64,000 nt of DNA, taken from contig NZ_BLPF01000004.1 of the NCBI RefSeq assembly GCF_011764425.1, positions 496,001 to 560,000 of the forward strand, given 5' to 3'. This stretch comes from Phytohabitans houttuyneae (GTDB taxonomy: Bacteria > Actinomycetota > Actinomycetes > Mycobacteriales > Micromonosporaceae). The translations under genes and the position numbers were made by a program. The notes under the pieces are model-generated. The model was given only the letters and a program-made list of their open reading frames with translations. It had not been told where the DNA came from and ran no database searches. Positions 1-64,000 of this stretch are shown in pieces. How positions within the stretch are numbered: the stretch's first letter is position 1; the number at the start of each line of letters is the position of its first letter.

Positions 1-66
1 GACCGCGAGCGTGCGGCCGTACGCCTTGCGCAGCCCCTTTACGGAGACCGCGAGATCGTTCCCCAT
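1..66 (-). CDS. ABC transporter ATP-binding protein, N-terminal fragment
   Basis: Reading the minus strand from the ATG at 66 gives 22 codons before the window edge. The peptide (MGNDLAVSVKGLRKAYGR...) has the start of the first beta strands of an ABC ATPase, with the aromatic A-loop Tyr at residue 16 that stacks on adenine. The Walker A and everything downstream lie outside the window. It is divergent from the mutase gene, with about 77 bp between the two starts. Substrate cannot be inferred. Confidence 0.7.
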   Translation of the reverse strand, partial: MGNDLAVSVKGLRKAYGRTLAV

Positions 67-101
67 GGGCAGACACTATGGCGGACGGCCCTGTGCGGTT
101 T

Positions 102-132
102 TTCACCGACTCATGTGACTTAACGGTAACTT
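102..132 (+). promoter_or_regulatory. Candidate promoter for a leaderless meaA transcript
   Basis: A TTCACC -35-like and TAACTT -10-like hexamer (127-132, 19-bp spacer) precede the ATG at 144. No Shine-Dalgarno is visible and an in-frame TAG at 132-134 rules out a longer protein. A start site about 7-12 nt after the -10 would put the ATG at or near the 5' end, so a leaderless mRNA is inferred. Confidence 0.4.
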
Positions 133-143
133 AGACTCGTCGC

Positions 144-2150
144 ATGGAGAGTCGCCTCGCCGAGCGGGACCGGCCGTGGGTCATGCGCACCTACGCGGGG
201 CACTCGTCGGCGGCCGCCACCAACGCGCTTTTCCGCCGCAACCTGGCCAAAGGGCAGACCGGCCTCTCGGTCGCCTTCGACCTGCCGACCCAGACGGGGT
301 ACGACCCGGATCACGAGCTCGCCGCCGGTGAGGTGGGGCGGGTCGGCGTGCCGGTCTCCCACCTCGGCGACGTCCGCGCGCTCTTCGACGGCATCCCGCT
401 CGCCGAGGCCAACACCTCGATGACCATCAACGCGACCGCGATGTGGCTGCTCGCCCTCTACGTGGTGGCGGCCGAGGAGCAGGGCGCGCCCACCGCCGCG
501 CTGACCGGCACGACGCAGAACGACATCGTGAAGGAGTACCTGTCCCGCGGCACGTACATCTTCCCGCCCGGCCCGTCGCTGCGGCTCACCACGGACACGA
601 TCGCCTGGACGGTGGCCAACGCCCCCAAGTGGAACCCGGTCAACGTCTGCTCGTACCACCTCCAGGAGGCGGGCGCGACGCCGGTGCAGGAGGTGGGCTT
701 CGCGCTCGCCACCGCGGTCGCGATCCTCGACTCCGTGCGGGACAGCGGTCAGGTTCCGCCCGAGCGGATGGGCGAGGTGGTGCAGCGCGTCTCGTTCTTC
801 GTCAACGCGGGCGTGCGCTTCGTCGAGGAGATGGCGAAGATGCGGGCGTTCGCGCGGCTGTGGGACGACCTGGCCCGCGAGCGGTACGGGGTTCGGGACG
901 CCAAGCAGCGCCGCTTCCGGTACGGCGTGCAGGTCAACTCGCTCGGCCTCACCGAAGCCCAGCCGGAAAACAACATCCAGCGGATCGTGCTGGAGATGCT
1001 CGGCGTCACACTCTCCCGCACCGCCCGGGCCCGGGCCGTGCAGCTTCCCGCGTGGAACGAGGCGCTCGGCCTGCCCCGCCCGTGGGACCAGCAGTGGTCA
1101 CTGCGTATGCAGCAGGTGCTGGCGTACGAGTCGGACCTGCTCGAGTACCCCGACATCTTCGACGGCTCCCGAGTGGTCGAGGCGCTCGTCGACTCCATCG
1201 TGGACGGTGCGCGCGTCGAGCTCGACAAGATCCTCGACCTGGGCGGTGTGGTGGCCGCCGTCGAGACCGGCTACCTCAAGAGTGCGCTTGTCAACTCGCT
1301 CGCCGAACGTCGCCGGAGGCTGGAGGAGGGCGCAGACGTGGTGGTGGGCGTCAACCGCTTCACCGAGACCGAGGCGTCGCCACTCACCGACTCCGGCGCC
1401 GAGGCCGTCGAGCAGGTCGATCCCGCGGCGGAGCGGGCCGCCGCCGAGGCCGTACGCGCGTGGCGCTCCGCCCGCGACCAGTCCACAGTAGACTCCGTGC
1501 TGGCCGTGCTGCGTGAGGCCGCGGCCGGCACGGCCAACCTGATGCCCGCGACGCTCGACTGCGTGCGCGCCGGCGTGACCACCGGCGAGTGGGCGGGAGC
1601 GCTGCGGGAGGTGTTCGGCGAGTACCGCGCACCCACCGGCCTCGCCGCCTCGCCCGCGCCGCGCGAGGACGCCACGCTGGCTTCGGTGCGCGAGCGGGTC
1701 GGCCGTACCGCGCACGAGCTGGGCACGGGCCGCCTGCGCCTGCTGGTGGGCAAGCCCGGCCTCGACGGCCACTCCAACGGCGCCGAGCAGATCGCCGTCC
1801 GCGCCCGGGACGCCGGCTTCGAGGTGGTGTACCAAGGAATCCGCCTCACCCCGGGCCAGATCGTGGCCGCCGCGGTGGAGGAGGACGTCGACCTCGTCGG
1901 CCTCTCGGTGCTTTCCGGGTCGCACCTTGCCGCGGTGCCCGCCGTGCTGGACGGCCTGCGGGCGGCCGGACGCCCCGACCTGCCCGTCGTGGTGGGCGGC
2001 ATCATCCCGCCCGCCGACGCCGCGAAGCTGCGCGACGCGGGCGTGGCAAAGGTGTTCACACCGAAGGACTTCGCGTTGACGTCCATCATGGACGAGCTCG
2101 TCACGGTCGTCCGGTCGGCAAACGGCCTGGACCGCGCGCCGCCGGGTTGA
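144..2150 (+). CDS. meaA: Ethylmalonyl-CoA mutase, MeaA type (B12-dependent)
   Basis: 668 aa. The large TIM-barrel acyl-CoA mutase domain is followed by a C-terminal cobalamin-binding domain on one chain, as in actinobacterial MeaA/Ecm proteins. Seen: TYAGH substrate motif at 16-20, NDIVKEYLSRG, and the B12 lower-ligand motif D541-x-H543-x-x-G546 in the C-terminal domain. The family interconverts (2R)-ethylmalonyl-CoA and methylsuccinyl-CoA using adenosylcobalamin, in the cytosol, as part of the ethylmalonyl-CoA pathway for acetyl-CoA assimilation and extender-unit supply. Methylmalonyl-CoA mutase is the alternative, but the single-chain 668-aa architecture and sequence match MeaA from memory much better. 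The partner crotonyl-CoA carboxylase/reductase is not in the window. Confidence 0.88.
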   Translation: MESRLAERDRPWVMRTYAGHSSAAATNALFRRNLAKGQTGLSVAFDLPTQTGYDPDHELAAGEVGRVGVPVSHLGDVRALFDGIPLAEANTSMTINATAMWLLALYVVAAEEQGAPTAALTGTTQNDIVKEYLSRGTYIFPPGPSLRLTTDTIAWTVANAPKWNPVNVCSYHLQEAGATPVQEVGFALATAVAILDSVRDSGQVPPERMGEVVQRVSFFVNAGVRFVEEMAKMRAFARLWDDLARERYGVRDAKQRRFRYGVQVNSLGLTEAQPENNIQRIVLEMLGVTLSRTARARAVQLPAWNEALGLPRPWDQQWSLRMQQVLAYESDLLEYPDIFDGSRVVEALVDSIVDGARVELDKILDLGGVVAAVETGYLKSALVNSLAERRRRLEEGADVVVGVNRFTETEASPLTDSGAEAVEQVDPAAERAAAEAVRAWRSARDQSTVDSVLAVLREAAAGTANLMPATLDCVRAGVTTGEWAGALREVFGEYRAPTGLAASPAPREDATLASVRERVGRTAHELGTGRLRLLVGKPGLDGHSNGAEQIAVRARDAGFEVVYQGIRLTPGQIVAAAVEEDVDLVGLSVLSGSHLAAVPAVLDGLRAAGRPDLPVVVGGIIPPADAAKLRDAGVAKVFTPKDFALTSIMDELVTVVRSANGLDRAPPG

Positions 2151-2206
2151 TCAGGGAGACGGTGGGGCGGCGCGCCGGGTGACACGCCCACCAGGTCCCT
2201 GATCAA
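2147..2206. repeat. Dispersed inverted repeat, TTGATCAGGGA arms, copy 1
   Basis: Perfect 11-bp arms, TTGATCAGGGA at 2147-2157 and TCCCTGATCAA at 2196-2206, with further imperfect pairing inside. The left arm contains the meaA stop codon. It lies between convergent genes, so a bidirectional terminator role is possible. A second copy with identical arms and ACGCGG flank is at 26375-26434. Confidence 0.8.
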
Positions 2207-2215
2207 CGCGGGGGC

Positions 2216-2911
2216 TTATCGGGCGAACAACAGGGACAACCCGCAACCGGCCGCCATGCCGCCGAGCACGATGAGCCCGATCGCGCCGGTGTCCAGACGG
2301 CTGCCGAACTGCCGGCCCACCCACAGCGCCGCCGGCGGCACCCCGGTGAAGGGCGCGATCAGAAACGTGAGCCAGCCCAGCAGGCGCAGCGGCCAGGCCA
2401 GCTCGGAGTCGAAGTGCGCGAGCGTGACGAGCCCGCCCGCGACGAGTCCGGTCATGGTGGCGGCGATGGCGCCGAGCGGGGGCAGGAGCGGGAGCAACCA
2501 GCGTGGCAGCGGCGCTCGTGGCGCGCCGCGGCGGACCGGGTCGATGCGCCTCGCCGCCGCGTCGAGCAGCGCGACCGCCTCGACCTCCACGGTGCCGGCG
2601 GCCGGTGCGTGGCCGGCGTGGTCGGGCAACGGCAGCTCGCCGACCCGCCGCAGCCGCGCCCACCAACCGCCGACCCGGCGCAGCTCGTCCCAGATCCGCG
2701 CCGCCTCGCGGTCCACGTCGACCACGGTGATGGCGGCCCCGCTGGCGGCACGTTCCGCCTCGACGAGCGCCGCGTCGCTGCGGGCCACCTCCGCCGAGGC
2801 CGCCGCGGCACCGTCCTGGTACGCGCGCTCGGCGGCGGCCAGCTTCCCGTCCCGCTCGCGCGCCGCCGCGGCGAGTGCGCCGACGAGTCGCCGGTACTCC
2901 CCGGCGCTCAC
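2216..2911 (-). CDS. Membrane-anchored coiled-coil protein of the FtsK-like module
   Basis: 231 aa from GTG at 2911, whose GTGA overlaps the stop of the ATPase gene (4-bp overlap, translational coupling). Residues 1-60 are Ala/Glu-rich and predicted coiled coil. Three hydrophobic stretches follow at about 138-165, 172-198 and 207-229. No known domain recognised. Its position as last gene of the module and its membrane segments suggest it supplies the membrane anchor that the upstream soluble FtsK-like ATPase lacks; this is inference. Confidence 0.75.
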   Translation of the reverse strand: MSAGEYRRLVGALAAAARERDGKLAAAERAYQDGAAAASAEVARSDAALVEAERAASGAAITVVDVDREAARIWDELRRVGGWWARLRRVGELPLPDHAGHAPAAGTVEVEAVALLDAAARRIDPVRRGAPRAPLPRWLLPLLPPLGAIAATMTGLVAGGLVTLAHFDSELAWPLRLLGWLTFLIAPFTGVPPAALWVGRQFGSRLDTGAIGLIVLGGMAAGCGLSLLFAR

Positions 2912-5529
2912 CGCGCCCCCCGCGCCGCACCCACTTCGTAGGGGATGATGACCTCCGGCGCGCGATGGATGGCCCGGTCGAAGAAGAGGGCCCGGTGCGG
3001 TCGGGGGTACCAGGCCGGACCACCCGGCTGGGGCGAGAGGGGCGAGAGCTCCGAGCCGTGCACGTCGAGGGCGACCCACGCGCCGATCGCGTCGAAGCGG
3101 GCGCCGACGCCACCCAGGTCGTCGCGGAGGCGGGAGACGCCGCGCCACCAGCCGAGGACGTGTACCCGCCGCTCGGGACCGCGGGACAGCACCGTGCGCA
3201 GGTGGGGGAGCTGGCCGCCGGCCGCGTCCCAGGCGTAGCCGATGACGTAGTGGGGCACCGCGGCGGGCGGACCGTCGAGGTCGGCGGCCAGCTCGGCGAG
3301 CAGCTCGGCGGCGGTGTCGAGGTCGTACCAGCGGGCGTCCGGCAGCGCCGCGTGCAGCAGCCCGGCCGCCGGGGAGGCGTCGTCGTCGAGGCACACCACG
3401 CTGAACCGCGCCGCACCGTCCATGGTGGCCAGTGAGCGGCCGGCGGCGCCCAGGACCGCGCACGCCTCCTCCACCCGCGTGCCGAGCACCGCGAGGTTGC
3501 GGCCGGGTGCGCGGGGGAGGCGGAGGACGGCAGGCCGCGGCTGTACGTCGATGGTCTCGCCGAGCACCGCGCCGTCCGCCGAGATCTCCTCCGGGTACGG
3601 GGGTACCGCGTCGCCGTCGAAGAGGCGGGGCGGGTCGAGGCCCTCGGGGCGGGCGTGCCACAGCTTCTCCTGCAGCGCACGCCACGCGCCGCGGTCGCTC
3701 GCGTCCGGCAGGCGCACGATGCGGTTGGCGTCGGGGACGCCGGAGTCGGCGTTGACGACCGCGTGGAAGCGGGGGATGACGTCGGCGGCGAGGTTGGTGT
3801 CGGCCAGGATCCGGCGCGCCTTGGGCAGCGCGATCCGCAGAGTGAACTGCGCCACCAGCGCCGACCGCCCCCACAGCGCCTCGATGCCGGAGACGTCCTG
3901 CGAGGCGAGCACCAGGTGGATGCCCTGCGAGCGGCCCCGCCGGGCCAGGTCCTCCAGCAAGCCGACCGCCTCGGTGGCCATCGCGTCGCGGCCGGCCAGC
4001 AGCACCTGAAACTCGTCGATCACCGCGACGATGCGCGGCCAGTGCCCGCTCGGGTCCTCGGCGCGCAGCTCGGCGAGCTTGGTGGCCTCGTGGCGCTTGG
4101 CGGCGTGCGCCCGGCGGCGCAGCTCCTCGCCGAGGTGCCGCAGCAGCGCGAGGCCGAACTCGCGGTCGCCGTTGACGTTGACGCCCACGAGGCGTACCTG
4201 TGGCAGCCAGCTCGGGTCCCGCCGCCCCGGCGCGAAGCGCGCGAAGGAGACGCCCTCCTTGAAATCGAGCAGGTAGAGCGCCAGCTCGTCGGGGGAGTAC
4301 CGGGCGGTCAGCGAGCCGAGCCAGGCGTAGATGAGGTTGGTCTTGCCGGAGCCGGACGGCCCGCCGATCAACGCGTGCGGCGGGTCGTCGCCGAGCAGCA
4401 CCTCGACGAGCTCGCTGTCCGGCCCGTCGCCGAGCGGGGCGGCGAGGCCGGTAGCCGAGCACTCGGTCCAGAGCTTCTCCGGCGCCAGGTCGGCGAACTG
4501 CGCTGGCGGCGGCCCGGCCAGCAGCAGCTCGGCCAGCTCCCGGCAGGCGGCGGCGACGCGGTCGGCGGCCGGTGGCGCGTCGAGTCGCACCGGGAGGTCG
4601 CCGGTGGTACCGCAGGCGGCGGTGCTCCCGTAGACGGCGACGTGCTCCACAGTGGGGTGCGCCTCGATCGGCAGCCCGCGGGCGAGCACGTGTACCCCGC
4701 ACGCCACGCCCGTCCGCACGATGCGGTCCAACTGCGCGCGCTGGGCCGCGCTGAGGTCGGCAGCCGTGGCGGCGTCGCCGAGCAGCACCACGAGCCGCCA
4801 CGGCTCGGGCCGGCGGGCGGCGGTGGCGGCGGTCAGCTCGGCCAGCGACGCGTACTCGCCGGCCAGCACGCTCTCGTTGATCCGGCGGATCTGCTCCACG
4901 AGGTCGTCGAGCATCCCGGTGAGCCCGCCCGGCCCCACGAAGGTGAGCAGGTCGGCGTTGCCCAGCGGCGCGAATCCGGCCAAGCTTCCGCCGAGCTGCT
5001 CGGGGTCGTAGACGGTGAGGCGTACCTCGCCCGGGCGCGTGCTGCCCAGCACCCGCAGTAGCAGGCCGGCGATCACGCCGTCCACAGTGGATGGCTCGCC
5101 GGTGAAGGAGAGGTGGGCAAGGTCGAGCAGGGGCACCAGCGCGGGGATCGTGGCCGCGGCCGGCTCCTGCCCGAGCGTGCCGATCCGAAACAGGCCGGGG
5201 CGCCGCCCGCGCTCGGGCTCGGTGGGGCGCCAGGTGCGCCACGACGCGCCCGCCGCACCTGGCGCGCACGACGCGGCAACGGCGGCCAGATCCTCGGTGA
5301 GCGCGCCCGCCGCCTTTTCGAAGTGGGCCCGGATGTCGCGGCGCGCCGCCTCGCGTGCCTCGGCGAGGGCGGCCAGTCGCTCGCTGTGCTGTGCGAGCGC
5401 CTCGTCCCGCTGGTGCCGCGCCTCGTCGCGGGCCGCCTCGGCGACGCCAAGGGCCGCGCGGGTCAGCCCACGCGCCGCCGCCAGGTCCCGCCGGACCCCG
5501 GCCACGATCCCGTGCCGAACGCTAGCCAC
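2908..5529 (-). CDS. Soluble FtsK/SpoIIIE-type ATPase with three RecA-like domains
   Basis: 873 aa from GTG at 5529. A coiled-coil N-terminus (about 1-90) is followed by a degenerate FtsK-like domain (about 125-300) lacking a P-loop, then the active domain with Walker A GPSGSGKT (390-397, K396) and Walker B VIDEF (D505, E506), then a third degenerate RecA-like domain (about 650-850). No membrane segments and no gamma (KOPS-reading) domain, so it is not the chromosomal FtsK. Three tandem domains with only one active recall EccC/EssC of type VII secretion. It overlaps the 298-aa gene upstream by 8 bp and the membrane protein downstream by 4 bp. Substrate (DNA or protein) cannot be told. Confidence 0.82.
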   Translation of the reverse strand: MASVRHGIVAGVRRDLAAARGLTRAALGVAEAARDEARHQRDEALAQHSERLAALAEAREAARRDIRAHFEKAAGALTEDLAAVAASCAPGAAGASWRTWRPTEPERGRRPGLFRIGTLGQEPAAATIPALVPLLDLAHLSFTGEPSTVDGVIAGLLLRVLGSTRPGEVRLTVYDPEQLGGSLAGFAPLGNADLLTFVGPGGLTGMLDDLVEQIRRINESVLAGEYASLAELTAATAARRPEPWRLVVLLGDAATAADLSAAQRAQLDRIVRTGVACGVHVLARGLPIEAHPTVEHVAVYGSTAACGTTGDLPVRLDAPPAADRVAAACRELAELLLAGPPPAQFADLAPEKLWTECSATGLAAPLGDGPDSELVEVLLGDDPPHALIGGPSGSGKTNLIYAWLGSLTARYSPDELALYLLDFKEGVSFARFAPGRRDPSWLPQVRLVGVNVNGDREFGLALLRHLGEELRRRAHAAKRHEATKLAELRAEDPSGHWPRIVAVIDEFQVLLAGRDAMATEAVGLLEDLARRGRSQGIHLVLASQDVSGIEALWGRSALVAQFTLRIALPKARRILADTNLAADVIPRFHAVVNADSGVPDANRIVRLPDASDRGAWRALQEKLWHARPEGLDPPRLFDGDAVPPYPEEISADGAVLGETIDVQPRPAVLRLPRAPGRNLAVLGTRVEEACAVLGAAGRSLATMDGAARFSVVCLDDDASPAAGLLHAALPDARWYDLDTAAELLAELAADLDGPPAAVPHYVIGYAWDAAGGQLPHLRTVLSRGPERRVHVLGWWRGVSRLRDDLGGVGARFDAIGAWVALDVHGSELSPLSPQPGGPAWYPRPHRALFFDRAIHRAPEVIIPYEVGAARGAR

Positions 5530-6418
5530 GACGTTCCTTCTCCTCGCGCTCCTTGTCCTCCCGCTCCTCGGCCTTGCGCAGTTCCTCGGTCACCTTGGCC
5601 AGCTCGTCCGGCTCCCGTCCGGTGACCCGCAGCAGGACGCCGACGAGGACGGCCGCCGTTACCGCTGCGTCGACCGGGTGCGTGCGCTCGTCCTTCTCGC
5701 GCTGCGGCGGCGGGGCGTAGCAGGCGCGGGCGAGCAGCTCGTCCACCACGATGTCGTCGAGCGCAGGCAGCAGCTTGCGGACGCGGGGGAGCAGTTCCTT
5801 CCGTACCGGCTGAAGGTCCTCTTTGGATGGTGGGTGGCCGAGCATCTCCGCGGTGAGGAAGCGCATCGGCGCCGGCGCCACCGCGGACAGCGCGAGGCCC
5901 ACGGCCGGGTCCACCGCGGTGAGTTCGCGGCGCAGCCGCCCGCGGTCGTCGTCCGGCACCGCCTTGGCGCAGCGGTGCAGCAGGTCCACGGTGGACTCCG
6001 CACCACGCTCCGGCCGGCTGCCTGACCGCTCAGTCAGCTCGTCGACCCGGTCGGCCCAGAAGTGGGTAAGGGTCGGAGGGCCGGCGTCCGCGGCTGGCCG
6101 GCGTGGCGCGGCCGGCGCCAGCGCCGCATGCCAGTCCTTGTCCGGCGGGGGTACCGCGTCGCGCGGCAGCCCGATCGACACGAGGTAGCCGGCCAGCGCC
6201 TCGCGGGCGGCGAGCATGGCGCCGGCAGCATGGTCGAGGTGCTCGCCGGCGGCGGTGAGCGTGGGTGTCGGCGCGGTCGTGACGCTCGCGCGCATCACCC
6301 AGGCCAGCAGGCCGTTGGCGGTGCGCAGGCGGTCGGCGGCGGTGGCCACCTGCCCGACCGGCAGCTCCTCGCCGACCTCCTGGATCCGGTACGCCAGCGC
6401 GTGCAGCAGTGAGCTCAT
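5522..6418 (-). CDS. Uncharacterised 298-aa protein of the FtsK-like module
   Basis: 298 aa from ATG at 6418 (MSSLLHALAYR...). Mostly predicted helix, with a hydrophobic stretch near residue 255-275 and a highly charged Glu/Arg/Lys tail. No recognised domain. It starts 4 nt after the stop of the 86-aa gene and its end overlaps the ATPase start by 8 bp, so the module is one tightly coupled operon. Role unknown; probably a structural or adaptor subunit. Confidence 0.7.
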   Translation of the reverse strand: MSSLLHALAYRIQEVGEELPVGQVATAADRLRTANGLLAWVMRASVTTAPTPTLTAAGEHLDHAAGAMLAAREALAGYLVSIGLPRDAVPPPDKDWHAALAPAAPRRPAADAGPPTLTHFWADRVDELTERSGSRPERGAESTVDLLHRCAKAVPDDDRGRLRRELTAVDPAVGLALSAVAPAPMRFLTAEMLGHPPSKEDLQPVRKELLPRVRKLLPALDDIVVDELLARACYAPPPQREKDERTHPVDAAVTAAVLVGVLLRVTGREPDELAKVTEELRKAEEREDKEREEKERRG

Positions 6419-6422
6419 GGCA

Positions 6423-6683
6423 TTAGAGGGCTGCGGCGTACTGCTGGGCCTGGTCCATCGCGCCCAGCGTGGCGGAAAGGCAGTCTTCGAGCTCGGTGGC
6501 CGCCTGGGCGAGTGCGGCCTGCGCGGAGGTGACCGACTCGTGTCCGCTGCCCTCGACCGCCGCGGCCAGGCTGAGCTGCGCCTCACCGAGCTTCTCGTTG
6601 GCCGCCCGGACAGCCTCCTGGCCCTCCTGAACGTGCTGCATCGCGGCATCGATGGCCGCTTTCACCTCGGCGACGCTCGCCAC
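6423..6683 (-). CDS. Small 86-aa helical protein, first gene of the FtsK-like module
   Basis: 86 aa from GTG at 6683, preceded by AAGGGGG with a suitable spacer; a GTG at 6689 is too close to that SD. The sequence is Ala/Glu/Gln-rich and predicted as two helices with a short central break (GSGHES, 46-51). Size and helical-hairpin character recall WXG100 substrates of type VII systems, but no WXG motif or YxxxD/E tail is present. Being first in an operon with an EccC-like ATPase, it could be the substrate or a partner; inference only. Confidence 0.65.
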   Translation of the reverse strand: MASVAEVKAAIDAAMQHVQEGQEAVRAANEKLGEAQLSLAAAVEGSGHESVTSAQAALAQAATELEDCLSATLGAMDQAQQYAAAL

Positions 6684-6712
6684 TGGCACCCCCTTGACGG
6701 ACAAACGGGGCA

Positions 6713-6718
6713 ATCCTA
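6713..6718 (-). promoter_or_regulatory. Candidate -10 element for the FtsK-like operon
   Basis: On the minus strand TAGGAT lies 30 nt upstream of the GTG at 6683, leaving room for a short leader with the SD. The -35 is weak. It is the only sigma-70-like signal in the divergent region 6684-6819. Confidence 0.35.
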
Positions 6719-6819
6719 TCGGTATTTGTCCTACTAACACGGGATCGTCCGGGTTTCGTGCTGTGTCGCTGGCCCGACGGATTGTCACATTTGCGTAATC
6801 TTGGGCGAAGGGGGATCCC

Positions 6820-7626
6820 GTGAAGATCGCGTGTCTGGAGCACCTCCTGCCCGGCGCCCGGCTGCAGGACAAGTGGGAGTTCGCGCTGCGGTCCGGCTAC
6901 GACGCGATCGAGCTGCGCGGCGCCGGGGCGTACGCCTTCCGCCAGCGCCTCCCCGAGCTGCGCCGCGCCGTCCGCGACGGGGTGGTGCTGCCCGTGGTCG
7001 CCGTGGACATGCGGCACTTCTTCGGCGCCTTCGACCGCGAACTGCGCCGCGACGCGATCGACCAGGTGAAGTCGCAGCTGTCGGTGATGGCCGACCTCGG
7101 CGGGCGGGGCGTGGTGACGCCGGCGTCGCGCGGGATGTTCTCGATGCAGCTGCCGCCGTTCCGCCCGCCGCGCACCGCCGAGGGCGACCGCGAAGTGCTC
7201 GTGGAAGGGCTCACCGAGCTTGGCCGGCACGCCGAGAAGGAGGGCGTGCGGCTCTTCCTCGAGCCGCTCAACCGGTACGAGGACCACATGGTCAACCGCC
7301 TCGACCGGGCCGCCGAGCTGGTCCGCGCGGTCGGCGCCGCGGGGCTGTGCGCGGGCGGGCTGGGTGTGGCCGTGGACACGTTCCACCTCAACATCGAGGA
7401 GGACGACCCGGCTCTCGCCCTCCGCGCCGCGGGCCGGCTCGTCGGGCACGTGCTGGTTGCCGACTCGAACGGTTTCCAGCCGGGGGCGGGGCATCTGGAC
7501 TGGTCTTCCGTCCTGCGCGCGCTGTCGGGCGTGGGCTACGACGGGTTTCTCGCCGTCAGGTGCCGCCTCCGCGGCGACGAGGTCGCGGCCGTCGCGGCCA
7601 TCCCCGCGTTCCTCCGCTCCCGCTGA
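6820..7626 (+). CDS. Sugar phosphate isomerase/epimerase-like TIM barrel
   Basis: 268 aa from GTG at 6820 with SD AGGGGG just upstream. Belongs to the xylose-isomerase-like AP-endonuclease-2 barrel family. Expected metal ligands are visible as E148 (FLEPLNR), D186 (VDTFH) with H189, and H210. The fourth ligand, normally Glu in the DGYLSLE-type strand near residue 247, is replaced: the sequence reads DGFLAVRC, with Arg at 247. This may weaken or alter metal binding. Single gene divergent from the FtsK-like module. Substrate unknown. Confidence 0.72.
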   Translation: MKIACLEHLLPGARLQDKWEFALRSGYDAIELRGAGAYAFRQRLPELRRAVRDGVVLPVVAVDMRHFFGAFDRELRRDAIDQVKSQLSVMADLGGRGVVTPASRGMFSMQLPPFRPPRTAEGDREVLVEGLTELGRHAEKEGVRLFLEPLNRYEDHMVNRLDRAAELVRAVGAAGLCAGGLGVAVDTFHLNIEEDDPALALRAAGRLVGHVLVADSNGFQPGAGHLDWSSVLRALSGVGYDGFLAVRCRLRGDEVAAVAAIPAFLRSR

Positions 7627-7635
7627 GATCGCCCG

Positions 7636-7665
7636 TTGCGATCGCTGGTTCGTCGGTGCTACGGT
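7636..7665 (+). promoter_or_regulatory. Promoter of the GntR/ABC operon
   Basis: TTGCGA (7636-7641), 18-bp spacer, TACGGT (7660-7665). Transcription would start near 7672, inside the palindrome at 7663-7686, which fits autorepression by the first gene product. Confidence 0.55.
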
Positions 7666-7686
7666 TCATTAGTCAAGTAATGAACC
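7663..7686. promoter_or_regulatory. GntR (YtrA-type) operator palindrome
   Basis: Perfect inverted repeat GGTTCATTA, six bases, TAATGAACC, starting 45 nt before the GntR start codon and overlapping the predicted -10 and start site. Long AT-containing palindromes like this are typical for YtrA-subfamily regulators acting on their own operon. Confidence 0.75.
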
Positions 7687-7707
7687 TAAGAACCTTGAGG
7701 TGCTCCC

Positions 7708-8061
7708 GTGTTTGACGACCGGAGTCCGATCTATCTGCAAATCGCCGACAAGATCAAAGAGGACATCCTGAGCGGGGCACTTGGGGAGGACGAGCAGGTC
7801 ATGTCCACCAACCAGTACGCGAGCTTCTACCGGATCAACCCCGCCACCGCGGCCAAGGGCTTCCAGCAGCTGGTCGAGGAGGGTGTGCTCTACAAGCGGC
7901 GCGGCATCGGCATGTTCGTGAGCCCGGATGCCCGGGAAAAGCTCCGCACGGAGCGGCGCGAGCGCTTCTTCGAGCAGGTCGTCGACGTGATGATCGCCGA
8001 GGCCCAGGTCATCGGGATCCCTCTGGACGAGATCGTCCGCCGGATCGAGGGGGCGAAGTGA
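7708..8061 (+). CDS. GntR-family transcriptional regulator, YtrA subfamily
   Basis: 117 aa from GTG at 7708. The N-terminal winged helix (SPIYLQIADKIKEDILSG..., about 6-75) is followed by only about 40 residues, the short effector region that defines the YtrA subfamily. The stop overlaps the next start (GTGA). First gene of a five-gene operon; expected to repress it through the palindrome at 7663-7686 until a membrane-stress or antibiotic cue. That cue is inferred from the family. Confidence 0.88.
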   Translation: MFDDRSPIYLQIADKIKEDILSGALGEDEQVMSTNQYASFYRINPATAAKGFQQLVEEGVLYKRRGIGMFVSPDAREKLRTERRERFFEQVVDVMIAEAQVIGIPLDEIVRRIEGAK

Positions 8062-8933
8062 CTGCCTCCGTCGAGATCAAGGACCTCACGATCCGGTACG
8101 GCGAGACGGTCGCCGTCGACGGCCTCTCCGTGCGACTGGATGGCGGCAAGATCCACGGCCTCCTCGGGCGCAACGGCTCGGGCAAGACGAGCGTGCTGTC
8201 GGCCATCGCCGCGTTCCGCCGGGCAGCCAGCGGCGTGGTGCTTGTCGATGGCGCGGAGCCTTTCGAAAACGCGGCGGTCACCCGGCAGGTCTGCTTCGTG
8301 CGGGACCGGGTGGACGCGCAGGACACCGACCGGGTGAGCACCGTGTTCCGGATGGCTCGTGCGCTGCGTCCCAACTGGGACGAGGAGTACGCGCAGGCTC
8401 TGATGGCACGCTTCGACATCCCGCTCAAGAAGCGGATCGGGGCGCTGTCCCGCGGTGCGAAGTCGGCGGTCAGCGTGACGCTCGGCCTGGCCGCGCGGGC
8501 ACCGTTGACCATCTTCGACGAGGCATACCTCGGGATGGACGCGCCCTCGCGGTACGCGTTCTACGACGAGCTGCTCAACGACTACATGGCTCACCCCCGC
8601 ACGATCATCATCTCGACGCACCTGATCGAGGAGGTCGGCTCTCTCTTCGAGGAGGTCGTGATCCTCGACAAAGGACGCCTGGTGGCGCACGACGAGACGG
8701 AGGCGCTGCGCAGCCGGGGCGTGGCGGTCACCGGGCCGGCGGAGGCGGTGGCGGCGTTCACCGAGGGCCGCACGGTGCTGGGCGACCAGCGGCTGGGCGG
8801 CACCCGCTCGACCACCATCTACGGCCAGCTCAGCGACGAGGAGCGGGCGAGCGCCCGCGCGGCCGGTCTCGAGCTGGGCCCGGTCGGACTCCAGGACCTC
8901 TTCGTCCACCTGACCGCGGAGGAGCGGCGATGA
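8058..8933 (+). CDS. ABC transporter ATP-binding protein (first pair)
   Basis: 291 aa, coupled to the GntR gene by GTGA. Walker A GRNGSGKTS (K43), Walker B LTIFDEA. The signature motif is degenerate, LSRGAKS instead of LSGGQ, as in YtrB-like ATPases of GntR-controlled exporters. About 60 extra residues follow the core. Pairs with the permease that starts at 8930. Confidence 0.85.
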   Translation: MTASVEIKDLTIRYGETVAVDGLSVRLDGGKIHGLLGRNGSGKTSVLSAIAAFRRAASGVVLVDGAEPFENAAVTRQVCFVRDRVDAQDTDRVSTVFRMARALRPNWDEEYAQALMARFDIPLKKRIGALSRGAKSAVSVTLGLAARAPLTIFDEAYLGMDAPSRYAFYDELLNDYMAHPRTIIISTHLIEEVGSLFEEVVILDKGRLVAHDETEALRSRGVAVTGPAEAVAAFTEGRTVLGDQRLGGTRSTTIYGQLSDEERASARAAGLELGPVGLQDLFVHLTAEERR

Positions 8934-9655
8934 GCCCCAACACCTCTCTTGTCGTCGTGCGCGCTCAGCTGCGCGCCGGCCTGCCCATGGTGGCCGGCTA
9001 CTGGGCCATCATGATCGCGATCTACGCGGCGATCATCACCGTGGTCGCGACGGTCGGCGACACGGACGTCAGCATCTGGGCCACCTCCGGCGGCTCCGCT
9101 CCCAAGTACTTCCTGCTCGCCGTCGGCGTGATGCTGACGACGGTGTACCTTCCGGCCTACGTGGGCAACGGGGTCACCCGCCGCGACTTCACGCTCGGCG
9201 CGTCGCTCTACATCCTCGCGGTGGCCGGCGTGTACGCGGCGATCATGACGCTCGGCTTCGTCGTCGAGCACGCGATCTACACCTCCGCCGACCTCATGGG
9301 CGGCCTCACGGATCCCTACCCGGTGCGGGCTTTCGGCGACGGGCTGGAGACGCTTGTCGCGGAGCTGCTCGTCGGCATCGTGTACCTCTGCTGTGGCTGG
9401 GTGATGGGCACGTGCTTCTACCGGTACGGCAGCTGGTGGGGCATCGGCCTCATCCCCGTAACCGTCCTGCCGGCGGTGGTCACCGAGATCGGCTTCGACT
9501 CGCTGTGGCTCGGTTACGGCATCAACAAGGGGTTCGGCATCGACCGCCCGCCGCTGGGCGTCGGCGTGCTCATGGGAGTGGCGTCCATCGCGGTGGCCTG
9601 GGTCGCCAATATCGCGCTGACCCGCTCCGTCGCCATCAAGAAAGTCTCCGGCTGA
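8930..9655 (+). CDS. ABC transporter permease (first pair)
   Basis: 241 aa, about six hydrophobic segments, overlapping the ATPase gene by ATGA. No clear family signature beyond an integral-membrane subunit. With the preceding ATPase it should form a dimeric transporter; substrate unknown. Confidence 0.75.
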   Translation: MSPNTSLVVVRAQLRAGLPMVAGYWAIMIAIYAAIITVVATVGDTDVSIWATSGGSAPKYFLLAVGVMLTTVYLPAYVGNGVTRRDFTLGASLYILAVAGVYAAIMTLGFVVEHAIYTSADLMGGLTDPYPVRAFGDGLETLVAELLVGIVYLCCGWVMGTCFYRYGSWWGIGLIPVTVLPAVVTEIGFDSLWLGYGINKGFGIDRPPLGVGVLMGVASIAVAWVANIALTRSVAIKKVSG

Positions 9656-9667
9656 AGGGGGAGGACC

Positions 9668-10405
9668 ATGCCGGTCATCGACGTTTCCAACCTGCAGAAG
9701 AGGTACGGCGAGACGGTCGCCGTCGCGGACGTGTCGTTCACAGTGGACAGTGGCGAGATCTTCGGGATCCTCGGGCCCAACGGCGCGGGCAAGACCACCA
9801 CGGTCGAGATGCTCAGCGGCCTGCGCCGGCGCGACGGCGGCACGGTGCGGGTGCTCGGCAAGGACCCGGACCACGACGGCGCCGCGCTGCGCGAGCTGGT
9901 GGGCGTGCAGCTGCAGGAGAGCGAGCTGCCCGAGCGGATCCGGGTGTGGGAGGCGCTGGACCTGTACAGCTCCTTCTACGGCAAACCGGCCGACTGGCGG
10001 GAGCTGCTCGACGTGCTCGGGCTCTCCGCCCGGCGCAACGCCCGCTTCGGCACGCTCTCCGGCGGCCAGAAGCAGCGGCTCTCCATCGCGCTCGCGCTGG
10101 TCGGCGACCCCAAGGTGGCTGTGCTCGACGAGCTGACCACGGGCCTCGACCCGGCCGCGCGCCGGGAGACCCGGGCGCTGATCGAGAGCGTCCGCAACCG
10201 GGGCGTCACGGTCGTACTCGTCACGCACTTCATGGACGAGGCCGAGCGCCTCTGCGACCGGGTCGCCGTGATCGACGGCGGCCGCACGGTGGCGGCCGAC
10301 ACGCCGGCCGCCCTCATCGCCAAGGTCCAGGCCGACCGCGGCCTCGACCGGGCCACGCTGGAAGACGCATACCTGGCCCTCACCGGCCACGCGATCGGGG
10401 TGTGA
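9668..10405 (+). CDS. ABC transporter ATP-binding protein (second pair)
   Basis: 245 aa with SD GGGGGAGG before ATG. All motifs are canonical: Walker A GPNGAGKTTT (K42), LSGGQKQRL, and Walker B AVLDELTTGLDP, where Leu replaces the usual Pro after DE. Resembles CcmA/DrrA-type exporter ATPases. Works with the ABC-2 permease 4 bp downstream. Confidence 0.88.
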   Translation: MPVIDVSNLQKRYGETVAVADVSFTVDSGEIFGILGPNGAGKTTTVEMLSGLRRRDGGTVRVLGKDPDHDGAALRELVGVQLQESELPERIRVWEALDLYSSFYGKPADWRELLDVLGLSARRNARFGTLSGGQKQRLSIALALVGDPKVAVLDELTTGLDPAARRETRALIESVRNRGVTVVLVTHFMDEAERLCDRVAVIDGGRTVAADTPAALIAKVQADRGLDRATLEDAYLALTGHAIGV

Positions 10406-10409
10406 CGCC

Positions 10410-11156
10410 ATGACCACCGCAGTCACCCGACTGACCATTGTGGAGTCCAAGCTCTTCGTGCGAGACACGATGAGCGTCGTCATGGGCATAGCGTTCCCGG
10501 CGGTGCTGCTGCTCCTGCTCGGCTTCGCGATCCCCGGCTTCCGCGAGGCGACCGACGACCTGAACGGGCTGCGGCCGATCGACATCTACGTGCCGATCGT
10601 GCTCGCGATGGCAATCTGCACGACGAGCGTGAGCGTGCTCCCGACCTACCTGGCGACATACCGCGAGCGCGGCGTCCTCCGCCGCCTCGCCACCACCCCG
10701 GTCGGCCCGGTCAAGCTGCTCAGCGCTCAGCTCGTGGTCAACGGCGTGGGCACGCTGATAGCGATCGCGCTGGCGGTGGCCGTGGGCACGGCAGCCTTCG
10801 GCGTCGACCTTCCGCAGCAGGTGCCGGGCTTCCTCATCGCGCTGGTGCTGGGCACGGCCGCGATGTTCGCGGTGGGCCTCCTGATAGCGGCGGTCGCCCC
10901 ACGCGCGAAGACCGCCACGGGCATCGGCATGCTTGTGTACTTTCCGATGCTCTTCTTCGCCGGCGTGTGGACCCCCGGCCCAGTAATGCCCGACGGCCTG
11001 CGCCGCGTGAGCGACTTCACCCCGCTGGGCGCCGCCTCCCAGGCGATGCAGGACTCGTGGACCGGTACCTTCCCGTCCGCACTGCACCTCGTCGTGATGG
11101 CCGCGTATGTGGCGGTGGCCGGCGCGCTGGCGGCACGCCTGTTCCGCTGGGAGTGA
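10410..11156 (+). CDS. ABC-2 type permease (second pair)
   Basis: 248 aa with about six membrane segments; ABC-2 signature region around RRLATTPVGPVKLL and MLFFAGVWTPGPVMP. Ends the operon. The arrangement regulator, ATPase, permease, ATPase, permease means one operator controls two exporters, a layout typical of drug or lantibiotic resistance operons. Substrate is not evident. Confidence 0.85.
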   Translation: MTTAVTRLTIVESKLFVRDTMSVVMGIAFPAVLLLLLGFAIPGFREATDDLNGLRPIDIYVPIVLAMAICTTSVSVLPTYLATYRERGVLRRLATTPVGPVKLLSAQLVVNGVGTLIAIALAVAVGTAAFGVDLPQQVPGFLIALVLGTAAMFAVGLLIAAVAPRAKTATGIGMLVYFPMLFFAGVWTPGPVMPDGLRRVSDFTPLGAASQAMQDSWTGTFPSALHLVVMAAYVAVAGALAARLFRWE

Positions 11157-11170
11157 CCGGCCGCTCCGCC

Positions 11171-11485
11171 GAGCGGGGGTGTCGTTCCGGGTGGCTCCCG
11201 ACCGGGCGCACCGATGCGTCCACAAGCCGCTCCCGTCTTGAGCGACGGCCGCGCAGCGGAGAAGGCTCCGGCCAAGGCACGGCCCGCATGTCCGCAGGGC
11301 TCGCGGCAAGAAGGGGCCGTCGTGGGGGCCGACCGTCCCGTCCTGCCCGATGGAATCCCTCGCCCCAGGTCGACCCGGATGCCTGTTCTCTAGGAGTAGC
11401 AGGCCGCGGGCGGTCTGATCGGCGAGCGGGGGTGTCGTGGCGGGGTGGCTCTCAACCTGGGCGCACCAATGCGCCCACAAGCCGC
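11171..11485 (+). repeat. Imperfect ~60-bp direct repeat
   Basis: Copy 1 is 11171-11230 and copy 2 is 11424-11485. Both begin GAGCGGGGGTGTCGT and end CACAAGCCGC, with about a 2-nt indel and several substitutions between them. No coding capacity recognised. Confidence 0.7.
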
Positions 11486-11841
11486 GGCCCCGCAGGTCAG
11501 CCCGCATGCTCGACGCCGGCGGTCCGTGGCGAGAAGGAAGACCCTGCAGGGGCAACCAATCGCCGCACCTCCGCCCCGCCCACTGGAAGCCCGAGATCAC
11601 CCTCGCCGGCAGGTCAACTCACATGGTTGCCGTCACCGGTGCCTCGATCCCGGCCGGGGACGGCGTCGGGGTAACCACCGACCTGGACGCCTGTCCCGGC
11701 GACTGACCGACACAGACAGCCACGCTCACGCCGCGCCGGCAGACCCAGCGCGGACGACGAGCAGGCGGCGTCCCGAGCCGACACCGGCCCGACAGCCCGC
11801 TCGCCGCGACGGGCCCGTGACCCGCTGAGGCGAACCCGTGT

Positions 11842-11889
11842 GATCGTGGACGTCCGGCGCCCTTCGCGGGGCAGCAGACGTCCACGATC
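11842..11889. repeat. Inverted repeat with GATCGTGGACGTC arms
   Basis: Perfect 13-bp arms at 11842-11854 and 11877-11889 with a 22-nt loop. It may act as a terminator, though no T-run follows. GTCCACGAT recurs at 12045 and again at 56108. Confidence 0.65.
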
Positions 11890-12201
11890 CGCCACACCGA
11901 CCAGCGAAATCCGCCCCGCGCCGGCCGGGCAGCCTTCATCGCTGTCCCCGGAGTGCAGGGAGCGTCCACAATGCGCCCGCCGTGACGCCGACCTTGGAGG
12001 CCGCCCCGCGGTCAGGTAGCAGTCCCCTGGAGGTGCGGCGAGCGTCCACGATCCGACCGCCGCACCGATCACGGCTGGCGATCAGCTGGCATCGCTCGTC
12101 GGGTGGCGGAGCCCGGGCGCGGTTGGCGCTGGGACCCTAGGCTCTCTGTCCAGATCGCCAGGCCGTGCGCACAGCGCGGTGCCGCGCCGCGGAAGGCGAG
12201 C

Positions 12202-14518
12202 CTAAAAGCCTTCGAGGCGTTCCTGCAGGGTTTCGCGGCGGCGGGGCACGTCGGGCAAGGGTGTGTCGCCGAGGAGGGCCTCGGCCGCGCGCCACTCGGT
12301 GCGGGCCTCGTCGTCGCGGTCGAGGTCGGTCAGGGCGAGCGCGCGCAGGAGCCGGGAGCGGCCGCTGCGGATCCGGTCGCGGAGGCGCTCGAACTGGCGG
12401 ATCGCGGCGTCGCAGGCGGCGATCGTGTCGTGGGGTGGCCGGCGGCGTACGCGACCTCGGCCACCGCCTCGTGTGCCAGGCCGACGCCGAGGCCGTGCTG
12501 GATCTGGTCGAAGATCTCCAGAGCCGCGCGCATGTCGCGGGTGGCGTCGTCGTAGCGGCGCTCGTCGAATGCGAGCCAGCCGCGCCCGATCAGGCCGTGC
12601 CCGTACGCGAAGCGGTCGTTGCCGTCGCGAGCCAGCGCCAGTGCCTCGTCGTTGAGCGCGATCGCCTCGGCGCGCCTCCCCGTGAACCGGTACGCCGTGG
12701 CCAGCCCCAGCAGCGTCCACGCCCGGCGGTGGTCCTGCGCGGAGTGCATCAGCTCGCGGGCCCGCTCCAGCACGGGCGCGGCCAGCTCGGGCTGCCACAT
12801 CGTGTTGAAGAGCGTGCCCAGCGCCACGCGCGCGCCGACCTCCTCGTCGACGTCGCCCAGCTCCATGAAGAGGTCGACCGCCCGCTCCAGCGCCGCCCGG
12901 GCGTCATCGAAGCGGCTGAGGTCGCGCAGGCACTCGCCGTACACCGTGAGGGCCTCGGCCAGCGCCGCGCGGTCGTCCAGCCGCTCGGCGATCGCCATGG
13001 CCTCGGCGGCGGGCTCCAAGGCGCGGGTCACCTCGCCGGCGTTGCGGGTCGCCGAGGACACCCAGCGCAAGGCGCGCGCCCGCCGAGCCTCGTCGCCCAG
13101 CTCCTTGGCGGCAACCGCCGCCTCCCGCCACAGCGCGAGCCGGTCGGGGTGGTCGGCCGAGTCGGTGAGCAGCGGGTGCGTGGCGGTGACGATCCTCCAC
13201 GCCGCCTCGTACTCCCCGGCGGCCACCGCGTGACGCGCGCCGGCCACGACGTTTTCCCGCTCCTCGGTGCGGACGTGCGCCGCCAGCCAGTCCAGATAGG
13301 ACGCCGGGGTGTACGCCGGCTCCTCGTCGGCGAGCCGCCCCATGGCGAAGAGGCGGAGCAGGTCGTGCAGCCGGTACCGGTCGGGCGCCGGCGACTCGAC
13401 AAGGTGCATGTCGACAAGCCGCTCCAGCGACGCCGAGGTGACCTCTTCGTCGAGCCCGGCGAGCGCCGTCGCCGCGGCCGGGCCGAAGACCCGCCCGGGG
13501 TGGGAGCCGGCGCGGCGGAAGACCAGGCGATCCTCCTCGGACAGCTCGCGGTACGACGCCTCGAAGCTCGAACGCACCGCGAGGTCTTCGTGCTCCAGCT
13601 CGGTGAGCCGGCGCCGCTCGTCGACCAGCCGGTCGGCGAGGTGGCTCGGGCTCCAGGCGGGCCGGGCCTTGAGCCGGGCGGCCGCGATCCGCACCGCGAG
13701 CGGGAGCCCGCCGCACAGCTCGACGATCCGGTCGACGCCCGCCGGGTCGTCGTCGACGCGGGAGTCGCCCGCCGCCCGCACGAACAGCTCGCGCGCGTCC
13801 GCGTGGTCCAGGCCGCCGAGCGGGTGGGAGACAGCGTGCGGCAGGTCGGCGATGAGGCGGCGGCTCGTGATGATCACCAGGCAGCCGGGACCGCCGGGCA
13901 GCAGCGGGCGCACCTGTGCGGCGTCGTGGGCGTTGTCGAGCACGATCAGCATCTGGCGGTCGGCGACGGCGGACCGGTAACGCGCCGCGAGGTCGTCCAG
14001 GCCGCCGCGGCGCTCGTCTTCCGGCACGCCGAGGCGGTCGAGGAAGCGGGCGAGCACCTCCTCCGGCGCCACGGGGTCGGCGTCGGCACCGCGCAGCGTG
14101 GTGAAGAGCTCGCCGTCCGGGAAGAGGTGCCGGCGCTCGTGTGCGATGTGGAGGGCCAGAGTGGACTTGCCCGCGCCGGGCGGCCCGCGACGGCGAGCAC
14201 CCGGCAGCCGTCCGCCAGCACCCTGTTGGCCGCGGCCAGGTCGGACTTGCCGGCGAACGTGGTGACCGCGGCCGGCAGCTCGCGCGGCACGCTCCGGGCG
14301 ACCGGCGGCGGGTCCTTCGGCCCAGGTGTCTGCTGGAGGATCGCCAGCGTGACCGCGATGGCGGCGAGCACGGCGACCGCCGGCCAGGCCAGCCAGGACG
14401 CGCCGCTGAGCGGGCCGGGCAGCGTGCCGCCGGTGGCCACGTTGACCGCGACGGCCAGCATCACCGACATGAGACCCGAGGTCACGGCGATCAGCACGAT
14501 CGACCGGCCCTCGCGCAC
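12202..14518 (-). pseudogene. NB-ARC/TPR signal-transduction ATPase, two frameshifts
   Basis: Start GTG at 14518 has AGGAG 7 nt upstream. The restored product is 772 aa: two N-terminal membrane helices, a P-loop NB-ARC domain, then TPR-type helical repeats to the stop at 12202, resembling the C-terminal part of AfsR-like proteins without the DNA-binding domain. Two single-base deletions break it. One, at 14181-14187, destroys the P-loop; one extra C restores PPGAGKST. The other, in the four-base run 12432-12435, lies before the last 77 codons. Length 2317 + 2 is divisible by three. Walker B-like LIVLDNAHD and GLPLA motifs are intact in between. Either a pseudogene or consensus error. Confidence 0.8.
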
Positions 14519-14586
14519 GCGCACTCTCCTGTTGTCTCGCCGGGCGGCGGCCGCTGCCAGCGCGGGGACGCCTGCGTCCCCTGTGG

Positions 14587-15216
14587 TCAGACGCGGAAGC
14601 CGGCAGCCCGCGCGGCTCGACGCTCGCGCTTTCGCTCGCGCCGCCGCCGGACCAGCCAGACGAACGTGAACACTATCGCGACGAGGAAGAAGAGCACCAG
14701 GAACGGCAGCACGATCGCGATTACCGACATGAATACGCTGGTGGCGTCTTCCGCGGTGCTGGCGACGGGCGCACCGACGCCGGCGGTGCCCGCGTTGATC
14801 ACCGGGCGCGCGGCGGCCTTGATGCCGTGCACGCCGAGCGCGATGAGCACGCCCACCGCCACCGGCACCCACTGGTTGGAGGAGAAGAACTGCCCCGGGT
14901 CGCTCACGGTCACGGTCTCCGAGCTGGAGCCGGCACCGAAGGCGAGGCCACCCGCCGTGGGTCGCACGACCGTCTGCACGATGTCGTTGACGCTGTCGAC
15001 CACGGGGATCTTGTCGGCGAAGAACTCGACCGCGAGCAGCAGGGCGAGGATCGTGATCACCCAGCCGTTGCTCAGCCAGCTCCAGCCGCTGGGCAGCTCG
15101 ATCAGGTCGGTGTAGCGCGACAGTAGCCCCATCGTGAGCAGGGGAATGTACGCGTTCAGCCCGGCCGACGCGGCCAGGCCCGAACCGGTGAGCACTTCCA
15201 ACACGTGTCCCAGCAT
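14587..15216 (-). CDS. DUF4126 family membrane protein
   Basis: 209 aa from ATG at 15216. N-terminal GSGLAASAGLNAYIPLL and the four or five hydrophobic segments match DUF4126. C-terminus ends in a strongly basic tail (RRRRERKRERRAARAAG), on the cytoplasmic side if the inside-positive rule holds. Function unknown. Divergent from nucS. Confidence 0.8.
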   Translation of the reverse strand: MLGHVLEVLTGSGLAASAGLNAYIPLLTMGLLSRYTDLIELPSGWSWLSNGWVITILALLLAVEFFADKIPVVDSVNDIVQTVVRPTAGGLAFGAGSSSETVTVSDPGQFFSSNQWVPVAVGVLIALGVHGIKAAARPVINAGTAGVGAPVASTAEDATSVFMSVIAIVLPFLVLFFLVAIVFTFVWLVRRRRERKRERRAARAAGFRV

Positions 15217-15307
15217 CGCACCGTGACGCCACTTCGGCCCGCCGCTCCGCGCCGCCCGTGCGGCGGGCCTGCGAGCGGCGCCACCGCCCCTTGGCTAGTC
15301 TCTGCGG

Positions 15308-15967
15308 GTGCGGTTGGTGATTGCGCGGTGCTCGGTGGACTATGTCGGACGGCTCTCGGCGCACCTGCCGCCGGCGACCAGGCTGCTCATGGTGAAGGCG
15401 GACGGGTCGGTCTCGATCCACGCCGACGACCGGGCCTACAAGCCGCTCAACTGGATGAGCCCACCCTGCCGGCTGGAAGAGGCGCCGGGTGTGTGGCGGG
15501 TGGTCAACAAGGCCGGCGAGGAGCTGCGCATCACGCTCGAGGAGATCTTTCAGGACACCTCCTACGAGCTGGGGGTGGACCCTGGCCTGCAAAAGGACGG
15601 CGTCGAGGCGCACCTGCAGGAGCTGCTGGCGGCCAACCCGACCACGCTGGGCGACGGCTACACGCTGGTGCGTCGCGAGTACATGACGGCGATCGGCCCG
15701 GTCGACCTGCTCTGCCGGGACGCCGCCGGCGCGGCCGTCGCCATCGAGGTCAAGCGCCGCGGTGAGATCGACGGTGTCGAGCAGCTGACCCGTTACCTGG
15801 AGCTGCTCAACCGCGACCCGCTGCTCACACCCGTGGCCGGGGTCTTCGCTGCGCAGGAGATCAAGCCGCAGGCGCGGGTGCTGGCCGAGGACCGGGGCAT
15901 CCGGTGCGTGGTCGTCGACTACGACAAGCTGCGCGGCATCGAGCGCGACGAGCTCACGCTCTTCTGA
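15308..15967 (+). CDS. nucS: Endonuclease NucS (EndoMS), non-canonical mismatch repair
   Basis: 219 aa from GTG at 15308. Two-domain protein with N-terminal dimerisation/DNA-binding half and a C-terminal PD-(D/E)XK nuclease. Catalytic residues visible as D133 (GPVDLL) and E147-V-K149. The C-terminus ERDELTLF matches the beta-clamp-binding peptide known for this family. In actinobacteria lacking MutS/MutL, NucS cuts both strands at G-T, G-G and T-T mismatches and keeps the mutation rate low. Length and motifs look intact. Confidence 0.93.
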
Positions 15968-15975
15968 CCGGGCGC

Positions 15976-16740
15976 TCATCGCGGGTGGTAGAGCGCGGCC
16001 CGGACGGTCTGGACCAGCTGCTCGGGCTCGCCGTAGAGGTCGCCGTCGCCGAAGTAGCGCATGCGCCAGCCGCGCGTCTCCAGCCAGTTGTGCCGGGGCT
16101 GGTCGAGGCGGGCGGCCCCGTCGTAGACCACGCCGACGCGCTCCTCGGGATAGCCCAGGTCGATCCGGCAGCGCACCCGGCCGGCGTCGTCGAGCACGGC
16201 CAGCTGCGGCTCCGGCGCCGGGAGCAGGCCGTCGTGCAGCAGCAGGCGCAGGTGGCTCTCCTGCCGGCAGCCTGCCCGCGGATCGGCGAGGCGCACCAGC
16301 TCACGGGCCTGCCGGACGCCGCGCAGGCCGTCGTGCCGGGCCACCTCGTAGGCAAGGTCGTCGCGGGTGCAGGCGCCGACGCGCAGTGCGGCGTCGAGCA
16401 CCGCCAGCGCGTCGGGGCGGCCGAGCTGGCGGGCGAGGTCGACCGCGCACCGCGCCGGGCCGAGGCAGCGCAGGCCCGAGACGTCGCGGACGTCGGCGAA
16501 CGGGAGCACGGCACCGTGCGCCGCGATGCCCCGCCGCTGGGGCAGGGGGACGCCGGCGGGCAGCGTGACGTGCAGCGCGTCGGTGGGAACGACACCAAAC
16601 CCGTACAGCATCGCGGCGGTCTGGTGGGTGAGCACGGCGGCCGGTGGCAGGACGCGCACCACCGCGCGCAGGCGCTCGATCTCGGCGGCGGGAGCCGCCC
16701 GCCGCGCCACCTTGTCGTACACCCCGCTGCGCTCGGTCAT
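15976..16740 (-). CDS. DUF559-type protein with N-terminal AbiEi-like region
   Basis: 254 aa from ATG at 16740. The N-terminal region (PPAAVLTHQTAAMLYGF, 32-48) resembles AbiEi-like winged-helix proteins. The C-terminal DUF559 region is a Vsr-like PD-(D/E)XK fold with E161 and D194, but the usual catalytic Glu of the vEYDG strand is Val205 (GVVYDG), so nuclease activity is doubtful. No toxin partner is adjacent. Converges on nucS with 8 bp between stops. Confidence 0.72.
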   Translation of the reverse strand: MTERSGVYDKVARRAAPAAEIERLRAVVRVLPPAAVLTHQTAAMLYGFGVVPTDALHVTLPAGVPLPQRRGIAAHGAVLPFADVRDVSGLRCLGPARCAVDLARQLGRPDALAVLDAALRVGACTRDDLAYEVARHDGLRGVRQARELVRLADPRAGCRQESHLRLLLHDGLLPAPEPQLAVLDDAGRVRCRIDLGYPEERVGVVYDGAARLDQPRHNWLETRGWRMRYFGDGDLYGEPEQLVQTVRAALYHPR

Positions 16741-16844
16741 GGCCGAAAGGATCGGTCGCCTTTGGGGTCAGCCGCCAGCGCCCGCCGCGCGCCTGTGGAC
16801 AGCCGGGCCGCCTGTGGAAAACGCCCTGATCAAGCTCGGCTGTG

Positions 16845-17399
16845 CTATGCGTGCCACGCCGCCGGTGCGACCTGCACGGCGTACGGCAGCTCGGCCGTCA
16901 CGCACTGACCAGGGTTGACGCTCCTGTGCAGGTCGTAGTGGCCGCCCGCGGCACGGTTGTACAGGTGTGCCACCGCGCCGCTGCCCCGGCGCTCGATCCG
17001 CCAGAAGGCCTCGATGCCGGCGTCCGCGTACAGGCCGGGCTTGACGCACCGGTCGTAGCGGCGGCTGCTCGGGCACTCCACCTCGACCACCAGCGCGACG
17101 TCGCTCGGGTCGACCCAGGCGCCGCCCTTGGGGCTGCCCGGCCGGAGCACCGTGACGTCCGGCGTCAGGTAGCTGTCGCCCGCGTGCACGCCGACACCGC
17201 CGGCGACGGTCCACCCCGGCGGTACGGCCGTGCGCAGGTCGGCGGTCACGTGCTCGACCAGCCGCTGGTGCTCGTCATCGAGCGGGGCGCTCACGTGGAG
17301 CGCGCCGTCGACGATCTCGTACCGGTGATTGTCGCGAGGAAAAGCGCGCAGGTCCGCTTCCATCCACGGCCGGCCGGGCGCCTCGAGTCGGGGTGCCAC
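16845..17399 (-). CDS. Uma2 family (DUF820) putative endonuclease
   Basis: 184 aa from GTG at 17399, with AGGAGG 9 nt upstream. Restriction-endonuclease-like fold of the Uma2 family: D81 (TPDVTVL), E106-V-E108 and K120 form the likely active site. These genes are often present in many copies in actinomycetes and cyanobacteria; their biological role is unsettled. Confidence 0.85.
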   Translation of the reverse strand: MAPRLEAPGRPWMEADLRAFPRDNHRYEIVDGALHVSAPLDDEHQRLVEHVTADLRTAVPPGWTVAGGVGVHAGDSYLTPDVTVLRPGSPKGGAWVDPSDVALVVEVECPSSRRYDRCVKPGLYADAGIEAFWRIERRGSGAVAHLYNRAAGGHYDLHRSVNPGQCVTAELPYAVQVAPAAWHA

Positions 17400-17455
17400 G
17401 CTGAACCACCTCCTCGTGGCTCAGCCTACCGACGCGCCAGCTCAGCGCCAGACGA

Positions 17456-20002
17456 TCAAGAAAGAGCGTCCCGGGCGCGGGCCTTGAGCGCGCGGACCAC
17501 GCCGTCCTTGCCCTCCGCGACCAGCCGGCGCAGCGGCCCCGGGTGCCCCTCCTGCGCCAGCCACGCGTCAGTGGCCGCCACCGTCGCCTCGCTGACCTGG
17601 TAGGCCGGGTACGCCAGGATCACGAACTCCTGCGCCGGCTCGCTGTCGCGCCGGTCCCACACCTGGCGGACGCTCGCGAAGTACGGCTCGACGTACGGCG
17701 CGGTCAGCTCCACCTGCACCGGGTGCTGGAAGCCCTGCAGCAGCGACCGGTGCTCCCAGTTGGGCAGCGCCTCGTCACCGGTCAGCCGCCGCCACACCTC
17801 GGCCTTGCCCTCGGGCGTGGGCAGCAGGGCCCGCGCGTACGCCGCCTCCCGCTCACCGCTCGCCGTCCGGTCGCGGGCCAGCTCGGCCTCGATCTCCTCG
17901 GCGCCCACCACACCCTTGGCGGCCAGCGACTGCACCAGCGACCACCGCAGCTCCGTGTCGATGGTCAGGCCCTCGGGCACGTCGACCCCGTCGAGCCAGC
18001 CGCGGAGCGTCGCCAGGTCGGCGGCGGCGCGGGAGGACGAGGCGTACGCCCGCGCCCAGGCCAGCTGGAAGCCGCTGCCCGGCTCGGCGGCCGTGATCGC
18101 GTCCCGCGCCGCGCCCGCGAGCGCGGCCCAACCGGACGGCGCCCACGCGGGGTCGGCGTAGAACAGCAGCGTGCTCTGTGCCTGGCGGAGCGTGGCGGTG
18201 ACCAGGTTGATGTCCCGCTCGGCGGGCAGGCCCGCCACGACCAGCGCCACGTAGTCGCGGGCGGCCAGCTCGGCGTCGCGCACCATGTCCCACGCGGCGG
18301 CCCAGCAGAGCGCGCGGGGAAGCGAGGAGTCGAAGCCGGCGATGTGCTGTACCACAGTGGCCATCGAGGCCTCGTCGAGCCGCAGCTTCGCGTACGTCAG
18401 GTCGTCGTCGTTGAGCAGCAGCACGTCGGCCGCGCGCACGCCGGCGAGCTGGGACAGCGGCGTCTCCTCGCCGGTCACGTCGACCTCGAGCCGCTCGCGC
18501 CGCACCAGCCGGTCGTCGACCAGGTCGTAGAGGCCCACGCCGATCCGGTGGGTACGCAGCACGGGGTACTCGGCCGGCGCCTCCTGGAGCACGGACACCG
18601 CCTGGTACGTGCCGTCGGGCCCGACCGAGACCGTCGGCCGCAGAGTGTTGACCTGCGCGGTCTCCAGCCACTGCGCGGCAAACTTGCGCAGCTCCCGCCC
18701 GGACGCCGCCTCCAGCTCGCTGAGCAGGTCGTCAAAGGTGGCGTTGCCCCACGCGTGGCGGCCGAAGTACGACCGGAGGCCGGCCAGGAACGCGTCCTCA
18801 CCCACGTACGCCACGAGCTGCTTGATCACGCTCGCACCCTTGGCGTACGTGATGCCGTCGAAGTTGACCTCGACAGCGGCCAGGTCGGGCATCTCGCAGT
18901 ACACCGGGTGGGTGGAGGAGAGCTGGTCCTGCCGGTAGCCCCAGTTTTTGCGGACGGACAGGAACGTGGTCCACGCGTCCGAGAAGCGGGTGGCGTTGGT
19001 GTTGCACCAGTGGCTGGCCCACTCGGCGAACGACTCGTTGAGCCACAGGTCGTTCCACCAGCGCATCGTGACGAGGTTGCCGAACCACATGTGGGCCAGC
19101 TCGTGCAGGATCGTGTTGGCCCGCTGCTCGTGCTCGAAGTCGGTGACCTGCGAGCGGAAGATGTAGTGCGCCTCGGCGTGCGTGACGCAGCCGAAGTTTT
19201 CCATCGCGCCGGCGTTGAAGTCGGGCACCCACAGCTGGTCGTACTTGGGCAGCGGGTACCGCACGCCGAACTGGCGGTGGAAGTAGTCGAAGCCCTGCGT
19301 GGTGATGGTGTGCAGCTCGCCGTCGTCCATGTGCTGGGCCATCGAGGCGCGGCAGAAATACCCCATGTCGATGCCGTCGTACTCGTAGCGCACCTCGTGG
19401 TACGGCCCCGCGCAGAGCGCCGTGATGTACGTGCTCATGCGCGCCGACTGCTCGAAGTGGACGCTCTTGGTGTCACCGTCGCCCGTGACGGAGGCGACCG
19501 GCGAGTTGGAGACGACCTTCCAGTGCGCCGGCACCGTGGCGTGCCACGTGTAGACGCTCTTGAGGTCGGGCTGGTCGAAACACGCGTACACCCGCTGGGC
19601 GTCGGCCGTCTCGAACTGGGAGTAGAGGTACACCTCTTTGTCCACCGGATCCACGCTGCGGTGCAGGCCCTGGCCGCTGGCCGAGTAGAAGAAGTCGGCG
19701 TCGACGACGAGCGTGTTGTCCGCGGCGAGTCCGGTGAGTACCAGACCGTCTTCGGCGGACCACGCCGAGATGTCGACCGGCTGCCCATTGAGCTCGGCCG
19801 AGCGCACACGCTGGGCCGCGACCTCGATGAATGTCGAGGCGCCCGGCTCCGCGCAGCGGAAGGTGATGCGTGTGGTGGAACGGAAGGCCTGATCACCGTT
19901 GCCGGCCCCGGAGAGATCCAGGGCGATGTCGTATCCGGTGACCTCCAGCAGGCGGGCGCGCTCGGCCGCCTCCACCTGGGTCAGGTTGCGCACTCCGGCC
20001 AC
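17456..20002 (-). CDS. pepN: Aminopeptidase N, M1 family
   Basis: 848 aa from GTG at 20002 with AGGAG 6 nt upstream. Substrate-binding GAMEN precedes the zinc motif H300-E-L-A-H304, with the third ligand E323 (NESFAEW). The C-terminal helical ERAP1-like domain is complete. No signal peptide, so a cytosolic metallopeptidase removing N-terminal residues from peptides. Typical length for the actinobacterial family. Confidence 0.95.
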   Translation of the reverse strand: MAGVRNLTQVEAAERARLLEVTGYDIALDLSGAGNGDQAFRSTTRITFRCAEPGASTFIEVAAQRVRSAELNGQPVDISAWSAEDGLVLTGLAADNTLVVDADFFYSASGQGLHRSVDPVDKEVYLYSQFETADAQRVYACFDQPDLKSVYTWHATVPAHWKVVSNSPVASVTGDGDTKSVHFEQSARMSTYITALCAGPYHEVRYEYDGIDMGYFCRASMAQHMDDGELHTITTQGFDYFHRQFGVRYPLPKYDQLWVPDFNAGAMENFGCVTHAEAHYIFRSQVTDFEHEQRANTILHELAHMWFGNLVTMRWWNDLWLNESFAEWASHWCNTNATRFSDAWTTFLSVRKNWGYRQDQLSSTHPVYCEMPDLAAVEVNFDGITYAKGASVIKQLVAYVGEDAFLAGLRSYFGRHAWGNATFDDLLSELEAASGRELRKFAAQWLETAQVNTLRPTVSVGPDGTYQAVSVLQEAPAEYPVLRTHRIGVGLYDLVDDRLVRRERLEVDVTGEETPLSQLAGVRAADVLLLNDDDLTYAKLRLDEASMATVVQHIAGFDSSLPRALCWAAAWDMVRDAELAARDYVALVVAGLPAERDINLVTATLRQAQSTLLFYADPAWAPSGWAALAGAARDAITAAEPGSGFQLAWARAYASSSRAAADLATLRGWLDGVDVPEGLTIDTELRWSLVQSLAAKGVVGAEEIEAELARDRTASGEREAAYARALLPTPEGKAEVWRRLTGDEALPNWEHRSLLQGFQHPVQVELTAPYVEPYFASVRQVWDRRDSEPAQEFVILAYPAYQVSEATVAATDAWLAQEGHPGPLRRLVAEGKDGVVRALKARARDALS

Positions 20003-20167
20003 GGTGCTCTCCTGCCTCTCCGCCGTCGTCGTCGACAGCCCGATCGAGCGTCCTCGTCGACAGCCCGTCGAACGAGTCTGTCATGCCAACCTCACAGAAC
20101 CGGGGGTGGCCCAGTTCACGAGCCGGCCGAGATGCCGTCAACCGCTCGCAGGGAGCAGGATGGACGC

Positions 20168-20794
20168 ATGGTTGAGCGTTCATCAGTTGACATGTGGTTC
20201 GACCCCATCTGCCCTTGGGCGTGGCTCACGTCCCGATGGCTCCTCGAAGTGGAGAAGGTCCGCCCGATCGACATCCAGTTCCACGTCATGAGCCTTTCGG
20301 TGCTCAACGAGGGACGGGACCTGCCGGAGTCGTACCGGAAGAACATGGACAACGCCTGGGCGCCGGTGCGCATCTGCATCGCGGCCGAGCAGGCGTACGG
20401 GCCGCAGGTGCTGCGCGACCTGTACACCGCTCTCGGCAACCGCATCCACCCCGGCAAGCAGCAGCGCGGGCCGGAGCTCTACCGGGCGGCGCTCGCGGAG
20501 GCCGGCCTCGACACCGACCTCGCGGCGGCGGGCGACTCGACGGAGTACGACGCGGCGCTGCGGGCCAGCCACGACGCCGGCATGAAGCCGGTCGGCCTGG
20601 ACGTCGGCACCCCGGTCATCCACGCGCCCGGCCCGGACGGCGAAGGCAAGATCGCGTTCTTCGGCCCGGTGATCACGCCGGCGCCCAAGGGTGAGGCCGC
20701 GGGCAAGCTCTGGGACGGCGTGCTGCTCGTGGCATCGACGCCCGGCTTCTACGAAATCAAGCGCACCAGGGACGCGAAGCCGGTCTTCGACTGA
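20168..20794 (+). CDS. DsbA-like mycothiol-dependent oxidoreductase (Rv2466c-type)
   Basis: 208 aa from ATG at 20168. Thioredoxin fold with helical insert; starts VDMWFDPICPWAW. Rv2466c of M. tuberculosis, a mycothiol-dependent nitroreductase, carries CPWC; here the second Cys is Ala (CPWA), leaving one nucleophile. That fits a monothiol glutaredoxin-like mechanism with mycothiol as resolving thiol, but this is inference. Divergent from pepN. Confidence 0.8.
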   Translation: MVERSSVDMWFDPICPWAWLTSRWLLEVEKVRPIDIQFHVMSLSVLNEGRDLPESYRKNMDNAWAPVRICIAAEQAYGPQVLRDLYTALGNRIHPGKQQRGPELYRAALAEAGLDTDLAAAGDSTEYDAALRASHDAGMKPVGLDVGTPVIHAPGPDGEGKIAFFGPVITPAPKGEAAGKLWDGVLLVASTPGFYEIKRTRDAKPVFD

Positions 20795-20844
20795 CCGAAG
20801 GGTGTCGGTCGTCACACCGGTGTGCGACTGTACCGTCACGCACT

Positions 20845-22044
20845 ATGACGATCGTGCACCCGATCGCCCGGGCCTGGATCACCACCGGTGGCACCGGCGC
20901 GCAAAACTACGACGAGTTCGCCGATGACGCCGAGATCACGTCGATCATTGCCAGCAACCCGCACAGTGCCCTCGCCATCGAGATGCCGCACCGGGCGCCG
21001 GAGAGCCTCGGCAGCAGCTTCGCGGACGCGCTCCCGGCCGCCGTGGAGCGGCTCGCCGAGGCCAAGGCGGACGGCAGCTACACGCCGGCCGAGCAGGTCA
21101 TCGCGCTCTATCGGATCACCGCGCCGGGCGAGACCCCGGCGTACGGCATCTTCGCGCTGGTCGACACCGAGCAGATCTCGACCAGCGCCGACGAGCCCGG
21201 CCTGGTGATCCGCAACGAGGACGTCTTCATCGAGAAGGTGCGCGAGCGGGTGGCGCTCGCCGGTGCCACCGGCCACCTCCTCTCGCCTGTGCTCCTGCTG
21301 CAGACCGGCCGTGGCGACGACCTGCACGCGGCGCTCGCCGCGGCGACCGACCGGGCCGGTGCCCCCGCCGCGACCGACGTCGACCAGGCCGGCCGCACCC
21401 ACGCCGTGTGGCTCGTGGGCCCCGGCGCCGAGCAGGACGAGCTGACCGCGCTGGCCGGTGGTGGCGAGCTCGTCGTGGCGGACGGCAACCACCGCAGCCT
21501 CGCCGCCCAGACCGGCGGCCTCCCGCTCTTCCTCGCCGTGATCACCACGCCCGACTCGGTCACGATCCAGCCGTACAACCGGTTGGTCAGTGAGCTGACG
21601 GTGCCGGTACCCGAGCTGCTCGACCGCCTGCGTGCGGCGGGCGCCGAGGTGCGCCCGGAGGCCGGCCCGCCCTCGGTCCCGGCCGCTGGTGGCACCGTCC
21701 GGGTGTACGCGGGCGGCGAGACCTTCGCGGTGACCCTGCCGCCGACCCCGGGCGCGAGCCCCGTCGAAAACCTCGACCACGCGCTGGTCGAGCGGGTCGT
21801 GCTGCGCGACGCGCTGGGCCTCGACCCCGGCGACAAGCGGATCACCTACGTGGGCGGGGACTACCCGGCCAGTTGGCTCGCCGGCGAGGTCGACGCCGGG
21901 CGGGCGGAAGCGGCCATCCTGATCGCGCCGGTGACCGTCGACGACTTCGTCTCGGTCAACCTCGCCCGGCAGAAGCTGCCCCGCAAGAGCACCTGGTTCA
22001 CCCCCAAGGCCCGCGGCGGCCTGGTCCTGGCGCAGCTGGCGTGA
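20845..22044 (+). CDS. DUF1015 family protein
   Basis: 399 aa from ATG at 20845. The ADGNHRSLAA segment near residue 212 corresponds to the family's conserved ADGHHR motif. Soluble. Function not established; DUF1015 proteins often sit by serine or other amino-acid metabolism genes, which is not the case here. The stop overlaps the next gene (GTGA). Confidence 0.75.
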   Translation: MTIVHPIARAWITTGGTGAQNYDEFADDAEITSIIASNPHSALAIEMPHRAPESLGSSFADALPAAVERLAEAKADGSYTPAEQVIALYRITAPGETPAYGIFALVDTEQISTSADEPGLVIRNEDVFIEKVRERVALAGATGHLLSPVLLLQTGRGDDLHAALAAATDRAGAPAATDVDQAGRTHAVWLVGPGAEQDELTALAGGGELVVADGNHRSLAAQTGGLPLFLAVITTPDSVTIQPYNRLVSELTVPVPELLDRLRAAGAEVRPEAGPPSVPAAGGTVRVYAGGETFAVTLPPTPGASPVENLDHALVERVVLRDALGLDPGDKRITYVGGDYPASWLAGEVDAGRAEAAILIAPVTVDDFVSVNLARQKLPRKSTWFTPKARGGLVLAQLA

Positions 22045-22952
22045 GGCTCCACCCGCAGGTGGCGGCCTCGCTGGCGGCCCGGCCGCGGCCCACCGAAGAG
22101 CAGATCGCGGCCGATCCGATGGCCCAGCTGCTGGCCACCCGCGAGGCGATGGTGGCCGCGGTCGACCGCGAGTGCGGCCCGCCGACGCCGGTCGCCCAGG
22201 TGTCCGATGTGGATGCGGACGGCGTGCCGTGCCGGCTGTACGTGCCGGTGCCCGGCGCGCCCGTCCTGCTCTACCTGCACGGCGGCGGCTGGGCGATGGG
22301 CAGCGTGGAGACGGTCGACCGCCTCTGCCGGCGGATCGCCGACCGGTCCGGCTGCGCGGTGCTCTCGGTGGACTACCGGCTCGCGCCGGAGCACCCGTAC
22401 CCGGCGGCGCTGGACGACGCCGAGACGGCGCTCGCGTGGCTGCGGCGCGAGGCGCCGGGCGTGGACGCCGGCCGGCTCGCGGTCGGCGGTGACAGCGCGG
22501 GCGGCCAGCTCGCGGCGGTCCTCGCCCGGCGGCAGCGGGACGCCGGCTCACCCTTCGCGTACCAGGTGCTGATCAACCCGGTGATCGACCCGGCCATGTC
22601 CTCGCAGTCGTACCGCGAGCTGGGCGACTACGGACTCGAGTCGACGGCGATGGCACTCTTCTGGGCGATGTTCCTGGGCGACGGCGGCGACCGGGACAGT
22701 CCCGACGTCGCGCCGCTCGCCGCCGACCTGGCCGGCCTGCCGCCCGCCCTGATCCTCACCGCCGAGTTCGACGTGCTCCGCGACGAGGGGGAGGGCTACG
22801 GCGACGCGCTCCTCGCGGCCGGCGTGCCCGCGGTCGTCGTGCGTTACCTCGGCGTCAACCACGGTTGGGCCCGCAAACTCGCCCTCTTCGATGCCGCGGG
22901 CGTGGCGGCGGACCAGGTGGCGGCCGGTCTCCGGGCCGCCCTGACCGCCTGA
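22041..22952 (+). CDS. Alpha/beta hydrolase, hormone-sensitive lipase family
   Basis: 303 aa from GTG at 22041, overlapping the DUF1015 stop. Oxyanion-hole motif HGGGW near residue 80 and nucleophile elbow GDSAGG near 153 identify the HSL (family IV) esterases. The acid is in the AEFDVLRDEG segment and the catalytic His in NHGWAR. Cytosolic carboxylesterase, substrate unknown. Confidence 0.88.
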   Translation: MRLHPQVAASLAARPRPTEEQIAADPMAQLLATREAMVAAVDRECGPPTPVAQVSDVDADGVPCRLYVPVPGAPVLLYLHGGGWAMGSVETVDRLCRRIADRSGCAVLSVDYRLAPEHPYPAALDDAETALAWLRREAPGVDAGRLAVGGDSAGGQLAAVLARRQRDAGSPFAYQVLINPVIDPAMSSQSYRELGDYGLESTAMALFWAMFLGDGGDRDSPDVAPLAADLAGLPPALILTAEFDVLRDEGEGYGDALLAAGVPAVVVRYLGVNHGWARKLALFDAAGVAADQVAAGLRAALTA

Positions 22953-22965
22953 CAGACTGCCCGGT

Positions 22966-23433
22966 ATGCGCGTCTACCTGGGAGCCGACCACGCCGGCTA
23001 CGAGCTGAAGGTGCACCTCGTCAACTACCTCGGCAAGCAGGGGTACGAGACGGTTGACGTCGGACCACCCGCGTTCGACCCCGAGGACGACTACCCGGCG
23101 TACTGCCTGCACACCGGCGCCCGCGTGGTGGCCGACCCGGGCAGCCTCGGCATCGTGATCGGCGGCTCGGGCAACGGCGAGCAGATCGCGGCCAACAAGG
23201 TGGCCGGCACCCGCGCCGCGCTCGCGTGGAGCGTCGAGACGGCTCAGCTCGCCCGCCAGCACAACGACGCCAACCTCGTGGCGATCGGCGCCCGCCAGCA
23301 CACGCTCGACGAGGCCACCGCGATCATCGAGGCGTTTCTGACCAGCACGTTTTCCGGCAGCGAGCGCCACGCCCGCCGGATCAAGCAGGTCGCGGCCTAC
23401 GAGGACAGCCGCGAGCTCCCCGCACTTCCATAG
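22966..23433 (+). CDS. rpiB: Ribose-5-phosphate isomerase B
   Basis: 155 aa from ATG at 22966. LacAB/RpiB fold with GADHAGYELK at the N-terminus and the phosphate/anion loop GGSGNGEQIAANK. E72 is in the position of the catalytic Glu75 of the mycobacterial enzyme. Interconverts ribose-5-phosphate and ribulose-5-phosphate in the pentose phosphate pathway. Confidence 0.93.
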   Translation: MRVYLGADHAGYELKVHLVNYLGKQGYETVDVGPPAFDPEDDYPAYCLHTGARVVADPGSLGIVIGGSGNGEQIAANKVAGTRAALAWSVETAQLARQHNDANLVAIGARQHTLDEATAIIEAFLTSTFSGSERHARRIKQVAAYEDSRELPALP

Positions 23434-23462
23434 TCGATTTTGATGAGAGCCGCCGCGCTGTC

Positions 23463-23509
23463 CGTCGTGGTCCGGACCGTTGCGGGGTGCGTTCCCGCGG
23501 CCTCACCCT
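23463..23509. repeat. Dispersed GGTCCGGACC element, copy 1
   Basis: CGTCGTGGTCCGGACCGTTG, a 9-nt insert, then TCCCGCGGCCTCACCCT. The same two blocks, without the insert, recur at 60655-60692. Both copies lie between convergent genes. The core GGTCCGGACC is a perfect palindrome. Confidence 0.75.
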
Positions 23510-23545
23510 GCGCGGGGCGCGGGCTCGGCCTTTGGACGCGCTTTC

Positions 23546-23905
23546 CTAACGCGTCCCGCGTGGCGGCTCGTCGCGGGGCACCCAGTTGCGCCGGACGATG
23601 ACCAGCCGCTCCTGTGCCTCGGCCAGGTCGGCGTCGGTCGGCCGGGCCGCGTCGCGGGCGCGCATCGCGGCGCTGGTGCCCACCTGCGACGACCCGGAGC
23701 CGACGAGGCCGCGCAGCCCGCGCTCGGTCTCCCGGTCGTCGGGTGCGCGGGGCGGCGGGTCCGGGTCGAGCACCTCGGGCGTCGCCACCGACGCGACCGC
23801 GTCCGGATCGGCCGGCTCGCGGTAGTCGTCCGGCGGCCGAGGACGGGCCGGCCGACCCGTCGACCCCTGCCGCAACCGGCGCCGCCTGCGCTCAGGATCC
23901 GCCAT
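23546..23905 (-). CDS. Hypothetical disordered protein
   Basis: 119 aa from ATG at 23905. Rich in Arg, Pro and Asp and predicted largely disordered, with one likely helix near the C-terminus (DADLAEAQERLVIVRRNWVP). No family recognised. It sits 24 bp downstream of the acetyltransferase gene on the same strand and could be co-transcribed. Confidence 0.5.
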   Translation of the reverse strand: MADPERRRRRLRQGSTGRPARPRPPDDYREPADPDAVASVATPEVLDPDPPPRAPDDRETERGLRGLVGSGSSQVGTSAAMRARDAARPTDADLAEAQERLVIVRRNWVPRDEPPRGTR

Positions 23906-23929
23906 CGCTCGACCGTACCGGTTTCCGGT

Positions 23930-25159
23930 TCAGAAAACTTCGGGCGCGGTTGGCAGGCGGTGCCAGCCGAACGCCGTGCTCGCCGGATTGAGCGCCCCCG
24001 GGCGCAGCTCGCGCACCCGACCCGCGGCGGCCAGCGCGGCGAGCGAGGTGCCGCCGAGGTACGCCGCGCCGAGCTCCGTGATGTCGCAGGCCAGGTCGGC
24101 CTCGGCCGTGGTGCGCTCGCAGGTGGCACCGCCGGCGCCGCCCGTGACGCGCCAGCGCCCGGCGTTTTCCGGCAGGATCGGGTCGCTCACCTCGAACACC
24201 ACGTCGACGCCGGTCGCGTACCGCCGGGCGGTCAGCGCCGCCGGCAGGTCCACCAGCCGCGCCCACAGGCCGTCGGAGAAGTGAGTGTTGAGCTGGCGGG
24301 GGTCGCTGGCCAGGTACAGCAGGGGGTCGTCGACCGCCGCGAACCCGTACGTGACCGTGCGCGCCAGGTCGATGCCGAGCAGAAAGCGCCACAGCGCCAC
24401 GTACGTGCCCGGATCGGCCGCGGCGATCTCGCTCACGTGTACCTCGGCGTTCGGCCCGGTGGCGCTCCAGCTGCTCTTCGAGCGCCACAGCGCGTACCCG
24501 TCGACGCCGCCCTCGCCCTCGTGGAGCACCACCCGCCGCTCGGTGGAGCCGGCGCGGCCCTCCGGCGTGTCCATGAGCACCTGTGCCCACCACGACTCGT
24601 CCCGGCTCGACCATCCCGGGCGCTCGGGGCGCAACGCGTCGTACACCTTGACCAGCTCGGGCTGGAAGTCGGCCGGGCTGCCGGCGCGGAGCCGGCCCAC
24701 CGCGGTGGCCTCCGGGAGCCGGACCTCGCGGTTGTCGATCGTGAGGTCGAGGCGGGTGGAGGCCAGGCCGTACCCGAAGCGCGGGTAGATCCGCGCCTCG
24801 CTCGCCCACAGCACGGCGAGCGACTCCTGCCCGGCGTCGCGCAGGTCTCGCAACTGGCGCCGCATCAGGCGGGTGAGCAGCCCTCGCCTGCGATGGGTGG
24901 GCGCCACGCCGACGCCGGTGATGTGCGCCGCGGGTATCACCGCGCCCGGCACCGTGAGGTCACGCGCGGCCGCGAACGTGTGCGCGACCACCTCGTCACC
25001 GTCGGCGACGACCAGCGTGCGGTCGGCGTCCCACACCCGCCGGTCGAGGTCCTGGGCCTCCCGGTCGATCGCGCGATGGAAGAGGCCGAACAGCAGTGCC
25101 GAGGCCTTCGGGAAGTCGTCGGGGGTGGCGGCGCGGACGGGCAGCTCGGCGTCGGTCAT
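23930..25159 (-). CDS. Eis-like GNAT N-acetyltransferase
   Basis: 409 aa from ATG at 25159. An N-terminal GNAT domain with acetyl-CoA loop VAPTHRRRGLLTRLM (near 88-102), a second GNAT-like domain and a sterol-carrier-like C-terminal domain give the Eis three-part architecture. The chain ends in Phe; in Eis the terminal carboxylate acts as catalytic base. Eis enzymes acetylate aminoglycosides and lysines of peptides or proteins. Whether this one confers resistance cannot be told. Confidence 0.85.
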   Translation of the reverse strand: MTDAELPVRAATPDDFPKASALLFGLFHRAIDREAQDLDRRVWDADRTLVVADGDEVVAHTFAAARDLTVPGAVIPAAHITGVGVAPTHRRRGLLTRLMRRQLRDLRDAGQESLAVLWASEARIYPRFGYGLASTRLDLTIDNREVRLPEATAVGRLRAGSPADFQPELVKVYDALRPERPGWSSRDESWWAQVLMDTPEGRAGSTERRVVLHEGEGGVDGYALWRSKSSWSATGPNAEVHVSEIAAADPGTYVALWRFLLGIDLARTVTYGFAAVDDPLLYLASDPRQLNTHFSDGLWARLVDLPAALTARRYATGVDVVFEVSDPILPENAGRWRVTGGAGGATCERTTAEADLACDITELGAAYLGGTSLAALAAAGRVRELRPGALNPASTAFGWHRLPTAPEVF

Positions 25160-25295
25160 GCGTTCTGTGTAACCGATTGGTGGCAGCCTGGGCGACTGGT
25201 TTGTGGCGTCGCCCGCCCTCAGTACCCTCGAACATGTGGATCCGGCCGGGCTTGCCCGGCTCTGCCGGACCCCACCCGTTTCGGGGGAGGAGATC

Positions 25296-25826
25296 ATGGC
25301 AGACCCGACCCAGCCATGGGCTGAGCGCACGGTGGACATGCCGCCGCAGCCATTGCCGCAGTCGTACCAGCGGGGTGTGGCCCAGGTGCAGCCGAGAGCG
25401 ACCACGCCGTCGACGCCGGCCGCGCCGCACGAGCCGACCGGCACCGGCTGGCCGGCGACCGAGCCGGACGCGCGGTGGGCGCCGCCGGGCTACCACCGTG
25501 GCCAGTGGCGGATCGGCAGCGGGTGGACGGTCTTCGGCGCGCTGGTCGCGTTCGTCTGCTGGGGGATCTGGGCGATCTCCACGCGAGGCGACCTGACCAG
25601 CCCCGTGCTGACCTTCGTGCTCTCGCTGGGTGTGGCCGTGGGCCTGTTCGCGCTCTGCCGCCTGGTCGGCAGGATCATCCTGGAGCGCCAGCTCGGCCGC
25701 GTCCGGCGCAGCGCCCGGGGCGCCCACCTGATCACCGGGATATTCCTGGTCGGTGTCGGCATCGCCTACCTGCGGCAGACCGAGTGGGTCATGGACGCGT
25801 TCAACTGGGTGCGGGGACTCTTCTGA
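25296..25826 (+). CDS. Pro-rich N-terminus membrane protein
   Basis: 176 aa from ATG at 25296 with a strong SD (GGGGGAGGAG). Residues 1-70 are Pro/Thr-rich and unstructured. Three hydrophobic segments follow (about 76-95, 103-125, 146-165). No family recognised. Divergent from the acetyltransferase; the next gene starts 2 nt after its stop. Confidence 0.7.
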   Translation: MADPTQPWAERTVDMPPQPLPQSYQRGVAQVQPRATTPSTPAAPHEPTGTGWPATEPDARWAPPGYHRGQWRIGSGWTVFGALVAFVCWGIWAISTRGDLTSPVLTFVLSLGVAVGLFALCRLVGRIILERQLGRVRRSARGAHLITGIFLVGVGIAYLRQTEWVMDAFNWVRGLF

Positions 25827-25827
25827 G

Positions 25828-26430
25828 GTGCGCCCGGCGCCGGGCGAGGTCCTCCACTTCTCCGAAGATCCCACGATCGAGCGGTTTGTGCCGCATGTGG
25901 CGCCGACGTCCCGGCAGACCGAGGCGTACGTGTGGGCCGTCGACGCGCCCCGCTGCCCCGACTACTGGTTTCCCCGCGACTGCCCGCGGGGGATGGCCTG
26001 GGTGGTCCCGACCACGACCGTCGTGGACCGCGACCGCATCGTCGGTGCGGGCTGCGGGACGAGGGTGCACGCCATCGAGTACGCGTGGCTGCCCGCCCTC
26101 CAGTCCGTGCGCCTGTACGCCTACCGCCTCCCCGCCGCGCCCTTCCGCTACCTGGGCCCGACCGAGACCCACGCCATGGTCGCCACCGAGCTGGTGACCC
26201 CGCTCGGACCGCCCGAGCCGGTGGGCAACCTGCTGGCACTCCACGAGGCCGCCGACATCCAGCTGCGCCTGCTCCCTAACCTATGGCCCTGGTGGGACCA
26301 GGTCACCCGCTCGACTCTCGCCTTCAGCGGCATCCGCCTGCGCAACGCCCGACCCCGGGTGCACCCCAGACGAGTTGATCAGGGAGTTCGTGGGCGTGTC
26401 GTCCGGTGTGTCACACCACGAAGTCCCTGA
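25828..26430 (+). CDS. DUF6886 family protein
   Basis: 200 aa from GTG at 25828. N-terminal LHFSEDPTIERF and DYWFPRDCPR match this small family of unknown function. The last ~18 codons and the stop are encoded by the inverted repeat 26375-26434, so the C-terminus has been replaced by repeat sequence; the natural end was probably near residue 180. Confidence 0.72.
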   Translation: MRPAPGEVLHFSEDPTIERFVPHVAPTSRQTEAYVWAVDAPRCPDYWFPRDCPRGMAWVVPTTTVVDRDRIVGAGCGTRVHAIEYAWLPALQSVRLYAYRLPAAPFRYLGPTETHAMVATELVTPLGPPEPVGNLLALHEAADIQLRLLPNLWPWWDQVTRSTLAFSGIRLRNARPRVHPRRVDQGVRGRVVRCVTPRSP

Positions 26431-26434
26431 TCAA
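26375..26434. repeat. Dispersed inverted repeat, TTGATCAGGGA arms, copy 2
   Basis: Arms at 26375-26393 and 26416-26434 pair over 19 bp with one mismatch, and the outer 11 bp are identical to copy 1 at 2147-2206. The following ACGCGG is also shared. It provides the 3' end of the DUF6886 frame and may work as a terminator. Confidence 0.8.
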
Positions 26435-26470
26435 CGCGGAGACAGGCATCGATAGTCCGAAATGTCTGAT

Positions 26471-26490
26471 GTTTGAGTGAGTGCTCAAAC
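26471..26490. promoter_or_regulatory. Candidate operator of the terpene operon
   Basis: Perfect inverted repeat GTTTGAG-N6-CTCAAAC about 90 nt before the P450 start. Palindromes built on TGAGTGAGTGCTCA are typical of TetR-family sites, but no TetR gene is nearby. Regulator unknown. Confidence 0.5.
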
Positions 26491-26579
26491 AACTTCCACG
26501 GGCGGTATTTCTAGATCGCTTTGAGTGATCCTGAGGGTGCAAGGCGTCACGTACGGGGGTTGAGGGGGTCAATACCACC

Positions 26580-27949
26580 ATGCCGTCCGACGTCGATGCC
26601 GCGCGTGCCCGAAAAGCGCGCCGGATCCCGATTCACCGTACGGTGCCTCGACTGGTGCGCAACCCGATGGTCGGACTCCAGTCGATCGCCCAGGAGGCCG
26701 GAGGCGACATCGTCCGGCTGCAGTTGGGCTGGTTCCAGCCGTACCTCGTCACCCATCCCGACCACGTGCAGCACATCCTGCGCGACCGGGCCACCAACTA
26801 TGTGCGCGAGGGCATGTTCTGGAATCCGCTGAGCCGCTTGTTCGGCCGGGGATCCTGTCCGACGGACCGCCCTGGGAGGCCAGCCGCCGCAACCTCCAGC
26901 CCCTCTTCACGGCGAAGCGGGTCGACGCGCTGATGGCGAGGATGGCCGAGGTGGCGCACGAGGCGATCGACGACCTGGCGCTGCGTGTGCGACCGGACGA
27001 GCCGGTCGACGTCGCCACGGAGATGAGCCGCATCGTCAACCGCACGATCATCCGGGTCTTCTTCGGCGACCGGATCCCCACCGCGGCCGCGGACCGGATC
27101 ATCCCGGCTCTGTACGACATCGCCACGTCGCTGGTCGTCCGGATGGCGCTGCCGCGGGTGCCCCACCGGTTGCCGCTGCCGGGCGACCGTGCGTTCCACC
27201 GCGGTGTGGCGACGATCGACGATGTGCTGCTCCCGGCGATACGCGAGGCCCGCCGGCACCGGGACGGCGGCGACGACGTCATCGCGACGCTGTGCGCCGC
27301 GAGCGGCTCTGACGGTGCGGAGCTGAGCGAGCGGCAGGTACGGGACGACGTGGTGACGATGTTCGTCACCGCGACCGAGACGACCTCGCTCACCCTCACC
27401 TGGCTGTGGCCCATCCTGCGGGCACATCCGGAGGTGGCGCAGCGGCTTTACGACGAGATCGATCACGTGGTCGCGGGCGATCGGGTCCGGCACACGCACG
27501 TGCCGGAGCTGCGCTACCTCCGAGCCGTGCTGGACGAGTTGCTCCGCCTCTACCCGGTCGGCTGGATCTTCCCGCGCACCGCGCTGGCGGCCGACGTCAT
27601 CGGTGTCACCGGCATCCCGCCGGGTGCCACGCTTCTGGTCAGTCCGTTCCTCACGCACCAGATGGCGGAGTTCTGGCCGGACCCGCAGCGGTTCGACCCG
27701 GAGCGGTTCCTTTCCGGCGGCATTCCCCACCGCTACGCGTACTTTCCGTTCGGCGGCGGCCCGCACCAGTGCCTGGGCCGCCACGTCTTCCAGGTCGAGG
27801 CGCAACTGATCGTGGCTAGCCTGCTCTCCCGGATGCGGCCGGTACCCTCGTCCGCCCCAGTGCCGTCACTCAAGGTGGCGGCGACGTTGTTGCCCCATGA
27901 ACGGGTGCGGATGGCATTCGCGCCAGCCAGCCGCCAGCAGGTGGTCTAG
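26580..27949 (+). pseudogene. Cytochrome P450 with one frameshift
   Basis: Start ATG at 26580. The first frame runs well as a P450 to about 26847 (FWNPLSRLFGRG). A G-run of four at 26848-26851 then shifts the frame; one extra G restores ILSDGPPWEASRRNLQ and the remaining 1.1 kb. The restored product is 456 aa with an I-helix ATETTS, ExxR (ELLR) and the heme loop FGGGPHQCLG (Cys codon 27770-27772). First gene of the diterpene operon, where it should oxidise the hydrocarbon product. The break may be consensus error rather than decay, since the rest is intact. Confidence 0.85.
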
Positions 27950-28813
27950 GTGGCGCTGCCGCCGGCCGTGGAAAATGGACGGATCTGTGCCCTCGCCGGC
28001 CAAGCGCAGCGTGACATGCGCCGATGGGCCGAGCGCTACCCGTCCCTGTTCGCGGCGAAGCCTTTCGACGACACCCTCTTCAACACGCTCGCGCTGGCGA
28101 CGGCGTTCAGCGGGCCCTGGCTCGACGTCCGGCAGCAGCGGATGGCCAACCAGGTCGCGCTCTGGTGCTTCGGGCTGGACTGGCTGGTGGACTACGTCGC
28201 GACGTCGGAAGCCGAGGCCGGCGCCATCGCCGCGCGCTGCCTGGCCGTGGCGAGCGGCGCCGAGGTGGCGGACGACGACCTCACCGCGTTTCTCGCCGCC
28301 ATCCGTGACGAGCTGGCCGTCTCGCCGGCATTCGCGGTGCTCGGCCCGGTGTGGCTGGACGAGCTGCGCCGGATGCTGGATGCGATGGTGCGTGAGCACC
28401 AATGGAAAGCGGAAGGCGGCCAGCGTCCGTCCCTTGAGGAGTATCTCGAAAACGCCGACAATCTCGGGTTTTCCTTTGTCTTCGCCGCACACTGGATCCA
28501 CACCGATGGCGCACCGTCCGCTGTAGACATCGACCTTGTTCGAATGGCAAGCTGGGCGGTGCAACGCGTGATCCGGCTGACAAACGACCTCGCGACGTAC
28601 GAGCGGGACGTCCAGTGGGGCGACCTCAACGCATTACTGCTCGGTCCAGAAAGGACAGAGGTGGTGCGTGAGGTCGAGCGCCTCACTGCCGACGCGCGGT
28701 CGTTCATCGCCGCGGTCAGAGTTCGGCACCCCGCGCTGGCCGACTATCTGGAGCGGCAGATGGACTTCTGCACCGGCTTCTACGGTGTCACCGACTACTG
28801 GGGTGCTCTGTGA
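27950..28813 (+). CDS. Class I terpene synthase (diterpene synthase)
   Basis: 287 aa from GTG at 27950, immediately after the P450 stop. Metal-binding motifs are a variant Asp motif D77-W-L-V-D81 and the NSE/DTE-type N212-D213-L-A-T-Y-E-R-D. Class I enzymes ionise the allylic diphosphate. Because the next gene is a class II cyclase, the natural substrate is probably a copalyl-type diphosphate. GTGA overlap couples it to that gene. No prenyl diphosphate synthase is in the window. Confidence 0.83.
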   Translation: MALPPAVENGRICALAGQAQRDMRRWAERYPSLFAAKPFDDTLFNTLALATAFSGPWLDVRQQRMANQVALWCFGLDWLVDYVATSEAEAGAIAARCLAVASGAEVADDDLTAFLAAIRDELAVSPAFAVLGPVWLDELRRMLDAMVREHQWKAEGGQRPSLEEYLENADNLGFSFVFAAHWIHTDGAPSAVDIDLVRMASWAVQRVIRLTNDLATYERDVQWGDLNALLLGPERTEVVREVERLTADARSFIAAVRVRHPALADYLERQMDFCTGFYGVTDYWGAL

Positions 28814-30317
28814 CCGTCGAGGCGTGTGCCACGCCTGCGGACGTCGCCACCGCGGCCGCCGACCTGGTCGCCGGCCTGGCGCTCGATCCGTGGGGATCCG
28901 TCCGCCCGTCGGTGTACGAGACGGGTCGCCTCGTGGCGCTGGCGCCCTGGCTGGAGGGGCACCGGCAGCGCATCGAGTACCTCCTCGACACCCAGCGCGC
29001 GGACGGCGGGTGGGGCGGCCCGGGCGGCTACGCCCTGGTGCCCACGCTCAGTGCGACCGACGGCCTGCTCTCCGCCCTGGGAGTCGGGCCGGCGACCGAG
29101 CGTGGCCTCGCGGCGTTGGCGGGCCTGCTGCGCGCCCCCGGGCCGGTGATCCCGGACCTGCCCGCCGTGGAGCTGATCGTTCCGGCCTTGATCGCGTCCC
29201 TCAACGAGCGTCTGCGCGACAGCGGCCGCGGCGGTCTTCCGCTGCCGTCCACGATCGACGGCGCGACGCTCGGCCGGGTGCGCGCCTCGCTGGCCAGCGG
29301 CATCAACGCTCCGCAGAAGCTCCTGCACGCGTGGGAGATCCTCGGCGTTCCGCGCGCCGGGCGTGTGCCGGTGCCGGTGGCGGACGGGCCGGTCGGCGGG
29401 TCACCCGCGGCGACCGCCGCCTGGCTGCGGGACCACGGAGGCTCCGAGCCGGCCTGGCGCTACCTCGAACGCGCCGTGCGGCACCAGGGCGGTCCGGTGC
29501 CCTGCGCCGCTCCGATCACCGTCTTCGAGCGTGCCTGGGTGCTGAACTGGCTGGCCGAGGCGGGTGTGCCGGTGACACCTCCGGAAGGGCTGCTGCGCGA
29601 CCTCGACGTCGCGATCGGTGAACACGGTGTGGCCGCCGGGCCGGGCCTGCCGAACGACGCGGACACGACGGCCGTCGCGCTTTCCGCCCTGGCCCAGTTC
29701 GGGATGCCGCGGGAGCCAGCCAGCCTCTGGGCGTACGAGCTGCCCAGCCACTTCTGCACGTGGCAGGGGAGGACGGCCGCTCGGTGAGTGTCAACGCCCA
29801 CGTGCTGGAGGCGTTCGGCCACTGGCTCGGCTCGGCAGCGCGGGACGCCGAGCGTTACCGGGCCGCGGCGGTGCGGCTCAGCGGCTGGCTGGTCGCCCAG
29901 CAGCAGCCGGACGGCTCGTGGACAGACCGCTGGCACGCCTCCCCGTTTTACGCCACCGCCTGCTGCGTACAGGCGCTCTCCCGATTCGGGTACGGAGACG
30001 AGGCCGAGGCCGCGATTGGTCGAGCGGTGGAGTGGGTCCTCGCGAATCGGCGCCCGGACGGCTCGTGGGGTTGGTGGCGGACCACCGACGAAGAGACCGC
30101 GTACGCGATGCGCATCCTCCTCACGATCACTAGTGGTCGATCCGAAGAGGCGATTGCGGGAGGCTACCGGCATCTATCCGAGGCGATCCGAGCCGGCTCT
30201 GTCGTCGGATCGGGGGATCCGCCGATGTGGCATGACAAAGACCTCTATTCGCCGTTGGCGATTGTTCATGCCGCCGTTCTCGCCGCCCTGCACCAGGCAC
30301 AACGCCTTTTCTCATGA
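28810..30317 (+). pseudogene. Class II diterpene cyclase with one frameshift
   Basis: GTG at 28810 overlaps the class I stop. The first 325 codons carry the catalytic motif D283-A-D285-T286, a variant of DxDD that protonates GGPP. A run of four Gs near 29766-29769 shifts the frame; one extra G joins WQGEDGRSVSVNAH and the C-terminal beta/gamma domain (QQPDGSW and RRPDGSWGWW repeats). The restored product is 502 aa, close to bacterial enzymes such as halimadienyl or ent-copalyl diphosphate synthases. Break is probably consensus error. Confidence 0.82.
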
Positions 30318-30360
30318 TCGGAAAGGCGTCTCCGTCGAGTCCGATGTAGACATCTGAGGC

Positions 30361-30390
30361 TTGAGTCGACACTCGCGGCGTTGCTAGGGT
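30361..30390 (+). promoter_or_regulatory. Promoter of the conservon
   Basis: TTGAGT (30361-30366), 18-bp spacer, TAGGGT (30385-30390). Start site near 30397 gives a leader of about 37 nt before the sensor-kinase ATG at 30434. Confidence 0.5.
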
Positions 30391-30433
30391 GCCCGGGGTC
30401 GCTCACCCCTTTCCGGCTGTTGGGACTGGTGCC

Positions 30434-32932
30434 ATGAGATTCCGCAGCTCAAACGTGCGGACCAAGATTGTTGCCCTTCTCTTGTCACTCTTTGCGCTGT
30501 GGGCGTTCGCGGCGTATGTGACATTGCGTGAGGGTTTCAACCTGCTGACCGTCAGCCGCCTGGACAGCGAGGTCTCCCAGCCGAGCGAAAAGCTGCTGCT
30601 TGAGCTGCAAAAGGAACGCCGCCTGACGCTCGTCTACCTCGGCCGCCCGGGCCCCGGAGAGCGCGCGGCCCTGGCCACCCAGCGGGTGAGCACCGACGCG
30701 GCCCGAGCCACCTTCGAGCGGAAGGCCGGGGCCGGGTCCATCGACGCGTCGGCGAGCGACACGCTGGAGCGGCGCATCGACGCGACCTTCGCCCTGCTGC
30801 GCGACCTGCCCGCGGACCGCGAGGCGGTTGACGCGCGGAGCACCGACCGCGGGGGTGCCGGGGCGCGTTACTCCGGCGTCATCGACTCGATCTTCCACAT
30901 CTACGACTCGCTGGCCACGTTGGACGACAAAGAGCTGGCCAAAGACGTGCGCACCCTCATCCAGCTCAACCGGGCCCGCGAAGTGATCGCGCAGGAGGAC
31001 GCCCTCGTCGCCGGCGTGCTGGCGGCCGGGCGGATGACCGTCGAGGAGCGCGAGCGCCTTGTGCAGCTCGCCGGCGCCCAGCGGTTCTACTCCGAGCTGG
31101 CCGCGGACGAGCTGCCGGCCGAAGATCGGGCGCGGTACGACAGGATGGTCGACGGTCCGGCGTACTCGATGTTCCGCGGGCTCGAAGAGCGCCTGATGGA
31201 CAGTGACCCGGAGGGCTCGGCGCCCAAGGTCACCGCCGCCGACTGGGACGCCGCCCTCCCGCCAGTGCTCGACGAGTACTACAACGACGTGATCCGGGCC
31301 GGCGGCAGCGCGGTGGTCAAGCGTTCCACGCCGATGGCGATCGGCGTCGTGGTGCGGCTGCTGGCAGCCGGTGGCCTCGGCCTGCTCGCCGTCATCGCGT
31401 CCATCATCGTGTCCATCACCACGGCCCGTGCGCTGGTCCGCCAGCTCGAGCGCCTCCGCACCGCGGCGTGGGATCTGGCCAACGTGCGCCTGCCCGGCGT
31501 GGTCGAGCGGCTCCGCCAAGGCGAAAAGGTCGACGTGGCCGCGGAGTCACCACCACTGACCTTCGGAAACGACGAGATCGGCCAAGTCGGTCAGGCGATC
31601 AACGCGGTGCAGGAGACCGCCATCCGCGCCGCCGTCGACCAGGCTGAGCTGCGCCACGGGGTCCGCGACCTCTTCCTCGGCCTGGCCCGCCGCAACCAGG
31701 CGCTGGTGCACCGCCAGCTCAAGGTGCTCGACGAGATCGAGCGGCGGGAGACCGACGCGCACGAGCTGGCCGACCTGTTCAAAGTGGACCACCTTGCCAC
31801 CCGTATGCGGCGCAACGCGGAAAACCTCATCGTGCTCTCCGGTGCCGTGCCGGGCCGCCGGTGGCGCAACCCGGTGCCGTTCGTGGACGTGGTTCGCGGC
31901 GCGGTCGCCGAGGTCGAGGACTACACGCGGGTCTCGGTGCTGCCGATCGACGTGGCGTCGCTTTCCGGCCGGGCGGTCAGCGACGTGATCCACCTGCTCG
32001 CCGAGCTGATCGAAAACGCCGCCTCGTTCTCCCCGCCGTACACGATGGTCAACGTCGGCGGCCAAAAGGTGGCCAACGGCTTTGTCGTGGAGATCGAAGA
32101 CCGCGGCCTCGGCATGAGCGAGCAGGAGCTCGACGCCGCCAACGACCTGGTGAGCAACCCGCCGGAGTTCAACCTCTCCAGCACCGCGCGCCTCGGCCTC
32201 TACGTGGTCGGCCGCCTCGCGGTGCGGCACGGCATCGACGTGCGCCTGCGCCGCTCGCCCTACGGCGGCACGATGGCGATCGTGCTCATCCCATCCGGCC
32301 TCGTCGTGGCGGACCCGACGCAGGAAACCCCGCCCGAGGGCGCCGAGGCGGAGACGGGCGTCGCCGAGGCCGACCGGCGCGTCCGGGCGTACCAGCTGCT
32401 GCGCGCCACGCCGACCGTGCCGGCGGCCACACCCGCGGCCACGGAGACGCCGGCGCCGGCCACCCCGCTGCCGAGCGCCGCCAAGGTGCCCGCCGAGCCA
32501 AAGCCCGAGGCGCCCGTCTCGCCCGCGCCGATCGTGGCCCGCGCCCGTGTCGCCCCGCTCGACCGGCGCGACGACGAGCTGCCCACCGCGGGCCGGCCGC
32601 CGGTCGCTGACGGGCCGGTGACCAACGGCAGCGGCCACCCGGAGCCGCCGCGCGACGCGGTCACACTCACCCCGTCCGGCCTGCCGTGGCGCGTGCGCCA
32701 GGCGAGCATCGCCGCGCCGCTGCGGGAAAACCAGCCGCCGGCACCGCCGGAGCCGCAGCCGCCGGCGCCGGCTCCGCGTACGCCGGAGCAGACCCGCAGC
32801 ATGATGTCGTCCTACCAGTCGGCCACCCGGCGCGGCCGTGCCGAGGCGGAGCGGCTCAACGCGGAGACCCCGCGGCAGGCACCCGAGCCCGACCGGCCGG
32901 CGCCGCCCGGCGACACCGAGCCTTCCGCATAA
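30434..32932 (+). CDS. Conservon sensor kinase CvnA-like, with NIT domain
   Basis: 832 aa from ATG at 30434. One membrane helix near 13-33, an extracytoplasmic nitrate/nitrite-sensing (NIT) type region to about 300, a second helix near 305-330, HAMP, dimerisation helices and a histidine-kinase ATPase domain with N-box ELIENAASFSPP and G-box DRGLGM. A long Pro/Ala-rich tail follows from about 640. In Streptomyces such proteins head conservons that act like G-protein-coupled systems. No response regulator gene is adjacent. Confidence 0.87.
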   Translation: MRFRSSNVRTKIVALLLSLFALWAFAAYVTLREGFNLLTVSRLDSEVSQPSEKLLLELQKERRLTLVYLGRPGPGERAALATQRVSTDAARATFERKAGAGSIDASASDTLERRIDATFALLRDLPADREAVDARSTDRGGAGARYSGVIDSIFHIYDSLATLDDKELAKDVRTLIQLNRAREVIAQEDALVAGVLAAGRMTVEERERLVQLAGAQRFYSELAADELPAEDRARYDRMVDGPAYSMFRGLEERLMDSDPEGSAPKVTAADWDAALPPVLDEYYNDVIRAGGSAVVKRSTPMAIGVVVRLLAAGGLGLLAVIASIIVSITTARALVRQLERLRTAAWDLANVRLPGVVERLRQGEKVDVAAESPPLTFGNDEIGQVGQAINAVQETAIRAAVDQAELRHGVRDLFLGLARRNQALVHRQLKVLDEIERRETDAHELADLFKVDHLATRMRRNAENLIVLSGAVPGRRWRNPVPFVDVVRGAVAEVEDYTRVSVLPIDVASLSGRAVSDVIHLLAELIENAASFSPPYTMVNVGGQKVANGFVVEIEDRGLGMSEQELDAANDLVSNPPEFNLSSTARLGLYVVGRLAVRHGIDVRLRRSPYGGTMAIVLIPSGLVVADPTQETPPEGAEAETGVAEADRRVRAYQLLRATPTVPAATPAATETPAPATPLPSAAKVPAEPKPEAPVSPAPIVARARVAPLDRRDDELPTAGRPPVADGPVTNGSGHPEPPRDAVTLTPSGLPWRVRQASIAAPLRENQPPAPPEPQPPAPAPRTPEQTRSMMSSYQSATRRGRAEAERLNAETPRQAPEPDRPAPPGDTEPSA

Positions 32933-32973
32933 ATCCCCGCTCGGCACACGTACAGCGCAGAAAGAGGTCGACA

Positions 32974-33396
32974 GTGGCCCAGACGACAAGTTCCGTCAGT
33001 GACCTGGCTTGGTTGCTGGACGACCTGGTCGAGCGGGTTGACGAAGTCAAACAGGCCGTCGTGCTCTCGGCGGACGGCCTGCTGATCGCGGCGTCGCGGG
33101 ACCTGAGCCGGGAGGACGCCGAGCACCTCGCGGCGGTCGCATCCGGCTTCCAGAGCCTGGCTCGCGGCGCCGGCCGCCAGTTCAAGGGCGGCAGCGTACG
33201 CCAGACGATCGTGGAGATGGACACGCTCTTCCTTTTCGTGACCGCCGCCGGCCAGCGGGCAAACCTGGCCGTGATCGGTACGGAGGACGCCGACATCGGG
33301 CTCGTCGCCTACGAGATGGCGATGCTGGTGACCCGCGTGGGCCAGTTCCTCACGACCCCCTCACGGTCCTCCGTGAGCCCGCCCGACGGGAGGTGA
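32974..33396 (+). CDS. Roadblock/LC7 protein, CvnB-like
   Basis: 140 aa from GTG at 32974, 41 nt after the kinase gene. Roadblock/LC7 fold (AVVLSADGLLIAASRDL). Such proteins are the likely GTPase-activating or exchange partner of the small GTPase encoded two genes downstream, and bind the kinase in related systems. Confidence 0.9.
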   Translation: MAQTTSSVSDLAWLLDDLVERVDEVKQAVVLSADGLLIAASRDLSREDAEHLAAVASGFQSLARGAGRQFKGGSVRQTIVEMDTLFLFVTAAGQRANLAVIGTEDADIGLVAYEMAMLVTRVGQFLTTPSRSSVSPPDGR

Positions 33397-33399
33397 CCT

Positions 33400-33789
33400 T
33401 TGGACCCCAAGAGGCAGGCGCCGGCCGACGAGGTCTGGCACGACGACGAAGCCGGGCCGGTGGTACGCCCGTACGCGATGACCCGGGGCCGCACGGCGCC
33501 CGCGCGGGGTGAGTTCGACCTGATCTCCCTGGTGGTGGCCACCCGGTCGGTCCCGTCGCTCGCGGCCGGGCTCCAGCCGGAGCACGTCACGATCATGCGG
33601 TTGGCGCAGCGCCCCCTGTCCGTCGCGGAGGTCGCCGGTCACCTCACGCTCCCGCTCGGGATCGTGCGCGTGCTGCTCGGCGACCTGCTCGACAAGGGGT
33701 ACATCCTCGCTCGCGAGCCCCAACCCACAAGCCAGATGCCCCCTGAGCGGATCTTCAAGGCGGTGATCAATGGGCTCCGCTCTCTCTGA
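33400..33789 (+). CDS. DUF742 protein, CvnC-like
   Basis: 129 aa from TTG at 33400, chosen because GGGAGGTGA ends 4 nt upstream. DUF742 winged-helix-like fold with conserved VRPYAMTRGR and LPLGIVRVLLGDL. Its 3' end overlaps the GTPase gene by 20 nt. Contributes to conservon signalling; mechanism not well defined. Confidence 0.88.
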   Translation: MDPKRQAPADEVWHDDEAGPVVRPYAMTRGRTAPARGEFDLISLVVATRSVPSLAAGLQPEHVTIMRLAQRPLSVAEVAGHLTLPLGIVRVLLGDLLDKGYILAREPQPTSQMPPERIFKAVINGLRSL

Positions 33790-34366
33790 GCAGGCGCCGG
33801 ACACCAGCATCCCGATGGCGATCAAGGTACTTATCGCCGGCGGGTTCGGGGTCGGCAAGACCACCCTCGTCGGCTCGGTCAGCGAGATCCGGCCGATGCG
33901 CACCGAGGAGGTGATCACCGAGGCCAGCGTGGGTGTCGACGACACCTTCGGCGTGGAGGCCAAGACCACCACGACCGTGGCCATGGACTTCGGGCGGATC
34001 ACCATCTCCGACGAGGTCGTGCTCTACCTTTTCGGCACGCCCGGACAGGACCGCTTCTGGTTCGTGTGGGACGAGCTGTCGATGGGTGCGGTCGGCGCGG
34101 TGGTGCTTGCCGACACCCGACGGCTGGCGGAGAGCTTCCCCTCGATCGACTACTTCGAGGGCCGGGGCACGCCGTTCATCGTCGCGGTCAACTGCTTCGA
34201 CGGGGCGCCGCGGTACACGGTCGAGGACGTCAAGCTCGCCCTCAACCTCGACCCCGACGTGCCGCTGCTGCTCTGCGACGCGCGCGAGACCGCCTCCGGA
34301 AAGAATGTGCTGATCACGCTCATGCAGCACGCGATGACCAAGGCGGGGACCGCCCTGGCAGGGTAG
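33770..34366 (+). CDS. Small Ras-like GTPase, CvnD-like
   Basis: 198 aa from ATG at 33770. P-loop GGFGVGKTT (K30), switch-II-like FGTPGQDRF, and NCFD in place of the NKxD guanine-specificity motif. Completes the four-gene conservon. In streptomycetes these GTPases cycle with the roadblock partner and influence development or secondary metabolism; here the neighbouring terpene genes are the obvious candidate target, as an inference. Confidence 0.9.
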   Translation: MGSALSEQAPDTSIPMAIKVLIAGGFGVGKTTLVGSVSEIRPMRTEEVITEASVGVDDTFGVEAKTTTTVAMDFGRITISDEVVLYLFGTPGQDRFWFVWDELSMGAVGAVVLADTRRLAESFPSIDYFEGRGTPFIVAVNCFDGAPRYTVEDVKLALNLDPDVPLLLCDARETASGKNVLITLMQHAMTKAGTALAG

Positions 34367-34370
34367 GGGC

Positions 34371-35534
34371 GTGGGATCCCTGTCCGGCCTGCTGGTGGCC
34401 GACTTCAGCCGCGTGCTCGCCGGCCCGTACGCGACGATGCTCCTCGCCGACCTCGGCGCGGAGGTGGTCAAGGTGGAGCGGCCCGGCACCGGCGACGACA
34501 CGCGCGCGTGGGGCCCGCCGTACGCGGACGGCGAGGCCACCTACTTCCTCGGCGTCAACCGCAACAAGCGCTCCGTCGCGCTCGACCTCGCCGATGCGCG
34601 GGACGCGGAGGCGGCGCGGGAGCTGGCGCTGCGCGCCGACGTGCTTGTGGAAAACCTGCGGCCGGGCACGATGGCCCGCTTCGGCCTCGGGTACGAGCAG
34701 CTGCGCCCCCACCACCCCGGCCTCGTCTACTGCTCGGTGACCGGCTTCGGCGCGGGGGAGGGCGCCGCGCTGCCCGGCTACGACCTGCTCGCCCAGGCCG
34801 TCGGCGGCCTGATGAGCGTCACCGGCGAGCCGGGCGGCTCGGGCACCAAGACCGGTGTGGCGCTGGTCGACGTGATCACGGGCCTGCACGCCGCTCTGGG
34901 TGTGCTCGCCGCGCTGCGCCACCGCGACCGCACCGGCGAGGGGCAGCGGGTCGAGGTGTCGCTGCTGTCGTCGTTGCTTTCCGCCCTGACCAACCACTCG
35001 TCGGGGTACGTCGCCGCCGGCGTGGTGCCGGCCGCGATGGGCAACCAGCACCCCAGCATCGCGCCCTACGAGGTCTTCGCGGCGGCCGACCGGCCGCTGG
35101 TGGTCGCTGTGGGCAACGACCGCCAGTTCGCCGCGCTGTGCGCCGTGCTCGACCGCGCCGACCTGGCCGAGGATCCCCGCTTCAAGACAAACGCCGGCCG
35201 GGTCGCGGCGCGGGCGCCGCTGGCCGAGGCACTCTCCGCGACATTTTCATCCGGTACCGCCGACGGCTGGTTTGCCGCCCTGACCGCCGCCGGGGTCCCG
35301 TGCGGGCCGATCAACGACCTGGCCGCCGCGTTCGACCTGGCGTCCGGCCTCGGCCTGGCCCCGGTGGTGGAGGTGTCCGACCAGCGCCGGGAGCACCCGG
35401 TCCGCCAGGTCGCCAACCCGATCGGGCTGAGCGCGACGCCGCCCGAGTACCGGCTCGCCCCGCCCCGCCTCGGCGAGGACGGCGAATGGGTGCGGCGGCT
35501 GCTCTCCGCGCCGCCTGACAACGTTGACAGTTAA
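34371..35534 (+). CDS. CaiB/BaiF family CoA-transferase
   Basis: 387 aa from GTG at 34371, 4 nt after the GTPase stop. Type III CoA-transferase fold; the catalytic Asp is in [10 protein letters not shown] near residue 138. Moves CoA between carboxylic acids via a mixed anhydride. Substrate pair unknown; co-transcription with the conservon looks likely but its connection to signalling is unclear. Confidence 0.87.
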
Positions 35535-35553
35535 CTTTATTCATAGTTATCGT
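35524..35553 (+). promoter_or_regulatory. Strong promoter giving a leaderless GH76 mRNA
   Basis: TTGACA (35524-35529), 18-bp spacer, TATCGT (35548-35553). Seven bases later is A35560 of the ATG, so the transcript would begin with the start codon. This argues against any upstream start. Confidence 0.65.
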
Positions 35554-35559
35554 TCTCAC

Positions 35560-36996
35560 ATGGTGGAGAGCGCTCTCAGGATTGCCGCCGTCGGCGTGCT
35601 GGTGCTCGCGGCTCAAGTGACCTTCGCGGGCGCCGCCGCGGCGGCCACCATCTGCAACCGCTACTGCGACGGCCGCGACGCCGCGCTTTCGCCCGCCGAC
35701 CGCCAGCCGGTCAGCGCCACCGTGCACGGCCGCCGCATCGTGCTGCACTTCAACGACACCGACGCGATGGGCTGGGGGTCGATCGAGACCGGCAACCCGG
35801 GCGACGAGGTGTGGCTGGACCGCTCCTTCGACGGCGGCCGCACCTGGGCGTCCGGCAGCCGGCTCGGCGTGACCAGCATCCCCGCCGGCCAGCGCGGATG
35901 GCGCACCGCGATGTTCAATGTGGACGACTGGGCCAGCCGTGGCGTCGGCGCGCTGCGCGCCTGCGGCAAGGCGGGCGACCGCCCGGAGATCGCGTGCACC
36001 CAGTGGGCCCGCACGACCTGGAACGCGGGCAACCGCCGCACCGCCGCCGCCACCGCGCTGATGTCCTTCTACAACAACGGCACCGGCCTCTTCGCCACGA
36101 CCGGCTGGTGGAACTCGGCCAACGCGCTCACCGCCCTCATCGACAACAGCCGGATCACCGGGATGGGCAGCTACCGGTACGCGATCGCCAACACGTACGA
36201 CCGCAACCTCGGCACGCACTTCGGCAACTTCACGAACGACTACATCGACGACACGGGCTGGTGGGGCCTGGCCTGGGTCGCCGCGTACGACCTGACCGGC
36301 GAGAGCCGCTACCTCAACACCGCGCGCGCGGACGCCGACTACATGCACCGCTACTGGGACGGCACCTGCGGCGGCGGGGTGTGGTGGAGCACCGCGCGCT
36401 CCTACAAGAACGCCATCACCAACAGCCTCTACCTCCAGCTCAACGCCGCGCTGCACAACCGGATCGCCGGCGACACGGTGTACCTGCAGCGGGCTCGCGC
36501 GCAATGGCAGTGGTTCCAGGGCACCGGCATGCTCAATTCCGCGGGCCTGGTTAACGACGGCATCAGCCTGTCCACCTGCCGCAACAACGGCCAGCCCGTG
36601 TGGTCGTACAACCAGGGCGTCCCGCTCGCCGGCCTTGTCGAGCTCCACCGCGCCACGGGCGACGCCGCACTTCTCGCGGCCGCGCGGCGGATGGCCGACG
36701 CGTCGACCCGCAACGCCGCGCTCAACCCGGGCGGGGTCCTCGCCGACCCGTGCGAGAGCGGCAACTGCGGTGCGGACGGCCCGTCGTTCAAGGGCATCTA
36801 CGTGCGCGGCCTGCGCGCACTCAACGCCGCCCTCGCCGATCGCCCGTACAGCGGCTACCTGACCCGCCAGGCCGACACCGCGTACGCGCGCGACCGCAAC
36901 GCCCTCGACCAGTACGGCCTGCGCTGGGCCGGCCCGCTCGACACCACCGACGCGGCCCGCCAGCAGAGCGCGCTGGACGCGATGAACTCCGGCTAA
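35560..36996 (+). CDS. Secreted GH76 alpha-1,6-mannanase
   Basis: 478 aa from ATG at 35560. Signal peptide about 1-29 (ends AGAAAAA). Residues from about 155 form the (alpha/alpha)6 GH76 domain with the catalytic pair D230-D231 in [10 protein letters not shown] and later GWWNSANAL and GGGVWWS motifs. GH76 enzymes cut the alpha-1,6-mannan backbone of fungal cell wall mannoprotein. Its operator GAGAGCGCTCTC overlaps codons 3-6. Its stop overlaps the convergent DUF305-like gene by 4 nt. Confidence 0.88.
35566..35577. promoter_or_regulatory. LacI-type operator, GH76 gene
   Basis: Perfect CG-centred palindrome GAGAGCGCTCTC, six nt downstream of the predicted start site and inside the coding sequence. 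Identical 12-mers are at 37754 and 45835. CG-centred palindromes of this form are typical of LacI-family sites (compare the CebR site TGGGAGCGCTCCCA). Confidence 0.75.
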
Positions 36997-37565
36997 AGCG
37001 CGTCCAACCGTCCACGTTGGTCGGTGCGGGCGGCCTCGATGTCCGCGGCGAGCGCCCGTGCCTCGGGCTCGGTGCCGGACTTCTGCTCCGACTGTGCCAG
37101 CCGGATCGACTGGTCGAGGTGTGCGCGCACCGCGGTCGTGAAAATGTAGGCGGCGCCCGTGCCGCTCGCCTTCTCCAGCGCGGTCAGCGTCGCGGCCGTC
37201 GCCATGCCCGGCATGTCGTGGCCCTCGTGCGGGTTTGTCGTCGGGCCGCCGGAACGGGTGTGCAGCGCCCGCAGCCGCGCGAGCTGCTCGCGGTGCTCCG
37301 TCGCCAGCCGGCGGGACAGGTCTTTGAGCGTGGGGTCCGCCGTGCGCGCCGGCATCAGGTCGAGGAGCCTGAGCACCCGCTCGTCCATCGCGATGGTCAG
37401 CTGGAGCCAGGCGGTGTCGGTCACGCTGAAGCCGCCGGCCGGCGCCGTGGTGGCGGGAAGCGTGGGCGGCTGCGTGGCGGGCGGCGCCGGCTCGCGCGAG
37501 TCGCCGCAGCCGAGCAGGACCGCGAGCGCCATGGCGAACGGGGCGGTCCGATGAGTCGCGCGCAC
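36993..37565 (-). CDS. DUF305-like lipoprotein
   Basis: 190 aa from GTG at 37565. Lipobox LLGC at about 17-20 followed by a Pro/Thr-rich linker, so exported and lipid-anchored. The rest is a four-helix ferritin-like DUF305-type domain with HEGHDMPGM, a metal-ligand-rich loop; the usual HH pair of the first helix reads DE. A TAAAAC -10 at 37577-37572 places the start site at the GTG, so this gene may also be leaderless. The operator region 37591-37628 sits just upstream. Confidence 0.7.
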
Positions 37566-37590
37566 GAGTTCGTTTTACATCACCGCCTCG

Positions 37591-37765
37591 GGGAGCGCTC
37601 TCCTCAGCCGGCGCTGGATGCGCTCCCACATTTCTGTAAGGCGCGGAAGCGTTTCCCCAGGCCAACTCCACCAAGAGATCGATATCGCCCGCTACCTGCG
37701 GAAACACATCGAGGCATTGACACTTGGCCATACAGGGGTCACAGTAGCGCCAGGAGAGCGCTCTC
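37591..37765. promoter_or_regulatory. Cluster of CG-centred LacI-type operators between DUF305 and GH16
   Basis: Four palindromic sites: GGGAGCGCTCTCC (37591-37603), TGGATGCGCTCCCA (37615-37628), GGAAGCGTTTCC (37645-37656) and GAGAGCGCTCTC (37754-37765). The first overlaps the -35 position of the divergent DUF305-like gene; the last lies about 60 nt before the GH16 start. A TTGACA at 37717-37722 is the best GH16 -35, with no clear -10. Confidence 0.65.
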
Positions 37766-37826
37766 TTATCGGCGTGGCACATGTTCGTAACAACTTCACA
37801 GCCTCAAACCACCCGAAGGAGTTCCG

Positions 37827-40025
37827 ATGGATCGGGCCACCCCACCGCCCGGCGCATCTCCTCGCGGCGTGCCTCGCCGCGGCCTCGCCACCCTCGTCAT
37901 CGCACTTGCCGCACTGCTGGGCGGCTACGTCGTGGTGACCGCGACCTCGGCCGCCGCTGCCGAGACGCTGCTGTCGCAAGGACGTCCCGCCACGGCGTCC
38001 TCCTCCGAGTCCGCCGCCTACCCCGCGTCGGCGGCCGTCGACGGCAACACGGGCACCCGCTGGTCCAGCGCGTTCAGCGACCCGCAGTGGATCCAGGTCG
38101 ACCTCGGCACCGCCGCGCCGCTCACGCGCGTCGTGCTCAACTGGGAGGGCGCGTACTCCCGCGCGTTCACCATCCAGATCTCGACAAACGCGACCACCTG
38201 GACCACCGTTCACACGACGACCGCCGGCACCGGCGGCGTGCAGACCGTCGCCGTCACCGGCACCGGCCGGTACGTGCGGCTCAACTCCACCGCGCGGGCC
38301 ACCGCGTGGGGCGTCTCGCTGTGGGAGTTCCAGGTCTACGGCGACACGGGCACCTCCGCCTGCGGCACGGCCAACGCCGCGCTGACCCGTCCGGCCACCG
38401 CCTCCTCGACGCAGAGCGCGGGCTTCCCCGCCTCCAGTGCCGTCGACGGCAACGCCGGAACGCGGTGGTCGAGCGCGGCCTCCGACCCGCAGTGGCTCCA
38501 GGTCGACCTGGGCAGCGTCCAGCCGATCTGCGGTGTCACGCTCCGCTGGGAGGCGGCGTACGCGACCGCGTTCCAGATCCAGCTCTCGACCAACGCGAGC
38601 ACCTGGACCACGGTCTACTCGACGACCACCGGCACCGGTGGCGTGCAGACCATTCCCATCTCCGGCACCGGCCGGTACGTGCGGGTCTACACCACCGCGC
38701 GCGCCACGCCGTACGGGGTCTCGCTGTGGGAGCTCGAGGTACACGTCGGCGGGACGCCGAGCAGCCCGCCGCCGACCACGAGCCCGCCGCCGAGCACGCC
38801 GCCACCAAGCACGCCGCCGCCGACCACGCCACCTCCGGGTGACTCGGTGCTGCTGTCGTACAACAAGCCGGCCGTCGCCTCGTCCAACCAGAACGACGGC
38901 ACCTGCTGGGAGTGCGTGCCGGCGCGGGCGTTCGACATGGATCCGGCTAGCCGGTGGGCGACCGCCAACCCGGCCGGTTGGGTCGACCCCGGCTGGATCT
39001 ACGTGGACCTCGGTGCCACGGCCACGATCCGCCAGGTCGTGCTGCAGTGGGACCCGGCGTACGCGTCCGCGTACCAGATTCAGGTCTCGTCGAACGCGAG
39101 CACCTGGACGAGCATCTACTCCACGACGACCGGGCGCGGTTTCAAGGAGACGCTCACCGTCAACGGCACCGGCCGCTACGTGCGGATGTACGGCACCGCG
39201 CGCGCCACGCCGTACGGGTACTCGCTGTGGGAGTTCCAGGTGTACGGCAGCGGGGGCAACCCCACCCCGCCGCCGGCGCAGCCGGCCGACCCGACGTTCC
39301 CCGCCAACCGTCTGGTGTGGAGCGACGAGTTCAACGGTGCGGCCGGCAGCAAGCCCGAGCCAGCGAAGTGGACGATCGACCCCGGCACCGGGCAGAACAA
39401 CGAGGTCCAGTACTACACGAACAACAACAACGTGCAGATGGACGGCACCGGCTCGCTGGTCATCGAGGCGCGCCGCGAGGCCGCCGGCGGCCGGGAGTAC
39501 ACGTCGCACCGGATGAACACTGGCAACAAGTTCCACGTCCAGTATGGACGGATCGAGGCCCGGGTACGCGTGCCGAAGGGCAACGGCCTGTGGCCGGCGT
39601 TCTGGATGATGGGCGCCGACTTCCTCACCGGCCGCCCATGGCCGTACAACGGCGAGATCGACATCATGGAGGTCCTCGGTCGCAACACCCTTGAGGGCTA
39701 CTCCACGCTGCACGCGCCGGCTTACAACGGCGGGGCCGGCTACGGCCTCAAGTACACGGCGCCGGGCGGCGCGGACCTCTCGGCGGCCTACCACGTGTGG
39801 TCGGTCGAGTGGGACAGCCGGGGCATGACGTTCAAGCTCGACGGGAACACGGTCTTCGTGGCCAGCAAGGCCACCGTCGAGACGACACGCGGCCCGTGGG
39901 TCTTCGACCACCCGTTCTACATCATCCTCAACCTCGCTGTCGGCGGAGACTTCCCCGGCCCGGTGGACGGCACCACACCGTTCCCCTCCCGCATGTACGT
40001 GGACTACGTCCGCGTCTACCAGTAG
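37827..40025 (+). CDS. Secreted GH16 beta-1,3-glucanase with three F5/8-type-C modules
   Basis: 732 aa from ATG at 37827, SD GAAGGAG. Signal peptide about 1-45. Two F5/8-type-C (discoidin, CBM32-like) modules, a Pro/Thr/Ser linker, a third such module, a Pro linker, then a GH16 domain with the catalytic E610-I-D612-I-M-E615. Predicted endo-beta-1,3-glucanase (laminarinase type) attached to polymer by its modules. Downstream DUF1996 and LacI genes follow at 32 and -4 nt, suggesting one operon. Confidence 0.92.
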   Translation: MDRATPPPGASPRGVPRRGLATLVIALAALLGGYVVVTATSAAAAETLLSQGRPATASSSESAAYPASAAVDGNTGTRWSSAFSDPQWIQVDLGTAAPLTRVVLNWEGAYSRAFTIQISTNATTWTTVHTTTAGTGGVQTVAVTGTGRYVRLNSTARATAWGVSLWEFQVYGDTGTSACGTANAALTRPATASSTQSAGFPASSAVDGNAGTRWSSAASDPQWLQVDLGSVQPICGVTLRWEAAYATAFQIQLSTNASTWTTVYSTTTGTGGVQTIPISGTGRYVRVYTTARATPYGVSLWELEVHVGGTPSSPPPTTSPPPSTPPPSTPPPTTPPPGDSVLLSYNKPAVASSNQNDGTCWECVPARAFDMDPASRWATANPAGWVDPGWIYVDLGATATIRQVVLQWDPAYASAYQIQVSSNASTWTSIYSTTTGRGFKETLTVNGTGRYVRMYGTARATPYGYSLWEFQVYGSGGNPTPPPAQPADPTFPANRLVWSDEFNGAAGSKPEPAKWTIDPGTGQNNEVQYYTNNNNVQMDGTGSLVIEARREAAGGREYTSHRMNTGNKFHVQYGRIEARVRVPKGNGLWPAFWMMGADFLTGRPWPYNGEIDIMEVLGRNTLEGYSTLHAPAYNGGAGYGLKYTAPGGADLSAAYHVWSVEWDSRGMTFKLDGNTVFVASKATVETTRGPWVFDHPFYIILNLAVGGDFPGPVDGTTPFPSRMYVDYVRVYQ

Positions 40026-40057
40026 CCCATCGGCCCCCACGATCCGAAGGAAGCCAC

Positions 40058-41335
40058 ATGCAAAGACGACTCCGGACGGCGTCGGTCGCCGTCGGGCTGT
40101 TCGCCCTCCTCACCGGCTATCTCGCCGTCAACGCCGCCACCGCTCAGGCCGCCGACCCCCTGATCTCGCAGGGCCGCACGGCGACGGCCTCCTCGACGGA
40201 GAACGCGGGCAGCCCCGCCTCCGCCGCGGTCGACGGCAACACCGGCACCCGCTGGTCCAGTGCGTTCTCGGATCCACAGTGGATCCAGATCGACCTGGGC
40301 GCCACCGCCACGATCAGCCGCGTCGTGCTGAGGTGGGAGGGCGCGTACTCCCGCGCCTTCACCATCCAGACCTCGGCGACCGGCAGCGGCGGCTGGTCCA
40401 CCATCCACACGACCACCAACGGCACCGGTGGTGTGCAGGACCTGACCGTCTCCGGTTCGGGGCGGTACGTGCGGCTCCACTCGACGGCCCGCGCCACCGC
40501 GTGGGGCGTCTCGCTCTGGGAGTTCCAGGTCTATGGCGCGGGTGGCTCGGCACCGCCACCCCCGCCGAGCGGCCCGATCGTGCGGGTCTCCGAGTTCCTC
40601 GCTGACTGCCCGTACAGCCACCGGCTGCCGGACGACCCGATCGTGTTCCCGAACCTGCCGGGCGCCTCGCACATGCACAGCTTCTTCGGCAGCCGGGTCA
40701 CCAACGCGTACACGAACGTCAACGACCTGCTGAACGGTGCCAGCAACTGCAGCCCGGCCGTCGACACCTCGTCGTACTGGGTGCCGACGTTCTACGTCAA
40801 CGACCAGCCGGTCGAGCCCGTCACCGGCATCTTCTACTACCTGGGCGAGGGCGTGAACCCCGACGTCACCGCGCGCATCCAGCCCTTCCCGCTGGGCCTG
40901 CGGATCGTCGCCGGCAACGCCAAGGCGACGGCGCCCGACGCGACCACCATCTCCCGGTGGTCCTGCTTGCACCACAACGAGGCCGGCGCGTCCAAGGACT
41001 TCCTCACCTGCCCGGCGGGCAGCATGATCGAGTCCTACCTGGACTTCCCGCAGTGCTGGAACGGCCGCGACCTCGACTCCGCCGACCACAAGAGCCACAT
41101 GGCGTACCCGGTGGCCGGCAACTGCCCCTCCACCCACCCGGTGCCGGTGCCGAAGCTCCGCCAGGTGCTCCGCTACCCGGCCAACGGCGACCCGTCCCGC
41201 TTCCGCCTCTCGTCGGGCCGAGGATTCACCATGCACGGTGACTTCTTCAACGCCTGGCCGGTGGCCGAGCTGGAGCGGCGGGTGCGCGACTGCATCCGGC
41301 CGATCATCAAGTGCGGCGTCAACGGGACGCCGTGA
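40058..41335 (+). CDS. Secreted DUF1996 protein with F5/8-type-C module
   Basis: 425 aa from ATG at 40058, SD GAAGGAAG. Signal peptide about 1-31, one F5/8-type-C module nearly identical to the first GH16 module, a Pro linker, then a DUF1996 domain (ASHMHSFFGSR, WSCLHHNEAG, DFPQCWNGRDLDSADHKSHMAY, FTMHGDFFNAW). Conserved His/Asp/Cys clusters suggest a metal site. DUF1996 is common in fungi and actinomycetes and has no agreed function. Sharing an operon and module with wall hydrolases suggests a role on fungal polysaccharide; inference. Confidence 0.85.
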   Translation: MQRRLRTASVAVGLFALLTGYLAVNAATAQAADPLISQGRTATASSTENAGSPASAAVDGNTGTRWSSAFSDPQWIQIDLGATATISRVVLRWEGAYSRAFTIQTSATGSGGWSTIHTTTNGTGGVQDLTVSGSGRYVRLHSTARATAWGVSLWEFQVYGAGGSAPPPPPSGPIVRVSEFLADCPYSHRLPDDPIVFPNLPGASHMHSFFGSRVTNAYTNVNDLLNGASNCSPAVDTSSYWVPTFYVNDQPVEPVTGIFYYLGEGVNPDVTARIQPFPLGLRIVAGNAKATAPDATTISRWSCLHHNEAGASKDFLTCPAGSMIESYLDFPQCWNGRDLDSADHKSHMAYPVAGNCPSTHPVPVPKLRQVLRYPANGDPSRFRLSSGRGFTMHGDFFNAWPVAELERRVRDCIRPIIKCGVNGTP

Positions 41336-42480
41336 CCGACGAACAGACCCGCCGGCCCGGAAACGGGCCGGCGGGCCGCCCCGCGGCCGGCAAGCTCCGG
41401 TCCGAGGAGCGAAGCGACGAGGCCGGAGCGCGCCGGCCTTCGGGGGCGGGGAGCGAGCGCGGTTGGCGGAGCCCGACTCTCGAAGAGGTCGCCGTTGTCG
41501 CGGGTGTCTCGCGGGCGACCGTCTCCCGGGTCATCAACGCGGTGCCCACTGTGGACCCCGCCATACGGGCGGCCGTCGAGCGGGCGATAGCGGAGATCGG
41601 GTACGTGCCGAACCTCGCCGCCCGCTCGCTCGTGACCCGCCGCACCGACTCCGTGGCCCTGGTCATCTCCGAGCCGCCCGGCCACGGCTCGTACGAGACG
41701 CCGTTCCTCAACCGGCTCTTCACCGACCCGTACATCGGCCGGGTCACCGCCGGCGCGCAGGAGGTGCTCCGCCCCGAGGGCATCCACCTGGTGATCATCC
41801 CCGCCGATCCGCCGAGCCACCACCTCGTGCTGCGGTACCTGCGGCAGGGGCACGTCGACGGCGTGCTGCTGATCTCCAACCACAGCGCCGACCCGCTGCC
41901 CGGCCAGCTGCACGACCTGCACGTGCCGGCGGTGCTCTCGGCGCGACCGGCCCGGCCGGTGCCGCACAGCTATGTCGACGTCGACCAGCAGGCCGGCGCC
42001 CGGATGGCCGCCGAGCACCTGCTCGCCCTCGGCCGACAGCGGCTGGCCACGATCTGCGGCCCGCAGGACATCCCGCCCGGGCACGAGCGCCTTGTCGGCT
42101 TCCGCGCGGCGGTCGGTGGCACGGTGCCCGCCGTGCGGGGCGACTTCACCCGGGCCAGCGGCGAAGTGGCCACCCGGCGGCTTATCGAGCAGCATCCCGA
42201 CATCGACGGCCTCTTCGTCGCCAACGACCTGATGGCGGAGGGCGCGGTGCGCACGCTTCAGGAGCTCGGCCGGCGGGTGCCGCAGGACGTGGCGGTGGTC
42301 GGCTTCGACGACAGCAGCGCCGCCCTCGACGCCCGCCCGCCGCTGACGACCATCCACCAGCCGGTGGAGGAGATGGCCGGCGAGATGGCCCAGCTACTGC
42401 TCGCCCGCCTCCGGGACCCGCGCCGTACCCCCAGGTCAGTGATCTTCACGCCGTCCCTGGTGATCCGCCAGTCCGCGTGA
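41332..42480 (+). CDS. LacI-family regulator of the wall-hydrolase island
   Basis: 382 aa from GTG at 41332, whose GTGA overlaps the DUF1996 stop. The HTH (PTLEEVAVVAGVSRATVSRVINA) begins only near residue 48; the preceding extension is low complexity, contains a terminator-like hairpin in its DNA and has no alternative in-frame ATG, GTG or TTG start. The periplasmic-binding-protein-like effector domain is complete. Its location and the GAGAGCGCTCTC palindromes make it the likely repressor of the GH genes, relieved by an oligosaccharide. Confidence 0.87.
   Translation: MTDEQTRRPGNGPAGRPAAGKLRSEERSDEAGARRPSGAGSERGWRSPTLEEVAVVAGVSRATVSRVINAVPTVDPAIRAAVERAIAEIGYVPNLAARSLVTRRTDSVALVISEPPGHGSYETPFLNRLFTDPYIGRVTAGAQEVLRPEGIHLVIIPADPPSHHLVLRYLRQGHVDGVLLISNHSADPLPGQLHDLHVPAVLSARPARPVPHSYVDVDQQAGARMAAEHLLALGRQRLATICGPQDIPPGHERLVGFRAAVGGTVPAVRGDFTRASGEVATRRLIEQHPDIDGLFVANDLMAEGAVRTLQELGRRVPQDVAVVGFDDSSAALDARPPLTTIHQPVEEMAGEMAQLLLARLRDPRRTPRSVIFTPSLVIRQSA
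41348..41375. terminator. Hairpin inside the 5' end of the LacI gene
   Basis: CCCGCCGGCCCG, loop GAAA, CGGGCCGGCGGG: a perfect 12-bp stem starting 12 nt after the DUF1996 stop. No T-run. Could attenuate read-through from the DUF1996 gene into the regulator or be a relic of intergenic DNA now translated. Confidence 0.5.
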
Positions 42481-42559
42481 CCGGACTCGTCAAACCAACC
42501 GGCTCGGTGGTTCGCTACGTGTCTATCCCGACCGAGGAAGACGGGAGGGCGCGGGTGAC

Positions 42560-43096
42560 ATGGGACGTGGCGATCACGAGAGCGAGTTCGTCGCCTACTA
42601 CGCGGCGCACGCCAACCAGCTGCGCAACACCGCGTACCTGCTCTGTGGCGACTGGCACCTCGCGGAGGACCTGACCCAGACCGCGTTCACCAAGCTCTAC
42701 CAGGCGTGGCACCGGATCGAGCGGCACGACGTGCTCGACCAGTACACCCGGCGGGTTCTGGTGCGCGCGTTTCTGGACGAGCGGCGGCGGCCGTGGCGGC
42801 GCGAGCGCGCCACGGTGCCCGGCAGCGCGGACCTGGACGCGGTCGCGCCCGAGCAGGGGCGGCCCGACGAGCGGGTCGTTCTGCGCACCGCGCTCACCCG
42901 GCTGCCGAAGCGGCGGCGCGCGGTGCTCGTGCTCCGGTTCTGGGCCGACCTCTCCGTCGAGCAGGTGGCCGACATCCTCGGCTGTTCCACCGGCACCGTG
43001 AAGAGCCAGACCGCGGACGGCCTCGCCGACCTGCGGCAGGTGCTCGGCGGAGCACTCGACGATTTGAAGCGACCGCTTGGAGGAGGGCGGCTGTGA
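42560..43096 (+). CDS. ECF sigma factor, SigE family
   Basis: 178 aa from ATG at 42560. Region 2 (YLLCGDWHLAEDLTQTAFTKLYQAW, about 26-50) and region 4 (LPKRRRAVLVLRFWADLSVEQVADILGCSTGTVKSQ) as in the actinobacterial SigE-family of RNA polymerase sigma-70 factors. Overlaps the next gene by GTGA. Its target promoters are not evident. Confidence 0.9.
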   Translation: MGRGDHESEFVAYYAAHANQLRNTAYLLCGDWHLAEDLTQTAFTKLYQAWHRIERHDVLDQYTRRVLVRAFLDERRRPWRRERATVPGSADLDAVAPEQGRPDERVVLRTALTRLPKRRRAVLVLRFWADLSVEQVADILGCSTGTVKSQTADGLADLRQVLGGALDDLKRPLGGGRL

Positions 43097-43956
43097 ACGA
43101 GGTGAAGACGATCTGCGAGCTGGCGCTGGAGGATCCCGCGCCCCCGCTGCGGGACGGCGCCGCCGCGCTGGCCATGGCCAGGCGGAGCACCGCGCGGCGC
43201 AATCGCCTGCGCGTGGCCGGCTCCGGTGTCGCGGCCGCGGCCGTGGCGGGCGTGCTGCTCACACCGGCGTTCGCCGGAATGCGGGCGGCACCGTCCGCGG
43301 ATCCCGCACCGCGGACCGAGACGACGGCGGCCGGGCTCGCGCCCGCCGCGACCACCACGACCGCGCCGCCGAGTGCTCACGCGGCGCCCGTGCACGGCCG
43401 GCAGATGGAGAAGATCCTGCGGGCCGCGGTGCCGTCCGGGCCGTGGAAGATCGACTCCTTCCGGGGCAGCGGCGACAAGACGGTGTACTCGCGCAAGCTC
43501 CGGATGGAGCCGGGCCGGCAGATGCTCTCCGCGGTCAGCCAGATCAGGGTCACCGCGGATGGCCGTGCCGGCGAGCTGATGGCGGTGATCCTTTACGACG
43601 GGAAGCCGGCTCCGACCAGGGCCGACCTCTGCGCACGGGAGCTCGCGCCCAGCAAGGTGGACGCCGCCCTGCCGTGCGAGGTGATCACGGTGAACGGTGT
43701 GCTGATCAAGGTGACCCGCGAGCACGACGCCGAGCGGGGCGAGGTCATCGTGGCGGTGCGGCACCTCGACGGCGGTGAGCTCATGGTCTCGTCGGCGCAA
43801 GGTGTGGCCAGCTACGAGCCGGAAGGTGATCTTCCACCCGACGCCGTCAACACCAGGCCCTCGGGCCGAGACGTGGCCCTCACGCCGCTGGCGGAGCCGC
43901 TGTTGACCGCCCGGCAGGTGGCCGAGCTGGCCGCTGACCCGGCGATGCTGCCCTGA
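43093..43956 (+). CDS. Membrane protein coupled to the sigma factor, possible anti-sigma
   Basis: 287 aa from GTG at 43093. Cytoplasmic N-terminus of about 45 residues, one membrane helix (about 46-65), a Thr/Pro-rich linker, then an extracytoplasmic domain (about 100-287) with two Cys. Layout fits an anti-sigma factor, but no zinc HxxxCxxC motif is present and the domain is not recognised. Coupling to the sigma gene is the main argument. Confidence 0.7.
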   Translation: MNEVKTICELALEDPAPPLRDGAAALAMARRSTARRNRLRVAGSGVAAAAVAGVLLTPAFAGMRAAPSADPAPRTETTAAGLAPAATTTTAPPSAHAAPVHGRQMEKILRAAVPSGPWKIDSFRGSGDKTVYSRKLRMEPGRQMLSAVSQIRVTADGRAGELMAVILYDGKPAPTRADLCARELAPSKVDAALPCEVITVNGVLIKVTREHDAERGEVIVAVRHLDGGELMVSSAQGVASYEPEGDLPPDAVNTRPSGRDVALTPLAEPLLTARQVAELAADPAMLP

Positions 43957-43967
43957 GGACGGGGAAG

Positions 43968-43998
43968 GGCCGGGGCCGTCCCACGGACGGCCCCGGCC
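43968..43998. terminator. Bidirectional hairpin between convergent genes
   Basis: Perfect 14-bp stem (GGCCGGGGCCGTCC at 43968-43981, complement at 43985-43998) with a 3-nt loop, between the sigma-linked gene (+) and GH64 gene (-). Confidence 0.65.
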
Positions 43999-44005
43999 GC
44001 GTCGT

Positions 44006-45781
44006 TCACCAGCCGACCGCGATCAGCAACCACTGCGGGTTGCCGTGCGAGACGAACGAGGACTGGTCGGCGTAGTCGTCGTACGGGAAGCCGTACGACA
44101 GCTTGTCGATGGCGTGGTCGTGCCAGAAGCGCGAGTAGTAGTTGGCCGGTGCCGTCTGGTAGAAGAGGCTCGGGTTCGACTGCTGGGACGCCGGCAGGTG
44201 CGTGACGTGCCGGTTCAGCGCGGCGCACATGCTCGGGTTGTTGGCCAGCGGACCGGCGCACCCGAAGATGTCCGTCGTCGACGCCGAGAAGCCGACCGAC
44301 GAGGCGTAGCTGGACAGGTAGTTCTGGTACGGGCCGCCGGCCTGGAACTGCGGTGAGTGGCCCGGCGACGGGATGCGGTACGGCGCCTGGATCTGCGCCA
44401 GGTGGTCAAACTCCGCCGGCATCTCGTTGATGAACCGCTGGAACGTCGCGGCCCGGTCCTCGGCGAACGTGGCCTGGTCCTCACCGACCGCCACGTCGTA
44501 TCCGTCGTGCGCCCGCAGCCGCATCGCGAGCTTGAGCCCGAACGCGTCGACCCGCGTGGTGTTGCCGTTGAAGACCGACGGCCCGACGGTGAACTCGATG
44601 AAGTCCCAGTACTGCGAGTTGGGTGAGCCGAGGTAGAAGTACATCCGGCCGGCGGTGTTGACCGGCATGTCGAAGTACGGCTGTTCGGCGATGGAGCGGA
44701 CCTGGCCGTTGTAGCTCCAGAACACCTGGCTGTCCGGGTACCGGCCGTTGGTGCGGTTGAGGATCTTCAGCATCACGACGTTCTGCGCCGGGGGGATGCT
44801 CGCCGTGTCACCCCAGAACCCGCCCGGCGGCGGCGTGGTGGGCGGGGGCGTCGTGGGTGGCGGCGTGGTCGGGCCCGACCCGGTGGTGCGCACCGCGAAC
44901 TCCCACAGCGAGTACCCGTACGGCGTCGCGCGCGCGGTGCCGTTCATCCGCACGTACCGCCCGGTGCCGTTGACGGTCAGCGTCTGCGTGCCGCCGGTGC
45001 CGGTGGTGGTGCTGTAGATGTTCGTCCACGTGCTGCCGTTCGCCGAGACCTGGATCTGGAAGGCCGAGGCGTACGCGGCCTCCCACGTCAGCACCACCTG
45101 GCAGACGGTGAACGAGGAGCCGAGGTCCACCTGAATCCACTGTGGATCGCTGAACGCGCTGGACCAGCGGGTGGCGCCGTTTCCGTCGAAAGCTGCGGAG
45201 GCGGCCATCGTGGCGTTTTCGGCGGACGAGGCGGTGGCCGGCCGACCCTGTGCGGCGTTCGCGGTGCCGCAGGCGCCCGTCGCCCCGTTTCCGAAGACCT
45301 GAAACTCCCACAGCGAGATGCCGTACGCGGTGGCGCGGGCGGTGGCGTTGACCCGCACGTAGCGGCCGGTGCCGGTGACCGCCAGGGTCTGCACGCCGCC
45401 GGTGCCGGACGTGGTGCTGTAGATGTTCGTCCACGTGGTGCCGTTCGTGGAGACCTGGATCTGGAAGGCCGAGGCGTAGGCCGCCTCCCAGTTGAGGACC
45501 ACCTGGTCGACGGCCGCCGTCGCCCCGAGGTCCACCTGGATCCACTGTGGAACGCTGAACGCGCTCGACCAGCGGGTGCCGGTGTTGCCGTCGACGGCGT
45601 TGGCCGCGGCCATCGTGGCGTTTTCGACCGACGAGGCGGTGGCCGGCCGCCCCTGGGACAGCAGCGGTCCCGCCGCGTTGGCCGTGCCCATGGTGACGGC
45701 GGCGTAGCCGGCGAGGAGGAGGACGACGGCGGCGATGAGGGAGTAGGTGCGTCTGGATCTGGATCTGACTCTCGTGGCCAT
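44006..45781 (-). CDS. Secreted GH64 beta-1,3-glucanase with two F5/8-type-C modules
   Basis: 591 aa from ATG at 45781. Signal peptide about 1-36, two tandem F5/8-type-C modules close in sequence to those of the GH16 and DUF1996 proteins, a Thr/Pro linker, then a GH64 domain (LNRTNGRYPDSQVFWSY, YFDMPVNTAGRMYFYLGSPNS, TRVDAFGLKLAMRL). GH64 enzymes release laminaripentaose from beta-1,3-glucan. An operator identical to that of GH76 lies 54 nt upstream of the start codon. Confidence 0.9.
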   Translation of the reverse strand: MATRVRSRSRRTYSLIAAVVLLLAGYAAVTMGTANAAGPLLSQGRPATASSVENATMAAANAVDGNTGTRWSSAFSVPQWIQVDLGATAAVDQVVLNWEAAYASAFQIQVSTNGTTWTNIYSTTSGTGGVQTLAVTGTGRYVRVNATARATAYGISLWEFQVFGNGATGACGTANAAQGRPATASSAENATMAASAAFDGNGATRWSSAFSDPQWIQVDLGSSFTVCQVVLTWEAAYASAFQIQVSANGSTWTNIYSTTTGTGGTQTLTVNGTGRYVRMNGTARATPYGYSLWEFAVRTTGSGPTTPPPTTPPPTTPPPGGFWGDTASIPPAQNVVMLKILNRTNGRYPDSQVFWSYNGQVRSIAEQPYFDMPVNTAGRMYFYLGSPNSQYWDFIEFTVGPSVFNGNTTRVDAFGLKLAMRLRAHDGYDVAVGEDQATFAEDRAATFQRFINEMPAEFDHLAQIQAPYRIPSPGHSPQFQAGGPYQNYLSSYASSVGFSASTTDIFGCAGPLANNPSMCAALNRHVTHLPASQQSNPSLFYQTAPANYYSRFWHDHAIDKLSYGFPYDDYADQSSFVSHGNPQWLLIAVGW

Positions 45782-45834
45782 GGCAGCTCCCGTGCGGGGG
45801 TTCGGGGGCCCGGACGCCGAAACCGGGGCGGTGA

Positions 45835-45846
45835 GAGAGCGCTCTC
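45835..45846. promoter_or_regulatory. LacI-type operator, GH64 gene
   Basis: GAGAGCGCTCTC, same 12-mer as at 35566 and 37754, 54-65 nt upstream of the GH64 ATG on the minus strand. Confidence 0.75.
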
Positions 45847-45885
45847 ACCAACACGGAGAGCGTGATCGATGCCGCGCGGCCAGTC

Positions 45886-45920
45886 AAGGGGGCGTCCCGA
45901 AACGTCCGGGACGCCCCCTT
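45886..45920. terminator. Terminator hairpin of the GH18 gene
   Basis: 14-bp perfect stem AAGGGGGCGTCCCG / CGGGACGCCCCCTT with a 7-nt loop, starting 6 nt after the GH18 stop codon on the minus strand. Lies between GH18 and GH64 transcription units. Confidence 0.7.
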
Positions 45921-45925
45921 CCGGC

Positions 45926-47797
45926 TCAGAGCCCGCTGTGCAGCGCGCTCATCAACGTGCCGCTCGCGGTGTCACCGGACATCTCCCAGATCATGCCGCC
46001 GAGCAGGCCTTTTTGTTTCAGCCAGGCGGTCTTCTGCCCGATCGACCAGGCGTCGTCGAAGCTCCACCACTGCCCGCCCGGTCCGGTGTAGCAGTAGCTG
46101 GAGACCGACTGGGTGTCGTGGTGGACGGTGCAGCCGGGCACGCCGGAGAGCAGGTTGGCGTACCCGCGCGTGCCCGCCTCCTCGGCGAACTGGCCGGGCG
46201 CCGCCCCGTTCGCGGTCTGCCACTCCCCGTTCACCCCGGCGCCGCCGGCCGCCACGCCCTGCCACCCGCGCCCGTAGAAGGCCAGGCCGACCGTGAGCTT
46301 GCGCGGGTTGACGCCGGCGTCCAGATAGGTCTGCACCGCCCGGTCGACGCTGAACTCGAACGGGTACGGGTCCTGCGCGTCCCGGTAGAGGTTGGCCTGG
46401 TGGCCGGCGCGGCCCGGCTCCCACGAGTTGTCCGAGCCGGCGCCGTGGAAGTCGTATCCCTGCACGTTGGCGAAGTCCATCGACTCGAAGACGCCGCCGG
46501 GCCCGATGTCCCAGCCCGCCGCGATCTTCGCCGGGTCCGCCGGGGTGAACGCGGTCAGCAGGTACCGCTTGCCGGTGGTGGTGCTCAGCGCGTCGAGCTG
46601 GCGGCGGAACTCGGCCATCAGCGCCGTGTTGTTGGCCTTGTCGGCCGGGCTGACGTGGTTGCCCGGGTGCCCTTCCGAGCCGGGCCACTCCCAGTCCATG
46701 TCGATGCCGTCGAAGATGCCCGCGGCGCTGCCCGGCCCGCCAGCACCGTTGTAGGCGGGCAGGTTGCCCTTGATGTAGATGTCGATGCAGGACCGCACGA
46801 ACTTCTCCCGGGACGCCGGGGTGGCCGCCGCGTCCGAGAAGAACTTGGAGTACGTCCAGCCGCCGATCGAGATCAGCACCTTGAGGTGCGGGTGCTTGGC
46901 CTTGAGCTTCTTGAGCTGGTTGAAGTTGCCGCGCAGCGGCTCCCACCCGGTGTCACCCACCCCGTCGACCGACTGTGACGCGGCGAACGGGCGGCCGTAG
47001 TCGGCGTCCGCGTCGCCGGCCCCGGTGCCCTGGTCAGGATCCTGCGGGTTGGTGGTCGTACCGCGGGTGACGCCCTGCAGGCAGGTCAGGTTGACCGGGT
47101 CGACGTTGGCGAACGCGTAGTTGATGTGGGTCAGGCGCGCGGCGGCGCCGCTGGTGTCCAGGTTGCGCACGAAGTACTGCCGGCCGTAGATGCCCCACTG
47201 CACGAAATAGCCGACCTTCGCGTACCGCCCCGCGCCCACCACGTCGTCCGTGGTGACCGAGACCGCGTTGCTGGCCGCCGAGGCATTGTCGTACGTGTCC
47301 CGCGCCCGCACCGTAAACGTGTACCCCGTTATGGGAGAAAGCCCACCGACCACCGCGGTCAGGCCGGTGACGCTGGCCCGCAGCGTGGTCCCGGTGTAGA
47401 TGTCGTATCCGGCGATGCCGCTGGCATCGCTCGCCGCGTTCCAGGCGAGGGTGACCGTCGTGGCGGTTTTCGCCGTCGAGCGCAGGCCGGTGGGCGCGGA
47501 CGGCGGCGTGGTGTCGTTGGCCGGGTTGAGCGTGGTCGCGCTGACCGTGGCGCTGGCCGCCGAGAGGTTGCCCCGGGTGTCCTTGGCCCGGACCGCGAAC
47601 GTGTAGGTGGTGTTCGGCGTGAGCCCCGTGACCACCGCGCTCGTGCCGGTGCCGCTGGCGGCGACGGAAGACCCGGAGAGCACGTCGTAGCCGGCGATCG
47701 GGAAGTCGGTCGCGGCCGCGGCGGTCCAGGAGAGCGAGACGGTACGGGTGGTCCGCCCGGTCACGCTCAGGCCGGTGGGAGTGCCGGGCGAGCGGTC
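45926..47797 (-). pseudogene. GH18 chitinase, 5'-truncated
   Basis: An open frame of about 623 codons bounded upstream by TAG at 47800-47798. It begins inside a fibronectin type III domain (DRSPGTPTGLSVTG), followed by a second FN3 and a complete GH18 barrel with catalytic FDGIDMDWEW (Glu codon 46690-46688). No signal peptide, carbohydrate module or SD is present, although homologous chitinases carry these upstream. Only about 60 bp separate it from the divergent hydrolase gene, so the 5' part was lost by deletion. A GTG at 47764 could start a cytosolic product, but the gene is probably non-functional. Confidence 0.75.
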
Positions 47798-47858
47798 CTA
47801 ATAGTGAGGGCATGAAGTTGCGGGCGTCAATATCGCCCGCGCGGGTACGTTGGTGACC

Positions 47859-48719
47859 ATGGGCGAGGCGATGGTGCACGTCAACGGGGTGGATCTCTGC
47901 GCCGAGACGTTCGGCGACGCGGATGCGCCGCCGATCCTGTTACTGAGCGGCATGTCCTCGAGCATGGACTGGTGGGACGCCGACTTCTGCCGGCGGCTGG
48001 CGCTCGGCGGGCGGCATGTCATCCGGTACGACTTCCGTGACACCGGCCGCTCGGTCACCTACCCGCCCGGCGCTCCGGAGTACACCGGCGACGACCTGAT
48101 CGCCGACGCGGCCGGCCTGATCGACCTGCTCGCCGGCGGTCGCGCGCACGTCGTCGGCATCTCGATGGGCGGCGCCATCGCCCAGCACCTGGCGGTAGAC
48201 CACCCGCAGCGGGTCGCCACGCTCACCCTCGTCTCGACAAGCACCGGCCCGGACGACGACCTGCCGCCGATGGACGAGCGACTGGTCGCCGCGTTCGCCA
48301 ACCCGGCACCCGAGCCCGACTGGAGCGACCCGGAGGCCGTGGTCGACTACCTCGTCGAGGACTGGCGCCCCTTCGCCGGGCCGGACACCTTCGACGAGGG
48401 GTACACGCGGCAGATCGCCCGCCGCGTCGTGGCCCGCACGATCGACATCGAGTCGAGCACGAAGAACCACGCGCTGCTCAAGGGGAGCGACGGCACCCGC
48501 CACCGGCTCGGCGAAATCACCGCGCCGACCCTAGTCATCCACGGCACCGCCGACCCGTTCTTTCCGCCGGGTCACGCGGTCATGCTCGCCCGCGAGATCA
48601 AGCGCGCCCAGCTGCTGATGCTCGACGGCGTGGGGCACCAGGCGCCACCACCGTCCACATGGGACCTCGTTGTGCCGGCCCTGCTCGGGCACACCGCCGC
48701 GGCCGCTACCAGAGGCTGA
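47859..48719 (+). CDS. Alpha/beta hydrolase
   Basis: 286 aa from ATG at 47859 (GTG at 47853 is possible; a TACGTT -10 at 47846-47851 would make the mRNA leaderless). Nucleophile elbow GISMGG near residue 103, acid in HGTADPFF, catalytic His in GVGHQAP. Resembles aclacinomycin methylesterase RdmC-type hydrolases, but substrate is open. The 3' end overlaps the convergent dehydrogenase by 14 nt. Confidence 0.82.
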   Translation: MGEAMVHVNGVDLCAETFGDADAPPILLLSGMSSSMDWWDADFCRRLALGGRHVIRYDFRDTGRSVTYPPGAPEYTGDDLIADAAGLIDLLAGGRAHVVGISMGGAIAQHLAVDHPQRVATLTLVSTSTGPDDDLPPMDERLVAAFANPAPEPDWSDPEAVVDYLVEDWRPFAGPDTFDEGYTRQIARRVVARTIDIESSTKNHALLKGSDGTRHRLGEITAPTLVIHGTADPFFPPGHAVMLAREIKRAQLLMLDGVGHQAPPPSTWDLVVPALLGHTAAAATRG

Positions 48720-49950
48720 GCGAGCGGTCGAAGATGCCGGCGAGGTCCTCTTCCCGTACCGGCAGGGGAGAGATGGCGAGCAGGCGCTGCTGCTTCATCG
48801 CCCCGCCGACGAGCGTGTCGATGTCGCCCTCGTCGTAGCCGACAGCGGCGATGCCGTTGGGGATGCCGATGTCGCGCATCAGGGCGGTGAGGACGGTCGG
48901 CAGGTCGTCGCCGCCGAGCAGCTCGGCCGCGCGGCGGTGCCGCTGCGGGCTCGACTCGTGCGTGAACCGCAACGCCTCCCGCGCGGTCAGCGCCACCGCC
49001 ATGCCGTGCGGCACGAGCGGCTCGCCCTCCGGGTAACCCGCCGGGTGGAAGCCTCGCACGCCACCCGCGATCGGGTACGCGTTGGCGTGCGGGATGTGCA
49101 CCCCCGCGTTTCCGAAACCCATCCCGGCGAACGTGGCGGCCAGCGCCATGTCCGTCCGCGCCACCAGGTCGTCGCCGTGCGCGACGGCGGTACGCAGCGA
49201 GCGGGCGAGAAGCGCCATCGACCTCTCCGCCCACATGTCAGCGACCGGGTTGGCGCCGCAGTACGGCACGCGCTGCCCCGGCTCCTTGGCGTCGAACTCG
49301 GTGTAGGGCTTGGCCGTGTAGCTCTCCAGCGCGTGGCAGAGGATGTCCATGCCGCTCGCGGCGGTCACCTCCGGTGGCTGCGTCACGGTCAGGAGCGGGT
49401 CGACGACGGCCAGCGTGGGGCGCAGGCGTGCGTGGCTGATTCCGGTCTTGAGCTTCAGCTCCAGCACGTCGAGCACGCAGACCGTCGTGCTCTCCGCCCC
49501 GGTGCCGGTCGTGGTCGGCACCGCCACGAGCGGCTTGAGTGGCTGCTCAGGAGCGCGCCCGCCACCGACCGGTGGGTTGAGGTACTCCATCAGGTCACCG
49601 GGGTTGGTGGTCAACAGGTTGACCGCCTTCGCCGTGTCGATGCAGGAGCCGCCACCCACGGCCACGAACGCGTCCCACGGCCCACCCGCCCGCGCCACCT
49701 CCACGGCGTGGCGCATCGAGGTGTCGGTCGGCTCCACGTGCACGTCCGCGAAGACCTCCGCCACCACCCCGTACCGCCGCATCGCGTCGGCCACCCGCTG
49801 CGGCGCGCCGACCGCCGCGACGCCGGGATCGGTGATGACGAGCACCCGCCGCGCACCGAGCTGGCCGAGGTCGTACCCGATCTCGTCGGCCGCACCCGCG
49901 CCGAACTTCAGCTGCGGCGCCGCGTAGGTGAAGATGGTCTCCCGGCTCAT
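48706..49950 (-). CDS. Iron-containing alcohol dehydrogenase, hydroxyacid-oxoacid transhydrogenase type
   Basis: 414 aa from ATG at 49950. N-terminal Rossmann-like domain with GGGSCIDTAKA and helical metal domain (GMDILCHALESYTA, HGMAVAL). Closest from memory to HOT/ADHFE1-type group III alcohol dehydrogenases, which couple 4-hydroxybutyrate oxidation to 2-oxoglutarate reduction. Start overlaps the thioesterase stop by 4 nt, so the two form an operon. Confidence 0.85.
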   Translation of the reverse strand: MSRETIFTYAAPQLKFGAGAADEIGYDLGQLGARRVLVITDPGVAAVGAPQRVADAMRRYGVVAEVFADVHVEPTDTSMRHAVEVARAGGPWDAFVAVGGGSCIDTAKAVNLLTTNPGDLMEYLNPPVGGGRAPEQPLKPLVAVPTTTGTGAESTTVCVLDVLELKLKTGISHARLRPTLAVVDPLLTVTQPPEVTAASGMDILCHALESYTAKPYTEFDAKEPGQRVPYCGANPVADMWAERSMALLARSLRTAVAHGDDLVARTDMALAATFAGMGFGNAGVHIPHANAYPIAGGVRGFHPAGYPEGEPLVPHGMAVALTAREALRFTHESSPQRHRRAAELLGGDDLPTVLTALMRDIGIPNGIAAVGYDEGDIDTLVGGAMKQQRLLAISPLPVREEDLAGIFDRSLSLW

Positions 49951-50408
49951 ACTTCCTCCACAGTGGACTCCAGCAGCCGCAGCGCGGCACGGATCCGGTC
50001 GGGCACCGGCACCGGCCGGCGGGACTCCCGGTCGACGTACACGTGCACGAAGCGCCCGACCGCGGCCGGTGCCTCACCGCCCGGGCCGAAGAGCGCCAGG
50101 CGGTAGACGACGCTGGACGTGCCCACCCGCTCCAGGCCGAGCCCGGCGGTCACCACGTCGGGGAAGCGGAGCTCCGCGAAGTACCGGCACTGCGTCTCCA
50201 CCACCAGACCGATCGCCGGCAGCCGCCGGATGTCCGTGCCGGTCGCCTCCATGAGCCAACCGTTGACCGCGGAGTCGAACATCGCGTAGTGCACCACGTT
50301 GTTGACATGGCCGTAGACGTCGTCGTCCGACCATCGGGTCGGAAGCTCGCGCAGCACGGGGAAGTCGCCGCGCCGCAGGGCCTTCGGGTCGCCGCCGTTG
50401 GGATCCAC
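49947..50408 (-). CDS. Hotdog-fold acyl-CoA thioesterase
   Basis: 153 aa from GTG at 50408. 4-hydroxybenzoyl-CoA thioesterase-like hotdog with WSDDDVYGHVNNVVHYAMFDSAVN; the Asp in D-x-x-GHVNN is the family's catalytic residue. Hydrolyses acyl-CoA thioesters; acyl specificity unknown. Operon with the downstream dehydrogenase suggests a common acid substrate. Confidence 0.88.
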   Translation of the reverse strand: MDPNGGDPKALRRGDFPVLRELPTRWSDDDVYGHVNNVVHYAMFDSAVNGWLMEATGTDIRRLPAIGLVVETQCRYFAELRFPDVVTAGLGLERVGTSSVVYRLALFGPGGEAPAAVGRFVHVYVDRESRRPVPVPDRIRAALRLLESTVEEV

Positions 50409-50467
50409 GTCCCTCAGCCTGCCACATCACAGTTTTGTGTCCTTGAACATCCCTGTCCAAAAGACTG

Positions 50468-50496
50468 TTGCGTGAGTGGAGATTGCCGCTTACCTT
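50468..50496 (+). promoter_or_regulatory. Promoter of the 43-aa small gene
   Basis: TTGCGT (50468-50473), 17-bp spacer, TACCTT (50491-50496). Predicted start near 50503, 34 nt before the ATG at 50537. Confidence 0.55.
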
Positions 50497-50536
50497 TATT
50501 ACTGCAACGTTCGACACGACCAGAGGAGTCACCGAG

Positions 50537-50668
50537 ATGTTTCGGCGCGCCGACTACGCACCGCAGCGGCTTCCGCTATGCGGTCTCGTGGGCATGCCGT
50601 CATTCGGTTGGCCCACAGATGTCATTGCAAACCAAGAGTCGGCCCTGAAAGGCAGGCGGCGACGGTAG
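50537..50668 (+). CDS. Small 43-aa protein, unknown
   Basis: ATG at 50537 with SD AGAGGAG about 10 nt upstream; 43 codons ending in a basic run KGRRRR. No membrane segment or known motif. A sigma-70-like promoter and a rho-independent terminator frame it tightly, which favours real expression as a small protein, or as a small RNA that happens to carry this frame. Confidence 0.5.
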   Translation: MFRRADYAPQRLPLCGLVGMPSFGWPTDVIANQESALKGRRRR

Positions 50669-50686
50669 CGCGGACATAGCGCGCTC

Positions 50687-50722
50687 AGCCGCCCACCCTT
50701 CCAGGGGCCGGGCGGCTTTTTC
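50687..50722 (+). terminator. Rho-independent terminator
   Basis: AGCCGCCC (50687-50694), 15-nt loop, GGGCGGCT (50710-50717) followed by TTTT. One of few T-tailed terminators in the window. Confidence 0.8.
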
Positions 50723-50770
50723 GTTGTCCACCAACGCATTTCTTTCGGTACACGTGCAGCTAGAGCCCAT

Positions 50771-50845
50771 AGGGGTGTAGCTCAGTCCGGCCAGAGCGGC
50801 GGTCTCCAAAACCGTAGGTCGCGGGTTCGAATCCTGCTGCCCCTG
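50771..50845 (+). tRNA. tRNA-Trp (CCA)
   Basis: Full cloverleaf. Anticodon loop CTCCAAA at 50804-50810, T arm GCGGG-TTCGAAT-CCTGC, acceptor AGGGGTG/TGCCCCT with two wobble pairs, discriminator G. 3' CCA is not encoded. Confidence 0.9.
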
Positions 50846-50986
50846 CTTTGCCATGCGCATTTCGCGTATCGGCGTCGAATATTGAGAACTCCACAGTGGA
50901 TGGCATGACGGAAAGGCGCCCGGCCGCGCTGTTTCTTCGGTGACGGCTGGGCAGTTTTCATTCCTATGCAGAAAGGAGGACTCCCG

Positions 50987-51424
50987 GTGGACGTCCTGGT
51001 TGTCAACGCCGACCTCGGCCCGCTCCACCGGGTCAGTCTGCGCCATGCCGTACGCATGCTCGTAAGGCGCGTCGCCGAGGTACACGAGGCACACCCCGAC
51101 CGCCTGATCGGCATCTACCCGGTGCCCACAGTCGTCCGCCTCGTCCGGTACGTGGTGACGAGGTGGCGGTACACGGCGGGCCCGGCCTGGTCCCGTGCGG
51201 GCGTCCTCGCCCGCGACGGCCGCCGCTGCGCCTATTGCGGTGGGCACGCCACCACCGTCGACCACGTCCTGCCCCGCTCCCGCGGCGGCCGGAACACCTG
51301 GCTCAACACCGTAGCGGCCTGTGATGGCTGCAACCAGCGCAAGGGCGACCGCACCCCCGCCGAAGCGGGCATGCGGTCGAGCTTCGAGCCGGCGACCCCG
51401 TCGTGGGCGTCGCTCGCGCGCTGA
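50987..51424 (+). CDS. HNH endonuclease
   Basis: 145 aa from GTG at 50987, chosen because AAAGGAGG ends 8 nt upstream. C-terminal HNH domain with zinc-type C-x2-C (RCAYCG), catalytic VDHVLPRSRGG, N and second C-x2-C (CDGCNQRKGD). N-terminal half is a helical region seen in actinobacterial HNH proteins. Free-standing, placed between tRNA-Trp and the tRNA array, a setting known for mobile homing-type endonucleases. Confidence 0.88.
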   Translation: MDVLVVNADLGPLHRVSLRHAVRMLVRRVAEVHEAHPDRLIGIYPVPTVVRLVRYVVTRWRYTAGPAWSRAGVLARDGRRCAYCGGHATTVDHVLPRSRGGRNTWLNTVAACDGCNQRKGDRTPAEAGMRSSFEPATPSWASLAR

Positions 51425-51460
51425 TGACGCGGCCGGCGCACACGGGGCGCCGGCCGCCTC

Positions 51461-51535
51461 GCCCTCGTAGCCCAACTGGCAGAGGCGCCGTCCCGAGATG
51501 GCGGTCACGTGCGCGTTCGACTCGCGCCGAGGGCA
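51461..51535 (+). tRNA. tRNA-like unit 1, GAG anticodon (Leu box), short variable arm
   Basis: Acceptor GCCCTCG/CGAGGGC is perfect; T arm GCGCG-TTCGACT-CGCGC. Anticodon stem CCGTC/GGCGG, loop CCGAGAT, giving GAG with C instead of U at position 33. The variable arm is about 6 nt, whereas true tRNA-Leu is class II. Identity therefore uncertain. Confidence 0.7.
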
Positions 51536-51552
51536 CGTTCACGTCAGCCGAT

Positions 51553-51621
51553 GGGGTGGGTGCTGGTGCACAGCGTTGCCTTGCAAGCTCCGCGAGCGCG
51601 GTTCGACTCCGCGTCACTCCA
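51553..51621 (+). tRNA. tRNA-Ala-like unit 2 (TGC)
   Basis: Acceptor GGGGTGG/TCACTCC includes G3-U70, the alanine identity pair. Loop CTTGCAA gives anticodon TGC, but the anticodon stem has two mismatches and the D loop is only 5 nt. T arm CGCGG-TTCGACT-CCGCG is intact. Confidence 0.65.
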
Positions 51622-51656
51622 CTCATGGACCATCGGGTCCGTCCGTGACGGGCCCT

Positions 51657-51730
51657 GCCCGGGTAGCCCAAATGGCAGAGGCCGCCGGCTCAGAACCGGT
51701 GTGTTGCAGGTTCGACTCCTGTTCCGGGTA
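51657..51730 (+). tRNA. tRNA-like unit 3, CAG anticodon (Leu), short variable arm
   Basis: Anticodon arm GCCGG-CTCAGAA-CCGGT gives CAG. Variable loop GTGTT is 5 nt, so class I, unlike real tRNA-Leu. Acceptor GCCCGGG/TCCGGGT has G-U pairs at both ends. D arm is nearly identical to unit 1. Confidence 0.7.
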
Positions 51731-51766
51731 CGCGCGTGGCCCCTCCGCCACGTCTCGCTGCTCCAA

Positions 51767-51840
51767 CCCGTCGTGGCCCGCGTGGTAAGGGCGTCGCTCT
51801 GATAAGGCGAAGGCAGGTGGTTCGACTCCACCCGGCGGGA
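51767..51840 (+). tRNA. tRNA-Ile (GAT)
   Basis: Acceptor CCCGTCG/CGGCGGG, D stem GCCC/GGGC, anticodon arm TCGCT-CTGATAA-GGCGA, T arm GGTGG-TTCGACT-CCACC. All arms pair; anticodon GAT. Confidence 0.82.
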
Positions 51841-51843
51841 CAG

Positions 51844-51892
51844 CGCCACCTGTTCGACAAGGCCGTGTGGGGTTCGGTCCCTTCGCGGCGCA
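51844..51892 (+). other. Degenerate D-arm-less tRNA-like unit
   Basis: Acceptor GCGCCAC/GCGGCGC with one mismatch encloses only about 35 nt: an anticodon-like segment TTCGACAAGG and a weak T arm GGGG-TTCGGTC-CCTT. No D arm. In sequence and position it continues the array, so it is probably a decayed or minimal unit. Confidence 0.45.
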
Positions 51893-51893
51893 C

Positions 51894-51969
51894 TGCGAGG
51901 TGGGGAAGCTCGGCCGTTCCCGCGGGTCTCATAAGCCCGAGATCGCCGGTTCGAATCCGGCCCTCGCTC
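51894..51969 (+). tRNA. tRNA-Met-like (CAT)
   Basis: Anticodon arm CGGGT-CTCATAA-GCCCG gives CAT; T arm GCCGG-TTCGAAT-CCGGC; acceptor GCGAGG/CCTCGC with a T-T mismatch at the first pair. An elongator Met or, if modified to lysidine, Ile2. D stem GGGA/TCCC. Confidence 0.75.
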
Positions 51970-51971
51970 CC

Positions 51972-52043
51972 GTCCCAGTAGCTCAGCGGGAGAGCGCCGT
52001 CTCGACAAGGCGGATGTCGGAGGTTCGAGTCCTCCCCGGGGCA
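51972..52043 (+). tRNA. tRNA-Val-like (GAC), C33
   Basis: D arm GCTC-AGCGGGA-GAGC, anticodon stem CCGTC/GGCGG with loop TCGACAA (anticodon GAC, C at position 33), T arm GGAGG-TTCGAGT-CCTCC. Acceptor GTCCCAG/CCGGGGC has one mismatch and one wobble. Anticodon stem is the same as unit 1. Confidence 0.68.
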
Positions 52044-52071
52044 CGCGGCCCGTCACGGGCCCACGTCACCT

Positions 52072-52143
52072 GCCCTCGTAGCGCAGCGGAAGCGCGCGGC
52101 CCTCCGAAGGCCGAGGCCGCTGGTTCGAATCCAGCCGGGGGCG
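52072..52143 (+). tRNA. tRNA-Arg (CCG)
   Basis: Acceptor GCCCTCG/CGGGGGC, D arm GCGC/GCGC, anticodon arm CGGCC-CTCCGAA-GGCCG, T arm GCTGG-TTCGAAT-CCAGC, discriminator G. Well paired; anticodon CCG. Confidence 0.85.
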
Positions 52144-52182
52144 CGCGGCCGGATACCTCAGATGCCATCCACTGTGGACTGC

Positions 52183-52256
52183 CGTGAGCGCGGGCGTTGG
52201 CTGCCCGGCCGTCCCTCATAAGGACGGTGTGCCCGGATCGACACCGGGGCTCACGA
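52183..52256 (+). tRNA. tRNA with CAT anticodon (Met/Ile2-like)
   Basis: Acceptor CGTGAGC/GCTCACG is perfect, anticodon arm CGTCC-CTCATAA-GGACG gives CAT, T stem CCCGG/CCGGG with an unusual loop ATCGACA lacking T54. Lacks the initiator C1-A72 mismatch. Second CAT unit in the array. Confidence 0.7.
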
Positions 52257-52263
52257 CGCAACT

Positions 52264-52288
52264 CCGGCGCACCACCCGGGTGCGCCGG
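52264..52288. terminator. Hairpin after the tRNA array
   Basis: Perfect 10-bp stem CCGGCGCACC/GGTGCGCCGG with 5-nt loop, 8 nt after the last tRNA. Probably ends the array transcript. Confidence 0.6.
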
Positions 52289-52354
52289 CCGGATGGATGA
52301 GGTGGCAGCCATGATGCGGCGGTTCGGAAACGGTTCGGAGTGGGGCAGGATCGT

Positions 52355-52380
52355 CCGGCGCGGCTGAAGAGCCGCGCCGG
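52355..52380. terminator. Strong hairpin between the tRNA array and the DUF1349 gene
   Basis: 11-bp perfect stem CCGGCGCGGCT/AGCCGCGCCGG with GAAG loop, 18 nt beyond the DUF1349 stop codon on the minus strand. Confidence 0.6.
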
Positions 52381-52398
52381 CGCCTTCCCCGGAACCCC

Positions 52399-53049
52399 TC
52401 AGGAACCGTCGCGGAGGTCGGCCAGGCGCGCCGATGCAAACTGGATCTCGTCGAACGTCACCCGGCAACCCTCGCCCGTCGGCGACTGCGCCTCGAAGCC
52501 GATCCGGTCGCCCGTGGTCCCGTCACCGATGACGTCGCTGCGGACGTCTCCGAGGACGAAGAAGCGGATCATCTGCCACGTCTTGTCGTCGAGCGAGGCG
52601 TGGTAGGCGTAGGCCCGGTCGATCCGTGAGACCCGGAGCCACACCGTGCGCCCCGACACCACGAACGCGTTGGCGTCGTCGGCCACGCCCCGGCAGACCA
52701 CCGACACGATCATCGGCTCACCGGCCGGCGAGTACTCGAAGCAGAGCTTGCCCCAGTGCCGCTCGTCGGCCCAGAGCAGCAGGACCCCCGCGTCGTACGT
52801 CGCCGCGAAGTCCACAGTGACCCGCGCGCTGAGCTGGAAGTCGCCCTCGGGCGGCACGCCGAGCAGGGTCGCCGCGTTCAGCATCGACTCCGCGTTGAGC
52901 GTGCCGTCGCCACCGGGGTCGACGAAGATGTCGCTGTGCGGGGCTGCCGTCACGGTCACCGAGCCGGCCTGTTCGTCGACCTGCCATGACCCTCCCTCGG
53001 ACGGCGCGAAAGGGAAGGGAACGCCGGGCACGTTCAACTCATGCAGCAT
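52399..53049 (-). CDS. DUF1349 family concanavalin-like protein
   Basis: 216 aa from ATG at 53049. Beta-rich DUF1349 (YwqG-regulation-of-enolase-like) fold: ESMLNAATLLG, DAGVLLLWADERHWGKLCFEYSP and RVSRIDRAYAYHASLDDKTW motifs. No signal peptide. Family is carbohydrate-binding-like by structure; role unknown. Confidence 0.83.
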   Translation of the reverse strand: MLHELNVPGVPFPFAPSEGGSWQVDEQAGSVTVTAAPHSDIFVDPGGDGTLNAESMLNAATLLGVPPEGDFQLSARVTVDFAATYDAGVLLLWADERHWGKLCFEYSPAGEPMIVSVVCRGVADDANAFVVSGRTVWLRVSRIDRAYAYHASLDDKTWQMIRFFVLGDVRSDVIGDGTTGDRIGFEAQSPTGEGCRVTFDEIQFASARLADLRDGS

Positions 53050-53126
53050 GGCGCTAAACCCTAGCGCCGGCGGACCGCGAGGGGTGCCCCTGATCCGCGT
53101 TTGCGCAGGTCAGAGCCTGTTTCAAG

Positions 53127-53200
53127 TCGGGGTGGCGGGATTTGAACCCACGGCCCCTCGCTCCCAAAGCGAGTGCGCTACCAAGCTGCGCCACACCCCG
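53127..53200 (-). tRNA. tRNA-Pro (TGG)
   Basis: Minus strand: acceptor CGGGGTG/CACCCCG, anticodon arm CTCGC-TTTGGGA-GCGAG (anticodon TGG), T arm GTGGG-TTCAAAT-CCCGC, discriminator A. Canonical. Confidence 0.93.
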
Positions 53201-53331
53201 TGCGCCCCGAAGTCTATGCGGTCCCCTTAACGTTTGGCGCAACGCCCCACGCCGACGGACCGTATGCCGCGCGCACCCGGCGGCCTCGACCCAGTAGTCT
53301 GGTGGCGCACCCCGGCAGGTCCGGGGCGCAC

Positions 53332-53402
53332 GCGGGCGTAGCTCAATGGCAGAGCTTCAGTCTTCCAAACTGACGGTGCGGGTTCGATTCCCGTCGCCCG
53401 CT
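53332..53402 (+). tRNA. tRNA-Gly (TCC), CCA encoded
   Basis: Acceptor GCGGGCG/CGCCCGC, anticodon loop with TCC (CTTCCAA), T arm GCGGG-TTCGATT-CCCGT, discriminator T followed by an encoded CCA at 53403-53405. Canonical. Confidence 0.93.
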
Positions 53403-53459
53403 CCACCGTTTCAGCAGCTCAACAGCCCGATCAACGATCACTAGGATCTACCGACTTAG

Positions 53460-53663
53460 ATGCTCAGGGCTAACGCGGGGGCCGCTGTGGAACTGGTCTA
53501 TCACCTGTCGGCGTTCGCTGAGAATTTCGCCGAGCTGTGTCGGGCGGCGGGCCGTCTACGGGAAGCGAAGGCAGCCGAACGACTCCTCGAGTACGTCCCA
53601 GTACCGCCCCGTCGGCGCGGTCACACCCGCGTGCAACGGGGTCAGGAAGGGTGGGGGCGGTGA
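53460..53663 (+). CDS. Small 67-aa hypothetical protein
   Basis: ATG at 53460 with a TAGGAT -10-like at 53442-53447, giving a leader of only about 6 nt. Predicted helix-rich (VELVYHLSAFAENFAELCRAAGRL) with a basic C-terminus. No family recognised, no SD. May be real because the helix has sensible amphipathic spacing. Confidence 0.35.
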   Translation: MLRANAGAAVELVYHLSAFAENFAELCRAAGRLREAKAAERLLEYVPVPPRRRGHTRVQRGQEGWGR

Positions 53664-53756
53664 GCGTCGACTGAACGGGGCACAGAGCACCGGCGGAACG
53701 ACCACGGCCGTAACCGGGCGGTAGGGTCCATCCGTGCCAGAACGGACGGAGGTCAC

Positions 53757-56087
53757 GTGGTCACCGCGTCTTGGTTGAGGCTCCTCGGCGAGGACGGGTT
53801 GGCTGACCTGCTGCGGCGCCGTCCGGAGGCGTTGGCCGTGCCGCCACCGGAGTCGCTGGGCGAACTGGCCGAACGACTGTCCACGCCCGCGGCGACCGTA
53901 GCCGCGTTGCGCCGGCTGGACCGTCCGACGTTGCAGGTCGCCGAGGCCCTGGCAGCACTCGGCGGCGGGGCGGAGCGCACGGCTCTGGACCGGCTCCTCG
54001 GCGCCGGGACGGCCAGCGTGCGGGCGGACGTGACGCGGGCCCTGGACACGCTCCGGTCCTACGCGCTCCTGCTCGATGACGCCGCGCCGCGGCTCGTGCC
54101 CGCTGCCGTCGCGGTTTGGCCGCGTCCGCTGGGGTTGGGCGATCCTGTCGCGGCGGGCTTCGCGTACCAGAATGCTGAATACATTCGCAGGATGGCTCGG
54201 GATCTGGGTCTCAAGCCGACGGGGCGCAAGGCCGAGATGCTCGACTTGGTGCTGACGTGCCTGCGCGATCCGGAGCGCGTGCGTGCCGTGGTGGCTGGCG
54301 CTCCGGCCGATGCGCGCGAGCTGCTGGAGAAGGCTGCCGCTGGTGGCGAGGTGGAGCCGGAGCCGTTCTACTACGGCGACCGGTCACGACGGCCTCAGCA
54401 GTGGGCGATCGCGCGGGGCCTGCTGGTGCGCTCCTTCGAGCCGGGTGGTGGGCTGGTTGTGCCGGCCGAGGTCGCCTTGGCGCTGCGTGGCTCGGAGTAC
54501 ACCGCGCCGTTCGATCCCGTGCCGCCGGCTGTCGGTCGGTCGGCTGCTGATCCGGCGGCGTCGGCGAGTGCGGCGGCGGCCGCTGGCGCGGCGATGGTCC
54601 GGCTGGTCGCCGATCTTCTGGAGGCGGCGGGCAAGAAGCCGGTGCCGACGCTCCGCTCCGGTGGCGTCGGCCTGCGCGAGCTGAAGCGGATGGCGAAAGC
54701 GGTCGGCTGCACCGAGCCGGAGCTGCGGCTGGCGGTGTCAGTGGCGGCGCGCGCCGGGCTGCTGTCGCTGGCGGACGGACAGGCCACGCCAACCGCCGAC
54801 TACGACGGATGGCGAAAACAGGAGCCGGCGAGTCAGCTGTCCGCACTGTTGACCGCGTGGTGGCGGTTGCCGTCCGCGCCCTTGGCCGCCGGCGGCGCGG
54901 TCACGCCTGACGAGGTTCAGCCCGGGGCCGTCGCACTGCGCACTGCCGTCATCGCCGCCGCGTCCGAGGTGCGGGCCACTGCCATCGACGACCCATATGC
55001 TCTGGCGGAGCTGGCGATTTGGCGCCAGCCCTACGCCTTCGGTGACCCCGCCACCGCGGTGGAACGGGCGATCGCCTGCTGGGAGGAAGGTGCCCTGCTC
55101 GGCTTGACCGGCGCGGGCGTCGTCACCACGGCTGGCCTGGCTCTGCTGGGCGGTGCTGACGACCTGACCGGGGTACTCGGCGATGTCGGCACGACCCAGC
55201 GCAGCGTCCGGTTGCAGGCCGACCTCACCGCAGTGGTCAGCGGCAGCCCGGACGCTGGCCTGGGTGCGCTGCTCGACCTGGCAGCTGAACCCGAAGCCCG
55301 TGGGGTCGCGCGCACCTGGCGTTTTGGCCCGTCCTCCGTGCGGCGGGCCTTCGACGCCGGGTATACCGCCGAGGCTCTGCTTGACGCGCTCGCCGGCGTG
55401 TCCGCCGGTGAGTTGCCGCAGCCGTTGCGGTATCTGGTCGCCGATGTCGCCCGGCGGCACGGCGCTGTGCGGGCCACCACGGTGGCCTGCTGCCTGCGCA
55501 GCGACGACCTCGCCCTGCTGAAGGAGATCGTGGCGGACCGTCGGCTGCGGTCGCTGGGGTTGCGCCAGCTCGCTCCGACCGTGCTCGCCGCCGCCGTCCC
55601 TCTTGAGGATGTGCTTGCCGCGCTCCGGAATGCCGGTTACGCGCCGGTCGCCGAAGCCGAGGACGGTACACCGATCCTGGAACGGGCGGTCGACCACCGT
55701 GCGTCCGCCAGGCCGCCGCGCGCCACGAGCCCGGCGAAGCCTCGCAAAGGCAAGCCGCGTCAGACGGTGGCCCAACCGGACGCCGCCGACGTCGCCCGCA
55801 AGCTGCTTGCCGCTCCCGACGAGACGCTGATACCGCTCACGCACCCGCTACACGCTATACGCCTCTCCGCGACGAATCTCACCACGAGCGAAGCACGGAT
55901 CCTCGCCCACGCGATCGACAACCAGCAGCCGGTGACGATCAGCTATGTCAACCGGGACGGCAATCCGAGCAGCCGCACCATCGACAACATCGAACTCAGC
56001 GGCGGCTCCCTGCTGGCCTGGTGCCGGCTCCGCGAGGACGAACGCTGGTTCAACCTCAAACGGATCACCGGCGTCGAACCGGTGTAA
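53757..56087 (+). CDS. Helicase-associated (Helicase_C_3/XPB-like) protein
   Basis: 776 aa from GTG at 53757. Long winged-helix-rich protein without Walker motifs; the last ~150 residues resemble the Helicase_C_3 domain with a C-terminal WYL-like strand set (NNQQPVTISYVNRDGNPSSRTI). In actinobacteria this protein is a conserved partner of the XPB-like DNA helicase, usually encoded nearby; no helicase gene is in this window. Slightly lower GC codon use than neighbours. Role in repair or transcription is inferred from the family. Confidence 0.78.
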   Translation: MVTASWLRLLGEDGLADLLRRRPEALAVPPPESLGELAERLSTPAATVAALRRLDRPTLQVAEALAALGGGAERTALDRLLGAGTASVRADVTRALDTLRSYALLLDDAAPRLVPAAVAVWPRPLGLGDPVAAGFAYQNAEYIRRMARDLGLKPTGRKAEMLDLVLTCLRDPERVRAVVAGAPADARELLEKAAAGGEVEPEPFYYGDRSRRPQQWAIARGLLVRSFEPGGGLVVPAEVALALRGSEYTAPFDPVPPAVGRSAADPAASASAAAAAGAAMVRLVADLLEAAGKKPVPTLRSGGVGLRELKRMAKAVGCTEPELRLAVSVAARAGLLSLADGQATPTADYDGWRKQEPASQLSALLTAWWRLPSAPLAAGGAVTPDEVQPGAVALRTAVIAAASEVRATAIDDPYALAELAIWRQPYAFGDPATAVERAIACWEEGALLGLTGAGVVTTAGLALLGGADDLTGVLGDVGTTQRSVRLQADLTAVVSGSPDAGLGALLDLAAEPEARGVARTWRFGPSSVRRAFDAGYTAEALLDALAGVSAGELPQPLRYLVADVARRHGAVRATTVACCLRSDDLALLKEIVADRRLRSLGLRQLAPTVLAAAVPLEDVLAALRNAGYAPVAEAEDGTPILERAVDHRASARPPRATSPAKPRKGKPRQTVAQPDAADVARKLLAAPDETLIPLTHPLHAIRLSATNLTTSEARILAHAIDNQQPVTISYVNRDGNPSSRTIDNIELSGGSLLAWCRLREDERWFNLKRITGVEPV

Positions 56088-56192
56088 AGCGCTCCGAAAG
56101 CTAGGCAGCGTCCACGATGGACAAAGCTGCGAGGGTCAGAACGCGCCTCGAAGTGGAGCGTCGTCACACTTCGGCGCCCGAAGCCCACGGAT

Positions 56193-56900
56193 TCATTCGT
56201 CGTGTGCGGAAACAGGGATGGGAGCCTCGAAGACATCGACGACAAACGTCGAGGTCGAGCTGCTCTCCATCTCGATCTCGCCGTCGCCCTTGGCGATAGT
56301 GTGCAGGCGTACCCAGTACCCGTCGTCACTCGCTCCTCGCGCTACGGCAACGGCGCTGAGCACGGGGTCACGCCTCGTCTCCGCGCTGGTCCAGGTACGT
56401 AGGACGGGAGCCTGGGGCAAGGCCCACGCTCTGGGCTCGGCGCTTGCTGGGACAAACACTTCCTCGGATCGGAGTTGGACCTCCCAGTCGACATTGCCCG
56501 AGCTTCCGAGTTCGTTTGTCACTCGGATGCCGAGGCCGATCATGTATGCGCTTTCCAGATACCGGATGAACTCCTCATCTGCCCGGCTGAAGTAACAGAG
56601 GCGGATGTCGTCGATCGGCCCGTAGGCGGTAAAGGCTCCCAACTCGAACGCGCAGCGCTCCCGCAAGAAGTTCCGCACGGCGATACGCACCGCCTCCGGC
56701 AGGCGATCGACCACGGCCCGCAGGCTTTCCTCGTCGCGGTCCGCAAGGTAGGAGTTGAGCGCCGAGACGAGGCCGTCGGTGGCATCAACATCTGCGGCCC
56801 CGAGAGTCGTCACCGCTTCGAGGCGATCCTCGTCGGCCCTGACGAGGGCGAATATGCGGCTCTTGCTAGGGCTCCTGTGCGCCAGGAACGGATACACCAT
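56193..56900 (-). CDS. Hypothetical 235-aa protein
   Basis: 235 aa from ATG at 56900, chosen because AGGAGG lies 7 nt upstream; the frame extends further without an SD. Soluble, no recognised domain. Codon use is less biased to G/C and the region is less GC-rich than neighbours, which hints at acquired DNA. Confidence 0.65.
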   Translation of the reverse strand: MVYPFLAHRSPSKSRIFALVRADEDRLEAVTTLGAADVDATDGLVSALNSYLADRDEESLRAVVDRLPEAVRIAVRNFLRERCAFELGAFTAYGPIDDIRLCYFSRADEEFIRYLESAYMIGLGIRVTNELGSSGNVDWEVQLRSEEVFVPASAEPRAWALPQAPVLRTWTSAETRRDPVLSAVAVARGASDDGYWVRLHTIAKGDGEIEMESSSTSTFVVDVFEAPIPVSAHDE

Positions 56901-57206
56901 GCTGAACCCTCCTGCAAACGGGGTACAACGCCCGACGCGGTCCGCTTGGCCCTGCGCAGGCGTGAATGGCATACCCTGCGGGTTACCGGCCCAGAGGTAT
57001 CTGCCTGACGGCGTCGGCCTCGGTACTGTGCCGGGGCCGCATAGAAAGAGAATCTCATCAGGCATCAGGCTTGTCGAGCAAACATCGGACCGAGACCGGG
57101 TTTTCGCAGGTCAGGCCGCATCCGCGAATGCCGCCGGACTTGGTGGCGTGGATGTCCGGGTGGGGGATGCCCGCGCGCGCCCGCCAAACGTGGCAACATC
57201 GCCCAC
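56901..57206. other. Intergenic region, nothing recognised
   Basis: 306 nt between the divergent hypothetical and AraC-type genes. No RNA gene, long palindrome or convincing promoter seen, apart from an AACATC -10-like just before the AraC GTG. Confidence 0.5.
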
Positions 57207-57649
57207 GTGACCAGCAGGCCGGCCGCCGCGCAGCAACTGCGTGACCTCGCGTTGCTCCGGCGTGTCCGGGATCGCATGGACCGGGAGTACGCGAAGCCGC
57301 TCGACGTCGCCGCGCTCGCCCGGGGGTGAACATGTCGGCCGGGCATCTCAGCCGTCAGTTCCGCCTCGCCTACGGGGAGTCGCCGTACAGCTATCTGATG
57401 ACGCGGCGGATCGAGCGCGCCATGGCCCTGCTGCGGCGGGGTGACCTCAGCGTCACGGAGGTCTGCTTCGCGGTGGGCTGCTCCTCGTTGGGTACCTTCA
57501 GCACGCGCTTCACCGAGCTTGTCGGGATGCCGCCGAGCGCCTACCGGCAGCGGGCGGCGAGCGCTACCGCGGGGATGCCGTCGTGCGTGGCGAAACAGGT
57601 GACCAGACCGATCAGGATTCGAGAAGCCACGGTGCTGAACCGCTCCTAG
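57207..57649 (+). pseudogene. AraC-family regulator with one frameshift
   Basis: GTG at 57207; the first 40 codons end in the G-run of five at 57322-57326, where TGA follows. One extra G joins LARG to VNMSAGHLSRQFRLAYG and the rest of the double HTH (GESPYSYLMTRRIERAMALLRRG, VGCSSLGTFSTRFTELVG). Restored length 147 aa, the small AraC type without ligand domain. Directly upstream of the VOC gene, and in related genomes this trio with uvrA2 is common, so it is probably their regulator. Likely consensus error. Confidence 0.78.
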
Positions 57650-57650
57650 C

Positions 57651-58076
57651 ATGATCGCCATGGACATCACGATTCACGCGAGTTTCCTCCCGCACGAGGA
57701 CCCGGACGCTTCCCTGGCGTTCTATCGCGACGTCCTCGGCTTCGAAGTGCGAGGCGACGTCGGATACGACGGGATGCGCTGGATCACCGTCGGCCCCGCC
57801 GACCAGCCCGACACGTCCCTCGTGTTGGAGCCGCCGGCCGCCGACCCGGGCGTCACCGACGACGAGCGCCGTACCATCGCCGAGATGATGGCCAAGGGCA
57901 CCTACGCGGGCGTGGTGCTGGCCACCAAGGATCTCGACGGCCTCTTCGCCCGGATCCAGGCGACCGACGCCGAGATCGTCCAGGAGCCGATCGACCAGCC
58001 GTACGGGGTGCGGGACTTCGCGATCCGGGACCCCGCGGGCAACATGCTCCGTATCCAAGAAGCACGCGGAGCGTGA
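57651..58076 (+). CDS. Glyoxalase/bleomycin-resistance (VOC) family protein
   Basis: 141 aa from ATG at 57651 (ATG at 57660 also possible). One VOC repeat pair: FLPHEDPDASLAFYRDVLGFEV and AIRDPAGNMLRIQEA. The stop and the last codons fall in the first copy of the short tandem repeat at 58065. Could bind or modify a toxic electrophile or antibiotic; linked to UvrA2. Confidence 0.87.
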   Translation: MIAMDITIHASFLPHEDPDASLAFYRDVLGFEVRGDVGYDGMRWITVGPADQPDTSLVLEPPAADPGVTDDERRTIAEMMAKGTYAGVVLATKDLDGLFARIQATDAEIVQEPIDQPYGVRDFAIRDPAGNMLRIQEARGA

Positions 58077-58163
58077 AGGACCCATAGAGACGCGCGGAGC
58101 GTGAAGAACCCAAAGAGACGCGCGCGGAGCGTGAAGCCCCAGGAGGCCCGCACAGCGTGGAGG
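58065..58163 (+). repeat. Short tandem repeat CGCGGAGCGTGAAG between VOC and uvrA2 genes
   Basis: Exact copies of CGCGGAGCGTGAAG start at 58065, 58093 and 58123, with a degenerate fourth (CGCACAGCGTGGAGG) near 58149. Spacing of 28-30 nt; the intervening CCCAWAGAGACG is also conserved between the first two. Lies across the VOC stop codon. Confidence 0.75.
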
Positions 58164-58191
58164 CAGCCTCACAGCAGGAGATGGAGACACG

Positions 58192-60582
<2,391 letters not shown>

Positions 60583-60654
60583 CCGCGGCAGGGCGCCCCC
60601 ACCGTGCGGGGCGCCCAAGCCAATTCAAAAGATTTCTTGAGCTACCGCGACGTG

Positions 60655-60692
60655 CGTCGTGGTCCGGACCGTTGCTCCCGCGGCCTCACCCT
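60655..60692. repeat. Dispersed GGTCCGGACC element, copy 2
   Basis: Same two blocks as at 23463-23509 but without the 9-nt insert. Located between the uvrA2 stop and the convergent secreted-protein gene. Confidence 0.75.
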
Positions 60693-60795
60693 CCGCGCTG
60701 GACAAGCTCCCCCGGCCCCGCGGCGCCGGCGCAAGGCCGCAAACAGCGCTGTTTGCGACCTCGCACCCGCGACCGCTGGCCGCCGCCCGGGACCC

Positions 60796-63087
60796 CTAGG
60801 CGGCGCGGTGGGTGAGCTGGAAGGTGGCGTCGGCGGCGTGCGCCTCGACGATCACCGTTACCGGGCCCGCGGGCAGCGAGCAGGTGAACGTGCGGTCGGC
60901 CGACGACGGAACCTGGCAGTACCGGATACCTGTGCTGTCGAAGATGGACACCGCCGCGCCACCCGTGCCGGCGGTGCGGCGGACCGTGAAGACCTCCCGG
61001 GCCGCGTGCTCGTCCGCCGGGATGGAGAAGCAGGTCGCGAAGCGGTCGGCGCTCGTGTCGAACGTGGCGCCCTCCGCGGTCCGGGGCAGCACCGCGCAGG
61101 CCGGCGTGCCGTCGACGCGCGGGAACGCCGTCGTGTACGGACCCGTGGGGTTGCCCCCGGTCGCCCTGATCACCGCGAAGAAGGGCGCCGTGCCCGTCAG
61201 CTCGCAGGACGCCTGGCGCAGCGAGTACGACGAGTCGCAGACGTAGGCCCCGGTCGAGTCGACAACGGTCACATCCGGCCGGCCGGCACCCGTCGCGTCG
61301 CCGGGCACGAGCTCGATCACCTTCGCGCCGGCCGGGCTGGCCAGCTTCAGGCACTGGACCTGGCCGGCGCCGTTGAACACGTCCGAATGCGCGGTGATCT
61401 GCGCGGCGTCGTCGGAAACCTCCGCACAGCCGCTCGGCGGCAGCCCGAGGAACACCGTGGCGTACTCGAAGCTGTTGTCGATCACGGTGTAGGTCTGCCT
61501 GCCCTGCAGCACCATCGTGTACCTGCCCGGTGCCGTGAACGTGCACTGAGGACTGCCGCACACGCTCAGGCCCTGGCTGTCGAAGACGTGGGCGTAGGTC
61601 TCCTCGTTGTCGGCGCTGACGGCGTTCACCAGGTAGGTGCCCGGTGTGGGGACCTCCAGGATCCGGCAGCGGACGCCGCTCGGTACGGGCACCGCGCCAT
61701 ACGGTCCGGTCGTGCGGGTCGGGCATCCCGCGGGAGAGGACAGGCGCCGCACCTGCATCCTGTACGTGGCGTCCGTCCCCTGCTCGCCCCACTCCTGCAC
61801 GTACGACAAGACGCGGTAGGTGCCGGTGGCGGGAAGCACGCAGCCGTCCTCGCCTGTCCAATCTGGACATGCCTCGCCGCCCGTGCTGTCCACCAGCCAG
61901 GTGATGATCTGGCTGTAGACCGTCGGCGCGCTGTACGTGATGATCCGGTCGCCGGCGTTGCCGCGGATCGGCTGGCAGTTCGTCTGCACGCGCGAGGTCT
62001 GGTGCACCAGGAGCGTCGGCAGGTCCCACGAGGTGCCCGTCGTCGCCTCGCACCCGGCGTTGGCGTAGAGCGCGGGGATCGCGAGCTGGTAGTTCACCGG
62101 GTCGCCCCACGTGTTCTGGTTTTCCATCAGCATCGTGTAGTTGCCGGCCACCGGCAGCCGGCAGTACCGCGGGCTCGGGTACTCGGAGCAGACCTGCTGT
62201 CCCGCGTCGTCGTACAGCGTCCACAACACGTCCTGGTCCGGGTCGACGCGCACGGCGACCGCACCGGCCTTCGGCGCCTTCACCTTGTGGCAGGTGAGTC
62301 CCTCGGCCGTCAGGGTGCCGGCGACCGCGCCGTCGCCCGGGTCGCCGAACGTGGTCGGCCGGGTCACCTGGCAGCCGACCGACTGCGAGAGCCGCGGCAT
62401 CCTCAGCGTGTACGCGCTCTCGTCGCCGTACATCGACAGGACGAAGGCGCGGTACGGCGCGGGGCCGGTCAGAGTGCACGGCCTCGTGTAGCCGAGGACG
62501 CACACCGTCTCGTAGTTCGCGTCGAGGATCTGCCCCTCCATGCTCGCGCCGCCGAGGCCGCGCAGGTACAGCACCGACCCGGTCGGCTGGCTGAACCTGT
62601 AGCAGTCGGCCGCCGCGCCGAGCGGCACCGTGCCGGGCACACCCGGCGAGGCGAACGAGAAGAACGAGCTGTCCAGCCTGGTGCACTCGGACGGCGTACG
62701 CGTCGACTCGATCGCCAGGCGGTAGCTGTTGGTACCGGTCCCGTAGGTCATCGACACCGTGACCGTGTACTTGCCGGCGGCACCGAGCCGGCAGGGCGTG
62801 GCGTACAGGTGCGCGGCGCAGACGCCCACACCGTCAGGCCCGCTGATGCTGGCGCTCACCGAATCGCCGTCCGGCGTCTTGAGCCTCGGGTAGATCGTGT
62901 CCGCATCCTGGCGGGTGTTGAACGTGAAGACGTGCTGCTGCTCGTCGGCGATCGAGGAACAGGCGGCGATCTCGCCGAACGACAGGCGCCCACCGCACTT
63001 GTCGTCCTGCTTCGCGGACGCGGCGGTGGGCACGAGAATGAAGGCTAGAAACGTGACCAGGGACAGGGCTGACCGACTCAGTCTCAT
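60796..63087 (-). CDS. Large secreted modular protein of unknown function
   Basis: 763 aa from ATG at 63087 with GGGGAG 6 nt upstream. Signal peptide 1-25 (ends PTAASA). The remainder is about seven tandem modules of roughly 95-100 residues, each with a Cys pair in the pattern vC...C-x-L followed by G-x-Y, predicted beta sandwiches held by a disulfide (for example VCVLGYTRPCTL, VCSEYPSPRYC, VCGSPQC). No catalytic motif seen. Resembles PPC-like or Ig-like adhesive repeats; no anchor is present. Confidence 0.7.
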   Translation of the reverse strand: MRLSRSALSLVTFLAFILVPTAASAKQDDKCGGRLSFGEIAACSSIADEQQHVFTFNTRQDADTIYPRLKTPDGDSVSASISGPDGVGVCAAHLYATPCRLGAAGKYTVTVSMTYGTGTNSYRLAIESTRTPSECTRLDSSFFSFASPGVPGTVPLGAAADCYRFSQPTGSVLYLRGLGGASMEGQILDANYETVCVLGYTRPCTLTGPAPYRAFVLSMYGDESAYTLRMPRLSQSVGCQVTRPTTFGDPGDGAVAGTLTAEGLTCHKVKAPKAGAVAVRVDPDQDVLWTLYDDAGQQVCSEYPSPRYCRLPVAGNYTMLMENQNTWGDPVNYQLAIPALYANAGCEATTGTSWDLPTLLVHQTSRVQTNCQPIRGNAGDRIITYSAPTVYSQIITWLVDSTGGEACPDWTGEDGCVLPATGTYRVLSYVQEWGEQGTDATYRMQVRRLSSPAGCPTRTTGPYGAVPVPSGVRCRILEVPTPGTYLVNAVSADNEETYAHVFDSQGLSVCGSPQCTFTAPGRYTMVLQGRQTYTVIDNSFEYATVFLGLPPSGCAEVSDDAAQITAHSDVFNGAGQVQCLKLASPAGAKVIELVPGDATGAGRPDVTVVDSTGAYVCDSSYSLRQASCELTGTAPFFAVIRATGGNPTGPYTTAFPRVDGTPACAVLPRTAEGATFDTSADRFATCFSIPADEHAAREVFTVRRTAGTGGAAVSIFDSTGIRYCQVPSSADRTFTCSLPAGPVTVIVEAHAADATFQLTHRAA

Positions 63088-63206
63088 ATGGACTCCCCGT
63101 TGACGCGCCACGCTCGGCGCGTGGCGAGGGGATGGTGGCACAGGCGTCGATTTGTGCACCACCCCCGTTCGGCCAAGTCCCCACTTCGGAAAAACGCACG
63201 CCGCGC

Positions 63207-63244
63207 AAAATGAAGGCCGGGGCCCCCGAGTGGCCCGGCCTTCA
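63207..63244 (-). terminator. Rho-independent terminator of the amidohydrolase gene
   Basis: On the minus strand an 11-bp perfect stem TGAAGGCCGGG/CCCGGCCTTCA is followed by TTTT (63210-63207), starting 9 nt after the stop codon. Confidence 0.75.
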
Positions 63245-63253
63245 CGGACAAGG

Positions 63254-64000
63254 TCAGCTCATGCGCGGCGCGCCACCGCCGTGGCAAGCGCAGCCGGCGG
63301 CGGCCGGCACGACACCGGTCGGCGCGATGCCCTGCACGGCGGCCTCGATCTCGGCGAGCATCCGCGAGCGCGCCGCGGGGTCGATGAGGTGGCCGCGCAC
63401 GAAGACACTGTTGATGCGGGTGGTGTTTGTGATGTCGCGCAGCGGGTCGGCGTCGAGCAGTACCAGATCGGCGACCTTGCCCCGCTCGACCGTGCCCTGG
63501 TCGCGGCGGCCCAGACTGCGGGCCGGCTCCAGGGTCGCGGCCCGCAGCGCCTGCGCCGGCGACAGTCCGGCCTGCACCAGCAGGCGCAGCTCGTCGTGCA
63601 GGCTGAAGCCGGGCAGCAGGTACGCCGTGCCCAGGTCGGTGCCGGTCATCAGCGGCACTCCCGCGCGGGCCAGCTCGCCGGCGAGCCGCATCCGCCGCGC
63701 GAAGAGCTCGCGCCGCTCGACGCTCTCCTTGGGCGTGCGCCCCTTGAGGTAGATGTTCTCGGTCGCCCACTGCCAGTACCCGAGCGTGTTCGCGCTCGCG
63801 TACCGGAAGCGCGGGTCGTCGTGCGGCACGTCGTCGGGCACGTCGCAGGTCCAGTGCACGGTGAGCGTGGGCGTGACGTGAGTGCCGTTGCGGGCGAGGC
63901 GCTCGAAGACGCGGGCCGCCTTGCTCTTGTCATAGCTGCGCGCCGCCGCGTACTCGATCGGGTGAAGCTTGGTGAACCACCCCGCGTAGTCGCCGCCGGC
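63254..64000 (-). CDS. Metal-dependent amidohydrolase, C-terminal part
   Basis: 249 codons visible; the N-terminus lies beyond the window end. Amidohydrolase-superfamily barrel end with metal-site Asp in LMTGTDLGTAYLLPGFSLHDELRLLVQAGLSPAQAL, then the imidazolonepropionase-like C-terminal strand GTVERGKVADLVLLDADPLRDI. Tail carries CACHGGG. Substrate unknown; the N-terminal HxH cannot be checked here. Confidence 0.83.
   Translation of the reverse strand, partial: AGGDYAGWFTKLHPIEYAAARSYDKSKAARVFERLARNGTHVTPTLTVHWTCDVPDDVPHDDPRFRYASANTLGYWQWATENIYLKGRTPKESVERRELFARRMRLAGELARAGVPLMTGTDLGTAYLLPGFSLHDELRLLVQAGLSPAQALRAATLEPARSLGRRDQGTVERGKVADLVLLDADPLRDITNTTRINSVFVRGHLIDPAARSRMLAEIEAAVQGIAPTGVVPAAAGCACHGGGAPRMS

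Follow-up and report, generated by a model that had tools for sequence, protein, structure and literature searches.

An eroded HNH-tRNA array of the Micromonosporaceae in Phytohabitans houttuyneae, with ends resembling those of pre-23S rRNA

What kind of element packs eight tRNA genes into 0.8 kb of the Phytohabitans houttuyneae chromosome, when every one of their anticodons is also found elsewhere in the genome? The cluster lies in the window, the 64,000-nt stretch of contig NZ_BLPF01000004.1 analysed here, and an initial annotation had described it as nine units in 800 bp. ARAGORN found eight tRNAs in 51461-52257, demonstrating that the array is real: Leu-GAG (51461-51536), Ala-TGC (51553-51622), Leu-CAG (51657-51731), Ile-GAT (51767-51841), Met-CAT (51894-51971), Val-GAC (51972-52044), Arg-CCG (52072-52144) and Met-CAT (52183-52257), all of them, like the features described below, on the forward strand. 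The covariance model Rfam RF00005 placed five of the eight above its gathering score (Leu-CAG, 45.9 bits; Ile-GAT, 53.1; the first Met-CAT, 48.3; Val-GAC, 53.4; Arg-CCG, 66), while Leu-GAG, Ala-TGC and the last Met-CAT fell below it and were unreported. The ninth unit may be a broken one: positions 51842-51893 probably hold a half-tRNA relic with weak blastn matches to the 3' halves of relatives' tRNAs, one to a Lys-CTT unit (24 nt, 83%, E = 0.04) and one in a second relative (43 nt, 77%, E = 0.04).

The oddities reported for the individual units could mostly be reproduced. Both Leu units (75-76 nt) combine their GAG and CAG anticodons with a short variable region, the long arm being absent; C33 occurs in two loops, those of Leu-GAG (CCGAGAT) and Val-GAC (TCGACAA); and two CAT units are present in the ARAGORN output. 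The Ala unit carries G3-U70, read directly from the sequence, and by eye its anticodon stem contains two non-pairs in the 5-pair register. A unit said to lack its D-arm proved to be this same 70-nt Ala tRNA, in which the D-arm is reduced. Further 70-nt Ala-TGC units were found in L068, L071, L139 and L148. The Met-CAT unit at 51894-51971 looks initiator-like by eye: its first base pair is unpaired and it resembles the host initiator (L100). As ARAGORN draws only standard pairs and thereby selects for paired stems, we took all-standard stem pairing as no evidence.

The feature is larger than the interval 51461-52256 first assigned to it. It begins with a tRNA-Trp(CCA) at 50771-50846 (ARAGORN; Rfam, 62.4 bits), which forms the first unit of the array, and continues with an rRNA-type leader, TTGAGAACTCCACAGTGGATGGCAT, at 50882-50906, which includes the TTGAGAAC half. 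The final 17 nt of this leader (50890-50906) constitute the left arm of an inverted repeat, whose right arm at 52162-52178 is its exact complement (17/17 pairs). The repeat thus encloses the array, leaving the tRNA-Trp and the final CAT tRNA outside. Directly 3' of the leader, a G+C-rich hairpin is predicted at 50913-50954 (fold of 50907-50960, -30.6 kcal/mol); comparable complementary stretches follow the leader in other arrays, as judged by eye. An HNH endonuclease gene (152 aa; PF14279 and PF01844) occupies 50966-51424. No sigma-70-type promoter match was found for the array, and neither the ORFs inspected by eye nor the three window proteins searched in Pfam revealed phage structural genes at the locus. 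The tRNA-Trp is unlikely to mark a host attachment site, given that another tRNA-Trp (L019) exists in the genome and that Trp travels with arrays at differing places. A neighbouring DUF1349 gene, considered for marking the empty site, proved unhelpful, being present in three of the six genus genomes.

A search for the array in other genomes, as the initial annotation had proposed, returned the same units in largely the same order, a recurrence beyond chance. The genome of P. houttuyneae itself (11.3 Mb) carries 35 tRNAs in a further array on contig C1, besides 11 tRNAs on C2 and 3 on C3, and the HNH protein of the 35-tRNA array is 82% identical to that of the window. Among 23 relatives' loci fetched for a close HNH gene or its remains, 16 carried arrays of 5 to 35 tRNAs, and seven had neither array nor leader. 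HNH homologues in related arrays are 69-90% identical to the window protein. Those of array-less loci (L076, L078, L080-L083, L085) reach 74-77%; L076 contains a single tRNA some 6 kb off, and two genomes with an array-less HNH locus (G015, G022) each possess an HNH array elsewhere. Aligning the arrays by eye gave a composite order of Trp, Pro, Ala, Phe, Glu, Gly, Gln, Leu-CAA, Thr, Gly and the HNH gene, then Gln, Leu-GAG, Thr, Thr, Ala-TGC, Leu-CAG, Asp, Ser, Ile, Arg, Pro, Pro and Ser, and finally Lys, Arg, Arg, Lys, Met, Val, Glu, Asn, Ser, Ile, Val, His, Tyr, Arg-CCG, Cys and Met. The window units form a subset of this series in the same sequence. Local swaps occur (in L072 and L075 Leu-CAG precedes Ala, and L068 has two Arg units exchanged), and G004 shows a rearranged array (L086).

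Three sister species with common flanking genes at the window locus differ in what they retain: counting Trp through the final CAT unit, there are 28 tRNAs in G003, 9 in the window and 6 in G002, where the HNH match is split in two pieces. We conclude that the window locus, comprising tRNA-Trp, HNH gene and array, represents an HNH-tRNA array unit in eroded form. With nine tRNAs including Trp it stays below the 20 or more tRNA genes that define such a unit in PMC5966550, a figure which the C1 copy with 35 exceeds; a related HNH gene does lie inside it. The window copy is therefore a reduced relative of the unit and not a full one. Because the flanks of six query loci gave no match above 49% identity to another genus, the arrays have probably moved. 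Twelve leader-bearing stretches from named genomes all belonged to Micromonosporaceae. Within the family the leader is sporadic, exact copies being present in 30 of 300 genomes, spread over 14 of 44 genera (reversed-pattern control, 0).

The short-armed Leu units raised the question of which amino acid they carry. The long variable arm is usual in bacterial tRNA-Leu, and this is what speaks for the earlier suggestion that a non-Leu synthetase charges the window units and thereby recodes Leu codons. Across 27 distinct arrays, the Leu units scanned comprised 41 of class I (short arm) and 3 of class II, with class I present in 22 of the 27. The window units combine Leu anticodons with a Leu-like D-arm, a signature that a strict pattern recovered in 30 of the 41 class I units. 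In all 26 class I Leu units that could be parsed from ARAGORN output (20 loci; two more were unparsed) the D-stem has three pairs, which is also a feature of class II tRNA-Leu. A further case came from a genome (G154) of another, probably mycobacterial family of the same order. It is 100% complete by estimate, Rfam and ARAGORN each place 46 tRNAs in it, and all were examined: of its five Leu tRNAs, CAG, GAG and TAG have long arms, and its sole TAA and sole CAA isoacceptors have short ones. As the only Leu-TAA is class I, UUA must be read there by a class I tRNA-Leu, which implies that tRNAs of this type would be charged with leucine. The lone, stand-alone Leu-CAA of P. houttuyneae (C1:1009025-1009098; L104, L321) has a short variable arm as well, and only one locus in this genome exceeds the leuS cut-off, leaving a second LeuRS without a candidate above that score. 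We conclude from these sequence features that the class I Leu units of the arrays are probably leucine tRNAs, and consider recoding to be extremely improbable.

Class I tRNA-Leu is in fact a common type. Within the phylum, the strict pattern matched 74 of 396 genomes (control, 0), and among viruses at least 120 stretches. In 80 viral stretches picked by this pattern, ARAGORN called a class I Leu in all 80, and 65 were devoid of class II Leu. Class I units also occur in Synechococcus phage S-CRM01 and, among ten phages chosen as matching, in those of Mycobacterium, Enterococcus, Bacillus, Streptomyces, Escherichia, Gordonia and Microcystis. Phage tRNA sets resemble the arrays in having class I tRNA-Leu whose D-arm is the same, and Streptomyces phage Stella adds a 69-nt Ala-TGC. 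Five of six mycobacterial plasmid arrays likewise carry class I Leu, L369 being the exception; the Leu units of plasmid loci from Paenarthrobacter (L374) and Tsukamurella (L375) are class II. The literature searched yielded nothing on point for class I or short-arm tRNA-Leu as a topic; PMC6582537 notes one cluster Leu-TAG with a short variable loop.

We then considered the two ends of the array. In a predicted fold of a 1304-nt window stretch, the two arms pair with probabilities of 0.91-1.0. The repeat of the window was detected at both ends, with at most three mismatches, in 15 of 20 loci scanned, and the best complement identified a right partner in 21 of 26 distinct leader-bearing loci. 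The five without one were L140, L142 and L143, where the stretch ends early, L161, of which only 3 kb was covered, and L075, which has a leader and no right partner within the 6.6 kb searched; L073, with a variant leader, was outside the scored set, and L068 is cut at its left end. In these 21 loci, tRNA-Trp precedes the left arm 15 times, the right arm follows the preceding tRNA by 1 to 33 nt in 14 and by 45 to 1708 nt in seven, and a CAT tRNA comes next after the right arm in nine. Fourteen distinct arm pairs showed 94.5% of cells paired, compared with 25-51% for slid versions, a percentage favoured by the choice of right partners for complementarity. In L072 and L077 the total of arm pairs merely equals the control. 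The arms show compensatory changes across arrays: two-sided changes affect 4 pairs and 7 cells, values reached by 9 and 0 of 500 shuffles, respectively, and one-sided U-G changes are retained at several pairs. The number of pair types was no higher than in shuffles (227 of 500).

The left arm led to rRNA operons. In the host genome, TTGARAACTNNACAGTGG has four matches, three of them array leaders and the fourth lying elsewhere, and TTGAGAACTNNNNAGTGK occurs in 19 of 41 relatives' genomes, with several matches directly before the start of 23S rRNA (by eye). In L178, where Rfam places 16S at 550-2064, 23S at 2464-5583 and 5S at 5676, the motif stands at 2425 and its complement at 5607-5623 (15/17). 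At the putative 23S genes of L180 and L179, the complement reaches 15/17 in the former and is weak in the latter (13/17). A search for rRNA in the host's own genome returned none, so the likeness of the leader rests on the relatives' operons. Judged by its sequence, the left arm belongs to the motif that precedes 23S in those operons. The pre-23S stalk of actinobacterial rRNA operons has the same TTGAGAACTSCACAGTGGA motif on its 5' side and the complement on its 3' side, and both marks of an rRNA-type transcript, leader motif and closing helix, are present here. The rRNA stalk encloses 23S, whereas the window helix encloses tRNAs and the HNH gene and pairs over a longer stretch (17/17 versus 15/17). 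A leader-like TTGARAACTCCACAGTGGACC was also noticed outside recognised arrays, at L132 (C1:4475551 of the host genome), L162 and L173.

Arrays of tRNAs with an HNH gene are known. According to PMC5966550, PMC12803027 and PMC6582537, mycobacterial array units likewise combine redundant, structurally different tRNAs with one embedded, related HNH gene. The HNH proteins of mycobacterial plasmid arrays are 41-45% identical to that of the window. As in the window family, a leader, here TTGAGAACT..CACAGTG, is found in most of these arrays, as is class I tRNA-Leu (each in five of six); the leader occurs in L108, L110, L369, L370 and L371, not in L372, with 25 to 254 nt between it and the tRNA that follows. 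The plasmid arrays differ in their tRNA order and in being plasmid-borne, the arrays described here being chromosomal. Their right partner is also different: strong in the window array, it remains at control level in total pairs on the plasmids, with 12/15 where the final or penultimate tRNA ends in L110 and L371 (controls, 13 and 12) and no convincing partner found in L108, L369 and L370. The plasmid arrays thus provide suggestive evidence of the leader and weak evidence of the helix. The mycobacterial-type leader was found in 0 of 298 genomes of the order. Our search of the literature on boxA with tRNA arrays or clusters gave one paper with boxA, on a Stenotrophomonas phage, and no earlier description of rRNA-like ends; antitermination and RNase III are likewise absent from the accessible text of PMC6582537.

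Genes inside the arrays gave further clues. The HNH gene is under purifying selection in the pairs computed, with dN/dS of 0.12-0.41 in ten pairs and 0.12 to 0.31 in eight pairs of array loci. RtcB, which seals cut RNA, was found in two arrays only, those of G004 (PF01139, E = 1e-125) and G005 (245-residue match, 83%). A DUF7873 gene, 98% identical, lies inside three arrays (L070, L139, L148), and other arrays carry genes for LAGLIDADG, endonuclease VII, PD-(D/E)XK or Lsr2 proteins. A described counterpart is the Anabaena trn operon, a redundant tRNA set on a mobile replicon for which HNH and RtcB are among the genes listed with TrcR regulation in PMC10272220; it is cyanobacterial, unlike the window array, and is likened here by description.

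Taken together, we consider it reasonably probable that the locus is an eroded copy of a Micromonosporaceae HNH-tRNA array unit whose pre-23S-like transcript would supply replacement tRNAs. A full unit comprises tRNA-Trp, a leader of the rRNA-operon type, about 35 tRNAs with the HNH gene among them, a trailer arm pairing with the leader, and a CAT tRNA. It would be transcribed as one long RNA that the cell handles like pre-23S rRNA: the leader motif would prevent early stopping of the polymerase by Nus-type antitermination, and a cut in the end helix, of the RNase III type, would begin tRNA release. The resulting tRNAs, which duplicate host anticodons on a different body and often with a different anticodon loop, could then replace a cut or stressed host pool. 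The HNH gene would probably aid the spread or persistence of the unit. We infer the replacement role, which would matter most under tRNA cutting or a block of translation, from the redundant anticodons, the selection on HNH and the presence of RtcB in arrays, together with three reports: M. mucogenicum expresses its cluster tRNAs, at higher levels in stationary phase (PMC6582537), translation stress induces the tRNA operon of Anabaena (PMC10272220), and loop changes in phage tRNAs avoid host nucleases (PMC10264068).

Could the array instead be a horizontally acquired remnant that has no role in the host and is being deleted piecemeal? Just eight tRNAs are left in the 1.3-kb unit along with the probable half-tRNA, G002 combines its six tRNAs with a broken HNH gene, and the leader occurs in only a tenth of the family genomes scanned (30/300). 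Against this, the window HNH frame is open and its family under purifying selection, the end helix is complete at 17/17, and eight units still fold as tRNAs, a point tempered by ARAGORN selecting for folding. A dead relic is hence rather unlikely. The earlier proposal of a mobile relic is borne out insofar as the unit of which this locus is an eroded copy occurs at differing chromosomal places and has distant relatives on mycobacterial plasmids; the dN/dS values and the intact helix show that it is not plain junk. The window copy may nevertheless be past use, as leader, helix and HNH are kept but few tRNAs remain. It is improbable that the inverted repeat acts at the DNA level, for instance by bounding a mobile element or serving as a recombination site, rather than as an RNA stalk. 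Inverted repeats do flank many mobile elements, and the arrays stand at differing places. Yet the left arm is part of a motif preceding 23S rRNA, one-sided U-G changes have been kept, many arrays come with the outer Trp and CAT tRNAs, and no transposase or integrase was noticed inside arrays in the gaps of 300-2500 bases examined; transposon ends in particular are less likely.

The anticodon loops bear on the remaining alternative, that uncharged or idle tRNAs serve as decoys soaking up anticodon nucleases. Among the 353 tRNAs in the scanned loci, 35 had C33 and all others T33, a count to be read with the caveat that ARAGORN may demand a pyrimidine at this position. It includes the Val-GAC of seven of the nine array loci having this unit (L064, L065, L066, L070, L071, L061, L068), while the host Val-GAC has T33. 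These loops would suit decoys, but positions 32-33 and 37-38 are no more divergent than the stems overall (222 of 353 tRNAs parsed), and the units have kept cloverleaf and identity features beyond what a decoy would need. Decoys are therefore very unlikely, and replacement tRNAs are preferred on account of those retained features and of RtcB inside two relatives' arrays. With C33 so infrequent and loops no more divergent than stems, evasion through the anticodon loop was also rejected as a general rule. The window Leu-GAG differs from its G003 counterpart (L065) at all four non-anticodon loop positions, with little change elsewhere, which may point to selection acting on this loop.

Beyond this locus, we tentatively propose that actinobacterial tRNA arrays pass as pre-23S rRNA, so that the ribosome-making machinery would transcribe and mature a tRNA set of phage or plasmid type; the second pool may resist tRNA-cutting defences, aided in some arrays by RtcB repair. 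Once the short-variable-arm tRNA-Leu is recognised as a type common in actinobacteria and phages, a false recoding signal disappears from annotation. The leader provides a short DNA tag by which such arrays can be found in genomes, and the rRNA-like ends offer a concrete, testable mechanism by which tRNA arrays may be expressed.
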